The translations under genes were made by a program, and so were the position numbers. Shown here one piece after another: positions 1 through 64,000 of a stretch of DNA of 64,000 nucleotides. How positions within the stretch are numbered: position 1 is the first letter of the stretch; each line of letters opens with the position of its first letter. This DNA comes from Polaromonas sp. YR568. Lineage in GTDB: Bacteria > Pseudomonadota > Gammaproteobacteria > Burkholderiales > Burkholderiaceae_C. The stretch lies in contig NZ_FPBM01000008.1 in the NCBI RefSeq assembly GCF_900116715.1, positions 124,001 to 188,000 on the forward strand, read 5' to 3'. Under the pieces are notes generated by a model. The model saw nothing but the letters and a program-made list of their open reading frames with translations, made no database searches and was not told the origin of the DNA.

Positions 1-1
1 C

Positions 2-262
2 CGCGAACTGGCCGAGCACGCTTATCAAAAAACCCGGCAGATGCTGCGCTCGCGCAAGACCACGCTGTCGGCCAAGCTGGCGCGGCACGGCGTGTCGCTG
101 AATCTGGACATGCTGGAAGACCCCAAACGCCACCTGGTGGCCAAGAGGCCGGCCGCCACCCGCGTAGGGCGCGCGATTGCATCGCTGGAAGACGTGATGG
201 AGGATTTGAGCCACGCCGTGAAGCTGGCGGCCCGCGCGAAGCCGGCCACCGCAGCGACTTAA
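2..262 (+). CDS. C-terminal fragment of an unidentified protein, cut by the window edge
   Basis: The reading frame is open from base 2 to the stop at 260-262 and encodes 86 residues. It is rich in Arg, Lys, Ala and Leu and probably forms two or three helices. I recognise no motif in it. A later in-frame ATG at 41 would give a 73-residue protein, but the open frame upstream of it suggests a gene that begins before the window. It runs in the same direction as the TetR regulator that follows after about 140 bp. The product cannot be named from this piece. Confidence 0.6.
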   Translation, partial: RELAEHAYQKTRQMLRSRKTTLSAKLARHGVSLNLDMLEDPKRHLVAKRPAATRVGRAIASLEDVMEDLSHAVKLAARAKPATAAT

Positions 263-401
263 ACCAAAGGTTCTCCTGATGGCTTCGAGGCCATGCGCGA
301 AGCTGCCCGGCACCTGCCGATAGATGGACTTGATGGACTTCCCTAGTTCCATGCCCGCAGGGGCTGGGTTAGAGTAAAGAGCAATACAAGGTAGACAACT
401 T

Positions 402-1061
402 ATGGCGAAAAAAGCGCCGCGCCGTACAGCAGAGCGGATCCTGGAGGTCACCCTGGACCTCTTCAACCGCTTTGGCGAGCCCAATGTGTCGACCACGCTG
501 ATCTCGGCCGAGCTCAGCATCAGCCCCGGCAACCTCTATTACCACTACCCCGCCAAAGACGAGCTCATCAACTCGTTGTTCGATCGTTACGAAAAATCCC
601 TGAGTGAGCTGCTCAACGCCAGCGACGGCGTGCGCGATGTGGAAGACGCCTGGTTTTTCATGCACACGCTGTTCGAGCTGATCTGGCAATACCGCTTCCT
701 TTACCGCGACCTCAACGACCTGTTGAGCAAAAACCGCCGGCTGGAAACCCATTTCCAGTGGGTGCTGAAAAACAAGACGCGCGCCGTGAAGGGCCTGCTC
801 GACGGCATGAGCCGCGCCGGCGCCATGACGATTGATTCACGCGAAGTCGAAGCCACGGCCACCAGCATGGTGGTGGTGCTCACTTACTGGCTCAGCTTTG
901 AGTACGTGCGCGACCCGCGCAACGCGCTGGAACCGGCCAATGCGCAGGCCGCGCTGCTGCGCGGCGCACACCACGTGCTGAACCTGCTGATTCCCTACCT
1001 GGAGCAAGGCCAGCGCGCCCATTTGCAGGCGCTGGTGGGCGCTTACAGCAACCCGGCTTGA
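402..1061 (+). CDS. TetR/AcrR-family transcriptional regulator
   Basis: This 219-residue protein has a typical TetR N-terminal DNA-binding domain at about residues 10-57. The segment SPGNLYYHYPAKDEL matches the recognition helix and the Tyr-Tyr-His-Tyr stretch of that family. The C-terminal 150 residues would be the ligand and dimerisation domain, and that part names no ligand. A relaxed 59-bp gap separates it from the TPR-like gene downstream on the same strand, so the two may be cotranscribed. Which genes it regulates is not visible from the sequence. Confidence 0.9.
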   Translation: MAKKAPRRTAERILEVTLDLFNRFGEPNVSTTLISAELSISPGNLYYHYPAKDELINSLFDRYEKSLSELLNASDGVRDVEDAWFFMHTLFELIWQYRFLYRDLNDLLSKNRRLETHFQWVLKNKTRAVKGLLDGMSRAGAMTIDSREVEATATSMVVVLTYWLSFEYVRDPRNALEPANAQAALLRGAHHVLNLLIPYLEQGQRAHLQALVGAYSNPA

Positions 1062-1120
1062 GTTACGCCAAACCGCCCTCATTCATAACACCAACAATTT
1101 TTACCTAGGAGACAACACAC

Positions 1121-1894
1121 ATGGCCAAATGGACTGCCTTCCCCCACGCCGGCGACTACACATTTGATGCCGCCAGCCTGAAAAAAAGCTGGGCCCGCCT
1201 GCACCAGGGCGACTGCGAGCCCCTGCCCAAAGACGCGGACGTGCTGCAGGCCTGGGTTCTGTTTCACAACGGCGACTTCCAGAAGGCCTTTGACGCCGGC
1301 ATCAAGGCCGGCGGCGACGGCATCACGGCGGCCAACAAAGCCGCCAGCATGTACGCCACCTACCTGGAAACCAAGGAAAAGACCAAGCTCGACCTCTTTA
1401 TGGAAGTCGCGGCCCGCGCCGAGGCCCAGCAAAAGGACGACCCCAAGAACGCCAACGCCTGGTACTGGCAGGCTTATGCCCTGGGCCGCTACAGCCAGGG
1501 CATCAGCGTGGCCAAGGCGCTCGCACAGGGCCTGGGCACCAAGGTGAAGAACTCGCTGGAGCAAGCCATCAAGCTGTCACCCAAACACGCCGATGCGCAC
1601 ATCGCGCTGGCGGCCTTCCACGCCGAGGTGATCGACAAGGTGGGCTCCCTCATAGGCGGCATGACCTACGGCGCCAAGAAGGACGTCGGACTGGGACTCT
1701 ACAAAGACGCGCTCAAACTGCACCCCGGCTCCGCCATCGGCATGATCGAGTACGCCAACGGCATGGTGATGCTCGAAGGTGACAAAAAGATGAAAGAAGC
1801 CACCAAGCTGTATGAGCAGGCCGCGGCCAGCAAGCCGCTGGACGCGACCGAGCGGCTGGATGTGGAGATGGCCAAGGCTGAACTGGAAGACTGA
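1121..1894 (+). CDS. TPR-like repeat protein of unknown function
   Basis: The product has 257 residues and no signal peptide or membrane segment, so it is probably cytoplasmic. Helical pairs of TPR type are visible around residues 105-145 (NANAWYWQAYALGRY) and 195-245 (AIGMIEYANGMVMLEG), with the usual small and aromatic residue spacing. It probably acts as a protein-binding scaffold, which is inference from the fold. The start is supported by a good ribosome binding site (TAGGAG) 9-10 bases upstream of the ATG. A clear intrinsic terminator follows the stop. I do not recognise a named family. Confidence 0.8.
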   Translation: MAKWTAFPHAGDYTFDAASLKKSWARLHQGDCEPLPKDADVLQAWVLFHNGDFQKAFDAGIKAGGDGITAANKAASMYATYLETKEKTKLDLFMEVAARAEAQQKDDPKNANAWYWQAYALGRYSQGISVAKALAQGLGTKVKNSLEQAIKLSPKHADAHIALAAFHAEVIDKVGSLIGGMTYGAKKDVGLGLYKDALKLHPGSAIGMIEYANGMVMLEGDKKMKEATKLYEQAAASKPLDATERLDVEMAKAELED

Positions 1895-1937
1895 GCTTTT
1901 TACCTAAGCTTTTTTGACGCCTGCTGTTGCAGGATCA

Positions 1938-1976
1938 AGAGCCCGCGCACTGCAAGGTACGCGGGCCTTGTTTTAT
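1938..1976 (+). terminator. Intrinsic terminator of the TPR-like gene
   Basis: The inverted repeat GCCCGCG (1941-1947) and CGCGGGC (1960-1966) has a 12-base loop and is followed by CTTGTTTTA. It lies 44 bp after the stop codon of the TPR-like gene and just before the 3' end of the convergent slt gene. Confidence 0.75.
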
Positions 1977-2008
1977 TCGAGGCGCCGCCCTACGGCGCTC
2001 AAGGCAAA

Positions 2009-4138
2009 TTAAGGCAGATCCTTATACGGCTCAGGCTGCGAAGCATCCCGCGGCCCGACCGTGCCCAGCCGGGCCTTCAGCGACTGCGGTTGCCCCGTCA
2101 GGATCGCCGCATAGTTGGTCGTGTTGGACAACACCTTCTTCACATAGTCGCGCGTTTCGCTGAAAGGCACGTTCTCGGCCCAGATAGCGGCGTCCAGCAC
2201 CGGGCCGTTGCGCCAGGTGCGCGGGCGGCCAGGGCCGGCGTTGTAGGCGGCTGCGGCCATGGGCATGGAGCCGTTGAGGTCGTCCAGCGCGAGCTTGAGG
2301 TAGGCCGTGCCGATGGCGATGTTGGTATCGCGGTCGTTGAGCTGGTCTTGCGTGAAACCTTCGAGGCCGATTTTTTTGGCCGTCCAGCGGGCCGTGGCGG
2401 GCATGACCTGCATCAGGCCCGACGCGCCCACGCCGGAGCGGGCGTCCATGATGAAGCGGCTTTCCTGGCGGATCAGGCCGTACACATAGGCCGCGTCCAG
2501 GTTAATCGTTTTGCTGCGCTGGGTGACGGCATCGCGAAACGGCATCGGAAAGCGCTGGTCGAAATCCACCTCGGCCTTGGTGCGTTCGCTGGTGTTGATG
2601 CAGCGGTCCCAGATCTGGCGGTCGCAGGCGAACTGGGCGGCGGCCAGCAGCTCGCGGTCGGCCATGCCGCCGCGCTTGTGCAGGTTGGTGGTGTAGTTCC
2701 ACTCGCGCGTGCCTTCGGGGCGCAGGCCAATGGCGATGGCGTAGGCAGCGCGGTTCAGGCCCGGGTTAAGCCGGGCCACTTCTTTTTCTTCCGGCGTGAG
2801 CGGCGCGGGCTTGGCCGGCACGGTGATCTTCTGGCCGGTTTCCTCCAGCGCCAGCTGCTCGTAAAAGCCGCGCGGCGAGGCAATCGACTGCATCAGCGCC
2901 AGGGCCTCGGCGCGCTGCGGCGCGATGGTGATGCCGGTGCTGATGGTCTGCGTCACGCCAGGCGTGGTGGCCACGGCGACCGGGGCCTTGGGCGCGGCGT
3001 CGGGCGGCGCGGTGGCCAGCAGAGCGCGGCCTTTCCAGTAGCTCCAGGTCGGATCTTTGCGTGCGTCTTCGCTCATCGCGTTGACGGCGGCCAGCACCAG
3101 CGCCCAGTTGGGCTGGGCGCCCGCGCGCAGTGCGGCGCGGGCCTTCCAGCCCAGCATGTCGTCGCTGAGGTCGGTGTCTTTGGTGACCTTGGCAAAGTAC
3201 TGCAGCGCGTCGCTCGCGGGCACCGTGCCCAGCTTGGTGGCGGCCTGCCGGCCTATCGCGCCCCAGACCCAGTTACGCTCTTCGGTGTTCAGCTGCATGC
3301 CCCATTTGTTTTCCACCTGGAAGGCCGCGCCTTCGGTGTCGGAGATCGCCATCTTGATCAGCGCCAGCGTGATGATTTCGCGCCGCGCCTTGCTGATCGC
3401 CAATTGCTTGCCGGCCAGGAACTTGATCGGGCTGGCGTTCAGGTCGTTCACCATGCCCACGGCGTCGGGCGCGACGATCTGCACCGCGTCGCGCGCGGCG
3501 CGCGGACGGTTGGCTTCGGTGGCCAGGCGGGCTTTGACCCAGACGTCCTGCGGCGTGAGGTTTTTGGCGCCGACCAGCCGCTCGGCAGCCGAGGTGCAGC
3601 CGTCGTCGGCCTCGCGCTGCGCATACCAGTTCTTCTTCACCTCATCGGCCAGGCGCGCATCAATGGCCGGGTTCTTGAGGTGCTCGACCAGGATGGCGTA
3701 GCAGCGCACTTCCTTGTCGTCGTTCATGCGGTAGTTGGGGTACTCGGCGGCAAAGCCGGCCCAGTCGCGGCGCTGGCCCAGCAGCAGCAGCCAGTCATTG
3801 CGCAGGCGGTCTTCCTGGTAGGTGCCGGCGTAGCGGCTGAAAAAATCCTGCACCTCTTGCGGGCCGGCTTCGCCCAGGCGGGTTTTGAGTTCCCAGTAGG
3901 CGGCCCATGGCTCCAGCGCATGGCCCCTGGCTTGCGGCAGCAGTTGCGCCATGCGGCCCCTGTCGCCGCGCTTGAAGGCCTTGTTCATCTCGACAATCAC
4001 GCTGTCGCCGGCGCTGGTTCCGGAGGGAATGGCGGTCTGCGCAGCCGCAGAGGCAGGCAAGGCCAGCGAAATCACTGCGGCCAAAAAAGCGGGCAGGGCT
4101 GCCGTGCGCAACGGGTTGTTAAGAAATTTGTATAGCAT
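2009..4138 (-). CDS. slt: Soluble lytic murein transglycosylase (SLT family)
   Basis: This periplasmic enzyme cleaves the MurNAc-GlcNAc bond of peptidoglycan to form 1,6-anhydro-muropeptides. The protein has about 709 residues: a signal peptide ending near ALPASAAAQT, a long helical region typical of the doughnut-shaped Slt70 domain, and a C-terminal catalytic domain. That domain carries the catalytic Glu in GLIRQESRF (near residue 558), then GLMQVMPATA and AAYNAGPGR. The frame is open further upstream to 4264, but those codons overlap fau on the other strand, and the signal peptide fits a start at 4138 or 4147. AnmK, which recycles anhydro-MurNAc, is encoded at 29.3 kb. Confidence 0.93.
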   Translation of the reverse strand: MLYKFLNNPLRTAALPAFLAAVISLALPASAAAQTAIPSGTSAGDSVIVEMNKAFKRGDRGRMAQLLPQARGHALEPWAAYWELKTRLGEAGPQEVQDFFSRYAGTYQEDRLRNDWLLLLGQRRDWAGFAAEYPNYRMNDDKEVRCYAILVEHLKNPAIDARLADEVKKNWYAQREADDGCTSAAERLVGAKNLTPQDVWVKARLATEANRPRAARDAVQIVAPDAVGMVNDLNASPIKFLAGKQLAISKARREIITLALIKMAISDTEGAAFQVENKWGMQLNTEERNWVWGAIGRQAATKLGTVPASDALQYFAKVTKDTDLSDDMLGWKARAALRAGAQPNWALVLAAVNAMSEDARKDPTWSYWKGRALLATAPPDAAPKAPVAVATTPGVTQTISTGITIAPQRAEALALMQSIASPRGFYEQLALEETGQKITVPAKPAPLTPEEKEVARLNPGLNRAAYAIAIGLRPEGTREWNYTTNLHKRGGMADRELLAAAQFACDRQIWDRCINTSERTKAEVDFDQRFPMPFRDAVTQRSKTINLDAAYVYGLIRQESRFIMDARSGVGASGLMQVMPATARWTAKKIGLEGFTQDQLNDRDTNIAIGTAYLKLALDDLNGSMPMAAAAYNAGPGRPRTWRNGPVLDAAIWAENVPFSETRDYVKKVLSNTTNYAAILTGQPQSLKARLGTVGPRDASQPEPYKDLP

Positions 4139-4148
4139 CTGGGACATT

Positions 4149-4784
4149 ATGGACAAATTAAGCACCCGCAAGGCACTGGTTGAAGCCCGTTTGAACATGC
4201 CCGACCGCCTGGAGCGGGCCGATTTGTTGCAACGTGTGATGCGCATCTGGCTGGTAGGTTCCACCCACGAGGTGATTGGCGCCTACTGGCCCATCAAGGG
4301 CGAGTTCGACCCGCTGCCGGCGCTGTACCGCTGGCAGGAAGATGCCATCCTCAGCCAGGGCTCCTCCAACCCAGCGCTGGCCCAGGTCGAATCCGCGCAG
4401 CTGGCGACGGAAAGCATCGCCGCCCGGTCACCGCGCAAGATCGGCTTGCCGGTGGTCAACAAGCTGCACAAGACTCTCACCTTTCACGCCTGGTACCCCG
4501 GCTGCCCCATGGAGGAAGACGCCTACGGCATCCCCAAGCCCAAGGACACGGAAGTGATTGTCCCGACGCTCCTGTTTGTGCCCTGTGTGGGTTACGGGCC
4601 AGGCGGTTACCGGCTGGGCTACGGCGGCGGCTTTTATGACCGCACGCTTGCCACCCTGCAGCCGCGGCCCTTTACCGTGGGCCTTGGATACACCCATGGC
4701 TGGCTGCCGGACATGGAGCCCGAGCCGCACGACATTCCGCTGGACGCCATCCTCAACGACAAGGGCGTGGTCTGGCCGGTTTGA
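4149..4784 (+). CDS. fau: 5-formyltetrahydrofolate cyclo-ligase
   Basis: The enzyme (5,10-methenyl-THF synthetase, YgfA type) converts 5-formyl-THF to 5,10-methenyl-THF using ATP. The 211-residue length is usual for the family. The N-terminal basic motif (LSTRKALVEARLNM) and the C-terminal nucleotide-binding motif GPGGYRLGYGGGFYDR (about residues 147-162) identify it. The frame extends upstream to 3951, but that extension lies inside slt, so the ATG at 4149 is preferred. The start codons of fau and slt lie back to back with almost no space between them. Other folate genes in the window are folB and metF. Confidence 0.93.
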   Translation: MDKLSTRKALVEARLNMPDRLERADLLQRVMRIWLVGSTHEVIGAYWPIKGEFDPLPALYRWQEDAILSQGSSNPALAQVESAQLATESIAARSPRKIGLPVVNKLHKTLTFHAWYPGCPMEEDAYGIPKPKDTEVIVPTLLFVPCVGYGPGGYRLGYGGGFYDRTLATLQPRPFTVGLGYTHGWLPDMEPEPHDIPLDAILNDKGVVWPV

Positions 4785-4906
4785 ACGCCGGACGCGCGGC
4801 AGCCACGCGCAGAGGCGGCAAAGGCGGCAAAGGCTGAAACAGGCATATCGGTCAAGGCATTTCGGTAAAAATTACCAAAACAAGCAAAACAGTGCAGGGA
4901 GCAGGT

Positions 4907-6793
4907 ATGGCGGCAAGCAATACAGCCGGCGCGGCTGAAAGCAGCAGGGACAGCGTCGGCAGCAGGGTCCGAAAAGACCTGTTCAAGGTTCTGGCGCTGG
5001 CGCTGGTTTCGCTTTTTCTGGTGCCTGTGGCCACGCTGCTGTTCGTCAACCACGCCCAGCCCCGGCTGGACAGCTCGATTACCCAGTCGATAACGCGGCA
5101 GGTGGACCAGGACAAGCGCCTTGCGCCTGAAGACAAGGCGCAGATCAAATCGTTCTACCGTGACCACCCTGCCTCCAGCCTGTGCGCAACCACCGACCCG
5201 GAACTGCAGCGGGACAAAGACTCGCTCTGCGAACGCTATACCGACGTCTGGCAGTTTTACGCCGCGCACGAGATCGCCTGGTGGACCATCCTGGCCGGTG
5301 TGGCGGTATTACTGGCCGAGCTGCTGCTGGGCGCGGTGGCGTTCTGGAACCGCAAGGCGCAGTACCTGAGCTTTGTGCTGGGCTGGCGCATGCTAAGCCT
5401 GGCCAGCGCGCTGGAGATTCTGGTGCAGGGCGCCATGCTGGTCTGGCTGTCGTTCTGGATCACGGCCTTTTTCTTTCATTCCTACTCCATCAAGCTGATC
5501 GCGGTGATCGGCCTGGTGGTGGTGGTTGCGGTGTTCTTCGCCATCACGGGGCTGCTGCGCCGCCCGGCGCCGGGCAACAGCATCGCGGGCGAGCTGGTCA
5601 GCGACGGCGATGCGCCGGGGCTGTGGGCCAACACCCGCGCGCTGGCCGCGCGCCTGAAAACCGCGCCGCCCAAACAGATCGTGGCGGGCATAGACACCAA
5701 CTTTTTTGTCACCGAGGCGCCGCTCACCGTGGCCGGAAAAACCCTCAGCGGCCGCACGCTGTTTGTCAGCCTGCCGCTGCTGCGCCTGCTGGACCGCGCA
5801 CAGGCCGACGCCGTGCTGGGGCACGAGCTGGCCCACTTTCGCGGCGGCGACGCCGCCAGCAGCGCGCGCCTGGGGCCCAAGCTGGTGCAGTACGACCACT
5901 ACCTGGCGATGATGCGCGGCGGCGGCCTGACGGTGGTGGTCTATCACCTGATGTACCTGTACCGGGTGATCTTCGAGTTCGCGCTGATGCGCGACAGCCG
6001 CGAACGCGAGTTCAAGGCCGACCGCACCGCCGCCAAGCTGGTCTCGCCGCAGGCCATCGTGCAGTCGCTGATCAAGATCGCGGCCTACGACAGCTACCGC
6101 TCGGAGATAGAGCGCGAGCTGTTCGAGCATGACCGCCAGCACAGCGAGCAGTTGGGCATCGCGCAGTTTGTGGCCTCGGGCCTGGCGCCGTATGCCGCAT
6201 CGGCAAAATTCGTCAAAGCCATGGGCTCGGCCAGCGTGCCGCACCCCTTCGACTCACACCCGGCCATGCTGGACCGCATGAAAAACGTGCGCCACTTCGT
6301 CAAGCCCGAAGCCTTTGCCGCCGTCGTGACCGAGCCGGTAACCCGCACCTGGGCCGACGACATACAGACCGCGCCGCAAATCGAGCAGCGCCTGTGGGCC
6401 ACTTACGAGCAGGGCTTTGCCGCCGACCATGAACGCACCCTGGCCTACCGCTACCTGCCCGACAACGACATGGAGCGCGCGCTGGTACTGCGTTACTTTC
6501 CCCCTGTGCAATTCCCACTCAAGGGCACGCTGGCAATCGGCGTGACCTACAGTGGCCTGCAACTGCCCGGCAAGCCCGATGAACTCTCCTGGGATGAGGT
6601 CAAAAACCTCGCGTATGAGAACGGTTTTGGCGGCGATGTGCTGACCATCACCCTGCATGAAAAAGGCTTGCTGGGCGCCAAGAGCACCAAGGTGAAGCTG
6701 CCTGGCATTGGGGCGCAGCGGGAGCCGTTCAAGGCGGCGCTTGGGGTTTATCGGCATCGGCATGAGGTTATGAGGGCGCAGTTGGCTGGGTAA
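4907..6793 (+). CDS. Membrane-bound M48-family zinc metalloprotease
   Basis: The protein has about 628 residues. The N-terminal third holds a membrane segment near residues 25-45 and further segments between about 120 and 215. The M48 zinc motif HELAH follows at residues 306-310, with a third metal ligand expected in the EREFKAD segment about 60 residues on. The C-terminal 180 residues are not typical of HtpX and have no domain I recognise. It resembles large membrane M48 proteases rather than HtpX (about 290 residues). The start at 4907 is chosen because GGGAGCAGGT lies just upstream; a GTG at 4892 is an alternative. The substrate is unknown. Confidence 0.85.
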   Translation: MAASNTAGAAESSRDSVGSRVRKDLFKVLALALVSLFLVPVATLLFVNHAQPRLDSSITQSITRQVDQDKRLAPEDKAQIKSFYRDHPASSLCATTDPELQRDKDSLCERYTDVWQFYAAHEIAWWTILAGVAVLLAELLLGAVAFWNRKAQYLSFVLGWRMLSLASALEILVQGAMLVWLSFWITAFFFHSYSIKLIAVIGLVVVVAVFFAITGLLRRPAPGNSIAGELVSDGDAPGLWANTRALAARLKTAPPKQIVAGIDTNFFVTEAPLTVAGKTLSGRTLFVSLPLLRLLDRAQADAVLGHELAHFRGGDAASSARLGPKLVQYDHYLAMMRGGGLTVVVYHLMYLYRVIFEFALMRDSREREFKADRTAAKLVSPQAIVQSLIKIAAYDSYRSEIERELFEHDRQHSEQLGIAQFVASGLAPYAASAKFVKAMGSASVPHPFDSHPAMLDRMKNVRHFVKPEAFAAVVTEPVTRTWADDIQTAPQIEQRLWATYEQGFAADHERTLAYRYLPDNDMERALVLRYFPPVQFPLKGTLAIGVTYSGLQLPGKPDELSWDEVKNLAYENGFGGDVLTITLHEKGLLGAKSTKVKLPGIGAQREPFKAALGVYRHRHEVMRAQLAG

Positions 6794-6819
6794 CTGCGCC
6801 GGTCTTGCTCCGGCGGTGT

Positions 6820-7420
6820 GCCCTCCTCTGACTCCTGCTGGCCGGGAGTGGCCCGGCGGCCAGTAACTTTCTTTTGCTTCGCCAAAAGAAAGTCACCAAA
6901 GAAAAGGCGACCCGCAGTCTGGGTCCCTACGCTTCGCTTCGGGCAACCTGCGGTGCTCGAGCCAAGCGGGGTCAAAAACAACTCGCTGCGCTCAGACAAG
7001 TTTTTGCCCTGATCCGCTTGTCTCTGCGCTCCTCGGCCCAGCCAGGACGGGGCAATCGGGAACGGGAGCGGGGACCAAATACCAAAGACAAATACCAACA
7101 AGGACTCGCCATGGCGAGTCCTTGTTTCTTCAGGTATTGGTATTCGGCTGTTCGGTATTTGGTATCCCGTCCCCCACCCCTTCTGTATGCGCCGAGGAGC
7201 GGAGGTCCAGACGGATAAGGGCAAAAACTTGTTTGAGCCGAAGGCGAGTTGTTTTTGACCCCGTCTGGACCGAGCACCGCAGGTTGCCCGTAGCGCAGCG
7301 AAGGGACGCAGACAGTAGGGTCGCCTTTCTTTTGCTTACTTTTCTTTGGCGAAGCAAAGAAAAGTGAGTCGCATGCCGGGCGACCCCGGCCAGCCGCCCT
7401 CAGCAGAGAGCACAACGGCA
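6820..7420. repeat. Large imperfect inverted repeat element, about 600 bp, with no gene
   Basis: The left arm (about 6820-7111) and right arm (about 7112-7420) are inverted copies of each other with scattered mismatches. Shared blocks include GGGCAACCTGCGGTGCTCG, GGGGTCAAAAACAACTCGC and ACAAGTTTTTGCCC, read on the plus strand on the left and on the minus strand on the right. The outer part of each arm has its own small hairpin around TTTGCTTCGCCAAA. The element fills the 675-bp gap between two convergent genes (M48 protease and ROK kinase). Six-frame ORFs here are products of the repeat and not credible genes. I recall similar repeats, often mis-annotated as small proteins, from Comamonadaceae. 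Confidence 0.85.
7099..7124. repeat. 26-bp perfect palindrome at the centre of the large inverted repeat
   Basis: The half-site CAAGGACTCGCCA (7099-7111) is followed directly by its exact reverse complement (7112-7124). It marks the symmetry axis of the 600-bp inverted repeat. On both sides lie less perfect inverted copies of ACCAAATACC / GGTATTTGGT. Confidence 0.9.
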
Positions 7421-7468
7421 AAACCAAATCAGCGCCCCCGGCGGAAGCCAAAAAAACACCAAGAACCC

Positions 7469-8428
7469 TTAACTAACCAACGCCAAAGCCCCAAAATCCC
7501 CAACCCTCTCCCCAAGCCCCGCCGCCACCACCTCAACCCCGCCGGTAAGCGCCGGCAACTTCCCACGCAACTGCGCCTGCAAGCGAGGCAGCAAGAAGTC
7601 ACGGTTGTTCCAGAACACACCACCGCCCAGGCTGATGCGCTGCAGGTCCAGCGTGGCGACCAGGTTGTAGAGGCCGCGCCCCATGACCCGGCAGAGCTCG
7701 TCGACGATGGCCAGCGCAGCGGTCTCGCCGGCGCGTGCGGCGGTAAAGAGCGCTGTGGCGCCGGCATAGCCCTGGCCGGCAAAGCGCCGCTCGATCGCGT
7801 TGCCGGCGACCAGCGCCTCCAGGTCGCCCACATTGCCGCAGCCGCAAAGCGTGTCGTCGCTGTCGCTGACAAAGGTATGGCCCGCATGGCCGGCGTTGCC
7901 GTGTTTGCCGCGCAGGATATTGCCGTCCACGCACAGGCCAAAGCCGATGCCGGTGCTCCAGGTCACGTAGGCGCAGCTGTCCACGCCCTGCAAAGCACCC
8001 CAGCGGCGCTCAGCCTGCAGGGCGCCCACGCCGTCGTTTTCGATGCGGACACCGGCAAAGCGCTGGCGCAACGGGGCCTCCAGCGGCACGCTGACCCAGT
8101 CGTTGGGCAGGCCGCGCGCCGGGCCAGCCATGCCGCCGCAAATATTGGGGTTGGACACTTCAATCATGCCGCCGGCCACCACAAAGGGGCCGCAGGACGA
8201 CACGCCCACCGCCGCTATGTCTTGCTCGCGGATGCCGGCGGCCTCGCAAGCCTGGCCCAGCATGCGCAGCACCTGGCGTGCCACGGTGTCGGGTGGGCCG
8301 GCTTTTTCAGTGGGCTCCATGCGGCGCGATTGCAGGGCCGACAAGGCCTCGTCCAGGCTCATCTGCGGGCTGGCGTCCACCAGGCTGACGGCGATTTTGG
8401 TGCCTCCCAGGTCGACGCAAGCTTTCAT
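7469..8428 (-). CDS. ROK-family sugar kinase
   Basis: ROK proteins are ATP-dependent sugar kinases (glucokinase, fructokinase, N-acetylmannosamine kinase) or sugar-responsive repressors. This 319-residue protein starts directly with the ATP phosphate-binding motif (VDLGGTKIAV, residues 5-14) and has no N-terminal helix-turn-helix, so it is probably a kinase. The ROK signature with the zinc-binding cysteines is visible as LCGCGNVGDLEALVAG near residues 188-203. The substrate cannot be told from the sequence. It lies just upstream in position and downstream in transcription of the DUF2905 and MidA genes on the same strand. Confidence 0.88.
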   Translation of the reverse strand: MKACVDLGGTKIAVSLVDASPQMSLDEALSALQSRRMEPTEKAGPPDTVARQVLRMLGQACEAAGIREQDIAAVGVSSCGPFVVAGGMIEVSNPNICGGMAGPARGLPNDWVSVPLEAPLRQRFAGVRIENDGVGALQAERRWGALQGVDSCAYVTWSTGIGFGLCVDGNILRGKHGNAGHAGHTFVSDSDDTLCGCGNVGDLEALVAGNAIERRFAGQGYAGATALFTAARAGETAALAIVDELCRVMGRGLYNLVATLDLQRISLGGGVFWNNRDFLLPRLQAQLRGKLPALTGGVEVVAAGLGERVGDFGALALVS

Positions 8429-8447
8429 CGTGAAGGCACCTTTTTTC

Positions 8448-8642
8448 TCAGATCAGGTGGGAGATCAGGCTGGCGATAAAGCTCAGCAGGATCGTGGTGG
8501 TGAGGGGTATGAACCAGTCGCGCCCGAACAAGCGGAAACGCAGGTCACCGGGCAATTTGCCAAAACCCAGCTTGTGCAGCAGCGGGGTGAACCAGCTGAT
8601 GAGCATCAGGGCCAGGAAGATGACGATGAACCAGCGGATCAT
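8448..8642 (-). CDS. DUF2905 small membrane protein
   Basis: This 64-residue protein has two hydrophobic segments, near residues 3-20 and 45-62, separated by the conserved loop LGFGKLPGDLRF and FGRDWFIPL. That layout matches DUF2905, a small inner-membrane family of unknown function found widely in Gram-negative bacteria. It lies between the MidA-type methyltransferase (9-bp gap) and the ROK kinase (about 20-bp gap), so all three are probably one transcript. Confidence 0.88.
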   Translation of the reverse strand: MIRWFIVIFLALMLISWFTPLLHKLGFGKLPGDLRFRLFGRDWFIPLTTTILLSFIASLISHLI

Positions 8643-8651
8643 TGAAGCAGT

Positions 8652-9758
8652 TTAGAGCGTATGCATGCGGTCGCCAGCGGCAAAGCCCATAGGCTCCCAT
8701 ATCGCAGTGCCTTTGGCACCAAAAGCGATTACCTTGAACAATTCGCCCATCTCATGCTCGGCAATGAGCTTTTGCACCATCACACGCTGCTCCAGGCTGG
8801 CGCCTTCCATGCCATCTACCAACCCGCAATTGAGCAAAAACCGCCCCTGGCTGGTGTAGCCCAGCACTTGCAGCCCGGCCTCCTGGCCGGCCAGGGCAAT
8901 GCCGGTGAAGTTGACGTGTGCCGTGATGTCCTTGCTGCCCACATCGGCCAGCGGGTCGGCGTCGGCCAGGTGGCCTCGGTGGCACATGACCGTGCCCATG
9001 CTGCGCTGGGGGTGGTAGTACTCGTGCTCGGGGAAGCCGTAGTCGAGCAGAAAGACCGCCCCGGCCTCCAGCCGGTCAGCCAGCGTGGCGACAAAACCTT
9101 CGGCTTGAGGGTGGATTTCGGTGAGGTAGTCGCGCGCGCCTTCCACCTCGAAGGGCGGCCGCAGATCGGTGCGCTGGTCAGCGTAGAGAAAACCGCCCTC
9201 ATGCACCACCACGCCGCGTTCATGCCAAATGCCGCCCAGGCGCGACAGCAGCTTCACCGGCATCGCGTCCAGCACCTCGTTGCCCAGCACCACGCCGCGC
9301 ATTTTGGGCGGCAGCTCAGTCGCCCACTGCACCTTGTCGCCGTAAGCGGCCAGGCGTTCACGCTGGCGCGCCTGCAGGCTGCCTGATAAATCGACGATGG
9401 TGTAACGCTGCAGCCGGTCGCCCAAGGTGTCCAGCACCTGCAGCGCCAGCGCGCCGGAGCCGGCGCCGAACTCCCAGACCTCGGCTGTGCCGGTGGCCTC
9501 CAGGGCCTGGGCCGCCTGGCGGGCCAGAGTCTGGCCGAAGCGGGGCGAGAGCTCGGGTGCGGTGACAAAATCGCTGCCCGTGCCGGGCATCAGGCCGAAT
9601 TTGCGCGAGTCGTTGGCGTAGTAACCCAGGCCCGGGGTGTAGAGGGCCAGCGCCATAAAGGCGTCAAAGCCCAGCCAGCCGCCGGCGGCTTCAATGGCCC
9701 CGGCAATGTGCGCGGCAAGGGCGGTCGGTAAAATGGGGGGATTGGCCGTCGTGGTCAT
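8652..9758 (-). CDS. SAM-dependent methyltransferase, MidA/NDUFAF7 family (DUF185)
   Basis: The 368-residue protein has the family opening with FMALALYTPGLGYYA (about residues 34-48), then the SAM-binding region EFGAGSGALALQVL near residue 96 and the conserved VLGNEVLDAMPVKL. Eukaryotic members methylate an arginine of a complex I subunit; the bacterial substrate is not established. It heads the minus-strand group with the DUF2905 gene. Its start faces the divergent SDR gene across about 87 bp, which must hold both promoters. Confidence 0.9.
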   Translation of the reverse strand: MTTTANPPILPTALAAHIAGAIEAAGGWLGFDAFMALALYTPGLGYYANDSRKFGLMPGTGSDFVTAPELSPRFGQTLARQAAQALEATGTAEVWEFGAGSGALALQVLDTLGDRLQRYTIVDLSGSLQARQRERLAAYGDKVQWATELPPKMRGVVLGNEVLDAMPVKLLSRLGGIWHERGVVVHEGGFLYADQRTDLRPPFEVEGARDYLTEIHPQAEGFVATLADRLEAGAVFLLDYGFPEHEYYHPQRSMGTVMCHRGHLADADPLADVGSKDITAHVNFTGIALAGQEAGLQVLGYTSQGRFLLNCGLVDGMEGASLEQRVMVQKLIAEHEMGELFKVIAFGAKGTAIWEPMGFAAGDRMHTL

Positions 9759-9845
9759 TTGGGGGTCATGTGTGTCAGCGCCTGCAATTGTCGGCGATAC
9801 CCCCGGCCCCCTCCCCCCTTCACCTCAGCCCATTTGATCCCAGCC

Positions 9846-10634
9846 ATGCCTGCAGTCCCGTCTTCCTCTCCCGTGGTCCTCGTGACCGGCGCCTCGCGGC
9901 GGCTGGGGCGTGACATCGCGCTGGCGCTGGCGGCGGGCGGCTGGCAGGTGGCGGTGCACTACCGCGGCTCCGAGGCGGACGCTATGGAAACAGTAGCTGC
10001 TTGCGCCCGACTGACGGGGGTCTCAGCCGCTTTTCACGCTGATCTGGGCGACGAGGCGGCGGTGCGCGGCCTGCTGCCGGCCGTCGTGGCGCGTATGGGC
10101 CGGGTGGATGCGGTGGTCAACAACGCCTCCACCTTCGAGCACGACAGCGCAGCCAGCTTCGGCTTCGCCGCCCTGGACAAGCACCTGCACACCAACACCG
10201 GCGCGGCCGTGCTGCTGGCCCAGGCGCTGCATGCCCATGTCCTCACGCGCGCTGAAGGCGGCGAAAGCGGTGCCCAGGGGGCAGTCGTCAACCTGCTGGA
10301 CCAGAAGCTCTGGAACCAGAACCCCGATTTTTTCAGTTACACCCTCTCCAAAGCAGCCCTGGAGGCCGCCGGTACCATGCTGGCACTGGCGCTCGCGCCC
10401 CGGGTGCGCGTGGTCGGCGTGGCGCCGGGGCTGACGCTGACCAGCCACCTGCTGACGGACGCACAGTTCGAAGCGCGGCACAAGCTCTCGCCGCTGGGCC
10501 GCTCGTCCACGCCCGCCGATGTGGCGGCCACCGTGAAATTCGCGCTGGAAAACCGCTCCATCACCGGCACCACGCTGCTGGTAGACGGCGGCCAGCACCT
10601 GATGAAATTCGAACGCGATTTTTCGCTGATGTAA
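9846..10634 (+). CDS. SDR-family oxidoreductase, probable pteridine reductase (FolM/PTR1-like)
   Basis: The protein has 262 residues with a Rossmann fold. The N-terminal NADPH motif is TGASRRLG, the form with Arg typical of pteridine and dihydromonapterin reductases, and the catalytic pair is in YTLSKAALE near residue 170. The following folB gene supports a role in pterin metabolism. Upstream in-frame codons to 9759 are low-complexity and unlikely to be translated. Codons around residues 46-61 coincide with a copy of an interspersed repeat in inverted orientation (see the repeat at 9982-10031). A general SDR function cannot be excluded. Confidence 0.85.
   Translation: MPAVPSSSPVVLVTGASRRLGRDIALALAAGGWQVAVHYRGSEADAMETVAACARLTGVSAAFHADLGDEAAVRGLLPAVVARMGRVDAVVNNASTFEHDSAASFGFAALDKHLHTNTGAAVLLAQALHAHVLTRAEGGESGAQGAVVNLLDQKLWNQNPDFFSYTLSKAALEAAGTMLALALAPRVRVVGVAPGLTLTSHLLTDAQFEARHKLSPLGRSSTPADVAATVKFALENRSITGTTLLVDGGQHLMKFERDFSLM
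9982..10031 (-). repeat. Interspersed short repeat, copy inside the SDR gene
   Basis: Read on the minus strand, the segment contains GGGCGCAAGCAGCTACTG followed by TTTCCATAGCG. It matches copies at 26257, 35279, 50864 and 56133, which share the core GCGCAAGCAGCT and an ending near TAGC. Here it is translated in frame as part of the SDR protein. Confidence 0.7.
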
Positions 10635-10688
10635 GCCGGCGGCAACGGCTGACACCACCCTGCACCTCACCCATTACAGACTGGCGCC

Positions 10689-11060
10689 ATGTTCAATACC
10701 CGGGGCACCCAAATCCTGAATCTCACCGGCTTGCGTTTCGACGCGAACCTGGGCATTCTGGACCACGAAAAAACCGAGCCGCAGCCCATCCAGGTGGATG
10801 CCGAGCTGAACCTGGGCACGCAGCCATTGCTGCCCCACGACGACGACATCAACCATGTGCTGGACTACCGCAAGGTGCGCCAGATCATCATCAACGAGTG
10901 CACGGCCGAGCACCTGAACCTGCTGGAGAGCCTGATCGGCAAGGTGGCGCACCGGCTGATGCAGCTGCCCGGCGTGCTGGGCGTGCGGGTGAAAATCGCC
11001 AAACTTGAAATTTTTGACGACTGCGAAGTGGCCATTCGCGTCGAGACAGGGCAGTGGTGA
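10689..11060 (+). CDS. folB: Dihydroneopterin aldolase
   Basis: FolB converts 7,8-dihydroneopterin to 6-hydroxymethyl-7,8-dihydropterin and glycolaldehyde in folate synthesis. The protein has 123 residues. The family motif around the conserved Glu is [15 protein letters not shown] (about residues 77-91), and the substrate-contact region is [14 protein letters not shown] (about 50-63). It follows the pteridine reductase-like SDR by 54 bp. Its stop overlaps potential GTG starts of ttcA, so the genes are probably cotranscribed. Confidence 0.92.
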
Positions 11061-11080
11061 ACATGATGGGAGCCAACGAT

Positions 11081-12031
11081 ATGAGCGCAGTCTGGGAAGA
11101 AGCCGTTGCGGAGTTTGAGCAACAGGAAAGCTCCGCACGCGTGCAAAACAGCATGAAGATAGAGCGCGAAGACCACAAACTTGAAAAGCGCCTTTGCCGC
11201 GAAGTCGGCCGCGCGATTGTCGACTTCAACATGATTGAAGAAGGCGACAAGGTGATGGTGTGCGTCTCGGGCGGCAAAGATAGTTACGCCATGCTCGACA
11301 TTTTGCTCAAGCTGCAAAAGCGCGCGCCCATCAACTTCGAGCTGGTGGCCGTCAACCTCGACCAGAAGCAGCCCGGTTTTCCGGAGCACATCCTGCCCGA
11401 CTACCTGGGCAAGCTGGGTGTGCCCTTTCACATCGAGAACCAGGACACCTACAGCATCGTCAAGCGCGTGATCCCCGAGGGCAAGACGCTGTGCTCGCTA
11501 TGCTCGCGCCTGCGCCGCGGCATTTTGTACCGCGTGGCGGGTGAGCTCGGCTGCACCAAGGTCGCGCTGGGCCATCACCGCGACGACATGCTGCAGACCT
11601 TTTTCCTCAACATGTTTTTTGCGGCCAAGCTCAAAGGCATGCCGCCCAAGCTGGTGAGCGACGACGGCAAAAACGTCGTCATCCGCCCCATGGCCTACGT
11701 CACCGAAAAAGACCTGACGCGCTGGGCGCAGGTGCGCGAATTTCCCATCATTCCGTGCACGCTGTGCGGCAGCCAGGAAAACCTGCAGCGCAAGCAGGTC
11801 GGCAACATGCTGCGCGAATGGGAGAAAAAATTTCCCGGCCGGCTTGAGAACATGTTTGCCTCGCTGCAAAACATCGTGCCTTCGCACCTGATGGACAACA
11901 AGCGCCACGACTTCAAGGCCATCAAAGCGACCGGTGTGGCCGATGCCGATGGCGACAAGGCTTTTGATGCCGAAGAGTTTAAGGAGCCGGTGCTGCCGGG
12001 CCTGTCGGTCATCGGCATCAAACCCCACTGA
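11081..12031 (+). CDS. ttcA: tRNA 2-thiocytidine biosynthesis protein
   Basis: TtcA uses an iron-sulphur cluster and ATP to thiolate cytidine 32 of certain tRNAs. The PP-loop ATP pyrophosphatase motif [10 protein letters not shown] lies near residue 58, and the two CxxC pairs for the cluster are in [10 protein letters not shown] and [10 protein letters not shown]. The length (about 316) is normal. Several starts are possible (GTG at 11054, ATG at 11063 and 11081). I choose 11081 because GGGAG lies eight bases upstream. The gene belongs to a tightly packed plus-strand group from the SDR to the histidine phosphatase. Confidence 0.93.
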
Positions 12032-12053
12032 TTGCACTCAACACGGAGGCCTG

Positions 12054-12668
12054 ATGAAACGATCATTTGCCCTTGTTTTTGCGATGGCGGCCATGGCGCT
12101 TTTTTTGGGCGGCTGCTCTTCCCTGCGCATGGTCGACAGCGATGTCACCGCTTTTTACAGCTGGAAAGCCGCGCCCCCCGCGCCTGGCACGCCTTACCGC
12201 TTTGAGCGCCTGCCCTCGCAGCAAGCCGTGGGCAGCCAGCAGGACCTGGTGGAAGGCCTGACGCGCACCGCGCTGGCCAAGGTGGGCATGGAGCTCAACT
12301 CGCCGGTTGCGCGCTACAGCGTGCAGGTGGTTGCCAACACCCAGGTGGTGGAGCGCTACCCCTATGACAGCCCCTATGACGGTTTCGGCTTTGGCGCGCC
12401 GGGCGTGTTCCTGGGCGGCGGCAGCCGGGGGGCATCGGTGGGCCTGTCCTTCCCGATGCGCTTCTCGGAGCCGTATTACAAGCGCGACCTGACCCTGCTG
12501 ATGCGTGACCTCGGCACCAACACGGTGGTATTTGAAACACGCGCCCTGCATGACGGCGTCTGGGGCGATACCCTGGCCGTGCTGCCCGCCATGCTGGACT
12601 CGGCCCTGCGCGGCTTTCCGCAGCCGCCCGCCGGCACGCGCCGCGTGAACGTCGAAATACCAAGGTAA
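12054..12668 (+). CDS. DUF4136-type outer-membrane lipoprotein
   Basis: The product has about 204 residues. A signal peptide ends in the lipobox LGGCSS near residue 20, so Cys20 is probably lipidated and the protein anchored in the outer membrane. The rest resembles DUF4136 lipoproteins: a start with SDVTAFYSW, a Tyr-rich Gly-rich middle (YPYDSPYDGFGFG) and the ending RRVNVEIPR. Function in this family is unknown. The ATG at 12054 has GGAGG seven bases upstream. It sits between ttcA and the histidine phosphatase with gaps of about 22 and 2 bp. Confidence 0.85.
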   Translation: MKRSFALVFAMAAMALFLGGCSSLRMVDSDVTAFYSWKAAPPAPGTPYRFERLPSQQAVGSQQDLVEGLTRTALAKVGMELNSPVARYSVQVVANTQVVERYPYDSPYDGFGFGAPGVFLGGGSRGASVGLSFPMRFSEPYYKRDLTLLMRDLGTNTVVFETRALHDGVWGDTLAVLPAMLDSALRGFPQPPAGTRRVNVEIPR

Positions 12669-12670
12669 GC

Positions 12671-13348
12671 ATGGAACCGACGCGCATCATTGCCATTCGC
12701 CATGGTGAGACCACCTGGAATGTCGACACCCGCATTCAAGGCCATCTCGATATCCCGCTGAACGAAACCGGCCGCAAGCAAGCCGAGCGCATGGCGCTGG
12801 CGCTGGCGGACGAACCCATCTCGGCCATCTACGCCAGCGACCTGACCCGCGCGTGGGAAACAGCGCAGTACCTGGCCCGCATCCAGGGCATTGAAGTGAC
12901 GCGCGAAGAAGGCCTGCGTGAGCGCGGCTTTGGTGACTTTGAAGGCAAGACCTTTGCCGAGATTGAGGCCCTGCTGCCCGACCAGTCAATGCGCTGGCGC
13001 AAGCGGGACCCGGAGTTCGCGCCGGCCGGCGGCGAGTCGCTGATCGACTTGCGCAGCCGTGTGGTGGCCACTGCCGAGCGTCTGGCGGCCGAACACCCGG
13101 GCGAGCTGATCGCGATGGTCGGCCATGGCGGCGTGATGGACGTGCTCTACCGCGCCGCGACGCGGCTGGACATCCAGGCGCCACGCACCTGGGCGCTGGG
13201 CAATGCGGCCATTAACCGCCTGCTCTGGACACCCGAGGGCTTTACGCTGGTGGGCTGGGCCGACACCCAGCACCTGGAAGACGACACACTGGACGACGAC
13301 AACGGATTTGCAGGTGGTAGCACCCCCAATCCGCTCAATGCCCGATAA
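12671..13348 (+). CDS. Histidine phosphatase superfamily protein (phosphoglycerate mutase-like)
   Basis: This 225-residue cytoplasmic enzyme has the phosphohistidine motif IRHGETTWN (residues 8-16) and the second catalytic His in VGHGGVMDVLY near residue 151. The ending is acidic (EDDTLDDDNG). The family includes broad-specificity phosphatases, alpha-ribazole phosphatase and cofactor-dependent mutases; the sequence does not choose between them. The absence of cobalamin genes nearby gives no support for CobC. It begins 2 bp after the lipoprotein stop, implying translational coupling. Confidence 0.88.
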   Translation: MEPTRIIAIRHGETTWNVDTRIQGHLDIPLNETGRKQAERMALALADEPISAIYASDLTRAWETAQYLARIQGIEVTREEGLRERGFGDFEGKTFAEIEALLPDQSMRWRKRDPEFAPAGGESLIDLRSRVVATAERLAAEHPGELIAMVGHGGVMDVLYRAATRLDIQAPRTWALGNAAINRLLWTPEGFTLVGWADTQHLEDDTLDDDNGFAGGSTPNPLNAR

Positions 13349-13418
13349 ATGGCCGACAAGCAGCCGGGTAACGAACAACAAGCGCACAATAAATAGCAGA
13401 AGAGACACCACGCAACCC

Positions 13419-14603
13419 ATGAGCACCCTGCCACCCCACCTCGCCAACCTGATCGGCAAACCGGTCAACGACATTGACACGCCCGCCCTGGTCATCGACA
13501 TGGACGCGATGAAACGCAACCTGGCGCGCATGGCCGAATTTGCCAAAAAACACAACATCCGCTGGCGTCCGCATGCCAAGCTGCACAAGTGCTCTTCGCT
13601 GGCCAAAATGCAGATCAAGGCCGGGGCAGTCGGCGTGTGTGTGCAAAAAACCTCCGAAGCCGAAGCCATGGTGGCCGGCGGCGTCTACAACATCTACATC
13701 AGCAACGAAGTGATCGCCCCTGCCAAGCTGGCCCGCGTGGCGGAACTGACGCAAAAAGTCGCGGCCCAGGGCGGCCAGCTGGCCATCGCGGTGGACAGCA
13801 CCGAAGGCGTGATCCGCCTGGCGCAGGCCATGACCGAAGCCCGCCTGACCCACAAGACCGGCGCGACCGTGATTGATGTGTTTGTGGAGATCGATGTCGG
13901 CCAGGGGCGCTGTGGGGTCGAGCCCGGCGCCGCCGCCGTCACGCTGGTGCTGGAAATCCGCAAACACCCGGCCCTGCGTTTTGCGGGCCTGCAGGCTTAT
14001 CACGGCAAGGCCCAGCACATGCGCAGCGCCCAGGAAAGGCGCGACGCCATCGCCAAGGCCGTCGAGGCCGTGGTGCTGACCAAGAAACTGATCGAAGCCC
14101 AGGGCGTCACGGTAGAGCTGGTCACCGGCGCCGGCACCGGCAGTCTGATGCTGGAGGCCGCGAGCGGCGTGTACGGCGAGCTCCAGGCGGGCTCCTTCAT
14201 GTTCATGGACGCCGACTATGCGCAAAACGAACGCGACCCGGCCCAGCCGCAGTTTGAGCACTCGCTGTTTGTGAAGACCCAGGTCGTCAGCACGCACAGC
14301 GGCCATGCGGTGTGCGACGCCGGCCACAAGAGCCACGCGATCGATTCAGGCATGCCGCTGGTGCATGCCTTTGACACCGAAAGCGAACTCGAATATTTCA
14401 ACGGCGGCGACGAGCACGGCATCCTGCGCGCCGCCGGCGACAGCCACCGCCTGCCCGGCCTGGGCCGCATGCTGTGGCTGATTCCCGGCCACTGCGACCC
14501 CACCGTCAATCTGCACGACACCATGATCGGCGTGACCGGCGGCCTGCGCACCGGCACCGTGCAGCGCATCTTCCGGGTGGATGCGCGCGGCGCGCTGACC
14601 TGA
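13419..14603 (+). CDS. D-threonine aldolase-like PLP enzyme (DSD1 family)
   Basis: The 394-residue protein has an N-terminal alanine racemase-type barrel with the PLP lysine in RPHAKLHK (about residues 49-56), and a C-terminal D-serine dehydratase-like domain. The metal-binding residues of that domain are in GDEHGIL and IPGHCDPTVNLHD. Family members cleave D-3-hydroxy amino acids (D-threonine, 3-hydroxy-D-aspartate) or dehydrate D-serine, using PLP and a divalent metal. The exact substrate is uncertain. The ATG at 13419 is chosen by homology; upstream codons belong to the shadow of the phosphatase gene. Confidence 0.87.
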   Translation: MSTLPPHLANLIGKPVNDIDTPALVIDMDAMKRNLARMAEFAKKHNIRWRPHAKLHKCSSLAKMQIKAGAVGVCVQKTSEAEAMVAGGVYNIYISNEVIAPAKLARVAELTQKVAAQGGQLAIAVDSTEGVIRLAQAMTEARLTHKTGATVIDVFVEIDVGQGRCGVEPGAAAVTLVLEIRKHPALRFAGLQAYHGKAQHMRSAQERRDAIAKAVEAVVLTKKLIEAQGVTVELVTGAGTGSLMLEAASGVYGELQAGSFMFMDADYAQNERDPAQPQFEHSLFVKTQVVSTHSGHAVCDAGHKSHAIDSGMPLVHAFDTESELEYFNGGDEHGILRAAGDSHRLPGLGRMLWLIPGHCDPTVNLHDTMIGVTGGLRTGTVQRIFRVDARGALT

Positions 14604-14628
14604 GAACCTGTTGACGCTCTAAACGCGC

Positions 14629-15120
14629 TTAAAAGTTCACGCCGTACACGGCATACATGGGCGCCGGTGTGCCGTTAACGCGCCCGCCGCGGTATTCAGC
14701 CTCGCGGGCCGACTGCAGCACCGCCTCATTGAGCTCGGCATGCGTGGATGACAACACGCGTGCATCGATCAGCTTGCCCTCGGCATCCACCAGCGAAATC
14801 ACCACCACGCGGCCGTGTACGCCCTGCGCGCGGTAAGCCTGCAGCGCCTCGAGGGCCCCGGGCTTGCGCACACGCGCGACGGAAATTTTTTGCCCCATGC
14901 CGTCACCGTCCAGCATCTTCGGCGCCTGCGGGTGGTCGGCATAGAGCTTGCCCATTTGCCGGAAGAGCTCCGGAAATTCCGGCAGGCTGGAAGTAGAGGC
15001 CAAAGGCACGGCCGGATTGGGCGTACGCGGCCCCGGCGCCGGCCCGGCGCAGCCGGCCAGAAAACAGGTCACCACCACAAGAAATAGGCACCGTAATGAA
15101 AATGGGCGTGAAAAGGGCAT
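14629..15120 (-). CDS. Lipoprotein with TonB C-terminal-like domain
   Basis: The product has 163 residues with a signal peptide and lipobox (FLAGCAGP, Cys near residue 23). Its C-terminal half (GVHGRVVVISLVDAEGKLID to the Tyr-Arg-Gly ending) looks like the TonB-family C-terminal fold, which often occurs in energy-transducer homologues without an obvious receptor. The start at 15120 gives a proper signal peptide; a longer frame to 15189 would overlap the next gene. It lies 3' of the unidentified membrane protein gene and may be cotranscribed with it. The role is unknown. Confidence 0.75.
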   Translation of the reverse strand: MPFSRPFSLRCLFLVVVTCFLAGCAGPAPGPRTPNPAVPLASTSSLPEFPELFRQMGKLYADHPQAPKMLDGDGMGQKISVARVRKPGALEALQAYRAQGVHGRVVVISLVDAEGKLIDARVLSSTHAELNEAVLQSAREAEYRGGRVNGTPAPMYAVYGVNF

Positions 15121-15157
15121 TTGAGAATCCGCCTTGAAAGTCAATGAATGGAGGGCA

Positions 15158-15985
15158 TCATGATCGCGCGGCAATCGCGTCAAGAGCATCCGCCTGAATG
15201 ATGAATGAACAGGACATGAATACGGCGCCGTACGCCAGGCTGGTCAGGGCAGTCAGCCACGACAGAAAATTCCAGGCGTTGTAATGGCCAGGGTTTGCCT
15301 TCCATTCCCGGGGGAAATCCGGCATGACACCTTGCAGGCCGCGCGCCGCGCCATACTCAAACGCCGCTTCCCCCAGAAAATAAAACCCGACCACGCAGAA
15401 GGTCACGCCCACGCAAAAGAGAAAGCCCCGCGGCCATTTGATGACCTTGACAAACAGCAGGGCCAGCGCGAAAGCGGCGGCGCCCGCCGGAAAAAGACTT
15501 CCGGTAACGCGGCTCGAGCCCAACGGCAGCAGCTCACGCCACACTCGGGGTAAGGGCCAGAACAACGCCTCAGACGACGGCGCCAGGCCCGCCCATCGCG
15601 GCGAAGTGGCCAGATTAAGTTCCCCCGCCGGTAAAACGGCGCCCCAGCAGAGGATCGTGGCGATGTAACACCAGCGGCGAAACGAACTGCAATTCACGGC
15701 AGAAGCGCCCGACCAATGGCGCTGCACAAGATGGGAGCCCCAGCCCATTGCAAGCGCCAGCGAACCGGTTGCCATGATCCGTGCAGGAATCCCCTGCAGT
15801 GTGACAAAACCGTCCGGCAACAAGACGGGCACGTAGCCAAACACCACCGTACTCAATGCATAGGCCAGCAAAACGGCCACCGTGACGCCGAGGAGCACCG
15901 AGTTGAAAAACTGTTGTTCCGCGCTGGTGTTCGTCCAGGCGGCTCCGGGATCAGCCGCGGCCGATTTGGCGACCCACTGCCCCAT
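15158..15985 (-). CDS. Multi-pass membrane protein of unknown function
   Basis: The 275-residue protein has about six hydrophobic segments, near residues 28-50, 62-82, 102-122, 160-185, 188-210 and 243-268. I recognise no family or catalytic motif. The stop of this gene precedes the lipoprotein start by about 37 bp, and its own start follows the ruvB stop by 3 bp, so it may be a late member of a ruvA-ruvB transcript. Its sequence looks as well preserved as its neighbours. Confidence 0.7.
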   Translation of the reverse strand: MGQWVAKSAAADPGAAWTNTSAEQQFFNSVLLGVTVAVLLAYALSTVVFGYVPVLLPDGFVTLQGIPARIMATGSLALAMGWGSHLVQRHWSGASAVNCSSFRRWCYIATILCWGAVLPAGELNLATSPRWAGLAPSSEALFWPLPRVWRELLPLGSSRVTGSLFPAGAAAFALALLFVKVIKWPRGFLFCVGVTFCVVGFYFLGEAAFEYGAARGLQGVMPDFPREWKANPGHYNAWNFLSWLTALTSLAYGAVFMSCSFIIQADALDAIAARS

Positions 15986-15988
15986 GGC

Positions 15989-17056
<1,068 letters not shown>

Positions 17057-17071
17057 GCTGACTTATCGCAA

Positions 17072-17644
17072 TTATTTGGCCAAAGCCTTCAGCGCCAGCT
17101 TGATACCGTCGCTCACACCAATATCTTTCGGCAGTGCCTTTAGTGCCAGCGCCGCATCGCGGTCGCTGTAGCCCAGCGCCACCAGGGCCTGCAGGATGTC
17201 GGACTGGGCGTCGTTGGCGACGCTGACCTGGATGCCGATGTCGGCGCCCAGCTTGCCTTTGAGTTCGAGCAGCAGGCGCTCGGCGGTTTTTTTACCGATG
17301 CCGGGCACCTTGATGATGCGGCCGGCTTCCTGCTGGGTGACGGCTTGCGAGAGTTCCTCAACGCTCATGCCGCTGAGCACGCTGAGTGCGGTGCGCGGGC
17401 CCACGCCGGAAATCTTGATGAGCTGGCGAAACGCCGCGCGTTCGGTGGCGCTGCCGAAGCCGTAGAGGATTTGCGCGTCTTCGCGCACCACAAAATGCGT
17501 CAGCAGGCTGACTTTTTCGCCCAGAGCGGGCAGGTTGTAGAAGGTGCTCATGGGCACCAGCACTTCATAGCCGACGCCGTTGCAGTCCACCAGGATTTCC
17601 GGGGGATTTTTTTCGGCCAGCTGGCCAGAGAGTCTTCCAATCAT
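17072..17644 (-). CDS. ruvA: Holliday junction DNA-binding protein
   Basis: RuvA binds four-way junctions as a tetramer and recruits RuvB. The 190-residue protein has the N-terminal OB domain starting MIGRLSGQL, two helix-hairpin-helix motifs ([13 protein letters not shown] and [15 protein letters not shown]) and the C-terminal RuvB-binding domain ([11 protein letters not shown]). The family nearly always starts at MIGR, so I prefer the ATG at 17644 over one two codons upstream. It faces the divergent phoH gene. Confidence 0.96.
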
Positions 17645-17739
17645 GGGCAAATCTTATCAGTCAGACGCAGGCAGCTATTTGGGCGGACAATTGCGTTTTT
17701 ACGGCCGTCACCCGCCTATTTTTCAGGAAACCCACCGCC

Positions 17740-18756
17740 TTGATCCTTCGCCATACCTTCACGCCGCCCAATAACACCCGCATGGGCCACCTGTGCGGCC
17801 CCATGGACAGCCATATCCGCACCATCGAGGCGGCGCTGGACGTCACGATCGCGCACCGCTTTGAGCAGTTCAAGATCGACGGCACCAAGGTGAGGGCCAC
17901 CCAGGCGCTGGAGGTGCTGCAGGCCCTGTACGAAATCGCCCAGCGGCCCATCGAGCCTGAAACCGTACAGCTGATGCTGGCCGGCGACACGGCGCTCAGC
18001 ACCGCGCCGGACGGCGGCATGGCGCTTTCTACCCGGCGCGCCGACCTGCGCGCCCGCACCACCAACCAGGGCACTTACCTGGAAAACATCGCCACGCACG
18101 ACATCACTTTCGGCATAGGCCCGGCCGGCACCGGCAAGACCTACCTGGCGGTGGCCTGCGCGGTCGACGCGCTGGAGCGAAGCACGGTGCAGCGCATCGT
18201 GCTGACGCGCCCGGCGGTCGAAGCCGGCGAGCGCCTGGGCTTTTTGCCGGGCGATCTGAGCCAGAAGGTAGACCCTTACCTGCGCCCGCTGTACGACGCA
18301 CTGCATGAGCTGATGGGTTTTGAGCGCGTGCAGAAGGCCTTTGAGCGCCAGCAGATCGAGATCGCCCCGCTGGCCTTTATGCGCGGCCGCACGCTGAACC
18401 ATGCTTTTGTCATCCTCGACGAAGCGCAAAACACCACGCCCGAGCAGATGAAGATGTTTTTGACCCGCATCGGCTTTGGCAGCAAGGCGGTGGTGACGGG
18501 CGACGTGAGCCAGGTGGATTTGCCGCGCACGCAGCTGAGCGGCCTGGTGGATGCCGAGCGCGTTCTCAAGCGCGTCAAAGGCATCGCCATCACCCGCCTG
18601 ACCAGCGCCGACGTGGTGCGCCACCCGCTGGTGGCGCGCATTGTGGATGCCTATGACAAGTCGCCGGGTGCCGCCGCAGCCGCGGCGGATGACAGCCTCG
18701 CCGAGCCGGCCGCCCCGGCGCGCCGCGCCAGCGCCCGGAGCCGCAATGGCTCTTAA
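17740..18756 (+). CDS. PhoH-family ATPase (PhoL type)
   Basis: The 338-residue P-loop protein has Walker [13 protein letters not shown] at about residues 127-138 and Walker [16 protein letters not shown] near residue 226. PhoH-like proteins are linked to RNA metabolism and ribosome biogenesis, often together with YbeY, as here. The start is a TTG: the family N-terminus begins exactly with ILRHTFTP and there is CAGGA about ten bases upstream. The ybeY start overlaps its last 11 bp, implying translational coupling. Confidence 0.92.
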
Positions 18757-19201
18757 GCAGCTCAGCCTGTCGCTGCAGTTTGGTGAGCTGAAAGACGCCG
18801 CGCGGCACCGCGCCGCCTTGCCGCGCCACAGCGTGGCCCGCTGGATCCGCCATGCGCTTGAGGTCGACGGCGAGATCACCGTGCGCATCGTGGACGCCGA
18901 AGAAGGCCAGACGCTGAACCGCGACTACCGCCAGCGCGACTACGCCACCAATGTGTTGACCTTTGACTATCGCGCTGAGCCTGTGGTGACGGCCGACCTG
19001 GTGCTGTGCGCGCCGGTGGTGGCCAAAGAGGCGAAAGAGAACAAAAAGACGCTACAGGCCCATTACGCCCACTTGCTGGTGCACGGCACGCTGCATGCGC
19101 AGGGCTGGGACCATGAGACCGGCGAAGAAGACGCCGAGGCGATGGAGGCGGAGGAAATCCGCATCCTGGCGGGGCTGGGGTTCAAGAACCCTTACCGCTG
19201 A
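18746..19201 (+). CDS. ybeY: Endoribonuclease YbeY (rRNA maturation factor)
   Basis: YbeY is a zinc-dependent single-strand endoribonuclease needed for 16S rRNA 3'-end processing and ribosome quality control. The family metal motif [11 protein letters not shown] is complete near residues 111-121, and the start of the domain shows [16 protein letters not shown]. The 151-residue length is normal. The ATG at 18746 lies inside the end of phoH. The corC/hlyC gene that commonly follows in related genomes is absent; dtd on the other strand comes next. Confidence 0.94.
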
Positions 19202-19259
19202 GTCGCCGGGCGCAAGCGGCGCCCGAATCAACAGCGCGGCTGTTTTGAGAAAAACCTGA

Positions 19260-19709
19260 TCAGGCGCCCGCAGCGACCTGCAGCGGAATCGTCACCGGCC
19301 CGTCGTTGATCAGGTGCACCTTCATGTCGGCGGCAAACTGCCCGGTTTGCACTTCGGGGTGCAAGGCCCGGGCCTGGGCCACAAAGTAGTCGTAGAGCCT
19401 GCGCCCTTCATCAGGTGCGGCCGCACCGGTGAAGCTCGGCCGGTTGCCGCCGGACGCGTCGGCGGCGAGTGTGAACTGGCTCACGATGAGCAGGCCGCCT
19501 TTGACGTCCTGCACTGAGAGGTTCATTTTTCCGGCGTCGTCCGAGAAGATCCGCAGCTTCAATATCTTGGCCAGCAGCTTGTCAGCCTGCGCTTCAGCAT
19601 CGCCGCGCTCGGCGCACACCAGCACCAGCAGCCCGCCGCCAATCTGGCCCACAGTCTCGCCCGCAATCACCACGCGGGCCTCGGCCACGCGTTGCAGCAC
19701 CGCCTTCAT
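19260..19709 (-). CDS. dtd: D-aminoacyl-tRNA deacylase
   Basis: Dtd hydrolyses D-amino acids (and glycine from tRNA-Ala) from mischarged tRNA. The 149-residue protein has both active-site motifs: [17 protein letters not shown] near residues 77-93 and the cross-subunit Gly-cis-Pro motif in [12 protein letters not shown] near the end. It overlaps the end of the ModA-like gene upstream by a base, so the two are probably cotranscribed. Confidence 0.95.
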
Positions 19710-20476
19710 CAGTCAGTCACGCCGGCCGCGACAAACAGCGGCTTGCCCACGGGGCCTGAGAGAAAACTCACAAACTGCTGGGCCAGGTCCTGCTGTTTGC
19801 CTGACGCCAGCGGGGCGGCGGTGTAGGAGGTGTAGTTCTGCACTTCGGCCGGCACAGGGCCCACAAACTTCAGGCCCTTGCCCTGGTACAGCAGGATTTC
19901 GGTGATGGCGCCGAAGCCGATCTCGTTGCCCTTGCCTTTGATGACATGCTCCATCACTGCGGCGCCGTCGGGGTAGCGCGTGGTCTTGCCTTCCACCTGC
20001 GTGTAGACATCCATCTTTTTGAGCAGGCCTTCCAGGTAGAGCCCGGTAGAGGCGCGGTTGAACACCAGCGAGTCTGCCGCGAGCACCGAGCGCTTCAACC
20101 CATCCGCGCTGGAAATGTCTGGCGCCGGCGCGCCATCACGCACCGCCACGCCCATGCCGACGCGGCCGACATTGGCGCGGGTTTCGGCCAGCTTGCCGGC
20201 GGCGGCGAATTCACCGATGACGGCAGGCGGCGCGATCACCACGTCAAACGCCGGGTTGCTGTCCATGCGTTTTTTCAGCTCGGGCGCGGTGTTGAAGGTG
20301 ATCTTCACGGCGTGGCCGTTCTGCTTTTCAAAAGCGGCAGCCGCGGCCTTGAGGCCGGGCTCAATGGCGCCGGCGCTGAGCACGGCGACGTGGGCGTCGT
20401 GCGCGGCAGCGCCGGTTGCCGTGGCGGCGATCAGGAGGCCGGCAAAGGCCTGGGCGAGAAGCAAGGTGCGTTTCAT
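19709..20476 (-). CDS. Periplasmic ModA-like substrate-binding protein
   Basis: The 255-residue protein has a signal peptide (cleavage near [11 protein letters not shown]) and the type 2 periplasmic binding fold of molybdate-binding proteins: [18 protein letters not shown] near the mature N-terminus and [13 protein letters not shown] in the middle. In true ModA the anion-binding Ser residues lie early; here the segment reads SAGAIEP, so the ligand may differ. No ABC permease or ATPase gene lies next to it. It overlaps dtd by one base and may be cotranscribed. Confidence 0.82.
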
Positions 20477-20535
20477 GAAAACTCCTGGGTAATCAAGGGG
20501 CTGGCAAATTATGGGGCGTCGGCATCTATCCGGCG

Positions 20536-21450
20536 TCAGATCAGGTCGGCCTCATCGTCAAAGTGGGCTTCCACATCGCTGGGCAGCAGCTGGATGGTGG
20601 CACGCAGGCCCGGCACGGCGCTCATCAGGGCCTGCTCAACGCTGCCCCGTACCGCTGCGGCACGCCCCAGCGACCAGTTGGCCGGCATGTGCATGTGCAG
20701 ATCGACAAAGCGCCGCTGGCCGGCGCGGCGCGTGCTCAGGTGGTCAAAACGGATGGTGGGGTGGGCAAAGCCTTCCAGCGTCTTCTGAATCTCGGCCATC
20801 ACCTCGGGCTCGACGGCTTCGTCCATTAAACCCTGCGAGGAACGCCACACCAGCTGGCCGCCTTCCCACAGGATGTTGAGCGCTACGCCAATCGCCACAA
20901 CAGCGTCCAGCCACAGCCAGCCCGTCAGCATGACCAGGCCAATGCCGAGCACCACGCCGGCCGAGGTCCAGATATCGGTCATCAGGTGCCTGGCGTCGGC
21001 TTCGAGCGCAATCGAGCGGTGAACTTTGGCCGAACGAAACATGACCCAGGCCAGCAGGCCGTTGAGCCCCGAACTGGCCATGGACAGGACCAGACCCCAG
21101 CCGAGCTGCTCCAGCGGTTGCGGATTCAGCACGCGGTGGCCCGCGGCCCAGATGATGGCCACCGCCGCGCCAACGATCAACGCGCCCTCGAATCCGGACG
21201 AGAAATACTCGGCCTTGTGATGGCCGTAGGGGTGGTCGTCATCCGCCGGGCGCTGCGCAATCGTGACCATGGCCAGCCCGAAGAGCGCGCTGGCCAGATT
21301 GACAAAAGACTCCATTGCGTCAGACAGCAGGCCCACGGAACCGGTGATGTACCAGGCCGCGGTCTTGAGCGTAATGGTGATCACCGCGACAAGCACGGAG
21401 GCCATCAGCAAACGCTGCGGCGTCAGGGCCTGAAGGGTAAGAGGGCTCAT
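20536..21450 (-). CDS. Cation diffusion facilitator metal exporter
   Basis: CDF proteins export Zn, Fe, Co, Cd or Mn in exchange for protons. The 304-residue protein has the metal site motifs in helix 2 (SDAMES, where the usual first His/Asp pattern is SDxxxS) and helix 5 (EADARHLMTDIW), the loop HPYGHHKAEY, and a C-terminal cytoplasmic domain (VDLHMHMPANW). The metal is not certain. Upstream in-frame codons to 21690 are a shadow of the sensor kinase gene. It diverges from that kinase across about 57 bp. Confidence 0.9.
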   Translation of the reverse strand: MSPLTLQALTPQRLLMASVLVAVITITLKTAAWYITGSVGLLSDAMESFVNLASALFGLAMVTIAQRPADDDHPYGHHKAEYFSSGFEGALIVGAAVAIIWAAGHRVLNPQPLEQLGWGLVLSMASSGLNGLLAWVMFRSAKVHRSIALEADARHLMTDIWTSAGVVLGIGLVMLTGWLWLDAVVAIGVALNILWEGGQLVWRSSQGLMDEAVEPEVMAEIQKTLEGFAHPTIRFDHLSTRRAGQRRFVDLHMHMPANWSLGRAAAVRGSVEQALMSAVPGLRATIQLLPSDVEAHFDDEADLI

Positions 21451-21507
21451 AGCGCTATTGTGAACGAGGCGTGGTTTCAGATGGCAACACCGGAACGGTA
21501 GGCCGCC

Positions 21508-23019
21508 ATGCAAAAATGCGGCATGCTGAACACGCTGAAACACCGGTGGTGGTGGCTCCTGGCCTGGTGCCTCATCACGGCCCTGGGCTGCGTGGTGATG
21601 GAGCGCCTGGCACTGACCCAGCTGCGCGATGCGTTTGACACCGACATGCGCATCGCCCACCGGCTGCTCAGCCAGCGCGTGGTGCAGCATGACGCGATGA
21701 TGGCCACGCTGGCCCTGCTGCAGCCCCAGCGCGAAGCCTCACCGTCCGCCCAGCCGGAGCAACGCCTGGTCTCGGTCTACCCCCAAATCCTTGAAGCGCA
21801 ACGGCGCGATCCCGGCGCCTCCTGGCCGCGGGACAACCTGCGCATTGCCGAAGAAAAGTCCCGCCAAAGCCGGCATGCCGAGCTGGCCGATGTCGACTTC
21901 GGCCAAGGCCGCTACCAGCTGGTGCTGAGCGCCCACCCCACCAGCCATGCCTTGCTGATCGATCTGCGCAGCACCGTCCCCTGGAGCGACTGGCCCATGG
22001 CGCCGGAGCAAAGCCCGGTGCGCGTCAGCCTGGACTACGCCGGCCAGAGCTTTCTGCTCCAGCCCGGGAAGCTCGACGGCTCAGGCTGGCGCTTTGACTT
22101 TCAAAAACACCTGGCCTCTGAGAGCCAGCCTTTTGACGTGGTGGCTACGCGCGAGGTCGGCTGGTCTGAACTGCCGTGGGGCGAAATGCTGGCCTGGGCC
22201 GTGCTGGTTGCCGCCTTGCTGGGAACCTGGATGACAGTGCTGGGTCAGCGCGCGGCGCGCCGGCGGGCGGAGGAATTGCTGCGCCTGGGCCAAGTCGCGC
22301 GCCTGAACTCGCTGGGCGAGCTCGCTGCCGGTATGGCCCATGAGCTGAACCAGCCGCTGACCGCCGTGCTGGCCAATACCCAGGCGGCCGGCCGCCTGCT
22401 GGATGACGACCCGCCCGAACTTGCCACGGCGCGCGACGCGATGCGGCAGGCGGTTGAGCAGGCACGGCGCGCGTCTGAGGTGGTGGGGCGGCTGCGCCGC
22501 GCCATAGAGCGGCCTGGGCCGGCCGGAGCCATCGAGCCGGTGCTGCTGCAGCAAGCGGTGCGCAACGCGCTGTACCTGCTGGAGCCGGAATTCAAACGCC
22601 GCGGTGTTGCACAACCCGATCTTGAGCAGGCCGGGCAACCGCATGCTGTTTTGGCGGACCCGGTGGCATTGGAGCAAGTCATCCACAACCTGTTGATGAA
22701 CGCATTGCAGGCGCTGGAACAGGTGGCGGCGCCCCAGCGCAAGCTGACCCTGGCGCTGCGCGAAGACAAGGGCCAGGGCGTGTTGAGCGTACGCGACAGC
22801 GGCCCCGGCATACCGCCCGAACTGCTGCCGAATATCTTTCAGCCCTTCTTCACAACACGGGACAAGGGTCTCGGCCTGGGCCTCAGCCTGTGCGAGACCC
22901 TGGCCGGCAATATGGGCGGCACGCTGACGGCGCGCAATGCGCCGCCGCATGGCGCTGAATTTCAGCTGAGCCTGCCGCTGGCCTCCGCTGCCGCAGGGTC
23001 CACAGGAGCGGCATCATGA
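21508..23019 (+). CDS. Membrane sensor histidine kinase
   Basis: The 503-residue protein has a membrane segment near residues 12-32, a periplasmic domain of about 190 residues with no motif I recognise, a second membrane segment near residues 228-248, then HisKA with the phospho-acceptor His278 in GMAHELNQPL and a complete HATPase domain (GPGIPPELLPNIFQPF, GLGLGLSLCE). It overlaps the response regulator by 4 bp. Kinases with this cytoplasmic core partner FixJ/LuxR-type regulators. The exported HbpS-like protein encoded next may modulate the sensor. Confidence 0.92.
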   Translation: MQKCGMLNTLKHRWWWLLAWCLITALGCVVMERLALTQLRDAFDTDMRIAHRLLSQRVVQHDAMMATLALLQPQREASPSAQPEQRLVSVYPQILEAQRRDPGASWPRDNLRIAEEKSRQSRHAELADVDFGQGRYQLVLSAHPTSHALLIDLRSTVPWSDWPMAPEQSPVRVSLDYAGQSFLLQPGKLDGSGWRFDFQKHLASESQPFDVVATREVGWSELPWGEMLAWAVLVAALLGTWMTVLGQRAARRRAEELLRLGQVARLNSLGELAAGMAHELNQPLTAVLANTQAAGRLLDDDPPELATARDAMRQAVEQARRASEVVGRLRRAIERPGPAGAIEPVLLQQAVRNALYLLEPEFKRRGVAQPDLEQAGQPHAVLADPVALEQVIHNLLMNALQALEQVAAPQRKLTLALREDKGQGVLSVRDSGPGIPPELLPNIFQPFFTTRDKGLGLGLSLCETLAGNMGGTLTARNAPPHGAEFQLSLPLASAAAGSTGAAS

Positions 23020-23657
23020 GCCAGGCAAGCCCCGCAGCGGCAACGCTGTCTCCCCTCATCCACCTGATTGACGACGATGAAGCCGTGCGCAGCGGCCTGG
23101 CCCTGCTCATAGGCACAGTCGGCCTGCGCGTGCAGCCCTGGGCCGATCCGCAGGCCTTTGTAGACGGCTTCGACCGGCAAACCATAGGCGCGATCGTGCT
23201 GGATGTGCGCATGCCTGGCGTGAGCGGCCTGACGGTGCTGGACACGCTGATCGGCCAGGGTGTGGACCAGCCCATCATCATGCTGACCGGCCACGGCACG
23301 GTGGAAATGTGCCGCCGCGCTTTCAAGTCCGGGGCGGCAGAGTTTCTGGAAAAGCCCGTCAACGACGAGCAACTGCTGGAAGCCTTGCAAAACGCCGTGC
23401 GCCAGCACGTCAAGTCGCGCGAACGGAACAAGGCCGACAGGGATGCGCAGCAGCGGTTTGCACAGCTGACCGAGCGTGAACGCGAAGTGCTGGGCCTCAT
23501 CGTTTCAGGGCTGACCAACAAGGAAATCGGCCGCGCGCTGGATGTCTCTCCGCGCACGGTGGAAACCCACCGCGCCAACCTGTTTGCCAAGCTTGAAGCC
23601 GAGTCGCTGGCGCAGCTGATTCGCCAGTATGCCGCGCTGGTGGACGCCGCTCCGTAG
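23016..23657 (+). CDS. FixJ/LuxR-type response regulator
   Basis: The 213-residue protein has a receiver domain with acidic pocket (LIDDDEAV), phospho-acceptor Asp63 in IVLDVRMPG and the conserved Lys in FLEKPV. After a linker the LuxR-type helix-turn-helix follows (LTEREREVLGLIVSGLTNKE, then SPRTVETHRANLF). Its ATG overlaps the stop of the kinase, implying coupled translation and a cognate pair. Inverted repeats just downstream (23651-23740) are candidate binding sites in the hbpS-like promoter. Confidence 0.93.
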   Translation: MSQASPAAATLSPLIHLIDDDEAVRSGLALLIGTVGLRVQPWADPQAFVDGFDRQTIGAIVLDVRMPGVSGLTVLDTLIGQGVDQPIIMLTGHGTVEMCRRAFKSGAAEFLEKPVNDEQLLEALQNAVRQHVKSRERNKADRDAQQRFAQLTEREREVLGLIVSGLTNKEIGRALDVSPRTVETHRANLFAKLEAESLAQLIRQYAALVDAAP

Positions 23658-23740
23658 TTATACGGAGTGATTGGCGTAGCCCTACGAATGGGCAAGACGG
23701 CCGCGAATTTTTAAAGTTCTCCTACGGTTGATTGAACCGT
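23651..23740. promoter_or_regulatory. Cluster of three inverted repeats before the HbpS-like gene
   Basis: Three short palindromes lie in 90 bp: TCCGTA-gtta-TACGGA (23651-23666, overlapping the regulator stop codon), CGTAG-cc-CTACG (about 23675-23686), and ACGGTT-gattg-AACCGT (23724-23740). Their shared CGTA/TACG core suggests sites for one dimeric regulator, plausibly the adjacent FixJ-type protein. This is inference from symmetry and position. Confidence 0.5.
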
Positions 23741-23769
23741 TTCCCAAAGAATTTATGGAGAACAACATC

Positions 23770-24261
23770 ATGCGCAACGCCATCAAGATTTCCGCCCTTG
23801 CCCTGTCCCTCGTGGCTGCGGCTGCCAATGCCCAGTCTGTGCGTATCGAGAAAAACATGTCTCTCGAGCTGGCCAACCAGATCGCCACTGCCAGCGTGGC
23901 CGCCTGTGCCGCCAACGGCTATGCCGTCGCCGCCACGGTGGTGGACCGCGCGGGCACCGTGCGCGCCGTGCAGCGTGCCGACAACGCCGGCCCGCACACA
24001 CTGGCCGCCAGCCAGCAAAAGGCATTTACCTCCGCCTCCGCCAAAAACACCACGCTGGCCATGATGGAGGGTGCGCAAAAGAACCCGGCCGCAGCCAACC
24101 TGGTGAACATCCCCGGCTACCTGCTGCTGGGCGGCGGTGTGCCGGTCAAAGTGGGCAATGAAGTGATTGGCGCTGTGGGCATAGGTGGTGCGCCAGGCGG
24201 CCACCTCGACGAACAATGCGCCATGGCTGCGCTCGACAAGGTCAAGGACCAGCTCAAGTAA
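23770..24261 (+). CDS. Exported HbpS/GlcG-family haem-binding-like protein
   Basis: The 163-residue product has a signal peptide (cut near AAAANAQSV) followed by a complete DUF336/HbpS domain: NMSLELANQIATAS, AAATVVDRAGTVRAVQRAD and the Gly-rich GYLLLGGGVPVKVGNEVIGAVG. HbpS of Streptomyces is an extracellular haem-binding protein that modulates the SenS-SenR two-component system. Here too it sits beside a two-component pair. Haem binding is inferred from the family and not visible directly. The ATG at 23770 has GGAG nine bases upstream. Confidence 0.87.
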   Translation: MRNAIKISALALSLVAAAANAQSVRIEKNMSLELANQIATASVAACAANGYAVAATVVDRAGTVRAVQRADNAGPHTLAASQQKAFTSASAKNTTLAMMEGAQKNPAAANLVNIPGYLLLGGGVPVKVGNEVIGAVGIGGAPGGHLDEQCAMAALDKVKDQLK

Positions 24262-24304
24262 GCAGGTCAACAAGCAAGTACGCAACGCACTCAAGGAGAG
24301 CACC

Positions 24305-25018
24305 ATGAACAGGACATCTCTTCATCCATGGCGGAACCTTGTGGCCGCGGCCGCCCTGGGTTTTGCCGCTGTAGCCAGCCACCCAGCCATGGCGCAGACG
24401 GCTCCCAGCGCAGCGGAGGCAGCGGCCTATACCGGCCTGCATGCCGCCGCGCAAAAAGGCGACGTGGCCAAGATCGAGCGGCTTGCCGCAGCCAAAGCCG
24501 ACCTCAACGCGCGCGACGGCAACGGCCGCACGCCGCTGCACGTTGCCGTATTTGCCAAACAGCGCGAGGCGATTCGTGCGCTGGTCAGGGCCGGCGCCGA
24601 CATCAATCTGCTGGACAAGCACAGGTACGACGGCGTGACGATGGCATCGGTGGCCGACGATGAAGAAACCCTGCGCGTGCTGCTCGCCTCGGGCGCCAGC
24701 GCCCGGCTGGTGACCAGCCGCTATGACGGCACGGCGCTGATTGCGGCGGCGCACCTGGGCCATGAGGGCGTGGTGAAGCAGCTGATTGCTGCCGGGGCCC
24801 CGCTTGACCATGTGAACAACCTGCACTGGACAGCCGCGATCGAGTCCGTGGTGCTGGGCGACGGCGGGCCACGCCACCAGGAAACCCTGCGCGCGCTGAT
24901 CGCTGCGGGCGCCAACCTGCAGCTGGGCGACCGGCAGGGCAACACGCCTTTGCAGCTGGCGAAGGCGCGCGGCTACCGTGAGATGGAACAGATGCTGACC
25001 AAGGCAGGCGCCCGCTAG
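24305..25018 (+). CDS. Exported ankyrin-repeat protein
   Basis: The 237-residue product has a signal peptide (cut near HPAMAQTAP) and about five ankyrin repeats. Good matches are GLHAAAQKGDVAKIERLAAA, GRTPLHVAVFAKQREAIRAL and GNTPLQLAKARGYREMEQML. Such periplasmic ankyrin proteins bind partner proteins; some protect catalases or transport systems, but the partner is unknown here. The ATG at 24305 has AAGGAG nine bases upstream. It follows the HbpS-like gene by 43 bp and is likely cotranscribed. Confidence 0.88.
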   Translation: MNRTSLHPWRNLVAAAALGFAAVASHPAMAQTAPSAAEAAAYTGLHAAAQKGDVAKIERLAAAKADLNARDGNGRTPLHVAVFAKQREAIRALVRAGADINLLDKHRYDGVTMASVADDEETLRVLLASGASARLVTSRYDGTALIAAAHLGHEGVVKQLIAAGAPLDHVNNLHWTAAIESVVLGDGGPRHQETLRALIAAGANLQLGDRQGNTPLQLAKARGYREMEQMLTKAGAR

Positions 25019-25103
25019 GGGCGGGGTCAGGGCGCGTGGGCTTCCCTTGTCTACGCGGGCGGCTTCAAGGCCCGATGCGACAATGGCCGCCGGAGCACAA
25101 CCC

Positions 25104-25634
25104 ATGACCTACCCGCATTTGATCGTAGCCTCGGTGCTGGCACTGACCGCCGTCACCGCACAGGCGCAAGCCCCCGCAACAGCCTCTCAGCCGGAACCTG
25201 TAGCAACCGCCCCAACACCGGCATCGCCTGCCGTGCAGCCCCCCCGGCAGGCCGGCTTTGTCAAAACACTCAAAGGCAATGTGCAAGTACAGGGCCCCGA
25301 GGCCAACGCCGTAGCACGGCCTGCCCAGGCCGGCGACCTGCTGCTGCCGGGCGGCCGCATCACGACCGGACCCGACTCCGCCGCCAGCGTGGTGCTGCGC
25401 GACGGCACCACGCTGGTGGTCGGACCGTCGTCACAGCTGGACCTCAAGGCCTTCAGCTTTGACGCCACCACGCATGACGGCAACCTGCTGGCTTCGCTGC
25501 TCAAAGGCTCGCTGCGCATGATCACCGGGCTGCTGGGCAAGTCGCACCCTGAAGCGGTGCGTGTCGAAACGCAGTTCGCCTTTGTCGGCGTGCGCGGAAC
25601 GGATTTCATCGTGCAGGCGGACGAGCAGCCATGA
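25104..25634 (+). CDS. Exported FecR-domain protein
   Basis: The 176-residue product has a signal peptide, a Pro/Ala-rich linker (residues 22-50) and a FecR domain: VKTLKGNVQVQGPEA, GGRITTGPDSAASVVLRDGT and the ending VRVETQFAFVGVRGTDFIV. This is the stand-alone exported type and not the anti-sigma FecR; no sigma factor gene is near. It overlaps the OmpA lipoprotein gene by 4 bp. In related genomes such pairs often precede a CHASE2/adenylate cyclase gene, which is missing here. Starts at 25047 and 25083 are possible; CGGAG favours 25104. Confidence 0.83.
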   Translation: MTYPHLIVASVLALTAVTAQAQAPATASQPEPVATAPTPASPAVQPPRQAGFVKTLKGNVQVQGPEANAVARPAQAGDLLLPGGRITTGPDSAASVVLRDGTTLVVGPSSQLDLKAFSFDATTHDGNLLASLLKGSLRMITGLLGKSHPEAVRVETQFAFVGVRGTDFIVQADEQP

Positions 25635-26248
25635 GCGCCGGCCGTTTTTACCCTCTTTCAGTTGCCGCGCTGGCCTTGTTGCTGGCGGCATGCTCCACAC
25701 CCAGCACGCGTGTAGTGCTGCTGCCGCAAGAAGGTGGTGCGCCGTCCGCCGTGGTGGTGCGCGCCAAGGCGGGTGCCGGTGCAGAGACCACCTTGTCGCA
25801 ACCCTACCACCGCGCCACGGCCGCACTGGGCGCGGAACGCGCGCCGGCGCTGGACCAGGCCGACCCGGCCAAGGTGAAGGCCGAGCACGGCTCCTTATTT
25901 GAGATGGCGCCGCCCAAGGCGCAGCACTACACGCTGTACTTCGACGCAGGCGGCACGGTGCTGACCGCCGAGTCGCAGCAGACGCTGGAAGAAGTGCTGG
26001 CCGCGGCGCTGGCCCGCAGCGGCGGCGACATGGTGATCACCGGCCACACCGACAGCGTGGGTTCCGGCGCCAGCAACGACACCTTGTCGGCCCAGCGGGC
26101 GCAGCAGGTTAGGCAGATGTTTGCGGACCGGCAGTTTCCTGCGGCGCGCATCGAAGCCGCCGGGCGCGGTGAACGTGAACTGGCGGTGCCGACCGCCGAT
26201 GAAGTCGATGAACCGCGCAACCGGCGCGTCACCATTGAAGTTCGCTGA
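25631..26248 (+). CDS. OmpA-family lipoprotein
   Basis: The 205-residue product has a lipobox (LLLAACSTP, Cys near 21) and a C-terminal OmpA peptidoglycan-binding domain with TLYFDAGGTVLT, ITGHTDSVGSGASNDTLSAQ and AAGRGERELAVPTADEVDEP...NRRV. The Asp and Arg that hold diaminopimelate are present in the last two motifs. It should link the outer membrane to the cell wall. Its ATG overlaps the FecR gene stop. Confidence 0.88.
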   Translation: MSAGRFYPLSVAALALLLAACSTPSTRVVLLPQEGGAPSAVVVRAKAGAGAETTLSQPYHRATAALGAERAPALDQADPAKVKAEHGSLFEMAPPKAQHYTLYFDAGGTVLTAESQQTLEEVLAAALARSGGDMVITGHTDSVGSGASNDTLSAQRAQQVRQMFADRQFPAARIEAAGRGERELAVPTADEVDEPRNRRVTIEVR

Positions 26249-26256
26249 TCGAAAAG

Positions 26257-26306
26257 CCCTCTAGCCCAATCAGGGCGAGCGCAAGCAGCTCCTGAAAAGA
26301 TAGCGG
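26257..26306 (+). repeat. Interspersed short repeat, intergenic copy
   Basis: The segment holds GAGCGCAAGCAGCTCCTG followed by AAAAGATAGCGGG, between the convergent OmpA lipoprotein and tyrS genes. It matches four other copies in the window and is the longest non-coding reference copy together with 50864-50912. Confidence 0.75.
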
Positions 26307-26346
26307 GCCGTGGGCCGGCCGGCGTCAGACCAGCTTTAAACCGGCC

Positions 26347-27579
26347 TTAGGCCAGCGTCACGCGCGCAAACTTGCGCTTGCCGACCTGCAGCACATAGGT
26401 GCCGGCCGCCAGCTTGAGCGCCTTGTCGCTCACCACGCTCGAATCAACCCGCACGCCGCCGCCGTCGATCAGGCGCGTGGCTTCGCTGCCCGAAGGCGCC
26501 AGGCCCGCGGCCTTGAGCAGCGCGCCAATACCCATGGGCGCGCCTGTCAGCGACACCTCGGGAATCTCGTCCGGCACACCGCCCTTGCTGCGGTTGATGA
26601 AGTCCTGCTCGGCGGCGTCGGCTGCGGCAGCCGAGTGAAAGCGCGCGGTGATTTCCTTGGCCAGCGCGACCTTCGCATCCTTGGGGTTGCGCCCGCCTTC
26701 CACTTCGGCCTTCAGCGCGGCGATGTCGGCTTCGCTCTTGAAGGACAGCAGGGTGTACCACTTCCACATCAGCACGTCGGAGATCGACAGCACCTTGGCA
26801 AACATGGTGTTGGCGTCCTCACTGATGCCGATGTAGTTGTTCTTGCTCTTGGACATCTTCTCGATGCCGTCCAGGCCCTCGAGCAGTGGCATGGTCAAAA
26901 TGCACTGCGGCTCCTGGCCGTATTCCTGCTGCAGGTGACGGCCCATCAGCAGGTTGAACTTCTGGTCGGTGCCGCCGAGCTCGAGGTCGCTCTTGAGCGC
27001 GACCGAGTCGTAGCCCTGCATCAGCGGGTACAAAAACTCGTGCACGCTGATGGGCGTGCCGGCCTTGAAGCGGTCGTTGAAATCGTTGCGCTCCATCATG
27101 CGGGCCACGGTGTAGTGCGAAGCCAGCTTGATCATGCCGGTAGCGCCCAGCGGCTCGCTCCATTCGCTGTTGTAGCGCAGCTCGGTCTTGGCCGGGTCCA
27201 GGATCTTGTCGGCCTGGGCGCGGTAGGTCTCTGCATTGACCTTGATCTGCTCGGGTGTGAGCGGCGGGCGGGTGGTGTTGCGCCCGGACGGGTCGCCGAT
27301 CAGGCTGGTGAAGTCGCCTATAAGAAAAATGACTGTATGGCCCAAATCCTGGAGCTGACGCATTTTGTTCAGCACCACGGTGTGGCCGACATGAATGTCA
27401 GGCGCGGTCGGATCCAGCCCCAGCTTGACGCGCAGCGGCACGCCGGTGGCCTCGGATTTGGCCAATTTCTGTAACCATTCGTCATGGGGAATCAGCTCTT
27501 CGCAGCCCCGCAGGGTGGTTGCGAGGGCCATCTTTACACGGTCGGTGACGGGGTATTTTGTAACAAGCGCTTGATTCAT
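26347..27579 (-). CDS. tyrS: Tyrosyl-tRNA synthetase
   Basis: TyrS charges tRNA-Tyr. The 410-residue protein is of the TyrZ-like type. The class I HIGH motif appears as [10 protein letters not shown] near residue 63 and KMSKS is present as [11 protein letters not shown] near residue 241. A C-terminal S4 RNA-binding domain is visible ([19 protein letters not shown]). It diverges from the M23 peptidase gene across about 170 bp and no T-box or other leader structure is evident. Confidence 0.96.
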
Positions 27580-27751
27580 AAGGGTTTTTCACATGTCGGG
27601 CGGTTGTCCGACAGATATACTGGCGGCTCTCCTGCATCAGGCGAGCCATTTTAGTTGGCCTGCAAATTGCTGATCTGGAACCACATCGTCTGGATGGCTC
27701 CGGCCCCACCCCACCCCTTATGCAGGGCAAGGCTGGCCATCAAAGCTCTCC

Positions 27752-29179
27752 ATGTTTTATACAGCAGTCCGGTGCTCCCGCAGCGCCCGATGCACTTTTG
27801 TTGGGAATTTTGCTTTGCGCCTGCCAGAACCCTCCCAGATCCTCACCCCCGTCGCCGACAGCCTTCGCCGCCACCCCAAGCGGGTCGCCGCCACCCTCGC
27901 AGTCCTGCTGCTGGGCACAGGTGTCACCGCCTTCGGCGTCGCGCCGCTCGCCCCTGATGCCGCTCTCCTGCCGGTGCGCCAGGTGCTCGAAGCCGTCGAG
28001 ACCCTGCCCACGCAAGCCCAGGCCGACCTGCTGAGCGATTTCCGCTTCAAGCTGTCGCGCACCGAAAGCACCCGCAGCAGCGACACCGCCGACACCCTGC
28101 TCAAGCGCCTGAACATCGACGACAGCGCGGCAGCGGCCTTCCTGCGCACCGACGCCAACGCCCGCACGCTGCTCGCAGGCCGCGCCGGCAAGAACGTCAC
28201 GGTGGAAGCCAGCGATAGCCAGCAACTCCTCAAGCTCAGCATGCGCTGGCCCACCGACGATGAAACCCTGTTCAAGCGCCTCGTGGTTGAACGTGGCGCG
28301 GCCGGCTTCACCTCGCGCATTGAAACCGCGCCTTACGTCGCCAACGCACGCCTCTCCAGCGGCAGCATCCAGACATCGCTGTTCGCCGCCACCGACGACG
28401 CCCGCATCCCCGACGGCGTGGCCGTGCAGATCGCCGAGATTTTCTCCAGCGACATCGACTTCCGCCGCGCACTGCGCAAGGGCGACCGCTTCAACGTGGT
28501 TTATGAAAGCCTGGAAGCCGACGGTGAGCCACTGCGCACCGGCCGCGTGCTCTCGGCCGAATTCGTCAACGCCGGCAAGGCCTACCAGGCCATGTGGTTC
28601 CAGCCTCCGGGCGTGGACGCCACCGGCGCCGCCAACAAGGGCGGCTACTACACACTAGACGGCCAGAGCCTGCGCCGCGCCTACCTGAGCTCGCCGGTCG
28701 AGTTCTCGCGCATCAGCAGCGGCTTTTCGATGCGCTTTCACCCCATCCTGCAAAAATGGCGCGCCCACCTGGGCACCGACTTTGCCGCCACCACCGGCAC
28801 GCCCGCACGCACCGTGGGCGACGGCATCGTCGAGTTTTCCGGCGTGCAGAACGGCTACGGCAATGTGGTTTTCGTCAAGCACCGCAACGGCCACGAAACC
28901 GTCTACGCCCACCTGAGCAAACTCATGGTGCAAAAAGGCCAGAGCGTCAGCCAGGGCCAGACCATCGGTTTGGTCGGCAGCACCGGCTGGGCCACCGGCC
29001 CCCACCTGCATTTCGAGTTCCGCGTCAACGGCGTCCACCAGGACCCGATGATGATCGCCAAGCAGAGCGAGACCATTCCGGTTGCGGCCACGTCCATGCC
29101 GCTCTTCCGTGAACTTGCCGCAGGCGTGAAGACCCAACTGCTTGCAGCCGCAACAATCACACAAACGCGCGCCGAATAA
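27752..29179 (+). CDS. M23-family peptidoglycan DD-metallopeptidase
   Basis: The 475-residue protein has a single N-terminal membrane anchor (near residues 45-65), a periplasmic region, and a C-terminal M23 (LytM) domain. The zinc ligands are in RAHLGTDFAATTGTPA and GPHLHFEFRVNG, with the third in VYAHLSKL, so the domain looks active and not EnvC/NlpD-like. The N-terminal 20 residues are poorly hydrophobic, and a TTG near 27815 could be the real start. It probably cuts peptide cross-links during wall growth. anmK follows after a repeat. Confidence 0.92.
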   Translation: MFYTAVRCSRSARCTFVGNFALRLPEPSQILTPVADSLRRHPKRVAATLAVLLLGTGVTAFGVAPLAPDAALLPVRQVLEAVETLPTQAQADLLSDFRFKLSRTESTRSSDTADTLLKRLNIDDSAAAAFLRTDANARTLLAGRAGKNVTVEASDSQQLLKLSMRWPTDDETLFKRLVVERGAAGFTSRIETAPYVANARLSSGSIQTSLFAATDDARIPDGVAVQIAEIFSSDIDFRRALRKGDRFNVVYESLEADGEPLRTGRVLSAEFVNAGKAYQAMWFQPPGVDATGAANKGGYYTLDGQSLRRAYLSSPVEFSRISSGFSMRFHPILQKWRAHLGTDFAATTGTPARTVGDGIVEFSGVQNGYGNVVFVKHRNGHETVYAHLSKLMVQKGQSVSQGQTIGLVGSTGWATGPHLHFEFRVNGVHQDPMMIAKQSETIPVAATSMPLFRELAAGVKTQLLAAATITQTRAE

Positions 29180-29210
29180 CACAGCGCTAGCCATGAGCCT
29201 CCCCTACCAG

Positions 29211-29300
29211 CATGAGCCGCGGAACCGGCTTTGCCGGGCCGGACGGCGGGCGGCCCCCTCGGGGGGCAGGGAGCTACACGAAGTGAGCGACCGTGGGGGC
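29211..29300 (+). repeat. Two-hairpin interspersed repeat (copy R1), ending at the anmK start
   Basis: The element has hairpin 1 around GGAACCGGCTTTGCCGGGCC, hairpin 2 around GGCCCCCTCGGGGG, and the conserved tail TACACGAAGTGAGCGACCG. Copies at 40374-40467 and 61471-61557 have the same order, and 56683-56768 is an inverted copy. Its tail supplies the first usable start codon of anmK. Confidence 0.85.
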
Positions 29301-30423
29301 TAACCTTTTTATTGGCCTGATGTCAGGCACTTCGCTCGACGGCGCCGACGGCGTGCTGGTGGATTTTTCGGGCGGCGCCTTGCGCGTGATTGCTGCCGCC
29401 GCCGAACCCTTCAGCAACCCTTTTCGCGCCGAGCTGCTGGCGCTGAACTCCCCCACCCACAACGAACTGCACCGCGCTGCCGTCGCCGGCAACCAGGTCG
29501 CCGCGGTGTATGCCCAGGTCGTGCACGCCCTGCTCGCCCAAGCGGGCATCCAGCCCTCGCAGATACAGGCCATAGGCGCCCACGGCCAGACGGTGCGTCA
29601 CCAGCCCCAGAGAACGTCTGGTGAGCCCGCAGGCGCGGGCTACACACTCCAGCTCAACAACCCCGCCCTGCTGGCCGAGCTCACAGGCATTGATGTGGCG
29701 GCCGACTTCCGCAGCCGCGATGTGGCGGCGGGCGGCCAGGGCGCGCCGCTGGTGCCGGCATTTCATCAGGGCGTGTTTGGCAGTACCAACGCCACTGTGT
29801 GTGTGCTCAACCTCGGGGGCATTTCCAATCTCAGCGTGTTGCCACAAGCAGCGTCATCACCGGTGCTGGGCTTTGACTGCGGACCGGGCAATGCGCTGAT
29901 GGACGCCTGGTGCGAACAGCACACCGGCCAGCCCTATGACGCCGGTGGCGCCTGGGCGGCCAGCGGCAAGCTATTGCCTGAGTTGCTGGCCAGCTTGCTG
30001 GACGAGCCTTATTTTTCGCAGCCCATCCCCAAAAGCACGGGGCGCGACCTTTTCAGCCTGAGCTGGCTGGCCAACAAGCTGAAGCCTTTCGCGGCGGCGC
30101 GGCCCGAAGATGTGCAGAACACTTTGGCCGAATTCACCGCCAGCGCCTGTGTGGACAGCGTGAAGCGCTACGGAAAAGAAAGCACGTCACTCATTGTGTG
30201 CGGCGGCGGTGCGTTCAACACGCACCTGCTGGCGCGCCTGCAGGCTGGCTTGCCCCAGGTGCGTGTCAGCACCTCCGATGCGCATGGTTTGCCGCCCCTG
30301 CAAGTCGAAGCTGCGGCTTTTGCCTGGCTGGCGCAGCAAGTGGTTTTACGAAAGCCCGGTAATTTGCCGAGTGTGACGGGGGCCAAAGGCTTGAGGGTGT
30401 TGGGGGCGGTTTACCCGGCTTGA
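29293..30423 (+). CDS. anmK: Anhydro-N-acetylmuramic acid kinase
   Basis: AnmK phosphorylates and opens 1,6-anhydro-MurNAc from recycled cell wall. The 376-residue protein has the N-terminal ATP-binding motif LFIGLMSGTSLDG (residues 5-17), NLGGISNLSVL, and GFDCGPGNALMD with the catalytic Asp. A stop codon (TGA at 29284) lies in frame just upstream. The GTG at 29293 is therefore the only start that keeps the family N-terminus, and it lies in the tail of a repeat. No strong ribosome binding site sits at normal distance. It acts downstream of the lytic transglycosylases (slt in this window). Confidence 0.94.
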   Translation: MGANLFIGLMSGTSLDGADGVLVDFSGGALRVIAAAAEPFSNPFRAELLALNSPTHNELHRAAVAGNQVAAVYAQVVHALLAQAGIQPSQIQAIGAHGQTVRHQPQRTSGEPAGAGYTLQLNNPALLAELTGIDVAADFRSRDVAAGGQGAPLVPAFHQGVFGSTNATVCVLNLGGISNLSVLPQAASSPVLGFDCGPGNALMDAWCEQHTGQPYDAGGAWAASGKLLPELLASLLDEPYFSQPIPKSTGRDLFSLSWLANKLKPFAAARPEDVQNTLAEFTASACVDSVKRYGKESTSLIVCGGGAFNTHLLARLQAGLPQVRVSTSDAHGLPPLQVEAAAFAWLAQQVVLRKPGNLPSVTGAKGLRVLGAVYPA

Positions 30424-30441
30424 GCGGGCAGCAGACAGGCT

Positions 30442-31863
30442 CTACCCCTGCCCGGAAGCCTCGGTAACCTCAGCCTTCTTCACCGCCCTCACCTCCGGCG
30501 AGAGTTGCCAGAAAATCCCCGCCGATGCCAGCGTGATCAGCCCCATCGCGGCAAAGGTTGCCTGGAAGGAATGCAGCGTCTGCACCGCCTCACCGGTGCC
30601 GAAGAAGCCGGTGAAAGCGGCCAGCACCGCACCGGCGGCGGCCACGCCCATGCTCATCGCCAGCATCTGCACCATGGACAGCAGGCTGTTGCCGCTGCTG
30701 GCCATGCCGCTGTCCAGGTCGCGCAGGGTGACGGTGTTCATCGCGGTGAACTGCATTGAATTGACCGCGCCAAAACAGGCCAGCTGCAGGATATGCAGCC
30801 ACAGCGGCTGGGCCGGTGTGATGAAGGCAAAGCTTGCCATCGTCAGCCCCACCAGCGCGGTGTTGGTCACCAGCACCTTGCGGTAGCCGTAGCGCGTGAT
30901 GAGTGGCGTGGTCACGCGTTTTGTCAGCATGCTGGCCACGGCGACCGGCACCATCATCATCCCGGCCTGAAGCGGCGAATAATCCAGGCTGACCTGCAGC
31001 ACCAGCGGCACCAGAAAAGGCATGCATGAGCTGCCCAGGCGCGAAAACAAATTGCCCAGCAAACCGATGCTGAGCGTGGGAATGGAAAACAGCTTGGGCG
31101 AAAACAGCGGGTCGGGCCGCTTGGCTGCGTGCAGCCAGTAGGCAGTGAGGCTGGCCATGCCGAACACCAGCAGCACCAGCACGCTGGCCTGCTTCAAGCC
31201 CAGGCCCGACAGCCCATCAACCGCCAGCGACACCGCCACCATGCCGAAGGCCAGGAAGAGGTAACCCGGCAGGTCAAAGCGCGGCACATTCATCCGGGGG
31301 TTGTCCTGCATATAGAACACCGTGGCCACAGCGCCCAGCAAGCCGACCGGGATGTTGATCAGGAAGACCCAATGCCAGGTCGCCACCTGGACCAGCCAGC
31401 CGCCCAGCGTGGGGCCGATCAGCGGGCCGACCAGGCCGGGGATGGCGATAAAACTCATGGCCTGCAAAAAGCGCTCGCGCGGAAAGGCGCGCAACACGGC
31501 CAGCCGCCCCACCGGCAGCAGCAGCGCCCCGCCCATGCCCTGCACCACCCGCGCCGCGACCAGCTGCATCAGGTTGCTGGACATCGCGCAGGCAATTGAG
31601 CCGAGGACAAAGAGCGAAATTGCCCCCACATACACCCGCCGCGTGCCGAAGCGGTCGGCGATCCAGCCGGAGGCGGGAATCAGCATGGCCATGGTGAGCG
31701 AGTACGCCACCACGACGGACTGCATGCGCAGCGGGCTTTCGCCAAAGCTGTGCGCCATGGCCGGCAAGGTGGTGTTGACGATGGTGGCGTCCAGCGTCTG
31801 CATGAAAAAGCCGATGGCCACCAGCCACAGCAACATGCGCAATGATTTTTCTTCAGCTTGCAT
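30442..31863 (-). CDS. MFS multidrug-type transporter, DHA2 family
   Basis: The 473-residue protein has about 14 membrane helices. MFS motif A is DRFGTRRVYVG after helix 2, the motif C region is IPGLVGPLIGPTLGGWLV, and the opening LDATIVNTTLPAMA is typical of DHA2 pumps such as MdtD and EmrB. There is no neighbouring membrane-fusion protein gene, which fits MdtD-like pumps better than EmrAB. Its upstream region holds a polypyrimidine tract and the erpA terminator. The substrate is unknown. Confidence 0.92.
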   Translation of the reverse strand: MQAEEKSLRMLLWLVAIGFFMQTLDATIVNTTLPAMAHSFGESPLRMQSVVVAYSLTMAMLIPASGWIADRFGTRRVYVGAISLFVLGSIACAMSSNLMQLVAARVVQGMGGALLLPVGRLAVLRAFPRERFLQAMSFIAIPGLVGPLIGPTLGGWLVQVATWHWVFLINIPVGLLGAVATVFYMQDNPRMNVPRFDLPGYLFLAFGMVAVSLAVDGLSGLGLKQASVLVLLVFGMASLTAYWLHAAKRPDPLFSPKLFSIPTLSIGLLGNLFSRLGSSCMPFLVPLVLQVSLDYSPLQAGMMMVPVAVASMLTKRVTTPLITRYGYRKVLVTNTALVGLTMASFAFITPAQPLWLHILQLACFGAVNSMQFTAMNTVTLRDLDSGMASSGNSLLSMVQMLAMSMGVAAAGAVLAAFTGFFGTGEAVQTLHSFQATFAAMGLITLASAGIFWQLSPEVRAVKKAEVTEASGQG

Positions 31864-31907
31864 AAATGAATGATGCGAAAGGGCGACGATGGTTCATCGC
31901 GTTGAAA

Positions 31908-31960
31908 TGAAGAAAAGCAAAGAAGACGAAGAAGACAAAAAAGACAAAGAAGAAGGCCAG
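31908..31960. repeat. Polypurine GAAGAC/AAAGAC tract
   Basis: On the plus strand this stretch is almost purely A and G with spaced C: repeats of AAAGAC and GAAGAC. It lies between the erpA terminator and the MFS gene start, so it is a polypyrimidine leader segment for the MFS transcript. An ORF read across it gives Phe/Val runs and is not credible. Confidence 0.7.
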
Positions 31961-31965
31961 ACAGC

Positions 31966-31992
31966 AAAAAGCCGCCTCAGGGGCGGCTTTTA
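31966..31992 (-). terminator. Intrinsic terminator of erpA
   Basis: On the minus strand the stem AAAAGCCGCC pairs with GGCGGCTTTT across a 4-5 base loop and ends in a T run. It lies about 20 bp after the erpA stop codon. The AT flanks are symmetric, so it may work in both directions. Confidence 0.85.
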
Positions 31993-32012
31993 AATCGGGC
32001 ACCGGATGCGCC

Positions 32013-32378
32013 TCAGGCAGAGAAGCTGGATCCGCAGCCGCAGGTGCTGGTGGCGTTGGGGTTCTTGATGACGAACTGGGCGCCTTCGAGGTCGTCCTTG
32101 TAATCAATCTCGGCGCCCACCAGGTACTGGTAGCTCATGGCGTCGATCAGCAGCGACACGCCATTTTTGGTCATGGTGGTGTCGTCTTCGTTGGTGATTT
32201 CGTCAAAGGTGAAACCGTACTGGAAGCCGGAGCAGCCGCCACCCTGCACAAACACGCGCAGCTTCAGGTCGGGATTGCCTTCTTCGGCGATCAGCTCAGC
32301 CACTTTGGACGCGGCGCTGTCGGTAAAGACAAAGGGCGCGGGCATTTCGGTAGGGATAACTTCGGCAACAGCACTCAT
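32013..32378 (-). CDS. erpA: Iron-sulphur cluster insertion protein ErpA (A-type carrier)
   Basis: ErpA delivers Fe-S clusters to apoproteins, among them isoprenoid enzymes and respiratory complexes. The 121-residue protein has the three invariant cysteines in [13 protein letters not shown] (near 53) and the C-terminal CGCGSSFSA. The start at 32378 has GGAG seven bases upstream; an ATG four codons earlier lacks one. It is followed by a strong terminator and preceded by a gap of about 175 bp to bactofilin. Confidence 0.95.
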
Positions 32379-32554
32379 GGGGAACTCCAATAATCAAGGC
32401 ATCACGCAGCTTGGGGCTTCGCGATTCGAAGCTTTCAGGCTCTGGCGGCAGGTATGGGCGAATACTACAGCAGTTCGATCAACCATAACGCCCATGCGTG
32501 TTAGGCGCCGCCGCCTCTTTGTAAGCACTCACTCACCAAACTGAGCCTGTGCAC

Positions 32555-32956
32555 TCAGATATTGTTGGCCGCCAGCTTGAGCGTGGGCTTTTCTTCCAGC
32601 TCAGGGTGGGTGGTGGGGCGCAACTGTCCAAAGATGACGGCGCCCTGGTGCATTTCAAGCGCCTTGTAAGACACGTCGCCCTCGATCTTGGCCTTGGGCT
32701 GCAGCTCGAGCAGTTCGGAGGCATGGACGGGGCCCAGAACGCGGCCATTGATGATCACATGGTCGGCGTGGATATAACCGGTCACGGTGGCGGATTCACT
32801 GATCACCAGGATGCTGGAGCTGCCTTCGGCGGCGCGGATGTCGCCGACCACTTCGCCGTCGATGCGCAGGCCGTCGGTGAACTTCAGGTTGCCTTCAATA
32901 CAGCTGCCCTGGGCAATCAGGCTTTTGATGGGCGGCTGCTTCTTTTTTCCAAACAT
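32555..32956 (-). CDS. Bactofilin (polymer-forming cytoskeletal protein)
   Basis: The 133-residue protein consists of one bactofilin domain: a right-handed beta helix with short repeats such as GLRIDGEVVGDI, SATVTGYIHADHVIING and PKAKIEGDVSY. Short charged tails flank it (MFGKKKQPPIKS at the start). Bactofilins self-assemble without nucleotide and act as scaffolds for cell-wall enzymes or polar proteins. The ATG at 32956 is chosen over upstream codons because the family starts with this basic tail. The gene upstream on the same strand is the DUF6776-like protein. Confidence 0.92.
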   Translation of the reverse strand: MFGKKKQPPIKSLIAQGSCIEGNLKFTDGLRIDGEVVGDIRAAEGSSSILVISESATVTGYIHADHVIINGRVLGPVHASELLELQPKAKIEGDVSYKALEMHQGAVIFGQLRPTTHPELEEKPTLKLAANNI

Positions 32957-33023
32957 AAACGGATTTCCTGTGGCAGGGCGTCGGTAAACGCGGGTGGACG
33001 GGCGGGGAATTGGGTGGCTGGAA

Positions 33024-33782
33024 TCAGAGTTTGACAGTCTGGGTTGACCTGACTGCCGTCCCTTCAATGACCTTAGCTGTAACAGTTTGTACCACGGCTT
33101 GGGGGGGCAAGTCGAGGACACCTTCCACGCGCCGGTACTGTTTGAACTGTAAAGTTTGCGGACCTCCGGGCAAAGTTAACGTCCAGGGCTTCCCGGCTTG
33201 CGTGCCATGGAGCGTCAGGTCCAGTTTTCCATTGAAATTCGGGGCGTCTTTGACGGCCTGGATCACCAGAACCTGCCATTTGAGCTGGGTGTCCGACAGT
33301 TTTTCAGCCTGCAGGCTGCGGATGGTGGCCACTTCGGCGCTGCCGGCCGGCAGCAGCTTCTCAAAAAAGCCCAGGTCGTCGCGCAGGCTGCGGTTGTCGC
33401 TTTCCAGCTGCCTGATCTGGCTCATCATCTTGTCCTGCGCGGCCTTTTCGGCGGTCAGCAGGCTGCCCGAGGTATTGGCGATCGACTGGGCCTTGTCGCG
33501 GTCGGCGCGCAGCGTGGCCAGTTCCTGCCGCAGCATGACCAGCTCTTCCTTGCTGGTGGTGTCCGTGCCGGTAATGCCTTTGCCGAATTCAAAAGCCCAG
33601 AGGGCAATCGCGCCGGAAAACCCCAGCATCAGGGCGCCGGCGATCCAGCGCAAGGGCCAGGGGAGCGAGCTGCGCACTGACATGCGCGGAGAACTGATCG
33701 TCAGGCGGCGGCGAAACAGGCGAAATTTCAAAAGAGGCCCTGCAGTTTTCGGTTCGAGAGCGTGCATTGTGCATGCAGACAA
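33024..33782 (-). CDS. DUF6776-like membrane-anchored coiled-coil protein
   Basis: The product has 252 residues, or 247 from the ATG at 33767. A basic N-terminus is followed by one membrane segment (WIAGALMLGFSGAIALWAF, near 46-64), a coiled coil from about 80 to 145 (KEELVMLRQELATLRADRDK), and a C-terminal beta-rich domain. The layout and its position before bactofilin match the Burkholderiales family DUF6776. It may tether bactofilin to the inner membrane, which is inference from the neighbourhood only. Confidence 0.82.
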   Translation of the reverse strand: MSACTMHALEPKTAGPLLKFRLFRRRLTISSPRMSVRSSLPWPLRWIAGALMLGFSGAIALWAFEFGKGITGTDTTSKEELVMLRQELATLRADRDKAQSIANTSGSLLTAEKAAQDKMMSQIRQLESDNRSLRDDLGFFEKLLPAGSAEVATIRSLQAEKLSDTQLKWQVLVIQAVKDAPNFNGKLDLTLHGTQAGKPWTLTLPGGPQTLQFKQYRRVEGVLDLPPQAVVQTVTAKVIEGTAVRSTQTVKL

Positions 33783-33950
33783 GGTCTATGCAAGCCCAAA
33801 AACCGGCCTGCCCGGTAAAGCCCGGGTAAGCGTTTGCATCCGGGTAATCAATAAGAAAGCTTTTCGCCCGCTTTGAACCGCGCCGCTGCCCGAAAAGGAT
33901 TCAAACGGAGCCGAACACACCCGAAAAAGCATGAAAACAGAAGCCCCATG

Positions 33951-33986
33951 AAAAAAGCCGCCAGGCACAAACCAGGCGGCTTTTTT
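33951..33986 (-). terminator. Intrinsic terminator of the rplM-rpsI operon
   Basis: The stem AAAAAAGCCGCC pairs with GGCGGCTTTTTT, with an AGG/CCA-containing loop between them. It lies about 27 bp after the rpsI stop codon. Both strands end in a T run, so it may also stop transcription from the other side. Confidence 0.9.
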
Positions 33987-34012
33987 GGGGAGCGAAGCGG
34001 CTAAATGTCGAA

Positions 34013-34405
34013 TTAGCGCTTGCTGAACTGCTTGCGACGGCGAGCTGAGCGGAAACCGACCTTTTTACGTTCGACTTCACGTGCATCACGGGTCACAAAG
34101 CCAGCCTGGCTCAGGGCCGGCTTGAGCGTTGCGTCGTAATCGATCAGGGCACGGGTGATACCGTGGCGCACTGCACCGGCCTGGCCGGACTCGCCGCCGC
34201 CGTGGACGTTGACCATGATGTCAAACGTCTCGACGTGGTTCGTCAGAAACAGGGGTTGGCGGCAGATCATGATCGAGGTTTCACGACCGAAGAACACCTG
34301 GATGTCACGGTCATTGATCGTGATCTTGCCGGTGCCTTTTTTGATAAACACACGGGCGACGCTGGATTTGCGACGGCCGGTGCCATTGTTCCATTCACCA
34401 ATCAT
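34013..34405 (-). CDS. rpsI: 30S ribosomal protein S9
   Basis: S9 contacts the 3' major domain of 16S rRNA, and its basic tail reaches the P-site tRNA. The 130-residue protein has the family motifs [13 protein letters not shown] at the start and the C-terminal [14 protein letters not shown] tail ending in Lys-Arg. The start at 34405 is chosen by homology. It is the second gene of the rplM-rpsI operon, 10 bp after rplM, and is followed by a strong terminator. Confidence 0.98.
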
Positions 34406-34415
34406 CAATGGCTCC

Positions 34416-34844
34416 TTAGATGTCCAGCACTTTAGGCTGTTGGGCGGTATGCGGGTGCTCTGCACCACCGTACACCTTGAGTTTCTTGATCATGGCGTAG
34501 CCGAGCGGGCCCTTGGGCAGCATGCCCTTGACGGCTTTTTCCAAAGCGCGGCCGGGGTGCTTGGCTTGCATGTCGCGGAAGTTGGTGGCAGTGATGCCGC
34601 CTGGATATCCGGAATGGCGATAGTAGATTTTGTCAGTCGACTTGGCGCCGGTGACGCGCAGCTGGGCTGCATTGATGATGACGATGAAGTCACCGGTATC
34701 GACGTGAGGCGTATAAATGGCCTTGTGTTTGCCGCGCAAACGGAGAGCAACTTCGCTGGCTACTCGTCCGAGGACCTTGTCGGTCGCGTCAATCACAAAC
34801 CACTCGTGCGTCACGTCAGCGGGTTTTGCGCTGAACGTTTTCAT
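34416..34844 (-). CDS. rplM: 50S ribosomal protein L13
   Basis: L13 is an early assembly protein of the large subunit. The 142-residue protein begins [20 protein letters not shown] and contains [16 protein letters not shown] and [14 protein letters not shown], all typical. It is the first gene of the operon with rpsI. A near-consensus sigma-70 promoter lies about 120 bp upstream, leaving a leader of about 115 nt. Confidence 0.98.
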
Positions 34845-34967
34845 GAGTTTTCTTTCGAAAAATGGTTTGTCGGGTTCTTTTCTGCGGTCGGTGTTCTTCT
34901 GATGAGAACCTCTTAGGCAGTATTTTCTAGCCCTGCCGCGGAACCACTAGGCGCTGCAGAGCCCTCG

Positions 34968-34997
34968 ATTATATGAAAAATCAAGGACTTGCGTCAA
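34968..34997 (-). promoter_or_regulatory. Sigma-70 promoter of rplM-rpsI
   Basis: On the minus strand the -35 box TTGACG (34997-34992) and the -10 box TATAAT (34973-34968) are separated by 18 bases. Transcription should start near 34961. The match to consensus suits a ribosomal protein operon. Confidence 0.85.
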
Positions 34998-35049
34998 TAT
35001 TCAGGCTGTTTTGGGGCACTTTCCCCCGTCAAGAAGGTAGGATAGCCCC

Positions 35050-36054
35050 ATGTTTTCCTATCGCCACGCCTTTCACGCCGGCAACCATGCCGATGTGCTC
35101 AAGCACACCACGCTGATCGCGTTGATGAAGTACCTGACCCAGAAAGACACGGCCCTGACCGTGATCGACACCCATGCGGGTGCAGGCCTCTACCGCCTTG
35201 ACGGCGATTACACCGAAACCAGCGGCGAGGCCCAGGAAGGCATTTTCAGGCTGCTTTCCCCACCGGTTTCCGATTCGAAACCGGCCCCAGCCCAATCACA
35301 GCGTGCGCAAGCAGCTCCTAAAACCGTAGCAAATCCCGCTACCACCAAACCGGCCAAAACCCCGGCAACCTGGGCCCCCGCCCTGCAGGACTACATCGAC
35401 CTGCTGCGCGGCCTGAACCCCCAGTTCGCCGAAACCGGCGACCTGGCGCACCTGAAAATCTACCCCGGCTCGCCGTTTATCGAGCAGCAATTCCTCAGCG
35501 GGCGCGACAAACTCAAGCTGTTTGAGCTGCACCCGACCGACTTCAAGTCGCTTTCCGGCAACATCGAGCAACTGGGCGTCGGCCGCCAGGTCGCCGTGGC
35601 CCGTGAAGACGGCTTTGAGGCCCTGAAAACCTTTCTCCCCCCGCCGGCCCGCCGCGCCATGGTGCTGTGCGACCCCAGCTATGAGATGAAAAGCGACTAC
35701 GGCCGCGTGGCCACCTGCATGGCGGATGCCCTCAAGCGCTTTGCGACCGGCACTTATGTGGTCTGGTACCCCATCATTCCGCGGCCTGAGGCCCATGATT
35801 TGCCGCGCAAACTCAAAACCCTGGCCGTCAAAAGCGGGCGGAGTTGGTTAAACGCCGCTTTAACCGTCAAATCGAGCAAGTTAACAACAGATACCAGCGG
35901 AGAGGTGATCCGGCCTGGCCTGCCCGCCAGCGGCATGTTTGTTATCAATCCGCCCCACACGCTCAAAGCCAACCTGCAGGAAGCCCTGCCGCAAATGGTC
36001 GCGCTGCTGGGGCAGGACCGCAACGCCGGCTTCACGCTGGAACACGGCGGCTGA
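35050..36054 (+). CDS. rlmJ: 23S rRNA adenine-2030 N6-methyltransferase
   Basis: RlmJ methylates A2030 of 23S rRNA. The 334-residue protein begins with the diagnostic MFSYRHAFHAGNHADVLKH and has the SAM site DTHAGAGLY. The catalytic motif reads DPSYEMK where E. coli has DPPYEMK. About 35 extra residues, low in complexity and rich in Pro, Ala and Lys, lie at about 76-113, after EGIFRLL. Part of that insert is encoded by an interspersed repeat (35279-35327). Otherwise the protein aligns along its length with E. coli RlmJ (280 residues). Confidence 0.94.
   Translation: MFSYRHAFHAGNHADVLKHTTLIALMKYLTQKDTALTVIDTHAGAGLYRLDGDYTETSGEAQEGIFRLLSPPVSDSKPAPAQSQRAQAAPKTVANPATTKPAKTPATWAPALQDYIDLLRGLNPQFAETGDLAHLKIYPGSPFIEQQFLSGRDKLKLFELHPTDFKSLSGNIEQLGVGRQVAVAREDGFEALKTFLPPPARRAMVLCDPSYEMKSDYGRVATCMADALKRFATGTYVVWYPIIPRPEAHDLPRKLKTLAVKSGRSWLNAALTVKSSKLTTDTSGEVIRPGLPASGMFVINPPHTLKANLQEALPQMVALLGQDRNAGFTLEHGG
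35279..35327 (+). repeat. Interspersed short repeat, copy inside rlmJ
   Basis: The copy contains GTGCGCAAGCAGCTCCTA followed by AAACCGTAGC and aligns with the intergenic copy at 26257-26306. It is in frame and encodes about 16 residues of the RlmJ insertion. Confidence 0.75.
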
Positions 36055-36238
36055 GCGTCGCGGCTTCACCGTCAGTGCCCCAACGCCGGCGCGTCGGGTC
36101 CAAGCACGTTTGCAGCGGCACGCTCTTGTGTTTTCATGTCTTTACCGCCGCAGTGAGTTGTGGCAAGGTTGCCTGTAACTTTTCTTGTGCCCGGCACCAC
36201 CTTCACCCCTCCCAATTCCACCGGCGTTTCACGACCTC

Positions 36239-38248
36239 ATGCCCGCTCAGGCCCAAACCATCCCTCCAGCCACCGCCGGCGCGGCGGGCCAGGGGCTGCG
36301 TGCCAACGACAAATCACCCGGCCAGACGATGACGGCGCAAGAAATGGAAGCCGAAATCGCCCGCCAGGTCGCGCTGCGCACCCGCGAGCTCAGCGCCTCG
36401 CTGGCGCGCTACCAGACCATGGTCGACCTGGCGACCGAAAACATCTGCGTCGGCCAGGACGGCCTGCTGCGCTTTGCCAACCCGCCCTGCCTGGCCTTGC
36501 TGGGCACGCAGGCCGCCACCATGGCCAGCCGGCCCATGATCGAGTTCATCCACCCGGAAGACCGCGAGTTTGTCTCCGGCAAGCACAAGCTGCGTGCCGC
36601 CGGCAACTTCGTCCCGGCCTTTGAGGCACGCTTTCAGCGCGACGACGGCACGGTGTCCTGGGTGGAAATCGCCGGCGTACTGGTGGACTGGGAGGGCGCG
36701 CCGGCGGACCTGTTTTTCCTGAAAGACGTCACCGAGCGCAAAAAGCTCGAGGCGCAGACCCGCTCCGCCGCCGAGCGTTACCGGGCGGTGGTGGAAAACG
36801 TCAACGACGTCATCCTGGTGGTGCAAAAAGGCATCGTGCGCTTTTCCAACGCCAGCGCGCAGGCCATGTTCAATCACACGCTCACCGGCCAGCCTTCGCT
36901 GCATTTGATCCACCCCGACGACCGGCCCATGGTGCAGCGCCAGCGCGAGCTGATGCAGTCGGGCACCCTGGTCAGCGCTTATGAGGCACGCTTCATCACG
37001 CCGCCGTCCGAAGCCATGGCGCCGGATTTGCGCACCGGCTGGGCCAGCATCTACGGCACACGCATCGAATGGGATGGCGAGCCCGCGCTGCTGGTGCTGA
37101 TGTCCGACATCAGCGAACGCCGCCGCCTGGACGAAGAACTCAAGAGCGCGCTGACGCAGCGCGAAGCCATCCTGGAGACCACCGCCGTCGGCGTCACCTT
37201 CCTCAAGGGCCGGCGCCACCAGTGGCTTAATCGCACGCTGGCCACCATGCTGGGCTACAGCCCGGCCGAGTTGCTGGGCCAGGAAACACGCGTGCATTAC
37301 CCCAGCGACGAAGACTTCGAGCGCATAGGCGCCCTCGCCTATGCGCAGATCATGCAAACAGGCCTCTTCTCGGCCGAGGCGCGCATGCGCCGCAAAAACG
37401 GCGAACTGATCTGGGTGCAGCTCGATGGCTCGGCGCTGGACCGCAGCCAGCCCGAAGAAGGCTCGGTCTGGACCTATGTCGATATCACGCGCCGCAAAGA
37501 GGCCGACGAGGAAACCCGGCGCGCGCTGGTGCGCGAGCGCGAGCTGGGCGAGCTCAAAACCCGCTTCGTCTCGATGGCCTCGCACGAGTTCCGCACGCCA
37601 CTGGCGACGATTCTTTCGTCGGCCGAATTGATAGAGCACTACGGAGAGAAGATCACCCACAGCGAGCGCCAGGACATCATGGCCGACCTGGTGGTGGCTG
37701 TTAAACGCATGCAGGGCATGCTGGAAGACATGCTCACCGTCGGCCAGGCCGATGCCGGCAAGCTCAGGCTCAACGTCAAGCCGCTGGACATCGCCGCGCT
37801 GTGCCGCAAGCTCGTGACCGAGATGCACACCAGCGACGCCGGCCAGCACGCCATCGAATTTGAAGCGCCCGTCGGCCACAAGGCGTTTTCGCAGCTGGTC
37901 ATGCTCGATGAGCGGCTGATCCGGCACATCGCCAGCAACCTGCTGGCCAACGCCTGCAAATACTCGCCCGCCGGCAGCGTGGTGGTGCTGACGCTGGACC
38001 GCCTGCCGGGCCAATCCGGCGACCACCTGATCCTGCAGGTCAGCGACGAAGGCATAGGCATACCCACGGCAGACCTGCCGCGCCTCTTCGAGAGTTTTCA
38101 CCGCGGCTCCAATGTGGGCAACCGGCAGGGCTCCGGGCTGGGCCTGGCCATCGTGAAGCACGCTGTCGACCTGCACCACGGCAAAATTGAGGTGGCCAGC
38201 ATGCCGGGAGCCGGCACCCGGTTCACCGTCAGCCTGCCGCTTTCCTGA
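36239..38248 (+). CDS. Soluble sensor histidine kinase with three PAS domains
   Basis: The protein has about 669 residues and no membrane segment, so it senses a cytoplasmic signal. Three PAS domains lie at about residues 60-180, 190-310 and 315-430; the third reads VTFLKGRRHQWLNRTLATML. HisKA follows with phospho-acceptor His449 in SMASHEFRTPLATI, then a complete HATPase domain (NLLANACKYSP, GIGIPTADLPRLF, GSGLGLAIVKH). No haem or flavin motif is obvious. The start is uncertain (36239 by ATG; TTG at 36185 is possible). The gene for its presumed partner begins 8 bp after its stop. Confidence 0.92.
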   Translation: MPAQAQTIPPATAGAAGQGLRANDKSPGQTMTAQEMEAEIARQVALRTRELSASLARYQTMVDLATENICVGQDGLLRFANPPCLALLGTQAATMASRPMIEFIHPEDREFVSGKHKLRAAGNFVPAFEARFQRDDGTVSWVEIAGVLVDWEGAPADLFFLKDVTERKKLEAQTRSAAERYRAVVENVNDVILVVQKGIVRFSNASAQAMFNHTLTGQPSLHLIHPDDRPMVQRQRELMQSGTLVSAYEARFITPPSEAMAPDLRTGWASIYGTRIEWDGEPALLVLMSDISERRRLDEELKSALTQREAILETTAVGVTFLKGRRHQWLNRTLATMLGYSPAELLGQETRVHYPSDEDFERIGALAYAQIMQTGLFSAEARMRRKNGELIWVQLDGSALDRSQPEEGSVWTYVDITRRKEADEETRRALVRERELGELKTRFVSMASHEFRTPLATILSSAELIEHYGEKITHSERQDIMADLVVAVKRMQGMLEDMLTVGQADAGKLRLNVKPLDIAALCRKLVTEMHTSDAGQHAIEFEAPVGHKAFSQLVMLDERLIRHIASNLLANACKYSPAGSVVVLTLDRLPGQSGDHLILQVSDEGIGIPTADLPRLFESFHRGSNVGNRQGSGLGLAIVKHAVDLHHGKIEVASMPGAGTRFTVSLPLS

Positions 38249-38256
38249 GGACCTCC

Positions 38257-40332
38257 ATGACCCTGATCCTGATCGTTGAAGACGACGACGCCATCCGCAA
38301 CAACATCGTGCGGCTGCTCAAGCTGGAAGGCTTTGAGACGGCTGCGGCGCCCGACGGCCGGCAGGGCCTGGAGCTCGCCCGCAGCAGCCGCCCCGACCTC
38401 ATCATCTCCGACGTCGGCATGCCCGGCATGAACGGCTTTGAATTGCTGGACGCAGTGCGCGCCGACCGGGTGCTCGTCAACACCCCCTTCATGCTGCTGA
38501 CCGCGCTGGACGACCGCGAAAGCATGCGGCGCGGCATGACGGCCGGCGCCGACGACTACCTCTCCAAGCCCTTTAACCGCGCCGAGCTGCTCGACGCCGT
38601 CAACGCGCAGCTCAAGAAAAAGCAGCGGGTGCGCGAAGCCATCGACTCCGGTGTGGCCGCCGGTGAAGAACGCCTGCGCGCCGCCTTTGCCAGCCGCATC
38701 AGCGGCGGGCGGCCCGCCGAGGTGCCCATCGACATCCCGCCCAGCGCGGAGACCGAAGAACTCTCCAGCGCCACCGTGCTGGTCGCCAGCATCCGCAACT
38801 TCACGTCGCTGGCTGAAAAGCTCAATGCCGCGGAAGTCTCCCTGCTGCTGACCGAGTACTTCGAGCGGACCTCCGAGTCGGTGCTGAAAAACAGCGGGCG
38901 GCACATCAAGTTCATCGGCGACGGCCTGATGGCGGTGTTCTCCGACACCCTCACCGGCTCGCCCCTGCCGGCGTCACGCCGCGCCATCTCCGCCGCCCTG
39001 GCCATGGCGCTGGCCACGCACGAGTTCCGGGACTGGCTCAACCAGCGCTTTGGCGAGCGCGCCCTGCCACCTTTTGCCATGGGTGTGGGTATTCACAGCG
39101 GGGCAGTCACACTGTGCCAGCTGGGTGCGCAGCAAACCCGCGAGCTCACGCCCGTCGGCGAGACCGTGACGCTGGCCGCGCGCCTTGAAAGCGCGTCTGA
39201 GGAAATGGGCTGGACGGTGATGGCCAGCGAGCACACGCTGGGCCAGGCCGGCCCCGGCATCGAAACAGGCACCCACACTTCGCTGGTAGTGCCCGGCAAG
39301 AACCTCGCCATCGATGTGGCGGAAGTCACGGGCCTGGTCACCACCATGGAAGACAAGATCCACGGCATGGCCAGCCTGACCGAACGCGCCGGCGAAATCA
39401 GCGATGCCGTGCGGGCCAACTCCGACATCACCGCGCGGGCCGTCAAGAGCGCGCTGGACTCCAAGCTGTCGGCGCTCAAGGGCCTGCGCTTTGACGCCAA
39501 CACCGAGCCTGTGCGCCTGAAGGGCTACCGCATCACACGCAAGATAGGCGCCGGCGGCATGACCGAGGTCTACCTCAGCGAGCGTGAATCCGACGGCCTG
39601 CCCATCGTGCTCAAGGTGCTCGATTCACGCGGCCAGGAGGCCTCCGAGCACCTGGTGCGCTTCATCCAGGAATACGCCCTGCTCTGCAAGATCGACCACC
39701 CGCACGTCATCAAGATTTATGACCAGGGCTTCACCGACGAGCACGCCTACATCGCGATGGAATATTTTGAATGCGGCGACCTGCGCGGCCTCTTCGGCCC
39801 CAACCTGGCGCGCGAGCAGGCCGTCACGGTCGCGCGGCAGATCGCCGAGGCGCTGTCCGCGATCCACGAGCACGGCATCGTCCACCGCGACATCAAGCCG
39901 GAAAATGTCATGCTGCGCGCCGACGGCAGTGTGGCGCTGGCCGACTTCGGCATTGCCAAGTCGATGCTGCAGGCCCACAGCATGGGCCTGACGCAGACCC
40001 ACCACGGCGATGTGGTGGGCACGCCCTATTACATGAGCCCCGAACAGGCCACCGGCCGCAAAGTCACGGCGCAGTCCGACCTCTACAGCCTGGGCGTGAT
40101 GTTCTTCGAAATGCTCGCCCACAGGCGGCCCTACATCGCCGAGTCACTCGAGCTGCTGCTGGCCAAACACCTGAACGCCGAAACCCCGCCGCTGCCGCCC
40201 CAGCATGTCGCCATGCAGGGCATCGTCAACAAGCTCATGGCCAAAAATCCGAATCACCGCTACGAGTCCGCCGCGGCCTTTCTCGACGACCTGAACCTGG
40301 TGGCGCCACCCGCACCTGAGATCAGCCTGTAA
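38257..40332 (+). CDS. Hybrid protein: receiver + degenerate nucleotide cyclase domain + Ser/Thr protein kinase
   Basis: The 691-residue protein has three parts. Residues 1-120 are a receiver domain with Asp52 in DLIISDVGMPG, Thr82 and Lys104. Residues 165-340 are a class III cyclase homology domain. Its second metal Asp is kept (Asp222 in FIGDGLMAVF) and so is Arg309, but the first metal Asp is Ser178 (VASIRNF) and the transition-state Asn is Thr305 (VGETVTLAARL). Residues 424-685 are a eukaryotic-like kinase with GAGGMTEV, Lys453, HRDIKPEN (Asp545, Asn550) and DFG (Asp563), all intact. The upstream histidine kinase presumably phosphorylates Asp52 and so controls Ser/Thr kinase output. The target is unknown. 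Confidence 0.92.
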   Translation: MTLILIVEDDDAIRNNIVRLLKLEGFETAAAPDGRQGLELARSSRPDLIISDVGMPGMNGFELLDAVRADRVLVNTPFMLLTALDDRESMRRGMTAGADDYLSKPFNRAELLDAVNAQLKKKQRVREAIDSGVAAGEERLRAAFASRISGGRPAEVPIDIPPSAETEELSSATVLVASIRNFTSLAEKLNAAEVSLLLTEYFERTSESVLKNSGRHIKFIGDGLMAVFSDTLTGSPLPASRRAISAALAMALATHEFRDWLNQRFGERALPPFAMGVGIHSGAVTLCQLGAQQTRELTPVGETVTLAARLESASEEMGWTVMASEHTLGQAGPGIETGTHTSLVVPGKNLAIDVAEVTGLVTTMEDKIHGMASLTERAGEISDAVRANSDITARAVKSALDSKLSALKGLRFDANTEPVRLKGYRITRKIGAGGMTEVYLSERESDGLPIVLKVLDSRGQEASEHLVRFIQEYALLCKIDHPHVIKIYDQGFTDEHAYIAMEYFECGDLRGLFGPNLAREQAVTVARQIAEALSAIHEHGIVHRDIKPENVMLRADGSVALADFGIAKSMLQAHSMGLTQTHHGDVVGTPYYMSPEQATGRKVTAQSDLYSLGVMFFEMLAHRRPYIAESLELLLAKHLNAETPPLPPQHVAMQGIVNKLMAKNPNHRYESAAAFLDDLNLVAPPAPEISL

Positions 40333-40373
40333 ACAGCGCAGCCACCCGTGGTGGTGCCCAATGTTCTTAACCC

Positions 40374-40467
40374 CAGCATGAGCCGCGGAACCGGCTTTGC
40401 CGGGCCGCAGGGCGGGCGACCCCCTCGGGGGGGCAAGGAGTCACACGAAGTGAACGACTGTGGGGTC
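40374..40467 (+). repeat. Two-hairpin interspersed repeat (copy R2), ending at the cydB stop
   Basis: It has the same order as R1: hairpin around GGAACCGGCTTTGCCGGGCC, hairpin around CCCCCTCGGGGG, and the tail CACACGAAGTGAACGACTG. It fills the gap between the convergent hybrid kinase gene and cydB, and its last bases (GGGGTCA) contain the cydB stop codon. Confidence 0.85.
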
Positions 40468-41497
40468 AATATTTCAGCGCCGTGCTCTTGCCCCAGAAGA
40501 CCCGGTACGCGAACACTGTGTACCCAATAATCATCGGCAACACCACCAGCGCCCCCACCAGAATCACGCCCATCGCAGCCGGCGCCGTGGCAGCCTGCCA
40601 GATGGTGAGCTTGTCGATCACCAGCCACGGAAAGAGGCTGTACGCCAGGCCGTAGAAGGCCAGCAAAAACACACCAACAGTGGCGCCAAAAGGCACCCAG
40701 GCGCCGTATTCATTGCCCTGCGCCAGCCGCACCGGCAGGCGCTGCAGGCTGCGGTAGATCACGCCGAAGAGCACCGCCGTAGCGGCAGGAATCGGCAGCA
40801 GCAACACGATGTTCGGGAAAGAGAACCACTTGGCAAAAATCGTCGGGCTGACCAGCGGCGTCGCGATCGAGATCGCCGCCACACCCGCCATGGTGAACCA
40901 CAGGCTGCCGCGCGCCCAGTGCACCGCGCGCAGTTGCAGCTCACCTTCGGATTTGATGATGAGCCAGCCCGCGCCCAGCAGGCAGTAGGCCGCCACCAGC
41001 GCGGCGCCGATCACGGCGTTGAACAAGATGGTCCACCAGTCCGAGGCAAAGCCGGTGATCAGCGAGCCCAGCATATAGCCCTGCGACCAGCTCGCCAGCA
41101 GCGAGCCGGTATAGAACATGCGGTTCCACAGCGGCTTGTGGCTGGCGCGCGCCTTCACCCGGAAGTCAAAGGCCACACCGCGCAGCGTGAGGCCGATCAG
41201 CATAAAGGCCACTGGCAAATACAGCGCGCCCAGGATGACGCCGTGCGCCATCGGGAACACCGTCAGCAAGATGCCCACGCCCAGCACCAGCCAGGTTTCG
41301 TTGGCGTCCCAGAAGGGGCCTATGCTGGCGATCATGGTGTCCTTGTCGTCGTCGCCGGCGCGGCGCATCAGCACGCCCACACCGAGGTCGTAGCCGTCCA
41401 GGATCACATAGGCCAGCATCGCCAGCCCCATCACCACCAGGAAGACGATGGGCATCCAGCCGGCGGCTTGCGTCAGGTCGGGGGCAAGATCAAGCAT
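40466..41497 (-). CDS. cydB: Cytochrome bd-type ubiquinol oxidase subunit II
   Basis: Subunit II of the membrane quinol oxidase that reduces oxygen to water. The 343-residue protein has about eight or nine membrane helices, with the family motif VILDGYDLGVGVLM near residue 31 and FWDANETWLVL near residue 62. It overlaps cydA by 8 bp. No small CydX-like gene is visible after it; a repeat starts at its stop codon. The partner subunit is of the cyanide-insensitive (CIO) type, so cioB would be the equivalent name. Confidence 0.94.
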   Translation of the reverse strand: MLDLAPDLTQAAGWMPIVFLVVMGLAMLAYVILDGYDLGVGVLMRRAGDDDKDTMIASIGPFWDANETWLVLGVGILLTVFPMAHGVILGALYLPVAFMLIGLTLRGVAFDFRVKARASHKPLWNRMFYTGSLLASWSQGYMLGSLITGFASDWWTILFNAVIGAALVAAYCLLGAGWLIIKSEGELQLRAVHWARGSLWFTMAGVAAISIATPLVSPTIFAKWFSFPNIVLLLPIPAATAVLFGVIYRSLQRLPVRLAQGNEYGAWVPFGATVGVFLLAFYGLAYSLFPWLVIDKLTIWQAATAPAAMGVILVGALVVLPMIIGYTVFAYRVFWGKSTALKY

Positions 41498-42905
41498 TGG
41501 GGGCTCCTTCCTTCTCGGGGTAATTCACGACGTTGAGGTTCTTTTCGGTATCGCCCGCGGTGTTGTCGTCGCCGAATGGTTTGTCGGCATGCTTTTTGTG
41601 GCGCGCCAGGTAAAACACCACCGAGATGTAAGACACCAGCAGCACCGCATACAGCACCAGGTACATCGTCAGCGTGAGCGCAATGCGCGGCGCCGGCACC
41701 TTGGAGGCCGCGTCGGCCGCCGTCAGCACGCCCGTCACCAGCCAGGGCTGCCGGCCTATCTCGGTCACGTACCAGCCGGCGACCAGCGCGATCCAGCCGG
41801 CAAAGGTCATGGCCACCAGCACGCGCGCGTGCCACACCGTGAGCTCGCGCGACGAGTCTTTCTTCCATGGAGCCAGCTGAAGGACACTCGCCCAGCTGAC
41901 CAGCAGCATCAACACACCCACACCGACCATGATGCGGAAGGCCCAGAACACTGGCGCGACGGGCGGGTGCTTGCCTTCAAACTGGTCCAGGCCTTTGACT
42001 TCGCCGTCCAGCGAATGCGTGAGGTAAAGCGAAGCGAGCTTGGGAATCGCAATCTCGTAGCGGTTCTCTTTGGCCTTCTCGTCCGGCAAGGCAAACAGCA
42101 CGGCCGGCACGCCTTTCTCGGTTTTCCAGATGCCTTCCATCGCCGCCAGCTTGGCCGGTTGATGTTCCAGCGTGTTCAGGCCGTGCAGGTCGCCCGCGAT
42201 GATCTGCAACGGAATCAGCATCGCAGCCATGTAGATGCCGGTCTTCAGGCTGGCGATGACTTCAGCGCTGCGGTCGTCGCGCAGCCAGCGGTAGGCCGAG
42301 ATGCCCGCCACCAGAAAAGCCACCGTCAGCCCCGAGGCCAGCAGCATGTGCGTGAGGCGATAAGGGAAGGACGGGTTGAAGATCACCTCCAGCCAGCTCG
42401 TCACATGCGCCTGGCCGTTGATCATTTCAAAACCGGCAGGCGTCTGCATCCAGGAGTTGAGCGCCAGGATCCAGAAAGCCGACAGCGTGGTGCCGCCCGC
42501 CACCAGCAGCGTGGCGATGGTGTGCATGGTCTCGCTCACGCGTTCACGCGCAAACAGCATCACGCCCAGCATGGTGGCCTCCAAGAAGAAAGCGGTGAGC
42601 ACCTCATACGCCAGCAGCGGCCCGGCGATGTTGCCGACCTTTTCCATATAGCCCGGCCAGTTGGTGCCGAACTGGAAGCTCATGGTGATGCCGCTGACCA
42701 CGCCCAGCGCAAAGGTCAGCGCAAAAATCTTCACCCAGAACTGGTAGGCGTCCATCCAGAACTGGTCCTGGCTTTTGACAAACCTCAGCTTGAAGTACAG
42801 CAGCACCCAGCCCAGCGAGATGCTGATGGTCGGGAACAGGATGTGAAAGGTGATGTTGGCGGCAAACTGGATGCGGGCCAACAGGAATGCGTCAAGTCCG
42901 TCCAT
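41490..42905 (-). CDS. cydA: Cytochrome bd-type ubiquinol oxidase subunit I (CIO-like)
   Basis: Subunit I carries the haems and the quinol site. The 471-residue protein starts FLLARIQFAANITFHILFP, with the haem-ligand His in that segment, and has GRQPWLVTGVLTAADA near the C-terminal end, typical of the family. The region between helices 6 and 7 is short, which points to the cyanide-insensitive (CioA) subgroup and not E. coli CydA. Three start codons in a row (TTG, ATG, ATG at 42911, 42908, 42905) follow AGGAG; spacing favours 42905. It overlaps the regulator gene stop and is probably translationally coupled to it. Confidence 0.94.
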   Translation of the reverse strand: MDGLDAFLLARIQFAANITFHILFPTISISLGWVLLYFKLRFVKSQDQFWMDAYQFWVKIFALTFALGVVSGITMSFQFGTNWPGYMEKVGNIAGPLLAYEVLTAFFLEATMLGVMLFARERVSETMHTIATLLVAGGTTLSAFWILALNSWMQTPAGFEMINGQAHVTSWLEVIFNPSFPYRLTHMLLASGLTVAFLVAGISAYRWLRDDRSAEVIASLKTGIYMAAMLIPLQIIAGDLHGLNTLEHQPAKLAAMEGIWKTEKGVPAVLFALPDEKAKENRYEIAIPKLASLYLTHSLDGEVKGLDQFEGKHPPVAPVFWAFRIMVGVGVLMLLVSWASVLQLAPWKKDSSRELTVWHARVLVAMTFAGWIALVAGWYVTEIGRQPWLVTGVLTAADAASKVPAPRIALTLTMYLVLYAVLLVSYISVVFYLARHKKHADKPFGDDNTAGDTEKNLNVVNYPEKEGAPNA

Positions 42906-42907
42906 CA

Positions 42908-43561
42908 TCAACTCCTGTTTTCATCGGGAAGGCTGGCAGGCTGTGCTGCGGGCTCGGGCGCTTCAGGAAGCTTTGCCGCCACTGTGGGGGATGCCGCGCG
43001 GCCTGTCAAACCGGCCTTTACCGTGCTGGCGACCTTGCCCTTCATCTCCAGCAGCTTCTGCACTTTCGCGCCCATCTTCATCAGGCTCATCAGCGTGGCC
43101 GAATCCATTTTTTGCACATCGGCCAGCCAGCCCGTCATCAGCTCGATCAGGTCGTGCATCTGCTTCATGCGCGCCTGGGCGTGGATGTCGTCCGCATGCG
43201 CGGGCTGCTCCATCAGCGCATCCCGCAGCATCGACAGCGTCGGGTCGATCTCGCGCTTGCGGCGCTCTTCAGCCAGCGTGCGGAAGATGGCCCAAACATC
43301 TTCAGGCGCCTGAAAGTACTCGCGCCTGTCGTTCGGCAGGTGCTGCAAACGCACCAGGTTCCAGGACTGCAACTCCTTCAAACCCATGCTGACGTTGGAC
43401 CGCGAAAACGCCAGCGCCTCGCCGATTTCGTCGGCATTGAGCGCCCGGGGAGAGACATATAAGAGGGCATAAATCTGCCCCACGGTGCGGTTGATGCCCC
43501 AGCGGCTGCCCATTTCACCGAAATGCAGGACAAAACGCTGGGTTAAGGGGGGCAGGTTCAT
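42908..43561 (-). CDS. GbsR/MarR-family regulator of the bd oxidase operon
   Basis: The 217-residue protein has a winged helix near residues 20-90 with RFVLHFGEMGSRWGINRTVGQ and ALAFSRSNVSMGLKELQ, which match the GbsR subgroup of MarR proteins. The C-terminal 50 residues are Ala/Pro-rich. Its stop overlaps the start region of cydA, so it is the first gene of the oxidase operon and probably regulates it. A candidate operator (43617-43641) lies about 60 bp upstream of its start. Confidence 0.9.
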   Translation of the reverse strand: MNLPPLTQRFVLHFGEMGSRWGINRTVGQIYALLYVSPRALNADEIGEALAFSRSNVSMGLKELQSWNLVRLQHLPNDRREYFQAPEDVWAIFRTLAEERRKREIDPTLSMLRDALMEQPAHADDIHAQARMKQMHDLIELMTGWLADVQKMDSATLMSLMKMGAKVQKLLEMKGKVASTVKAGLTGRAASPTVAAKLPEAPEPAAQPASLPDENRS

Positions 43562-43616
43562 GGTTTGGGCGTCCTTTATCGGTCTTTTGGCGTTTTGGTG
43601 ACGTCTTTACTTTATT

Positions 43617-43641
43617 GAATTTTCAGGAATTACTGAAATTC
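43617..43641. promoter_or_regulatory. Candidate operator between the GbsR and PKMT-like genes
   Basis: TTTCAG (43621-43626) and CTGAAA (43633-43638) form a perfect 6+6 inverted repeat with a 6-base spacer, and the flanks GAAT/ATTC extend it imperfectly. It lies in AT-rich DNA in the divergent gap and suits binding by the GbsR-type dimer to control both directions. This is inferred from symmetry and position. Confidence 0.55.
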
Positions 43642-43754
43642 TAATAAATTGAAACACTTTGCGCCAGCGGTTTTGATTGACCCTGCGAGGCTCTCGGGTG
43701 CGCCGGGCACAATGCAGGCACATCTGACCCCGCCGCGACGGAGCCAACCGCCCC

Positions 43755-45152
43755 ATGTCCCAACACCTGACAGCCCTCCTCCAGCAAAGCTACGACGAGA
43801 CGCCCTACGCCTCGCACCCGTTTGCGCAAACCACGCCTGAGCGCCTGGAAGGCATCGCGACGTTGTTCGGCCTGGCGCCTACGCCGCCCACCGCCGCCCG
43901 TGTGCTGGAGCTGGGCTGCGCTTCGGGCGGCAACATCATTCCGTTTGCGCTGCGCCATCCAGAGGCGCATGTGGTCGGGCTGGATTTGTCGGCGGTGCAA
44001 ATTGAGCAGGGGCTGGAGCGGGTGCGGCAGCTGGGCATCACCAACCTCGAGCTGCGGCAGATGAACCTGGAGGATGTGGACGCGTCGCTGGGCAGCTTTG
44101 ACTACATCCTCTGCCACGGCGTTTACAGCTGGGTGCCGGATTCGGTGCAGAAGGCCATCATGCGCATTTGCCGCACGCACCTGACGCCGGCCGGCATCGC
44201 ATACATCAGCTTCAACACCTACCCGGGCTGGAAGGCGCGCGAGATCGTGCGGGACGCCATGCTGTTTCGCGCCGAAACGCGCACCACGCCCGCCGACAAG
44301 ATGGCTTACGCGCGCGGCATGACGGACTTCCTGGTGCAGATGTCGCCCGAGGGCAGCCTGCTGCGCAAGGCGCTGGATGAGGTGTTGCCCACGATCGAAG
44401 CGGCCGGGCCGACCTACCTGATGCATGAGTTTCTGGAGCACTGCAACCAGCCCATGTATTTCCGCGACTTCGTCGCTTCGGCACGCATGCAGGGGCTGGA
44501 TTACCTGGCCGATGCCGAACCCCAGACCATGTTCGTCACCAACCACGGCCCGCAGGTGGCCGAGCCGCTGCTAAAAGAAGCCGGCAGCGACCAGGTGCTG
44601 ATGGAGCAATACCTGGACTTCCTGACCAACCGCAGCTTTCGCCAGAGCCTGCTGGTGCATGCCGCACAAAAGAAGGACGTGAAGTACCGCATCGACCCCG
44701 GGTGCCTGCAGAAGCTGCACTACGCCTGGCGTGAAGACCCGCAAGCACCGGAGGGCGCCGGCCGTGCGGCGCCGCCCTCAGCCGCGGCCGCCGTGCATGC
44801 CGCGCTGGATGCCGCGTTTCCAGCGACCCTGTCTTTTGCTGAGCTGTGCGCCGCCGCGCCGTTGCCGGTAGTGACGGCCTGCGTGGAAGAGTTGGTCATC
44901 ACCGGCCGTGTGCGCTATGCATGCAGACCGGTCGCCTGCGCGTCGGCGGCCAAAGTGGCGACCGGCCGGGCGCTCGCTTACCCCGCCGCTGCGCTGCGGC
45001 CGGACTTTGCCTGCAACATCTGGCACCAACCGGTAAAACTCAGCGCCGCCGAATACGCGCTGCTGCTGCGCCTGCAAGACGGTGCTGCGGCTGATATTGA
45101 GCAAGACGGCTATTCGCTGGAACGGCTGCGGCGTTTCGGGCTGCTGGTCTAA
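43755..45152 (+). CDS. SAM-dependent methyltransferase with PKMT-like regulatory domain
   Basis: The 465-residue protein starts with the family signature SYDETPYASHPFAQT and then has SAM motif I VLELGCASGGNIIPFAL (near residue 50) and GLDLSAVQIEQG. After the catalytic domain comes an all-helical region of the type seen in rickettsial protein lysine methyltransferases (PKMT1/2), and a C-terminal domain rich in Ala. Those enzymes methylate outer-membrane proteins; the target here is unknown. It diverges from the GbsR-cydAB operon, and a link with that operon is possible but not shown. Confidence 0.85.
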   Translation: MSQHLTALLQQSYDETPYASHPFAQTTPERLEGIATLFGLAPTPPTAARVLELGCASGGNIIPFALRHPEAHVVGLDLSAVQIEQGLERVRQLGITNLELRQMNLEDVDASLGSFDYILCHGVYSWVPDSVQKAIMRICRTHLTPAGIAYISFNTYPGWKAREIVRDAMLFRAETRTTPADKMAYARGMTDFLVQMSPEGSLLRKALDEVLPTIEAAGPTYLMHEFLEHCNQPMYFRDFVASARMQGLDYLADAEPQTMFVTNHGPQVAEPLLKEAGSDQVLMEQYLDFLTNRSFRQSLLVHAAQKKDVKYRIDPGCLQKLHYAWREDPQAPEGAGRAAPPSAAAAVHAALDAAFPATLSFAELCAAAPLPVVTACVEELVITGRVRYACRPVACASAAKVATGRALAYPAAALRPDFACNIWHQPVKLSAAEYALLLRLQDGAAADIEQDGYSLERLRRFGLLV

Positions 45153-45182
45153 AGCACGCGCTAGCCAGTGCCGGCCGGCACG

Positions 45183-46007
45183 CTAATCGATCAGCGCCGA
45201 ACCTTCATGAAAAGGAAACGGCCCTTCGTACTGTCCGCTGGCCACGGTGTGGCTTACCAGACGGCCGCCCTCGGGCAGAACGTGCAAGCCGAATCCGGGC
45301 GGCTCCAGCACCCAGGCTGAGGCGGCGTCGGGCGCCAGGTCCAGGCAGACCTGGTGGGCCGGTGAGGGCACTGTCGCGGCGATGGTGCCGCCAAAGCGCA
45401 CCTGGATGGCGCGGTGCAAATGGCCGCAGATGATGCGCTCGACGTTCGGGTAGCGGCTCACCAGCGCTTCCAGTTCGGCCGCCCCGCTGAGCAGGCCGAT
45501 GTCGTCCATGTGGCCTATGAGTGTTTTGAATGGCGGATGGTGCATGGCGATCACCATGGGCCGGCCGCGGTGCGTTTCAAGTTCGCGGGCCAGCCAGGCC
45601 AGCCTTGCTTCGCACAGGCTGCCTTCGCTGGCGCCGGGCACCACGGTGTCCAGGGCGATCAGCTGCAGCGCACCGATGGCAACGCTGTACTGCACGAATT
45701 CCCCGCTGCCCAGATAGGTGTGGCCGGGAAAGCTTTGCCGCAGTTGCGCGCGCTCGTCGTGGTTGCCGGGCATCAGGTATACCGGCATGGCCAGCGGCGC
45801 GAGCAGCTCACGCAGGTGGCCGTACTCAGCCGCACGGCCGAAGTCGGTCAGGTCGCCGGTGATGACCACCGCATCCGGCTGCTGCGGCAGCCTGAGGATG
45901 GACGCGACCGCCTGCACGAGGTAAGGCGCGGTGTTGATGCGGCCGTAAGCCAGTCGGCCCGGTTCGCGGATGTGCAGGTCTGAGAGTTGCAGCAATGAGG
46001 TGGTCAT
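45183..46007 (-). CDS. Calcineurin-like metallophosphoesterase (CpdA/GpdQ type)
   Basis: The 274-residue protein has the dinuclear metal motifs in order: QLSDLHIR (residues 7-14), VITGDLTDFG, PGNHDERAQL, IAMHHPPF and CGHLHR. Close families hydrolyse cAMP (CpdA) or glycerophosphodiesters (GpdQ). It is the last gene of the ABC importer operon (4-bp overlap with the ATPase), so it probably acts on the imported compound, which hints at a phosphodiester substrate. Confidence 0.88.
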   Translation of the reverse strand: MTTSLLQLSDLHIREPGRLAYGRINTAPYLVQAVASILRLPQQPDAVVITGDLTDFGRAAEYGHLRELLAPLAMPVYLMPGNHDERAQLRQSFPGHTYLGSGEFVQYSVAIGALQLIALDTVVPGASEGSLCEARLAWLARELETHRGRPMVIAMHHPPFKTLIGHMDDIGLLSGAAELEALVSRYPNVERIICGHLHRAIQVRFGGTIAATVPSPAHQVCLDLAPDAASAWVLEPPGFGLHVLPEGGRLVSHTVASGQYEGPFPFHEGSALID

Positions 46008-47086
46008 AGGGATGCGGCAGCCAGTTCGCTGCCCGGCATGAGGTGATGGGGCTGGATGCGGATGCCGACGGCGTCGCCCATGCAGGCGGGGTGGTCTCGC
46101 CCCACCTCCGCGTTGACGCTGGTCTGGTCAGGAAGCATCAGCTTGAGCTGGATGCGGTCGCCGAGGAACACGCGTTGCGACACCACGGCATCGCCCCAGC
46201 CGGCGCTGATGTCGCCCACTTCAATGTCTTCGGGCCGGACCAGCACGGTGTCTTGCGCGCTCCACGCCGGCGGGCAGGCGACGTCCATGTCGCCAACCTT
46301 GACGACGTTGGCGGCACGCGCGGCCTCGTCACGCGCCAGGCGGTTAACGCGGCCCAGAAAGCTCGCGACAAAGGGATGCTGGGGCGTGCGGTACAGCGCC
46401 TCGCCGTGGCCGACCTGCACGATACGGCCCGCGTGCATAACCGCCAGCCTGTCGGCAATGGCCAGCGCTTCCTGCTGGTCGTGCGTGACGTGGATGGCGG
46501 TGATGTGAAGGCGGCGCAGCAGCTCGGCCAGTTCATCGCGCACTGATTCCTTGAGCTTGGCGTCCAGCGCCGTCAGCGGTTCGTCGAGCAGCAGCACGCG
46601 TGGGCGCACCGCCACCGCCCGGGCCAGGGCCACGCGCTGGCGCTGGCCGCCCGACAGTTCGGCCGGGCGCTTCTTCTCAAGGCCGTTGAGGCGCACCAGG
46701 TCGACCAGCTCGCCGACCACGCGGCGCTTTTCGGTGTCGTCCACGCCGCGCACGCGCAGGCCGTAGGCGATGTTGGCTTCCACCGTCATCTGCGGAAACA
46801 GCGCGTAGTGCTGGAACACCATGCCGATGCCGCGCCGCTCCACCGGCAGGTGGGTGACGTCCGTGTCGCCGAATGTGATGCGGCTGCCGGCGTCCGGCGC
46901 CTCCAGCCCGGCCACCAGCCGCAGCAGCGTGGTTTTGCCGCAGCCGGAGGGGCCCAGCAAAGCCAGCACTTCGCCCGGCTCCACCGTCAGCGACGTAGCT
47001 TGCAGGCCGCGGGTGCCGTCGGCATAGGTTTTGGCGCACTGGACAATGTCCACGCGCGTGCGTTCAGCTTCCATGGTGTTTTTCAA
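46004..47086 (-). CDS. ABC transporter ATP-binding protein (PotA/FbpC-like)
   Basis: The 360-residue protein has Walker A GPSGCGKTTLLRL, signature LSGGQRQRVALARAV, Walker B VLLLDEPLTALD and a C-terminal TOBE domain (VLVRPEDIEVG). It energises import through the two permeases encoded upstream on the same strand. Its start overlaps the end of permease II by 11 or 23 bp depending on the ATG used (47074 or 47086). Importers of this group carry iron, polyamines, thiamine, or phosphonates; the ligand is not fixed by sequence. Confidence 0.93.
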   Translation of the reverse strand: MKNTMEAERTRVDIVQCAKTYADGTRGLQATSLTVEPGEVLALLGPSGCGKTTLLRLVAGLEAPDAGSRITFGDTDVTHLPVERRGIGMVFQHYALFPQMTVEANIAYGLRVRGVDDTEKRRVVGELVDLVRLNGLEKKRPAELSGGQRQRVALARAVAVRPRVLLLDEPLTALDAKLKESVRDELAELLRRLHITAIHVTHDQQEALAIADRLAVMHAGRIVQVGHGEALYRTPQHPFVASFLGRVNRLARDEAARAANVVKVGDMDVACPPAWSAQDTVLVRPEDIEVGDISAGWGDAVVSQRVFLGDRIQLKLMLPDQTSVNAEVGRDHPACMGDAVGIRIQPHHLMPGSELAAASL

Positions 47087-47861
47087 TCAGGGTGCCGGCG
47101 GCCTGCAGGCCCCACAGCACAGGGAGGATGACAAGGAGAAAGACGAGTGTGTAGGCCGAGCCGATCTCCAGCCGCATGGAGGCATAGCTGTCGGCCAGGC
47201 CCACCGGCAGCGTGCGCGTGAGCGGCGTGTGCAGCATCCAGGTGAGGTTGAACTCGCCGACCGACAGCGTGAAGACCATGAGGCTTCCGGCCACCACCGC
47301 GGGCAGCACAGCAGGCAGCAGCACACCCAGGAAGCGCTGCCTGAAGCCGGCGCCCAGCGAGCGGGCGGCCTCCTCCAATGAATGCAGCTCGGGCCGCTGG
47401 AAGGCCGATGACACTGTGCGCACCATGAAGGGCAGCGTGAACACCATGTGGCCCACCAGGATGAAGGCAAAGCTTTGCCGGAACCCGCTGATCTGCCCAT
47501 AGGCCAGGATGAGCGCCAGCGCGGTGGCAAGGCCCGGCACCGCCACCGGAAGTGTCAGCAGCTCTTCAAAAACCCGGGCGATGCGCGAGCGGCTGCGGGC
47601 CAGCGCATACGCGCATGGAATGCCGATGAGCAGATTGCCCAGCACACACAGCAAAGCAATCACCAGCGAAGCGGCGACCGTGCCGCCGTACACCTCCCAC
47701 ACCTCGCCCAGCCAGCGCAAGGTGAAGCCGCTTTTGAGGCCCGCGCTGTAGTTGTTGACCAGCCCGGCGAGCACCGAGAGCGCGATGGGCGCAATCATGA
47801 ACACGGCGACCAACGCCGTCAGCAGCATCAGCAAGGGGGATACCTGGCGAGGGGTCCTCAT
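47064..47861 (-). CDS. ABC transporter permease, second subunit
   Basis: The protein has about 265 residues and six membrane helices, with the EAA loop HSLEEAARSLGAGFRQRFLG that contacts the ATPase. The frame is open to 48305, but everything before 47861 is the shadow of the first permease. The start at 47861 lies 4 bp after the stop of the first permease. It works as a heterodimer with the first permease. Confidence 0.92.
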   Translation of the reverse strand: MRTPRQVSPLLMLLTALVAVFMIAPIALSVLAGLVNNYSAGLKSGFTLRWLGEVWEVYGGTVAASLVIALLCVLGNLLIGIPCAYALARSRSRIARVFEELLTLPVAVPGLATALALILAYGQISGFRQSFAFILVGHMVFTLPFMVRTVSSAFQRPELHSLEEAARSLGAGFRQRFLGVLLPAVLPAVVAGSLMVFTLSVGEFNLTWMLHTPLTRTLPVGLADSYASMRLEIGSAYTLVFLLVILPVLWGLQAAGTLIEKHHGS

Positions 47862-47865
47862 GGCC

Positions 47866-48699
47866 TCAAGCTCCCGCACCGGCCGGGCTGGCCGCGCGCC
47901 GCGACAGGAAGAGCACCAGCCAGGTGATGAGGCCCAGCGTGATCGACAGGCTGGCGGCGAGCGCAAAGTTGGCGTAGTTGGTGAATTCGTTGTAGATGGT
48001 GATGGGCAGCACCTCAAACTTGCTGGCCAGGGTGAAGGCGGTGCCGAAAGCGCCCATGGCGGTGGCAAACACAATGGCGCCGCAGGCAAAGGTCGTGGGG
48101 CCGAGTTCGGGCAGCCAGACATCACGCACCACGCGCCAGCGCGAGGCGCCCAGCGAACGCGCGGCTTCTTCCAGCGGAAGGTCCATCGCGCTGGCCGCGG
48201 CCGTGTAGCTGACGATCGCCCGGGGCAGCGAAAAATACAGGTAGCCCAGAAAGAGCCCCGCCAGGCCGTAGGCAAAGGTGATGCGGCCCATGCCCAGCGC
48301 GTCACTGAGGTCGGCCACCAGGCCCTGACGGCCGCCCAGCAGGATGATGAAAAAGCCGATGATCACGCCCGGAAAAGACAGCGGCAAGGTCAGCAGCGAC
48401 AGCAGGAGCTTTCGCCCCGCAAACTGCGACCGTGCCAGCGTGATCCCCACCAGCGCGCCCAGCACCAGCGTCACCAGAGTCACCGCCAGCGAGAGGCCCA
48501 GCGTTTGCAGCAGGCTTTGCAGGTAGCGGGCGTTCGTCAGCACCACAAAGTAGGCGGACCACCCCAGCTTGCCCGGCAATGCCAGCAGCTGCACCGCCGG
48601 CAAGAGCCAGAAGGCCGCGAAGAAGGCCACCGCCGGTGCTGAACAGGCCAGCAGCAGGCGGCGCGAGGGCGCGAAGGTGGAAGATCTCATAGGACTCAT
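47866..48699 (-). CDS. ABC transporter permease, first subunit
   Basis: The 277-residue protein has six membrane helices and the EAA loop LPLEEAARSLGASRWRVVRD near residue 175. It lies between the binding protein gene (about 22-bp gap) and the second permease (4-bp gap). The pair resembles PotB/PotC or PhnU/PhnV-type permeases of type I importers. Confidence 0.92.
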   Translation of the reverse strand: MSPMRSSTFAPSRRLLLACSAPAVAFFAAFWLLPAVQLLALPGKLGWSAYFVVLTNARYLQSLLQTLGLSLAVTLVTLVLGALVGITLARSQFAGRKLLLSLLTLPLSFPGVIIGFFIILLGGRQGLVADLSDALGMGRITFAYGLAGLFLGYLYFSLPRAIVSYTAAASAMDLPLEEAARSLGASRWRVVRDVWLPELGPTTFACGAIVFATAMGAFGTAFTLASKFEVLPITIYNEFTNYANFALAASLSITLGLITWLVLFLSRRAASPAGAGA

Positions 48700-48721
48700 G
48701 GCTTGCCGGTGGAACTAAGGC

Positions 48722-49735
48722 TTACTGGGCTTCTTTCAGGTAGCGGTCGGAAAAGCCTTTTTGCACAGCGGCCATGCGGGCGTAATCGACGCTCTTGGCA
48801 CGCGCGTATTCACTCGCCGGCAGAAAGCGCGACTGGGCTTCCTTCGAGATCGCGCTGGCGCGCACAGGGCGCAGATAGGCGTTGGCCCAGATGGCCTGGC
48901 CTTCGTCGGACAGCACGAAGTCCAGCACCTTTTTGCCGTTGTCGGCGTTGGGCGCCTTGGCCACCAGGCTCATCACGTAGGGGACGACGATGGTGCCTTC
49001 AGCCGGAATCACGAACTCGACGTTGGCCTTGTCTTTGTATTTGGCGCGGTAGGCGTTGAAGTCGTAGTCCAGCAGGATGGCGATTTCGCCCGACAGCATG
49101 CGCGCGTACGAGGTCTGCTTGGGCACGATGGGTTCGTTTTTCTGCAGCGCCTTGAAGTAGTCGATGCCCGGCGTGAAGTTGTCCAGCGTGCCGCCGCGCG
49201 CCTGGTTGACAGCCACGGCGCCGACGTATCCCACAAAGGCCGATGCCGGATCGAGATAACCGATCAGGCCCTTGTACTCAGGCTTGAGCAGGTCGGCCCA
49301 TGAACGGGGCACCGGCTTGCCCTTCAGTGCATCCACATTGACCATGAAGCCCAGCGTGCCTGAATGGATGGTGAACCAGTGGCCTTGCGGGTCTTTGAGG
49401 CCGTCGGGGATTTCGCTCCAGGCGGCCGGCTTGTAGGTGCCGACCAGGCCGTCTTTCTGCGCCTGGATGGCGAAGGTGACGCCCAGGTAGGTCACGTCAG
49501 CCACCGGGTTGGTTTTCTCGGCCGTCATCTGCGCCAGCGACTGGCCGGAGTTCTTGTTGTCGGGCGGCACGGTGACGCCGGACTTGGCCTTGATGGCTTT
49601 GAGCTGCGTGCCCCAGTCGGCCCATTCGGGCGGGCAGTTGTAGCAGATGGCGGTCTGGGCCAGCGCATTGGCGCCGGCAGCCAGGCCAATGGCCAGCAGC
49701 GCGGCCTTGGCGAGTCGTTGCAGGGATGTTTTCAT
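48722..49735 (-). CDS. Periplasmic substrate-binding protein of the ABC importer
   Basis: The 337-residue protein has a signal peptide ending near ANALAQTA and then a type 2 binding fold of the iron/spermidine/phosphonate class. The mature start is unusual in carrying two cysteines (ICYNCPPEW), which may form a disulphide. Tyr- and Asp-rich segments such as YLGVTFAIQ and ILLDYDFNAYR line the expected pocket. It is the second gene after lacI in the same operon. The ligand is unknown; the phosphodiesterase in the operon suggests a phosphate ester. Confidence 0.9.
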   Translation of the reverse strand: MKTSLQRLAKAALLAIGLAAGANALAQTAICYNCPPEWADWGTQLKAIKAKSGVTVPPDNKNSGQSLAQMTAEKTNPVADVTYLGVTFAIQAQKDGLVGTYKPAAWSEIPDGLKDPQGHWFTIHSGTLGFMVNVDALKGKPVPRSWADLLKPEYKGLIGYLDPASAFVGYVGAVAVNQARGGTLDNFTPGIDYFKALQKNEPIVPKQTSYARMLSGEIAILLDYDFNAYRAKYKDKANVEFVIPAEGTIVVPYVMSLVAKAPNADNGKKVLDFVLSDEGQAIWANAYLRPVRASAISKEAQSRFLPASEYARAKSVDYARMAAVQKGFSDRYLKEAQ

Positions 49736-49789
49736 GGAAGCTCCGTTGTGAGTGAAGTGAGGGTGAACGTAAAAGACGGGTGACAGGAT

Positions 49790-50794
49790 TCACGGAATGG
49801 ATGAAGGCGCGGCGCAGGATTCGCCTTCGCGGAAACCGTAAGCCAGCGAGAGGCTGCTTTCAGGTGTCAGGGCCGAGCCGCCGGTGAGCGCCTGGACCAG
49901 CAGCTCCACGCTGCAGCGGCCGATGTCGGCATTGGGCTGGGTGATGGTGCTCAGGATGGGCGTGAGGTCTTCCCCCAGCGCGATGCCGTCAAAGCCGACC
50001 ACGGTGACATCCCGCGGCACCGCCAGCCCGGCCAGGTGGGCGGCGCGCAGGCTGCGGATGGCCAGCAGGTCGTTGGAGCAGATGAGCGCACTGGGCCGCG
50101 ACGCCTGCTTGAGGAGTTCGGTGATCTCGCTGACGGCGGTTTCCACAAAGGGCACCTCCAGCACCTGCGGGCCCGGCAGGCCTGCGGCCTCCATGCCCCG
50201 GCGAAAGCCGCGGCAGCGCTGCTGGGCGCGGTCGGAAGCGCCGAGCTGGCCGCTCACCATGGCGATGTTGCGGTGCCCCAGGCCCGCCAGGCGGGCGACG
50301 ATTTCCGCCACGGCCTGTTCGCTGTCGACCGAGATGCAGGGATGGTCCGCGTGGCGGTTGTAGGCCAGCACATAGGGAAGGCGCGTGACGCAAAGCCGCT
50401 GCAAGGCTTTGGAGGTCTCCGGGTTGGAGACCACCAGGATCATGCCGTCGACGTTGCCGGCCAGCAGAAGGTTCACGGCCTGCTCTTCCTGCTCGAGCCG
50501 GTAGTCGGTGGTCAGCGGCAGGATGGCATAGCCGGCGCGGGTGGCCGAGCGGGCGATGCCTTCCAGGCACTCGGCAAACACCGGGTTCAGCAAGGTGGGC
50601 AAGACCACGCCCAGTACGCGGCTGCGTTGCGTGCGCAAGGTGCGCGCGCTCGCATTGGGCATATAGCCCAGCGAGAGCGCCACTTTCTCCACCAGCTCAC
50701 GGGTCTGCGGCATGACTTTGGCCGGGGAATTGAACACCCGCGACACCGTTGCCACCGATACCCCCGCCTGATTTGCCACTGCCTGAATGCTCAT
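49790..50794 (-). CDS. LacI-family repressor of the ABC importer operon
   Basis: The 334-residue protein begins with the LacI helix-turn-helix (SIQAVANQAGVSVATVSRVFN) and hinge (NASARTLRTQRSRVLGVVLP), followed by a sugar-binding-protein-like effector domain. The frame is open to 50833, but those codons run through an operator palindrome (50805-50820), so I place the start at 50794. The importer genes follow on the same strand after about 54 bp. The repressor therefore probably controls itself and the whole operon. Confidence 0.9.
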   Translation of the reverse strand: MSIQAVANQAGVSVATVSRVFNSPAKVMPQTRELVEKVALSLGYMPNASARTLRTQRSRVLGVVLPTLLNPVFAECLEGIARSATRAGYAILPLTTDYRLEQEEQAVNLLLAGNVDGMILVVSNPETSKALQRLCVTRLPYVLAYNRHADHPCISVDSEQAVAEIVARLAGLGHRNIAMVSGQLGASDRAQQRCRGFRRGMEAAGLPGPQVLEVPFVETAVSEITELLKQASRPSALICSNDLLAIRSLRAAHLAGLAVPRDVTVVGFDGIALGEDLTPILSTITQPNADIGRCSVELLVQALTGGSALTPESSLSLAYGFREGESCAAPSSIP

Positions 50795-50804
50795 TGCCCG
50801 TCCC

Positions 50805-50820
50805 ATGTAATCGTTTACAT
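50805..50820. promoter_or_regulatory. LacI-type operator before the repressor gene
   Basis: ATGTAATCGTTTACAT is an inverted repeat (ATGTAA/TTACAT arms, CG centre) of the form bound by LacI/PurR-family repressors. It ends about 10 bp upstream of the chosen repressor start and suits autoregulation of the repressor-importer operon. Confidence 0.75.
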
Positions 50821-50863
50821 TGAACCGGGCCACGATGACGGCTTGATGACAGGGGTAATCTCC

Positions 50864-50912
50864 CCCCGCTATCGATTCAGGAGCTGCTCACGCCTATTCT
50901 TATTGGTTTTCA
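50864..50912 (-). repeat. Interspersed short repeat, intergenic copy
   Basis: Read on the minus strand the copy contains GGCGTGAGCAGCTCCTGA followed by ATCGATAGCGGG and aligns with 26257-26306. It lies between the lacI operator and the end of rlpA. Confidence 0.7.
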
Positions 50913-50981
50913 GGCCGTTTTTGCTTGCAGATATCGACCAAAAAAGAAAACCGGCAACGCGGAAAATCTCGAGAGGGAGCT

Positions 50982-51602
50982 TCAGCGCGCTTTGGGTGGT
51001 GCCGCACGCCTGACGGGGCGCGGGCGCTTTTTGACCGGTGGCGGCGTCACGGCCACCTCAGGGGTGGACTCGGGCACCAGCAGCACGACCTCCTTGAAGC
51101 CCAGGCCCAGCATGCCCAGCTCTTCGGCTGCGGCGCGGCTGAGGTCGATGATGCGGTTGCCGGCGTAGGGGCCGCGGTCGGTGATGCGCACATCCACATC
51201 GCGGCCGTTGACAAGGCTGTGCACACGCACCATGGTGCCGAAGGGCAGCGTACGGTGGGCGGCGGTGAATTCGGTCATGTCAAAACGCTCGCCGCTGGCG
51301 GTGCGCCTGCCGTTAAAACGCGGGCCGTACCAGGAGGCGGTGCCGCGCTGGAACTCACGCGGCACTTCGCCGGCGAGCAATTCGGGGCGGGGCAGTTCGG
51401 AAGATGCAGCCGGGACTTCGTCAGCGGGCGCATCGGGCATGCGGGTGACGGAGGCAGCGGGCGCAGCAGGTGATGGCGCTGCGCCAGACCGGGGCTTTAC
51501 AGCGCCCGGCGATGCCACGGGAGCCGTCGTACACGCTGACAACAGCGCCAACCCCGCCATGGCAGCGCCAACAAAAACAAACCGGATCACACCCTGCCGC
51601 AT
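50982..51602 (-). CDS. rlpA: RlpA-family lipoprotein (septal lytic transglycosylase type)
   Basis: The 206-residue product has a lipobox (LLSACTTAP, Cys near 24), a Pro/Ala-rich linker (about 28-80), and a double-psi beta-barrel domain with GTASWYGPRFNGRRTASGE and RITDRGPYAGNRIIDLS, including the catalytic Asp and the conserved Arg. There is no SPOR domain; the C-terminus is a basic tail rich in Pro, Lys and Arg. RlpA of Pseudomonas cleaves naked glycan strands at the septum. It follows metF by 12 bp. Confidence 0.9.
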   Translation of the reverse strand: MRQGVIRFVFVGAAMAGLALLSACTTAPVASPGAVKPRSGAAPSPAAPAASVTRMPDAPADEVPAASSELPRPELLAGEVPREFQRGTASWYGPRFNGRRTASGERFDMTEFTAAHRTLPFGTMVRVHSLVNGRDVDVRITDRGPYAGNRIIDLSRAAAEELGMLGLGFKEVVLLVPESTPEVAVTPPPVKKRPRPVRRAAPPKAR

Positions 51603-51614
51603 GGGTGCAAGGGC

Positions 51615-52445
51615 TCAGGCCCGGTTCAAGCGCCGGATGATTTCGGTCGTCGCCGCAGCCTGATTCATCGTGTAGAAGTGAATGCCGGGCACACCCGCAG
51701 CATAGAGCTGCTCGCACAGGCCGGTGATCACATCCAGGCCGAAGCTCTTGATAGAGGCCGTGTCGTCGCCAAAGCCTTGCAGGCGCAGGCGTATCCAGCG
51801 CGGAATCTCCGCGCCGCAGGCGTCGGAAAAGCGCATGAGCTGCGTGGAGCTGGTGATGGGCATGATGCCGGGCACAACCGGCACGTCGACACCCAGCGCC
51901 TGCGCATCATCGACAAAACGGAAGTAAGCGTCGGGGTTGAAGAAATACTGCGTGATGGCCGAGTTGGCACCGGCATTCACTTTTTTGACAAAAGCCTGCA
52001 GGTCGGCATCGGCCGACCGCGCCTGCGGATGAATCTCGGGGTAGGCCGCCACTTCGATGTGAAAAGCGTCGCCGGTTTCTTCGCGGATAAAAGCCACCAG
52101 GTCGCTGGCGTAATGGAACTCGCCGCCCGCGCCGTAGCCGCTGGGCAAGTCGCCGCGCAGCGCGACCAGGCGCTTGACGCCCATGGCCCGCAGGGTGGCC
52201 AGTTGTTCGCGTACCGTGGCCTTGGTCGCGCCCACGCACGAGAAATGGCAGGCCGCGGCCACGCCTTCAGTCAGGATCTCTTTCACCGTGCCAAAGGTGC
52301 CGTCTTGTGTGGAACCGCCTGCCCCAAAGGTGACCGAGCAGAACTCGGGCTTGTGCGCATACAGCGCCTGGCGCGTGACGCGAAGTTTTTCAGCGCCTTC
52401 TGGCGTTTTGGGCGGAAAGAATTCAAAGCTGATGGGCAGGTTCAT
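51615..52445 (-). CDS. metF: 5,10-methylenetetrahydrofolate reductase
   Basis: MetF makes 5-methyl-THF, the methyl donor for methionine synthesis, with FAD and NADH. The 276-residue protein has FEFFPPKT near the start, VTFGAGGSTQDGT, ALRGDLPSGYG and ITQYFFNPDAYFRF, all family hallmarks. The ATG at 52445 is the family start (MNLPISFEFF). It lies downstream of ahcY and tlyA on the same strand, so the three form a methyl-cycle cluster behind the SAH riboswitch. Confidence 0.96.
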   Translation of the reverse strand: MNLPISFEFFPPKTPEGAEKLRVTRQALYAHKPEFCSVTFGAGGSTQDGTFGTVKEILTEGVAAACHFSCVGATKATVREQLATLRAMGVKRLVALRGDLPSGYGAGGEFHYASDLVAFIREETGDAFHIEVAAYPEIHPQARSADADLQAFVKKVNAGANSAITQYFFNPDAYFRFVDDAQALGVDVPVVPGIMPITSSTQLMRFSDACGAEIPRWIRLRLQGFGDDTASIKSFGLDVITGLCEQLYAAGVPGIHFYTMNQAAATTEIIRRLNRA

Positions 52446-52474
52446 CTCGGATCTCACTCGTCGTTTATTCGTCG

Positions 52475-53509
52475 TTACTCTTCGCTACCGTCGGCAGGAG
52501 TTTTCTTGTCACGCCGCTTGCCGCGCGCGGGGCCGGGCTGGCCTGCATGCGCGAGTTCGGAATCTTCATGCGGCGCACGGGCGGCACGCAGTTCGCTGCG
52601 CGGCACCCGTTTGGCTACCTGGCGCCGTGGCGCGGCCGGTAGCGGCTGGTCTTCGCCCGCCACGTCGTGGCCCTTGACGGCCTGGATAAAAAATTCGCGG
52701 TTGCCGTCGCCGCCTTCAATCGGCGACTCCAGCCAGGCTTTCACCTCAAGGCCCAAGGCCACGCATGCGTCGCGCAAACGCTTTTCGACAAACTCAAAAT
52801 GCGCCGGGTCGCGCACAATGCCGCCCTTGCCGATCTGGCCGGGCTGCAACTCAAACTGCGGCTTGACCAGCATCAGCAAATCGCCGCCGGGCTTGAGCAA
52901 ACGAACCACCGCGGGCAGCACCAGCGTGAGCGAGATGAAAGACAAGTCGCCGGTCAGGAAGTCGAAGTTGGCTTCAATCGCCGGGCCTTCTTCATCCCTG
53001 TCTTCGTCCGCCTCTTCATCATCGAAGTCATCGCCAAAGTCCATGTCGCCGCTGTCGCCCGCATGGCCGGCCACCAGGTCGGCGGCCGTCATGGCGCGCG
53101 CATTCACGCCTTCAATGCACACCACGCGCGGGTCTTCACGCAGGCTGGCGTGCAACTGACCGTGGCCCACATCCACACCCACCACCTGCACAGCGCCGTG
53201 CTGCAGCAGGCAGTCGGTAAAACCACCGGTGGACTGGCCCACGTCCAGGCAGCGCAGGCCGGCCACCTTCAGGCCGGTGGCCTTGAGCGCGCCTTCGAGC
53301 TTGAGCCCGCCGCGCGAGATGTATTTGGCTTCGGTGGTGTCCAGCAATTGCAGCTCGGCGCCCGCCGGAATTTCGTCACCGTTCTTGGCGACCTTCTTCC
53401 AGGGCGCGTCGGCTTCCGCGCGCCACTGCACGCCCGAAGCAATCAGGCGCTGGGCCTGTGAGCGGGTGGCAGCATGGCCGTGGTCGACGAGGAATAGGTC
53501 AGCGCGCAT
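52475..53509 (-). CDS. tlyA: TlyA-family rRNA 2'-O-methyltransferase, with acidic insert
   Basis: TlyA methylates cytidines of 16S and 23S rRNA with SAM. The protein has 344 residues, against about 270 in the family. An N-terminal S4 domain (RADLFLVDHGHAATRSQAQR) precedes an FtsJ-type methyltransferase domain (CLDVGQSTGGFTDCLLQHGA). Between strand segments lies an acidic insert of about 25 residues (near 152-178, with runs of Asp and Glu), and a basic, Pro-rich tail of about 55 residues ends the protein. It makes SAH, and so is apt for the cluster with ahcY and metF. Confidence 0.9.
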   Translation of the reverse strand: MRADLFLVDHGHAATRSQAQRLIASGVQWRAEADAPWKKVAKNGDEIPAGAELQLLDTTEAKYISRGGLKLEGALKATGLKVAGLRCLDVGQSTGGFTDCLLQHGAVQVVGVDVGHGQLHASLREDPRVVCIEGVNARAMTAADLVAGHAGDSGDMDFGDDFDDEEADEDRDEEGPAIEANFDFLTGDLSFISLTLVLPAVVRLLKPGGDLLMLVKPQFELQPGQIGKGGIVRDPAHFEFVEKRLRDACVALGLEVKAWLESPIEGGDGNREFFIQAVKGHDVAGEDQPLPAAPRRQVAKRVPRSELRAARAPHEDSELAHAGQPGPARGKRRDKKTPADGSEE

Positions 53510-53537
53510 GTGGCTCCATGGAATGGCTCTCTTCTTA

Positions 53538-53646
53538 CTCCCTCTCCCGCTGGGAGAGGGTTGGGGTGAGGGCCTGCGGCCTCAAAAACTCCCGTGAGGG
53601 CATGGTCGCCGCCAGCCCTCACCCCTGCCCTCTCCCAGGGGAGAGG
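53538..53646. repeat. Inverted pair of CCCTCTCCC repeats
   Basis: The first unit (53538-53573) has CCCTCTCCCGCTGGGAGAGG followed by a TGAGGGC end, and the second (53615-53646) is the inverted copy with GCCCTCACCCCTGCCCTCTC and a GGGGAGAGG end. Each unit folds on itself and the two can pair with each other. It fills the ahcY-tlyA gap. Such repeats are common between genes in many proteobacteria. It may attenuate transcription from ahcY into tlyA. Confidence 0.8.
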
Positions 53647-53656
53647 TAGGAATACC

Positions 53657-55087
53657 TTAGTAGCGGTACGTGTTGGCTTTGTACGGGCCAGCCTTGCTGA
53701 CACCGATGTACGCAGCCTGCTCGTCGCTCAGTTCGGTCAGCACAGCGCCGACCTTCTTCAGGTGCAGGCGCGCAACCTTCTCGTCGAGGTGCTTGGGCAA
53801 CACGTAAACCTTGCCGACTTCGTAAGCTTCTTTCTTGGTGAAGAGCTCGATCTGGGCGATGGTCTGGTTGGCGAAGCTGGACGACATCACGAAGCTCGGG
53901 TGGCCGGTGCCGCAACCCAGGTTCACGAGGCGGCCCTTGGCCAGCAGGATGATGCGTTTGCCGTCCGGGAAGATCACGTGGTCGACTTGCGGCTTGATCT
54001 CTTCCCAGGTGCATTTCTCGAGCGCGGCAACGTCGATTTCGTTGTCGAAGTGGCCGATGTTGCAGACGATGGCCTGGTCTTTCATCGCGGCCATGTGCTC
54101 ATACGTGATGACGTTCTTGTTGCCGGTGGCGGACACAAAAATGTCGGCCTTGTCGGCGGCGTATTCCATGGTCACGACTTTGTAGCCTTCCATCGCGGCC
54201 TGCAGGGCGTTGATGGGGTCGATTTCGGTCACCCAGACTTGTGCGCTCAGCGCGCGCAGGGCTTGTGCGGAGCCCTTGCCCACGTCGCCATAGCCGGCCA
54301 CCAGGGCGACCTTGCCGGCCACCATCACGTCGGTGGCGCGCTTGATGGCGTCGACCAGCGATTCGCGGCAGCCGTACAGGTTGTCGAACTTGCTCTTGGT
54401 GACGGAGTCGTTCACATTGATGGCGCGCAGCGCCAGCGTGCCCTTGGCCGACATTTCATTGAGGCGCAGGACGCCGGTGGTGGTTTCTTCGGTCACGCCG
54501 ATGATGTTTTTCAGGCGGCGGCTGTACCAGGTCGGGTCTTGTGCGAGCTTGGCCTTGATCGAGTTGAAGAGGCAAATCTCTTCTTCGCTGCCGGGCTTGG
54601 AGATCAGGCTGGCGTCTTTTTCGGCCTTGGTGCCCAGGTGCATCAGCAGCGTTGCGTCGCCGCCGTCGTCCAGGATCATGTTGGGGCCTTCTTCAGGCGT
54701 GCCCTTGGCGCCGTTGAATTCGAAGATCTTGTGGGTGTAGTCCCAGTAGTCGGCCAGGGTTTCGCCCTTGATGGCGAACACCGGCGTGCCGGCAGCGGCG
54801 ATCGCGGCGGCGGCGTGGTCTTGCGTCGAGAAGATGTTGCACGAGGCCCAGCGCACTTCGGCGCCCAGGGCTTGCAGGGTTTCGATCAGCACGCCGGTCT
54901 GGATGGTCATGTGCAGCGAACCGGTGATGCGCGCGCCCTTGAGCGGCTGCGCCTTCGCAAATTCTTCGCGGATGGCCATCAGGCCGGGCATTTCGGTTTG
55001 CGCGATATTCAGTTCCTTGCGGCCCCAGGCGGCAAGCGAAATATCGGCAATGGTGTAGTCGGTGGAAGCTTTCAGGACGGCGCTCAT
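53657..55087 (-). CDS. ahcY: S-adenosylhomocysteine hydrolase
   Basis: AhcY splits SAH to adenosine and homocysteine, removing the product inhibitor of methyltransferases. The 476-residue protein has the substrate region [18 protein letters not shown] near the start, the NAD motif [31 protein letters not shown], and the C-terminal KANTYRY ending that closes the neighbouring active site. The ATG at 55087 is preferred to one four codons earlier. Its transcript begins with an SAH riboswitch. Confidence 0.97.
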
Positions 55088-55188
55088 ACGGTTCTCCAAA
55101 TATCAAACGTCAACTGGGCAAAATCGCCACGGGCACGGCTTTCAGCGAAAGGGGAATTCAGTCATTCACCCGGCTTGAGAGCACATGC

Positions 55189-55256
55189 GGGTGAGCGTGG
55201 TTGCAATGAAGTCCTGAGCCTGGTCCACGTGACGTGGCTTGCAACGCTCCTCAGGA
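55189..55256 (-). promoter_or_regulatory. SAH riboswitch upstream of ahcY
   Basis: On the minus strand the leader contains the conserved core of the S-adenosylhomocysteine riboswitch: P1 CCTGAG (55255-55250) with CTCAGG (55218-55213), the conserved GAGGAGCGTTGCAA, P2 CCACG/CGTGG (55237-55225), CCAGGCTC, and the pseudoknot GAGCGT (55249-55244) with ACGCTC (55198-55193). SAH binding stabilises the pseudoknot and turns on ahcY expression in known cases. A hairpin with TCACCCG/CGGGTGA arms follows and may be part of the switch. Confidence 0.9.
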
Positions 55257-55409
55257 AGCCGCTATTGTAACCAGCCTGCCCGGGTTTGCCCAGCCTGCGT
55301 AAAGCCCCCTTGGGCAGGAACGGGGGCCGTGCGAGAATTTCACGATGCAAGAGTCTGCAACGCGCCACCTGACCCCCTCTTCCTGGCATCCAGGTTTCGG
55401 GGTGGCCTG

Positions 55410-55874
55410 ATGTACCCCCGCCTCGCGCCCGTCTACTGTGCCCTGTTCCTGATCATGGGTGCGGGAATGAGCGCCAGCTTCGCATCAAAGGCCTACCTGG
55501 CCTCGCAAATCCTCGATTGGGAAACAGGCAGCGCGCAAATACTTTCGTCCGGCGTGAAGCCCGCTTCGGACAAGCAAGACGGTTGCTATGAGCCGATTGC
55601 CACCTACAGCTACAAGGTGCACGGCCAGCACTTCACCGGCCAAGGTGTGCGCGCGTCGGACAGTTGCCTTTCCAGGAGTGAGTCCGAGCAATTCCAGGCT
55701 GCGTTCAAAAAAGGCGACACGGTGGCCGTGTACTACGATCCCGGCTATCCGTCCGAAGCGGTGCTCGAGCCCTGGAAACTGTCGTTCAACGATTGGGTCC
55801 AGGGCATCGCGGGCCTGTTGATCACCGGCATTGCCCTTCTGATGGGCTTCGAGGTACTGAGAAAGCAACGATGA
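55410..55874 (+). CDS. DUF3592-like membrane protein
   Basis: The 154-residue protein has membrane segments near residues 8-28 and 128-148, with a soluble domain between them. The middle part reads YSYKVHGQHFTGQGVR and DTVAVYYDPGYPSEAVLEPW, typical of DUF3592 (a small beta-rich domain with the YxP-like ending). Function is unknown. Frame upstream of 55410 is open but unlike the family. It overlaps the HAD gene by 4 bp (ATGA), so the two are translationally coupled. Confidence 0.82.
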   Translation: MYPRLAPVYCALFLIMGAGMSASFASKAYLASQILDWETGSAQILSSGVKPASDKQDGCYEPIATYSYKVHGQHFTGQGVRASDSCLSRSESEQFQAAFKKGDTVAVYYDPGYPSEAVLEPWKLSFNDWVQGIAGLLITGIALLMGFEVLRKQR

Positions 55875-56704
55875 AGAAGCTCACCTCCTGGGCGCTCACC
55901 GAGCGTGCACAGATCACCGGCGTCTTCACCGACATCGACGACACACTGACCACCGAGGGCGAAATCACGCCCGATGCGCTGGAGGCTTTGGGGGCGTTGA
56001 AGGCTGCCGGGTTCAAGGTAGTGGCGATCACCGGCCGCCCTGTCGGCTGGAGCGAGCCCTTCGCGGCGAGCTGGCCGGTCGACGCCATCGTGGCGGAAAA
56101 CGGCGCCGTGGCGCTGCGGCCGGAAGACAAAAAAAGCCTGCAGGCCATACCAGATGAGCGTAAGCCGCTATCAAAACTGTATCAACAGGATGCGGCTACC
56201 CGCAGCGCCAACTTCGCCCGCATGCAGGCCGTGCTGGCGCGCATTGAGCGCGAAATGCCGGGCGTGGCCCGCGCCACTGACTCGCCGGGCCGCGAAACCG
56301 ACATCGCCATTGACCACAGCGAGTTTGTGCAACTGAGCGATGCGCAGATCGCCGCCGTGGTGGCGCTGATGAAAAGCGAAGGCATGCACGCCACCGTGAG
56401 CAGCATCCACATCAACGGCTGGTATGGCGGCCACAACAAGCTGGAAGGCGCGCGCTGGATCGTCCGGCAGCTCTGGCAACGCGACCTGGACGCCGAGATG
56501 GACCAATGGGTTTATATCGGCGATTCGACCAACGACCAGCTGATGTTCAAGACCTTTGCCAACAGCGTGGGCGTGGCGAATATCGCGCGCTTTGTACCGC
56601 AGCTGGCGCACCTTCCGCGCTACGTGACTCAAGGTGAGCGCGGCGCAGGTTTTACCGAGGTCGTAAAGATGTTGCTCACCCCTGCTGACGCTCACTCCGT
56701 GTAG
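55871..56704 (+). CDS. HAD-superfamily (subclass IIB) phosphatase, SPP/MPGP-like
   Basis: The 277-residue protein has HAD motif I FTDIDDTLTTEG near residue 18, motif II VVAITGRPVG, and motifs III/IV around YIGDSTNDQLMF near residue 216, with a C2B cap between. Close families dephosphorylate sucrose phosphate or mannosyl-3-phosphoglycerate, but the substrate is not clear here. Residues about 88-103 are encoded by an interspersed short repeat, and the last five or six codons plus stop are part of another repeat (R4). Both could have altered a once different gene. Confidence 0.85.
   Translation: MKKLTSWALTERAQITGVFTDIDDTLTTEGEITPDALEALGALKAAGFKVVAITGRPVGWSEPFAASWPVDAIVAENGAVALRPEDKKSLQAIPDERKPLSKLYQQDAATRSANFARMQAVLARIEREMPGVARATDSPGRETDIAIDHSEFVQLSDAQIAAVVALMKSEGMHATVSSIHINGWYGGHNKLEGARWIVRQLWQRDLDAEMDQWVYIGDSTNDQLMFKTFANSVGVANIARFVPQLAHLPRYVTQGERGAGFTEVVKMLLTPADAHSV
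56133..56181 (+). repeat. Interspersed short repeat, copy inside the HAD phosphatase gene
   Basis: The copy contains GATGAGCGTAAGCCGCTATC followed by AAAACTGTATC and aligns with the copies at 26257, 35279 and 50864, though it is the most diverged. It is translated in frame. Confidence 0.6.
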
Positions 56705-56768
56705 CGTCCCCTCCCCTTGCAGGGGACGGCGCCTGCGGCCGGGCAAAGCCCGTTCCGCGGCCCTGCTG
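56683..56768 (-). repeat. Two-hairpin interspersed repeat (copy R4), inverted, overlapping the HAD gene end
   Basis: Read on the plus strand it begins GACGCTCACTCCGTGTAGCG, the reverse complement of the R3 tail, and continues through the hairpin CCCCTTGCAGGGG to GGGCAAAGCCCGTTCCGCGG. The HAD gene stop codon TAG lies in the conserved GTGTAGCG, and the other end of the repeat touches the convergent MFS stop. Confidence 0.8.
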
Positions 56769-56769
56769 G

Positions 56770-58029
56770 TTAGCGAAGGGCCGCCGCGCGCACGGAGCCC
56801 CAGCGCAGCCAAGCGCCCAAAGCGGCCACCACCAGCACCAGGGCGGCGTAGCCCTCCGCCGTGGCCTGCAAGCCCAGCGGCGCAATCAGGCGGCCCGCCA
56901 GCATGGCCGGCACACTGAAGATCAGGTAACTGGCGGCGTACAAGGCCGCAAACAGCTCAGCCCGTTGATGCGGCTGTGCCAGCGGCGCCAGCGTTTGCAC
57001 TTGTGAAGAGAAAGCCGAGCCGCCGCCAAAGCCAGCCAGCGCCGTTCCCACAAAAAACAGCGCCACAGAGCGCGTGGCCAGCGACACCACCACCAGGCCC
57101 GTGCCCACGGCCAGCACACTCATGCCGACGGCGCTCATGCGCACCGGTGAGAGGTTTTTCAGCAAGGTCGGCGACGCAGCGCCCAAGCCGAAGAAGGCCG
57201 CAATCGCCAGGCCGTTGACGACGCCGTCATGGATACCAAAGATTTGCTGCAGCATGGAAGGCACCAGCGACAGGTAGAGACCCGCAAGCGACCACACGGC
57301 CAGTATCGTCGGCAGGCCGCGCGCAAATTCAGCACGCGCTTGCACCGGGATTGAAATGCGCGGCACCAGCGAAGCCAGCGCGCCGGGGCGCGGCGTGACG
57401 CTTTCAGGCAGGAAGAGCGTGGCCACAGCACCCACCACACAGATGGCGGCTAGCACACCAAAGACCAACGGCACCGGATGCAACGCGAACTTGACGGCGA
57501 TGCCGGTGAGCAACGCACCCACGGCCAGCCCCGCCAGCGGCGAGACGCTGCCAATCATCGCGCCCAGGCGTTTTTGCGCGGCCGGCGCGGCCTCCACCAC
57601 CGCGGCCGTCAACGCGCCGCTGACCATGCCGGTGGCAATGCCCTGCACAATGCGCGCGGCGATGATGCCGTTGATGCTTTCGGCCAGCAAGAAGGTCAGC
57701 ATCGCGCCGGCTTGCAACAGCAAGGCGGTAAACACCACGGGACGACGGCCGATATGGTCAGACAGCGAACCCGCCACCAGCAACGAGGCCAGCAAGGCAA
57801 TCGCGTAAATCGCAAAGGCCACCGTCAGCAGCGCGGGTGAAAAGCCCCATTGCTGCTGGAAGACCACAAAGAGCGGCGAAGGCGCACTGCCCGCCACAAA
57901 GAACGCGAACAGCAAAACCGCCAGCAGCGGAAAGGCGGCCGCGGACGGCAATTTCCAGCGAGTAGCGGAAGATGAAGAGGACTTCAAGGGAGAGGCAGCA
58001 GAGGTGGCGGAGGCGGCAGGTGCAGTCAT
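56770..58029 (-). CDS. MFS transporter (drug/H+ antiporter type, 12 helices)
   Basis: The 419-residue protein has about 12 membrane helices. MFS motif A is SLSDHIGRRPVVF after helix 2 and the helix 5 motif is GSVSPLAGLAVGALLTG. The first 30 residues are Ser/Ala-rich and precede helix 1. It diverges from a TetR regulator across 106 bp that hold operator-like sites, so it is the likely target of that regulator. The substrate is unknown. Confidence 0.9.
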   Translation of the reverse strand: MTAPAASATSAASPLKSSSSSATRWKLPSAAAFPLLAVLLFAFFVAGSAPSPLFVVFQQQWGFSPALLTVAFAIYAIALLASLLVAGSLSDHIGRRPVVFTALLLQAGAMLTFLLAESINGIIAARIVQGIATGMVSGALTAAVVEAAPAAQKRLGAMIGSVSPLAGLAVGALLTGIAVKFALHPVPLVFGVLAAICVVGAVATLFLPESVTPRPGALASLVPRISIPVQARAEFARGLPTILAVWSLAGLYLSLVPSMLQQIFGIHDGVVNGLAIAAFFGLGAASPTLLKNLSPVRMSAVGMSVLAVGTGLVVVSLATRSVALFFVGTALAGFGGGSAFSSQVQTLAPLAQPHQRAELFAALYAASYLIFSVPAMLAGRLIAPLGLQATAEGYAALVLVVAALGAWLRWGSVRAAALR

Positions 58030-58061
58030 AGGGAACGCTCAACTTTCTTAAAGCGAATTTA

Positions 58062-58116
58062 TTTGCGTTTGCGAATTCTATACCTGTTTTAAAATTAACG
58101 CAAAGATCATTGCGTT
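58062..58116. promoter_or_regulatory. TetR/MFS intergenic operator candidate
   Basis: A perfect inverted repeat AACGCAA-agatca-TTGCGTT spans 58097-58116, and a related TTTGCGTTTGCGAA sequence lies near 58069. The repeated TTGCGTT half-site in the divergent gap suggests binding by the adjacent TetR protein. This is inferred from symmetry. Confidence 0.6.
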
Positions 58117-58135
58117 TAGGCTAGAATCCGTCCTA

Positions 58136-58720
58136 ATGAGCACGCCACAAACACCCCAGAACAAGCGCCCGGGCGGCCGCAGCGCCCAGGTGCAATTTGT
58201 AGTGCGCAAGGCGCTGGAAGAGCTGATTGCCCAGGAAGGCCGCGACAAAGTCACCGTGCCGGCCGTGGCCGAACGTGCTGGCGTCAGCGCCTCCAGCATT
58301 TACCGGCGCTGGGGCGACGTGAACGGCCTGCTCGATGAAACCGCCACCAACCGGCTGGACCCGAACCGCCCCCTGCCCGAGACGGGCGACCTGAAAGCCG
58401 AACTCACGGCCTGGGCCCAGGAACTGATCACCCACCTCAACAAGCCCGGCAATGCCTCCTTGCTGAAGGCAGCGGCCGCGCTGGCCGGCTCGGAAGAAAC
58501 CAACTGCCTGAAAAACCGCCGCAACGAAGCCACCGTGCTGGTCAAACGCGCCCAGGCGCGCGGCGACGCCACGCCCACCGTGCAGCAGGTGCTGGACCAC
58601 ATGATGGCGCCCATCATTTACCGTTTGATTTTTGGCGCCGGCGTGGAGCCCACCCTGGCCGCCCAATTGGCGGACGAAGTGTTTGTGCTGGCCGGCATCG
58701 CGGCCCGCGATCACGCTTAA
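58136..58720 (+). CDS. TetR/AcrR-family regulator, divergent from MFS transporter
   Basis: The 194-residue protein has a helix-turn-helix near residues 20-62 (VPAVAERAGVSASSIYRRWG) and a C-terminal domain of the TetR_C_16-like type with TLAAQLADEVFVLAG at the end. It reads away from the MFS gene, a common drug-sensing layout. Its TAA stop shares its bases with the TAA stop of the convergent old yellow enzyme gene (TTAA at 58717-58720). Confidence 0.9.
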   Translation: MSTPQTPQNKRPGGRSAQVQFVVRKALEELIAQEGRDKVTVPAVAERAGVSASSIYRRWGDVNGLLDETATNRLDPNRPLPETGDLKAELTAWAQELITHLNKPGNASLLKAAAALAGSEETNCLKNRRNEATVLVKRAQARGDATPTVQQVLDHMMAPIIYRLIFGAGVEPTLAAQLADEVFVLAGIAARDHA

Positions 58721-59877
58721 GCCGGCGTGCATTCAGCCGCATCGGCCCGATAAGCCGGAAAGTCGGTGTACCCCACCTCACCGCAGCGGGTGTAGTAGGT
58801 CGAGCGGTCCGCCTCGACCAGAGGCCAGCCGTGTTTGAGCCGCTCAGTCAGGTCGGGGTTGCCGACAAAAGGCCTGCCGAAGGCGATCAGGTCCACCAAG
58901 CTGGTGTCGAGGGCCGCTTGGGCGCTCTCGCGGTCAGTGAAGCCGCCGCACCAGATGATGGCGCCAGGAAACGCCGCCCTCACCCTGGCCAGCACTGCAT
59001 GGTCAATATGGTGTTTCTTGAACTCGGCGCTCTCCATGTTTCCCGTCGGCATCAGTTCGTAGACCAGATGCATATAGCCGGCGCCGAGGCGGCCCAGCTC
59101 TCGCGAAACGTGCAGCAGTGTTTCCTCCGTCAAGGGGTCCGCCGGCATGGAGTTGAAGGTGCCGAAGGGCGCCAGGCGAACGCCCACGCGCCCCGAGCCC
59201 AATTCACGCACCCCGGCTTCGACGACTTCCATCAGGAAGCGCGTGCGATCTTCCACGCTCCCTCCGCCGTAGCGGTCTGTGCGGGTATTGAGCACCGAGT
59301 TCATGAACTGCTCAAACAGATAGCCATTGGCCGCATGGATTTCGACACCGTCAAAGCCGGCCCGCCGCGCGTCGGCAAAGGCCTGGGCGAAGGTGCCGAC
59401 CAAAGCCGAGACTTCGTCCGTGCCGAGCTGCCTTGGCGTGCCGGCACGGATGTAGCGCAGCTTGCCGTCCTCGCCGTGGGCAAACACATCCGAATGCTCG
59501 GCCCTTTGCGCGGTCACGCCCCAGGGCGCCTGGCCACCCGGCATCAGTGACGGGTGCGCCATCCGTCCGACATGCCAGATCTGCGCAAAGACGGTGCCGC
59601 CGCGGCGGTGAACTTCGTCGGTCACCAGGCGCCAGCCCTGTTGCTGGGCGGGCGTGTAGATGCCGGGTGTCATGGCGTAGCCCTTGCTGGACGGCGCGAC
59701 GTCGACGGCCTCGGTCACGATCAGGCCGGCGCCGGCCCTCTGCCCATAGTAGGCGGCCATCAGCGCATTCGGGACGTCGCCATCGGACGTCCGTGTACGG
59801 GTCATGGGCGCCATGACAATGCGGTTCTTCAGTGCTACGGTATCCCCAAGCAGCGCGGGGTCAAACAGGTCTGTCAT
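58717..59877 (-). CDS. Old yellow enzyme-family alkene reductase (NemA/XenB-like)
   Basis: This FMN-dependent TIM-barrel flavoprotein reduces activated C=C bonds, nitro groups or nitrate esters with NAD(P)H. The 386-residue protein has the FMN site NRIVMAPMTRTR near residue 18, GLIVTEAVDVAPSSKGYAM, WHVGRMAHPS, the His/Asn pair HAANGYLFEQF that binds substrate, and the C-terminal LIAFGRPFVGNPDL phosphate site. It diverges from an HxlR regulator across about 87 bp and is its probable target. Confidence 0.92.
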   Translation of the reverse strand: MTDLFDPALLGDTVALKNRIVMAPMTRTRTSDGDVPNALMAAYYGQRAGAGLIVTEAVDVAPSSKGYAMTPGIYTPAQQQGWRLVTDEVHRRGGTVFAQIWHVGRMAHPSLMPGGQAPWGVTAQRAEHSDVFAHGEDGKLRYIRAGTPRQLGTDEVSALVGTFAQAFADARRAGFDGVEIHAANGYLFEQFMNSVLNTRTDRYGGGSVEDRTRFLMEVVEAGVRELGSGRVGVRLAPFGTFNSMPADPLTEETLLHVSRELGRLGAGYMHLVYELMPTGNMESAEFKKHHIDHAVLARVRAAFPGAIIWCGGFTDRESAQAALDTSLVDLIAFGRPFVGNPDLTERLKHGWPLVEADRSTYYTRCGEVGYTDFPAYRADAAECTPA

Positions 59878-59883
59878 GATTTC

Positions 59884-59908
59884 CTTTCGAGTCGGTTGTG
59901 ATCGAAAG
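59884..59908. promoter_or_regulatory. HxlR/OYE intergenic operator candidate
   Basis: CTTTCGA (59884-59890) and TCGAAAG (59902-59908) form a 7+7 inverted repeat with an 11-base spacer just upstream of the old yellow enzyme start. A second palindrome ACCAATTGGT lies at 59943-59952, near the HxlR start. Either could bind the HxlR dimer. Confidence 0.5.
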
Positions 59909-59964
59909 AAAGCTTACTTTTCGGCCGCTCATTCATCTACACACCAATTGGTCAGCAGAAGCAC

Positions 59965-60342
59965 ATGAAGATCATCAAGAGACTGCCGGGCCCGCCCATA
60001 GAGCGCACGCTGGGTGTGCTCTCCGGGCGCTGGAAGGCGATCATTCTTTATGTGCTGCTGGACGGCGCGCAACGCACCTGCGAGCTGGAAGTGCGCATCG
60101 TCGGTATCTCGCAGAAGGTGTTGATCGAGCAACTGCGGGCGCTGGAGGAACACGGGCTGGTCAGCCGCCAGCCCAGCGCCGTCGACAGCCAGGGGATCGA
60201 ATACCTGCTCACGCCGCTGGGTGAAAGCCTGCGGCCCATCCTGGAGTCATTGCTCGAATGGGGGACCCATCATGCCAAGGAGCTGGATGAGACTCACAGG
60301 CTGGTGCCCTGCGAGGCCGTGGTGCGCAAGCGCATCGGCTGA
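59965..60342 (+). CDS. HxlR-family transcriptional regulator
   Basis: The 125-residue protein is a winged-helix regulator of the HxlR class: TLGVLSGRWKAIILYVLLDG (residues 15-34), then GISQKVLIEQLRALEEHGLV and YLLTPLGESLRPIL. One cysteine (in RTCEL, about residue 38) sits near the position used for redox or electrophile sensing in some HxlR proteins such as HypR and YodB; that is a suggestion only. Divergence from an alkene reductase gene fits sensing of reactive electrophiles. Confidence 0.92.
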   Translation: MKIIKRLPGPPIERTLGVLSGRWKAIILYVLLDGAQRTCELEVRIVGISQKVLIEQLRALEEHGLVSRQPSAVDSQGIEYLLTPLGESLRPILESLLEWGTHHAKELDETHRLVPCEAVVRKRIG

Positions 60343-60384
60343 CGCCGCCCGCAGCCCTCAACCGGGGCCGCTGGATCAACTAGG

Positions 60385-61353
60385 TCAATTGGGTTTGGCC
60401 AGGCCCAGTTTGTCGATCAGCACCTTCTCGCGCACCACCGTGTCTTGCGCAAACTTCGTGTAGTCCGCCGAGCTCAGGTAGTTCGGCAGCATGTCGTAGC
60501 GCCCCAGCGCGGCCACGTAGCTGGGCTCCTCCATCGCTTTTTTGAACGCATCGTGCAGCCGCTTGACGACCTCAGGCGGCGTGCCCTTGGGGGCGCCTAT
60601 GCCGAAGGGCGAGTTCTGCACCAGGTCGTAACCCAGCTCTTTCAGCGTGGGTGCGTTCGGGAATTTGTCCAGCCGTTTTTCGCCCCAGGTGTTAAGCACG
60701 CGCAGCTTGCCGGCCTCGACCTGCGGCGCAAAGCCGGTGCTGTCGGCGCCCGCCATCAGCTGGCCGCTCACCAGTGCCAGCATCAGGTCGGAACTGCCTT
60801 TGTAGGGCACGTGCTGCAGCTCGATGCCGGCCTTTTGCGCGATGAGTTCGGTCGTCAGGTGCGGGCTGGTCAGTGTGCCGGTGGAGCCATACGTCAGCTT
60901 GCCGGGGTTGGCCTTGGCATAGGCCACAAAGTCGGCCCAGGTCTTGAAGGGGCTGTCGGCCGGCACCACGATGCCGAAGGCGTAGCCCGTCACATTGATG
61001 ACGTAGCTGATGTCTTTGACCGGGTCCCAGTTGATTTTGGTGGTGTAGCCCAGGCGGAACACGCCCAGCGGAATCTGTGCCACGGTGTAGCCGTCTGCCG
61101 GCACGCCTTGCAGTTGCTGGGCAGGCAAGGTGCCGCCCGCGCCGGGTTTGTTCTCAACAATCACCGGCTGGCCGAGGATCTTGCCGGCGTTGTCGGCCAG
61201 CGAGCGCATGGTGATGTCGGTCGGCCCGCCGGCGGGGAAGGCAATCACCAGCTTGATGGGCTTGACCGGAAAGGTCTGCGCCTGGGCCGGCATCGCTGCG
61301 GCGGCGACCAGGGCAAGGGCGGCGGCGGTGTACAGAAAGGGTCGGCGTTGCAT
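60385..61353 (-). CDS. Bug-family (TTT) periplasmic substrate-binding protein
   Basis: Bug proteins bind carboxylates or other small molecules and feed tripartite tricarboxylate transporters, and are abundant in Burkholderiales. The 322-residue product has a signal peptide cut near AMPAQAQTF, then the family markers PIKLVIAFPAGGPTDI, VIVENKPGAGG, GIELQHVPYKGSSD and FGIGAPKGTP. The start at 61353 follows AGGAG; upstream codons to 61467 are not family-like. No tctB or tctA gene is next to it, so it is an orphan binding protein. Confidence 0.9.
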   Translation of the reverse strand: MQRRPFLYTAAALALVAAAAMPAQAQTFPVKPIKLVIAFPAGGPTDITMRSLADNAGKILGQPVIVENKPGAGGTLPAQQLQGVPADGYTVAQIPLGVFRLGYTTKINWDPVKDISYVINVTGYAFGIVVPADSPFKTWADFVAYAKANPGKLTYGSTGTLTSPHLTTELIAQKAGIELQHVPYKGSSDLMLALVSGQLMAGADSTGFAPQVEAGKLRVLNTWGEKRLDKFPNAPTLKELGYDLVQNSPFGIGAPKGTPPEVVKRLHDAFKKAMEEPSYVAALGRYDMLPNYLSSADYTKFAQDTVVREKVLIDKLGLAKPN

Positions 61354-61470
61354 GGCGTGTCTCCTGGTCGGTTGGCGGGCAATCCCCATCATGCGTGCCG
61401 CCAGCCGGCGCCGCATCAGGGCAACACCTGAAGGGCTGTCACCTTTGTTGCAAGACCCGCAAGCCAACAG

Positions 61471-61557
61471 GGGCCGCGGAACTGGCTTTGCCAGGCCGCA
61501 GGCGCCGCCCCTGGAAGGGGGAAGGCGCTACACGAAGTGAGCGTCCGACGGGGTCGA
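61471..61557 (+). repeat. Two-hairpin interspersed repeat (copy R3), ending at the uvrA stop
   Basis: The order is GGGGCCGCGGAACTGGCTTT and the GGC...GCC hairpin, the hairpin CCCCTGGAAGGGGG, and the tail TACACGAAGTGAGCGTCCG. The element ends 1-4 bp from the uvrA stop codon, and lies between uvrA and the Bug-type gene. Confidence 0.85.
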
Positions 61558-61558
61558 G

Positions 61559-64000
<2,442 letters not shown>

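Follow-up and report, generated by a model that had tools for sequence, protein, structure and literature searches.

A gene pair in the 64,000-nucleotide stretch of Polaromonas sp. YR568 DNA analysed here (the window) probably relays a His-Asp signal into a Ser/Thr kinase, judging from the protein sequences of its two members and their relatives. The upstream gene encodes a soluble sensor histidine kinase (HK), and the downstream one a 691-residue protein (HYB) in which a receiver, a class III cyclase homology domain and a Ser/Thr protein kinase follow each other. Among the relatives examined, the residues indicate that the kinase part is always retained, whereas the cyclase part was degraded on several occasions, the window copy being one case.

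The gene order and the intact key residues of the pair were observed directly (Table 1). A sequence-only reading of the window had described a soluble three-PAS HK followed 8 bp later by a receiver-cyclase-kinase protein, and the coordinates, three Pfam PAS stretches and the absence of any membrane span in HK or HYB in 19-residue windows (highest mean hydropathy 1.19 and 1.26) bear this out. The start of the HK is unsettled because its frame, 669 aa long when counted from the ATG, is open upstream to a TTG at 36185 and contains an internal ATG at 36329. The HK has the makings of an orthodox sensor histidine kinase, with phospho-acceptor His449, N-box Asn572 and G boxes at 603 and 631. All three Pfam domains proposed for HYB were recovered, and the residues previously called intact (His449 of the HK as well as Asp52, Lys453, HRD Asp545 and DFG Asp563 of HYB) are indeed in place. 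The receiver matches the PF00072 profile and carries the acid pair, Asp52, Thr82 and Lys104, in agreement with the residue list (acid pair, phospho-acceptor Asp, Thr/Ser and Lys) in the accessible part of PMC12632262. The Pkinase domain shows the Lys, Glu, HRD Asp and DFG Asp of Hanks-type Ser/Thr kinases, and its nearest solved relatives are StkP and PknB. Receiver-cyclase paralogues of the same genome (C6, C10) match HYB over the receiver and cyclase part only. An AlphaFold model of HYB built from a three-row alignment had a mean pLDDT of 39 and was set aside.

Table 1. Features of the HK-HYB gene pair and associated genes (positions in the window unless a contig is given).
Feature	Position	Strand	Basis and remarks
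RlmJ-like gene (product name presumed)	35050..36054	+	upstream neighbour; directly before HYB in 10 Polaromonas carriers without linked HK
Linked soluble sensor HK, PAS-PAS-PAS-HisKA-HATPase, 669 aa	36239..38248	+	ORF + Pfam; start codon unsettled
HisKA (DHp) of HK, phospho-acceptor His449 at 37583-37585	37556..37759	+	Pfam PF00512, residues 440-507
HATPase_c of HK	37907..38242	+	Pfam PF02518, residues 557-668, 3.6e-30
HYB, receiver - putative pseudo-cyclase - Ser/Thr kinase, 691 aa	38257..40332	+	ORF + Pfam
HYB receiver; Asp52 phospho-acceptor at 38410-38412; Asp9, Thr82, Lys104 present	38266..38604	+	PF00072 Response_reg, residues 4-116, 2.3e-29
HYB class III cyclase homology domain (putative pseudo-cyclase); Ser178 (38788-38790), Thr305 (39169-39171)	38755..39297	+	PF00211 Guanylate_cyc, residues 167-347, 2.6e-15
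HYB Ser/Thr protein kinase domain; Lys453, Glu472, Asp545, Asn550, Asp563	39526..40269	+	PF00069 Pkinase, residues 424-671, 1.6e-48
Unlinked membrane 7TMR-DISM HK	G000:C8:341048-343873

Active class III cyclases use a set of two metal-binding Asp residues, a catalytic Asn and Arg, and a purine-site Lys. The middle domain of HYB belongs to this family by profile (PF00211; phmmer against 1wc0, 6.9e-19), and its closest solved relatives by sequence are the class III cyclases 1wc0/1wc1 and CyaB (3r5g). It departs from an active enzyme at two positions, where alignment to 1wc0, 1wc1 and 3r5g and the family table place Ser178 at the first metal-binding Asp and Thr305 at the catalytic Asn, and the window protein is thus predicted to be a catalytically dead pseudo-cyclase. 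Both residues are replaced throughout the 10-row clade of the window HYB (100/99), with more losses in other lineages, and this loss is seen in a domain under purifying selection (dN/dS 0.10-0.12). Given the broken cyclase site, the earlier suggestion that no second messenger is needed suits the window copy; in the family, though, the complete cyclase set is present in 20 of 38 HYB proteins.

These 38 proteins (37 besides the window copy, matched at E 1e-100) are a part of the family, and they uphold the proposed architecture: the kinase Lys, Glu, HRD Asp and DFG Asp are retained in all 38 and the receiver pair Asp52 and Lys104 in 32. Among the six others, G210 and G562 have no receiver region, G394b begins at a contig edge, and G316, G298 and G383 are substituted. 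In a search reaching into other phyla, we considered the best 80 of 574 pattern-based matches, two of which (both Polaromonas) match along HYB; none of eight inspected among the other 78 had receiver, cyclase and kinase in one frame. A 1992-aa Calothrix frame (L069) has kinase-like and receiver-like matches at opposite ends and no cyclase match. A plasmid collection gave no HYB match at E 1e-60, and two matches on viral contigs, covering the receiver part only, were rejected as HYB. Gene calls at the compared loci come from our own ORF script and are rough, and the genome searches scored a limited number of candidates per genome (5, 19, 2 and 3; 4 and 14), such that absence here means not found at that depth.

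Whether the two genes belong together was judged from their linkage in related genomes, which the sequence-only reading had named as a check and which turned out to be conserved in part. Within Polaromonas, the linked HK adjoins HYB in only 3 of 13 carriers (one of these known only from 46 readable nt), while the other ten HYB genes lie directly behind the gene that we take to be RlmJ-like, with gaps of 20-69 bp. Across loci, an HMM seeded partly with HKs from the same loci found an HK core at most 3.2 kb from HYB in 17 of 38 and none in the remaining 21, including G231, where the stretch reads N; 21 of 22 HK cores in the flanks fall inside this 3.2 kb zone, which makes up 43% of the flank sequence. 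On the other side, the linked HK groups with HKs that adjoin distant HYB, and the branching is much like that of HYB. The linked HK core clusters with the HYB-adjacent HKs of G580, G400, G083, G113 and G064 (95/82 with 50 rows; 94/80 with 35 rows, where the clade is unstarred), its partners span five other genera and another family, and the branching order is that of the HYB tree. The 35-row tree leaves out 15 rows of the 50-row tree: second matches, hybrid HKs encoded downstream, and the linked HK of G070, a distant one. The linked HK of G638 falls outside the clade, although a topology uniting all eight in one clade withstands the test (p-AU 0.194). Because the HK core groups in this way with HYB-side HKs of five other genera, the pairing looks old. 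Two apparent fusions were discarded: the 3355-aa open frame that would join a giant upstream protein to HYB in G231 runs through N, the 46 readable nt before HYB resembling an HK 3' end, and in a 970-aa frame of G400 the HK match sits in another frame and therefore belongs to a neighbouring gene. In genus g48, what is left of the linked kinase is a PAS-DHp protein that lacks the ATPase.

A second, unlinked HK of the membrane-bound 7TMR-DISM type follows the presence of HYB within the genus more closely than the neighbouring HK does. A full-length copy was found in 10 of 12 Polaromonas genomes with HYB versus 0 of 49 without, and eight of the ten Polaromonas carriers that lack the linked HK have it. 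The two misses are G249, whose contig breaks off within the gene that follows mfd and does not reach the site, and G210, a 79% complete genome whose HYB has no receiver. In a draw from the family, it occurred in 7/7 genomes with a HYB of at least 60% identity and 0/188 without HYB; among the latter kind of genome, the match in G009 is cut by a contig end, so that full length cannot be judged there, and in four more it is confined to the C-terminal part. Co-loss was observed as well, in G203 and G255, which have a listed completeness of 100% and branch from within the carriers; in both, HYB is a deleted relic and the unlinked HK is gone. Since they share the deletion breakpoints, they may represent one event. 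Naive Fisher values for the co-occurrence (7e-10 and 3e-10) ignore relatedness. On an Mfd tree of 52 rows (54 fetched, two short ones dropped, no match from G210 and G246), which included 34 of the 49 HYB-negative genus genomes picked by completeness and the four HYB-negative family genomes with partial matches, all five independent contrasts agreed in 174 of 200 random pairings; in the remaining 26, four agreed and one showed no difference, none disagreeing in any pairing (sign test p 0.0625). G210 and five family carriers of distant HYB (41-50% identity), in which this HK was not found, lie outside this tree and would count against the co-occurrence.

The reading that we favor with moderate confidence is that one or both HKs phosphorylate Asp52, that Asp52 controls the kinase, and that the pseudo-cyclase serves as a relay between them. 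An alternative in which the information flows the other way, with the receiver merely docking HYB to the HK and the kinase phosphorylating the HK or another regulator as Ser/Thr feedback, appears improbable to us. It gains from documented cases of Ser/Thr kinases acting on response regulators (in the accessible part of PMC12189002) and from the five relatives with substituted or missing receivers, all of which retain the kinase, yet docking alone would not need the Asp9, Asp52, Thr82 and Lys104 kept in the window HYB, nor the Asp52 and Lys104 kept in most of the family. Slightly less probable still is that the cyclase domain has kept its enzymatic activity, or that its main signal is a bound nucleotide, and that a nucleotide tunes the kinase: the complete sets elsewhere in the family, the purifying selection and the retention of Lys218, Asp222, Arg309 and, at the substrate position, Thr298 in the window copy would suit this idea, but the missing metal-binding Asp and catalytic Asn across its clade and the further losses elsewhere speak against it.

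Another possibility concerns the partner of HYB, in that the linked HK might serve a different receiver and adjoin HYB incidentally, leaving HYB to the 7TMR-DISM HK alone or to no HK. We rate this about as low as the docking scenario; it would account for the many Polaromonas carriers without the linked HK, in which the 7TMR-DISM HK tracks HYB, but is at odds with the HYB-like branching of the linked HK among HYB-side HKs of other genera and another family and with the rejected placement of the linked HK among 7TMR-DISM HKs (p-AU 0.0002), which also rules out that it is a copy of one. A more serious contender, though still the less probable account, touches the second HK alone and overlaps with the other alternatives: its co-occurrence with HYB may reflect shared ancestry or habitat. 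HYB carriers cluster on the tree, the sign test, which covers HYB and this HK alone, stays at p 0.0625, and the distant family carriers yielded no such HK; against this, the independent contrasts never disagree, relic HYB and HK loss coincide in two complete genomes nested among carriers, and no receiver gene adjoins the 7TMR-DISM HK in L193.

Known systems resemble parts of this arrangement. According to the accessible part of PMC12189002, the HK PA2824 of Pseudomonas aeruginosa drives PA3346, a receiver joined to a Ser/Thr phosphatase. As proposed here for HYB, the receiver, once phosphorylated by the HK, governs how another protein is phosphorylated on Ser/Thr; the output there is a phosphatase rather than a kinase, and that text mentions no cyclase domain. 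Myxococcus xanthus PKN2, as outlined in the part of PMC1262709 available, also combines a Ser/Thr kinase with a cyclase-like domain of unclear specificity, but its kinase is N-terminal, it has a membrane segment, and no receiver is described in that part. The cyanobacterial HstK-type dual kinases covered by the same source tie a histidine kinase to a Ser/Thr kinase with GAF in a single polypeptide, whereas HK and HYB are separate genes connected through a receiver, and HYB has no HisKA/HATPase match. Response regulators of the "CheY-AC" type (in the available part of PMC1183210) have a receiver ahead of a class III cyclase domain, to which HYB adds a C-terminal kinase while its cyclase site is broken. 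The TOMM kinase/cyclase fusion model TIGR03903 shares kinase and cyclase in one protein and matches HYB through its kinase part, but its name lists no receiver and HYB scores 127.4 against a cut-off of 705.75 bits. Titles and opening lines of abstracts among the open-access literature matches listed describe no protein with receiver, cyclase and Ser/Thr kinase together.

Under the favored relay reading, HYB would be a response regulator with a Hanks-type Ser/Thr kinase output. The adjoining soluble PAS HK would phosphorylate its own His and then transfer this phosphate to Asp52, which the membrane 7TMR-DISM HK probably feeds as well, both HKs sharing one receiver. A change in receiver state would then act through the cyclase homology domain, a putative structural or nucleotide-sensing relay in this clade, and switch the C-terminal kinase, in a presumed direction, to phosphorylate presumed targets on Ser/Thr. 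A broader and distinctly tentative picture, which we hold to be rather unlikely in its entirety, is a many-to-one module of Burkholderiales in which soluble PAS and 7TMR-DISM HKs converge on HYB. The cyclase, at first a functional producer of second messenger, would repeatedly have become a pseudo-enzyme relay and the receiver would be decaying in other branches, so that either input could stand in for the other while the kinase always persists; the PAS-DHp protein of g48, lacking an ATPase, would need charging in trans, e.g., by the 7TMR-DISM HK, as a phosphotransfer or phosphatase step.

His-Asp and Ser/Thr phosphorylation in bacteria have mostly been studied separately. One two-component survey, in the part accessible (PMC4558063), discarded entries annotated as serine/threonine kinases, and proteins like HYB would therefore be hidden from it. 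Cross-talk between the two modes mostly runs from Ser/Thr kinases to response regulators, as described in the accessible part of PMC12189002; if our reading is true, HYB is a direct wire in the opposite direction. Its family also provides a natural series of intact and broken cyclase domains beside an intact kinase, which makes the role of a pseudo-cyclase testable with real sequences.

Open reading frame checks bore out the positions that the sequence-only reading had given for the histidine kinase (HK) gene and for the following gene of a receiver-cyclase homology-Ser/Thr kinase protein (HYB), and Pfam recovered the domains claimed for both. In HYB these are a receiver, Pkinase and, between them, a class III cyclase homology domain; in the linked HK, HisKA (carrying His449) and HATPase_c follow three PAS stretches, and a simple test of hydropathy marks this protein as soluble. 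The solved structures nearest by sequence are StkP and PknB for the HYB kinase and 1wc0/1wc1 and CyaB 3r5g for its cyclase domain. Alignment to 1wc0 and 3r5g places Ser178 of HYB at the first metal Asp position and Thr305 at the catalytic Asn position, with metal binding and catalysis being the roles that we assume for these cyclase positions.

Residues were tabulated for 38 HYB proteins, i.e., the window's own copy and 37 found in family, genus and order draws. The kinase set Lys/Glu/Asp/Asp is complete in 38/38, receiver Asp52 and Lys104 are present in 32/38, and the cyclase set Asp/Lys/Asp/Asn/Arg is complete in 20/38; among the 18 proteins without the full cyclase set, G394b begins at a contig edge, while G198 and G562 differ solely by a Lys-to-Arg change. 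In the tree of HYB proteins, the window copy lies within a 10-row clade of broken cyclases (branch supports 100/99), and others fall outside this clade (G070 with G105, G210, G394a, and G436). The receiver is substituted beside an intact cyclase in G316, G298, and G383 and missing in G210 and G562; the G210 homologue lies directly behind a gene that we take to be RlmJ-like. Comparing window HYB with G099 or G231 gave dN/dS values of 0.10-0.12 for the cyclase domain, 0.12-0.14 for the receiver, and 0.45-0.52 for linker 123-165. Such a low value despite the broken site argues that the cyclase homology domain is retained, but in a role other than that of a standard cyclase. The same genome encodes a receiver-cyclase paralogue whose cyclase site is altered too and whose next gene has a weak HK match.

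Coordinates of the features discussed
Feature	Location	Remark
Linked HK	36239-38248 (+)	669 aa, ends 8 bp before HYB
HYB	38257-40332 (+)	691 aa
Unlinked 7TMR-DISM HK	G000:C8:341048-343873	942 aa
Receiver-cyclase paralogue	G000:C6:128606-129718 (L210:8606-9718)	35% identical over matched part
HYB homologue without any receiver (G210)	L147:7899-9476	reverse strand of fetched locus
235-aa PAS-HisKA protein	L128:7354-8061 (G164), L129:7344-8051 (G047)	natural DHp-only form of linked HK
HYB relic	L293:2496-2997 (G255), matching site in L294 (G203)	identical breakpoints of internal deletion
PhoD-like phosphatase gene	L193:8457-10145	
Gene with Ser/Thr kinase match (G035)	L203:4875-6842	31% to HYB kinase
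Calothrix open frame	L069:3019-8994	1992 aa

At E 1e-100, HYB was found in 12/200 family, 12/61 genus, and 16/399 order genomes, and a class draw of 369 genomes at E 1e-95 matched only the window's own genome. Among the best 80 of 574 matches of a pattern-based all-phyla scan, two were full-length, both from Polaromonas, and none of eight inspected among the other 78 listed combined receiver, cyclase, and kinase in one frame. A Calothrix frame matches a Ser/Thr kinase close to the start and a receiver towards the end, with no cyclase match.

The HK lies between the RlmJ-like gene and HYB in the window genome, G099, and G231 (the latter from 46 readable nt); in the remaining 10 Polaromonas carriers, HYB directly follows the RlmJ-like gene at a gap of 20-69 bp. 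Across the 38 loci, 17 have an HK core no more than 3.2 kb from HYB, and 21 of the 22 HK cores detected in the flanks fall within this distance. Outside Polaromonas, these cores lie upstream on the same strand (G580, G400, G638, and G070), divergently (G083, G113, and G064), or downstream (G261, G310, G431, G354, G394, G105, G436, and G316), the downstream hybrid HKs being of a different type from the linked HK. The linked HK clusters with the HKs beside HYB in G580, G400, G083, G113, and G064 (95/82, starred, on a 50-row tree; 94/80, not starred, on a 35-row tree), and their branching, ((window, G099), (G083, (G113, G064))), (G580, G400), equals that of HYB, with inner fork supports of 94/83 and 90/81. 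The G638 linked HK falls outside this group, and a single clade of all eight was not rejected (p-AU 0.194). A lack of conserved linkage, which was to count against the proposed signalling pair, is seen only locally: linkage is patchy in Polaromonas, but the two genes are paired again in other genera. The simplest reading of these sequences is an old HK-HYB pair whose HK was later lost in most of the window's HYB clade.

In G164 and G047, the gene 24 bp upstream of HYB encodes a PAS-HisKA protein without HATPase, whose PAS shares 58% identity with the first of the three in the linked HK. This protein has an intact His motif, and comparing the two species gives a pN/pS of ~0.11. Lacking HATPase as annotated, and hence self-phosphorylation, it would depend on another kinase or work as a phosphatase.

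An unlinked HK with 7TMR-DISM domains, two PAS, HisKA, and HATPase is encoded among PhoD-like, mfd, and HAD genes in the window's genome, and no receiver gene adjoins it at this locus. The PhoD-like phosphatase gene, which adjoins this HK in 8/16 fetched loci holding it, may be a regulated neighbour. Within the genus, the full-length HK occurs in 10/12 genomes with HYB versus 0/49 without; of the two misses, the G249 contig breaks off within the HAD gene that neighbours mfd, and G210 is a 79% complete genome whose HYB lacks the receiver. In the family draw (200 genomes), it occurs in seven, precisely those whose HYB is >=60% identical, and was not found in the five with more distant HYB. Four HYB-lacking family genomes match only its C-terminal part, and in HYB-lacking G009 the match is cut by a contig end. 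G035 carries HYB and this HK ~11 kb apart on one contig, with a gene with a Ser/Thr kinase match between them.

Mfd trees, which left out the distant HYB carriers without this HK, imply 5 (29 rows) or 6 (52 rows) changes of HYB state. In most random pairings, 4/4 and 5/5 independent contrasts, respectively, agree between HYB and the HK (median p 0.125 and 0.0625), and opposite-direction contrasts were never seen. G203 and G255, whose listed completeness is 100% and which branch within the carriers, have lost the HK from the mfd site (~39 codons remain in G255) and retain HYB as a relic, its internal deletion being identical in the two genomes. Because the HYB breakpoints are common to both, the two cases may be a single event.

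HYB probably works in an order that we infer beyond the sequence level: HK(s) would phosphorylate Asp52, the receiver would change HYB conformation via the cyclase-homology domain and linkers, and the Ser/Thr kinase would switch. The nearest described designs are PA3346, a receiver with an HK-stimulated Ser/Thr phosphatase (PMC12189002), PKN2, with kinase and cyclase-like domain in one protein, and HstK, with HK and Ser/Thr kinase in a single chain (both PMC1262709). As far as their descriptions go, none has the receiver-cyclase-kinase order, which sets HYB apart and therefore makes it a variant among response regulators with enzymatic output.
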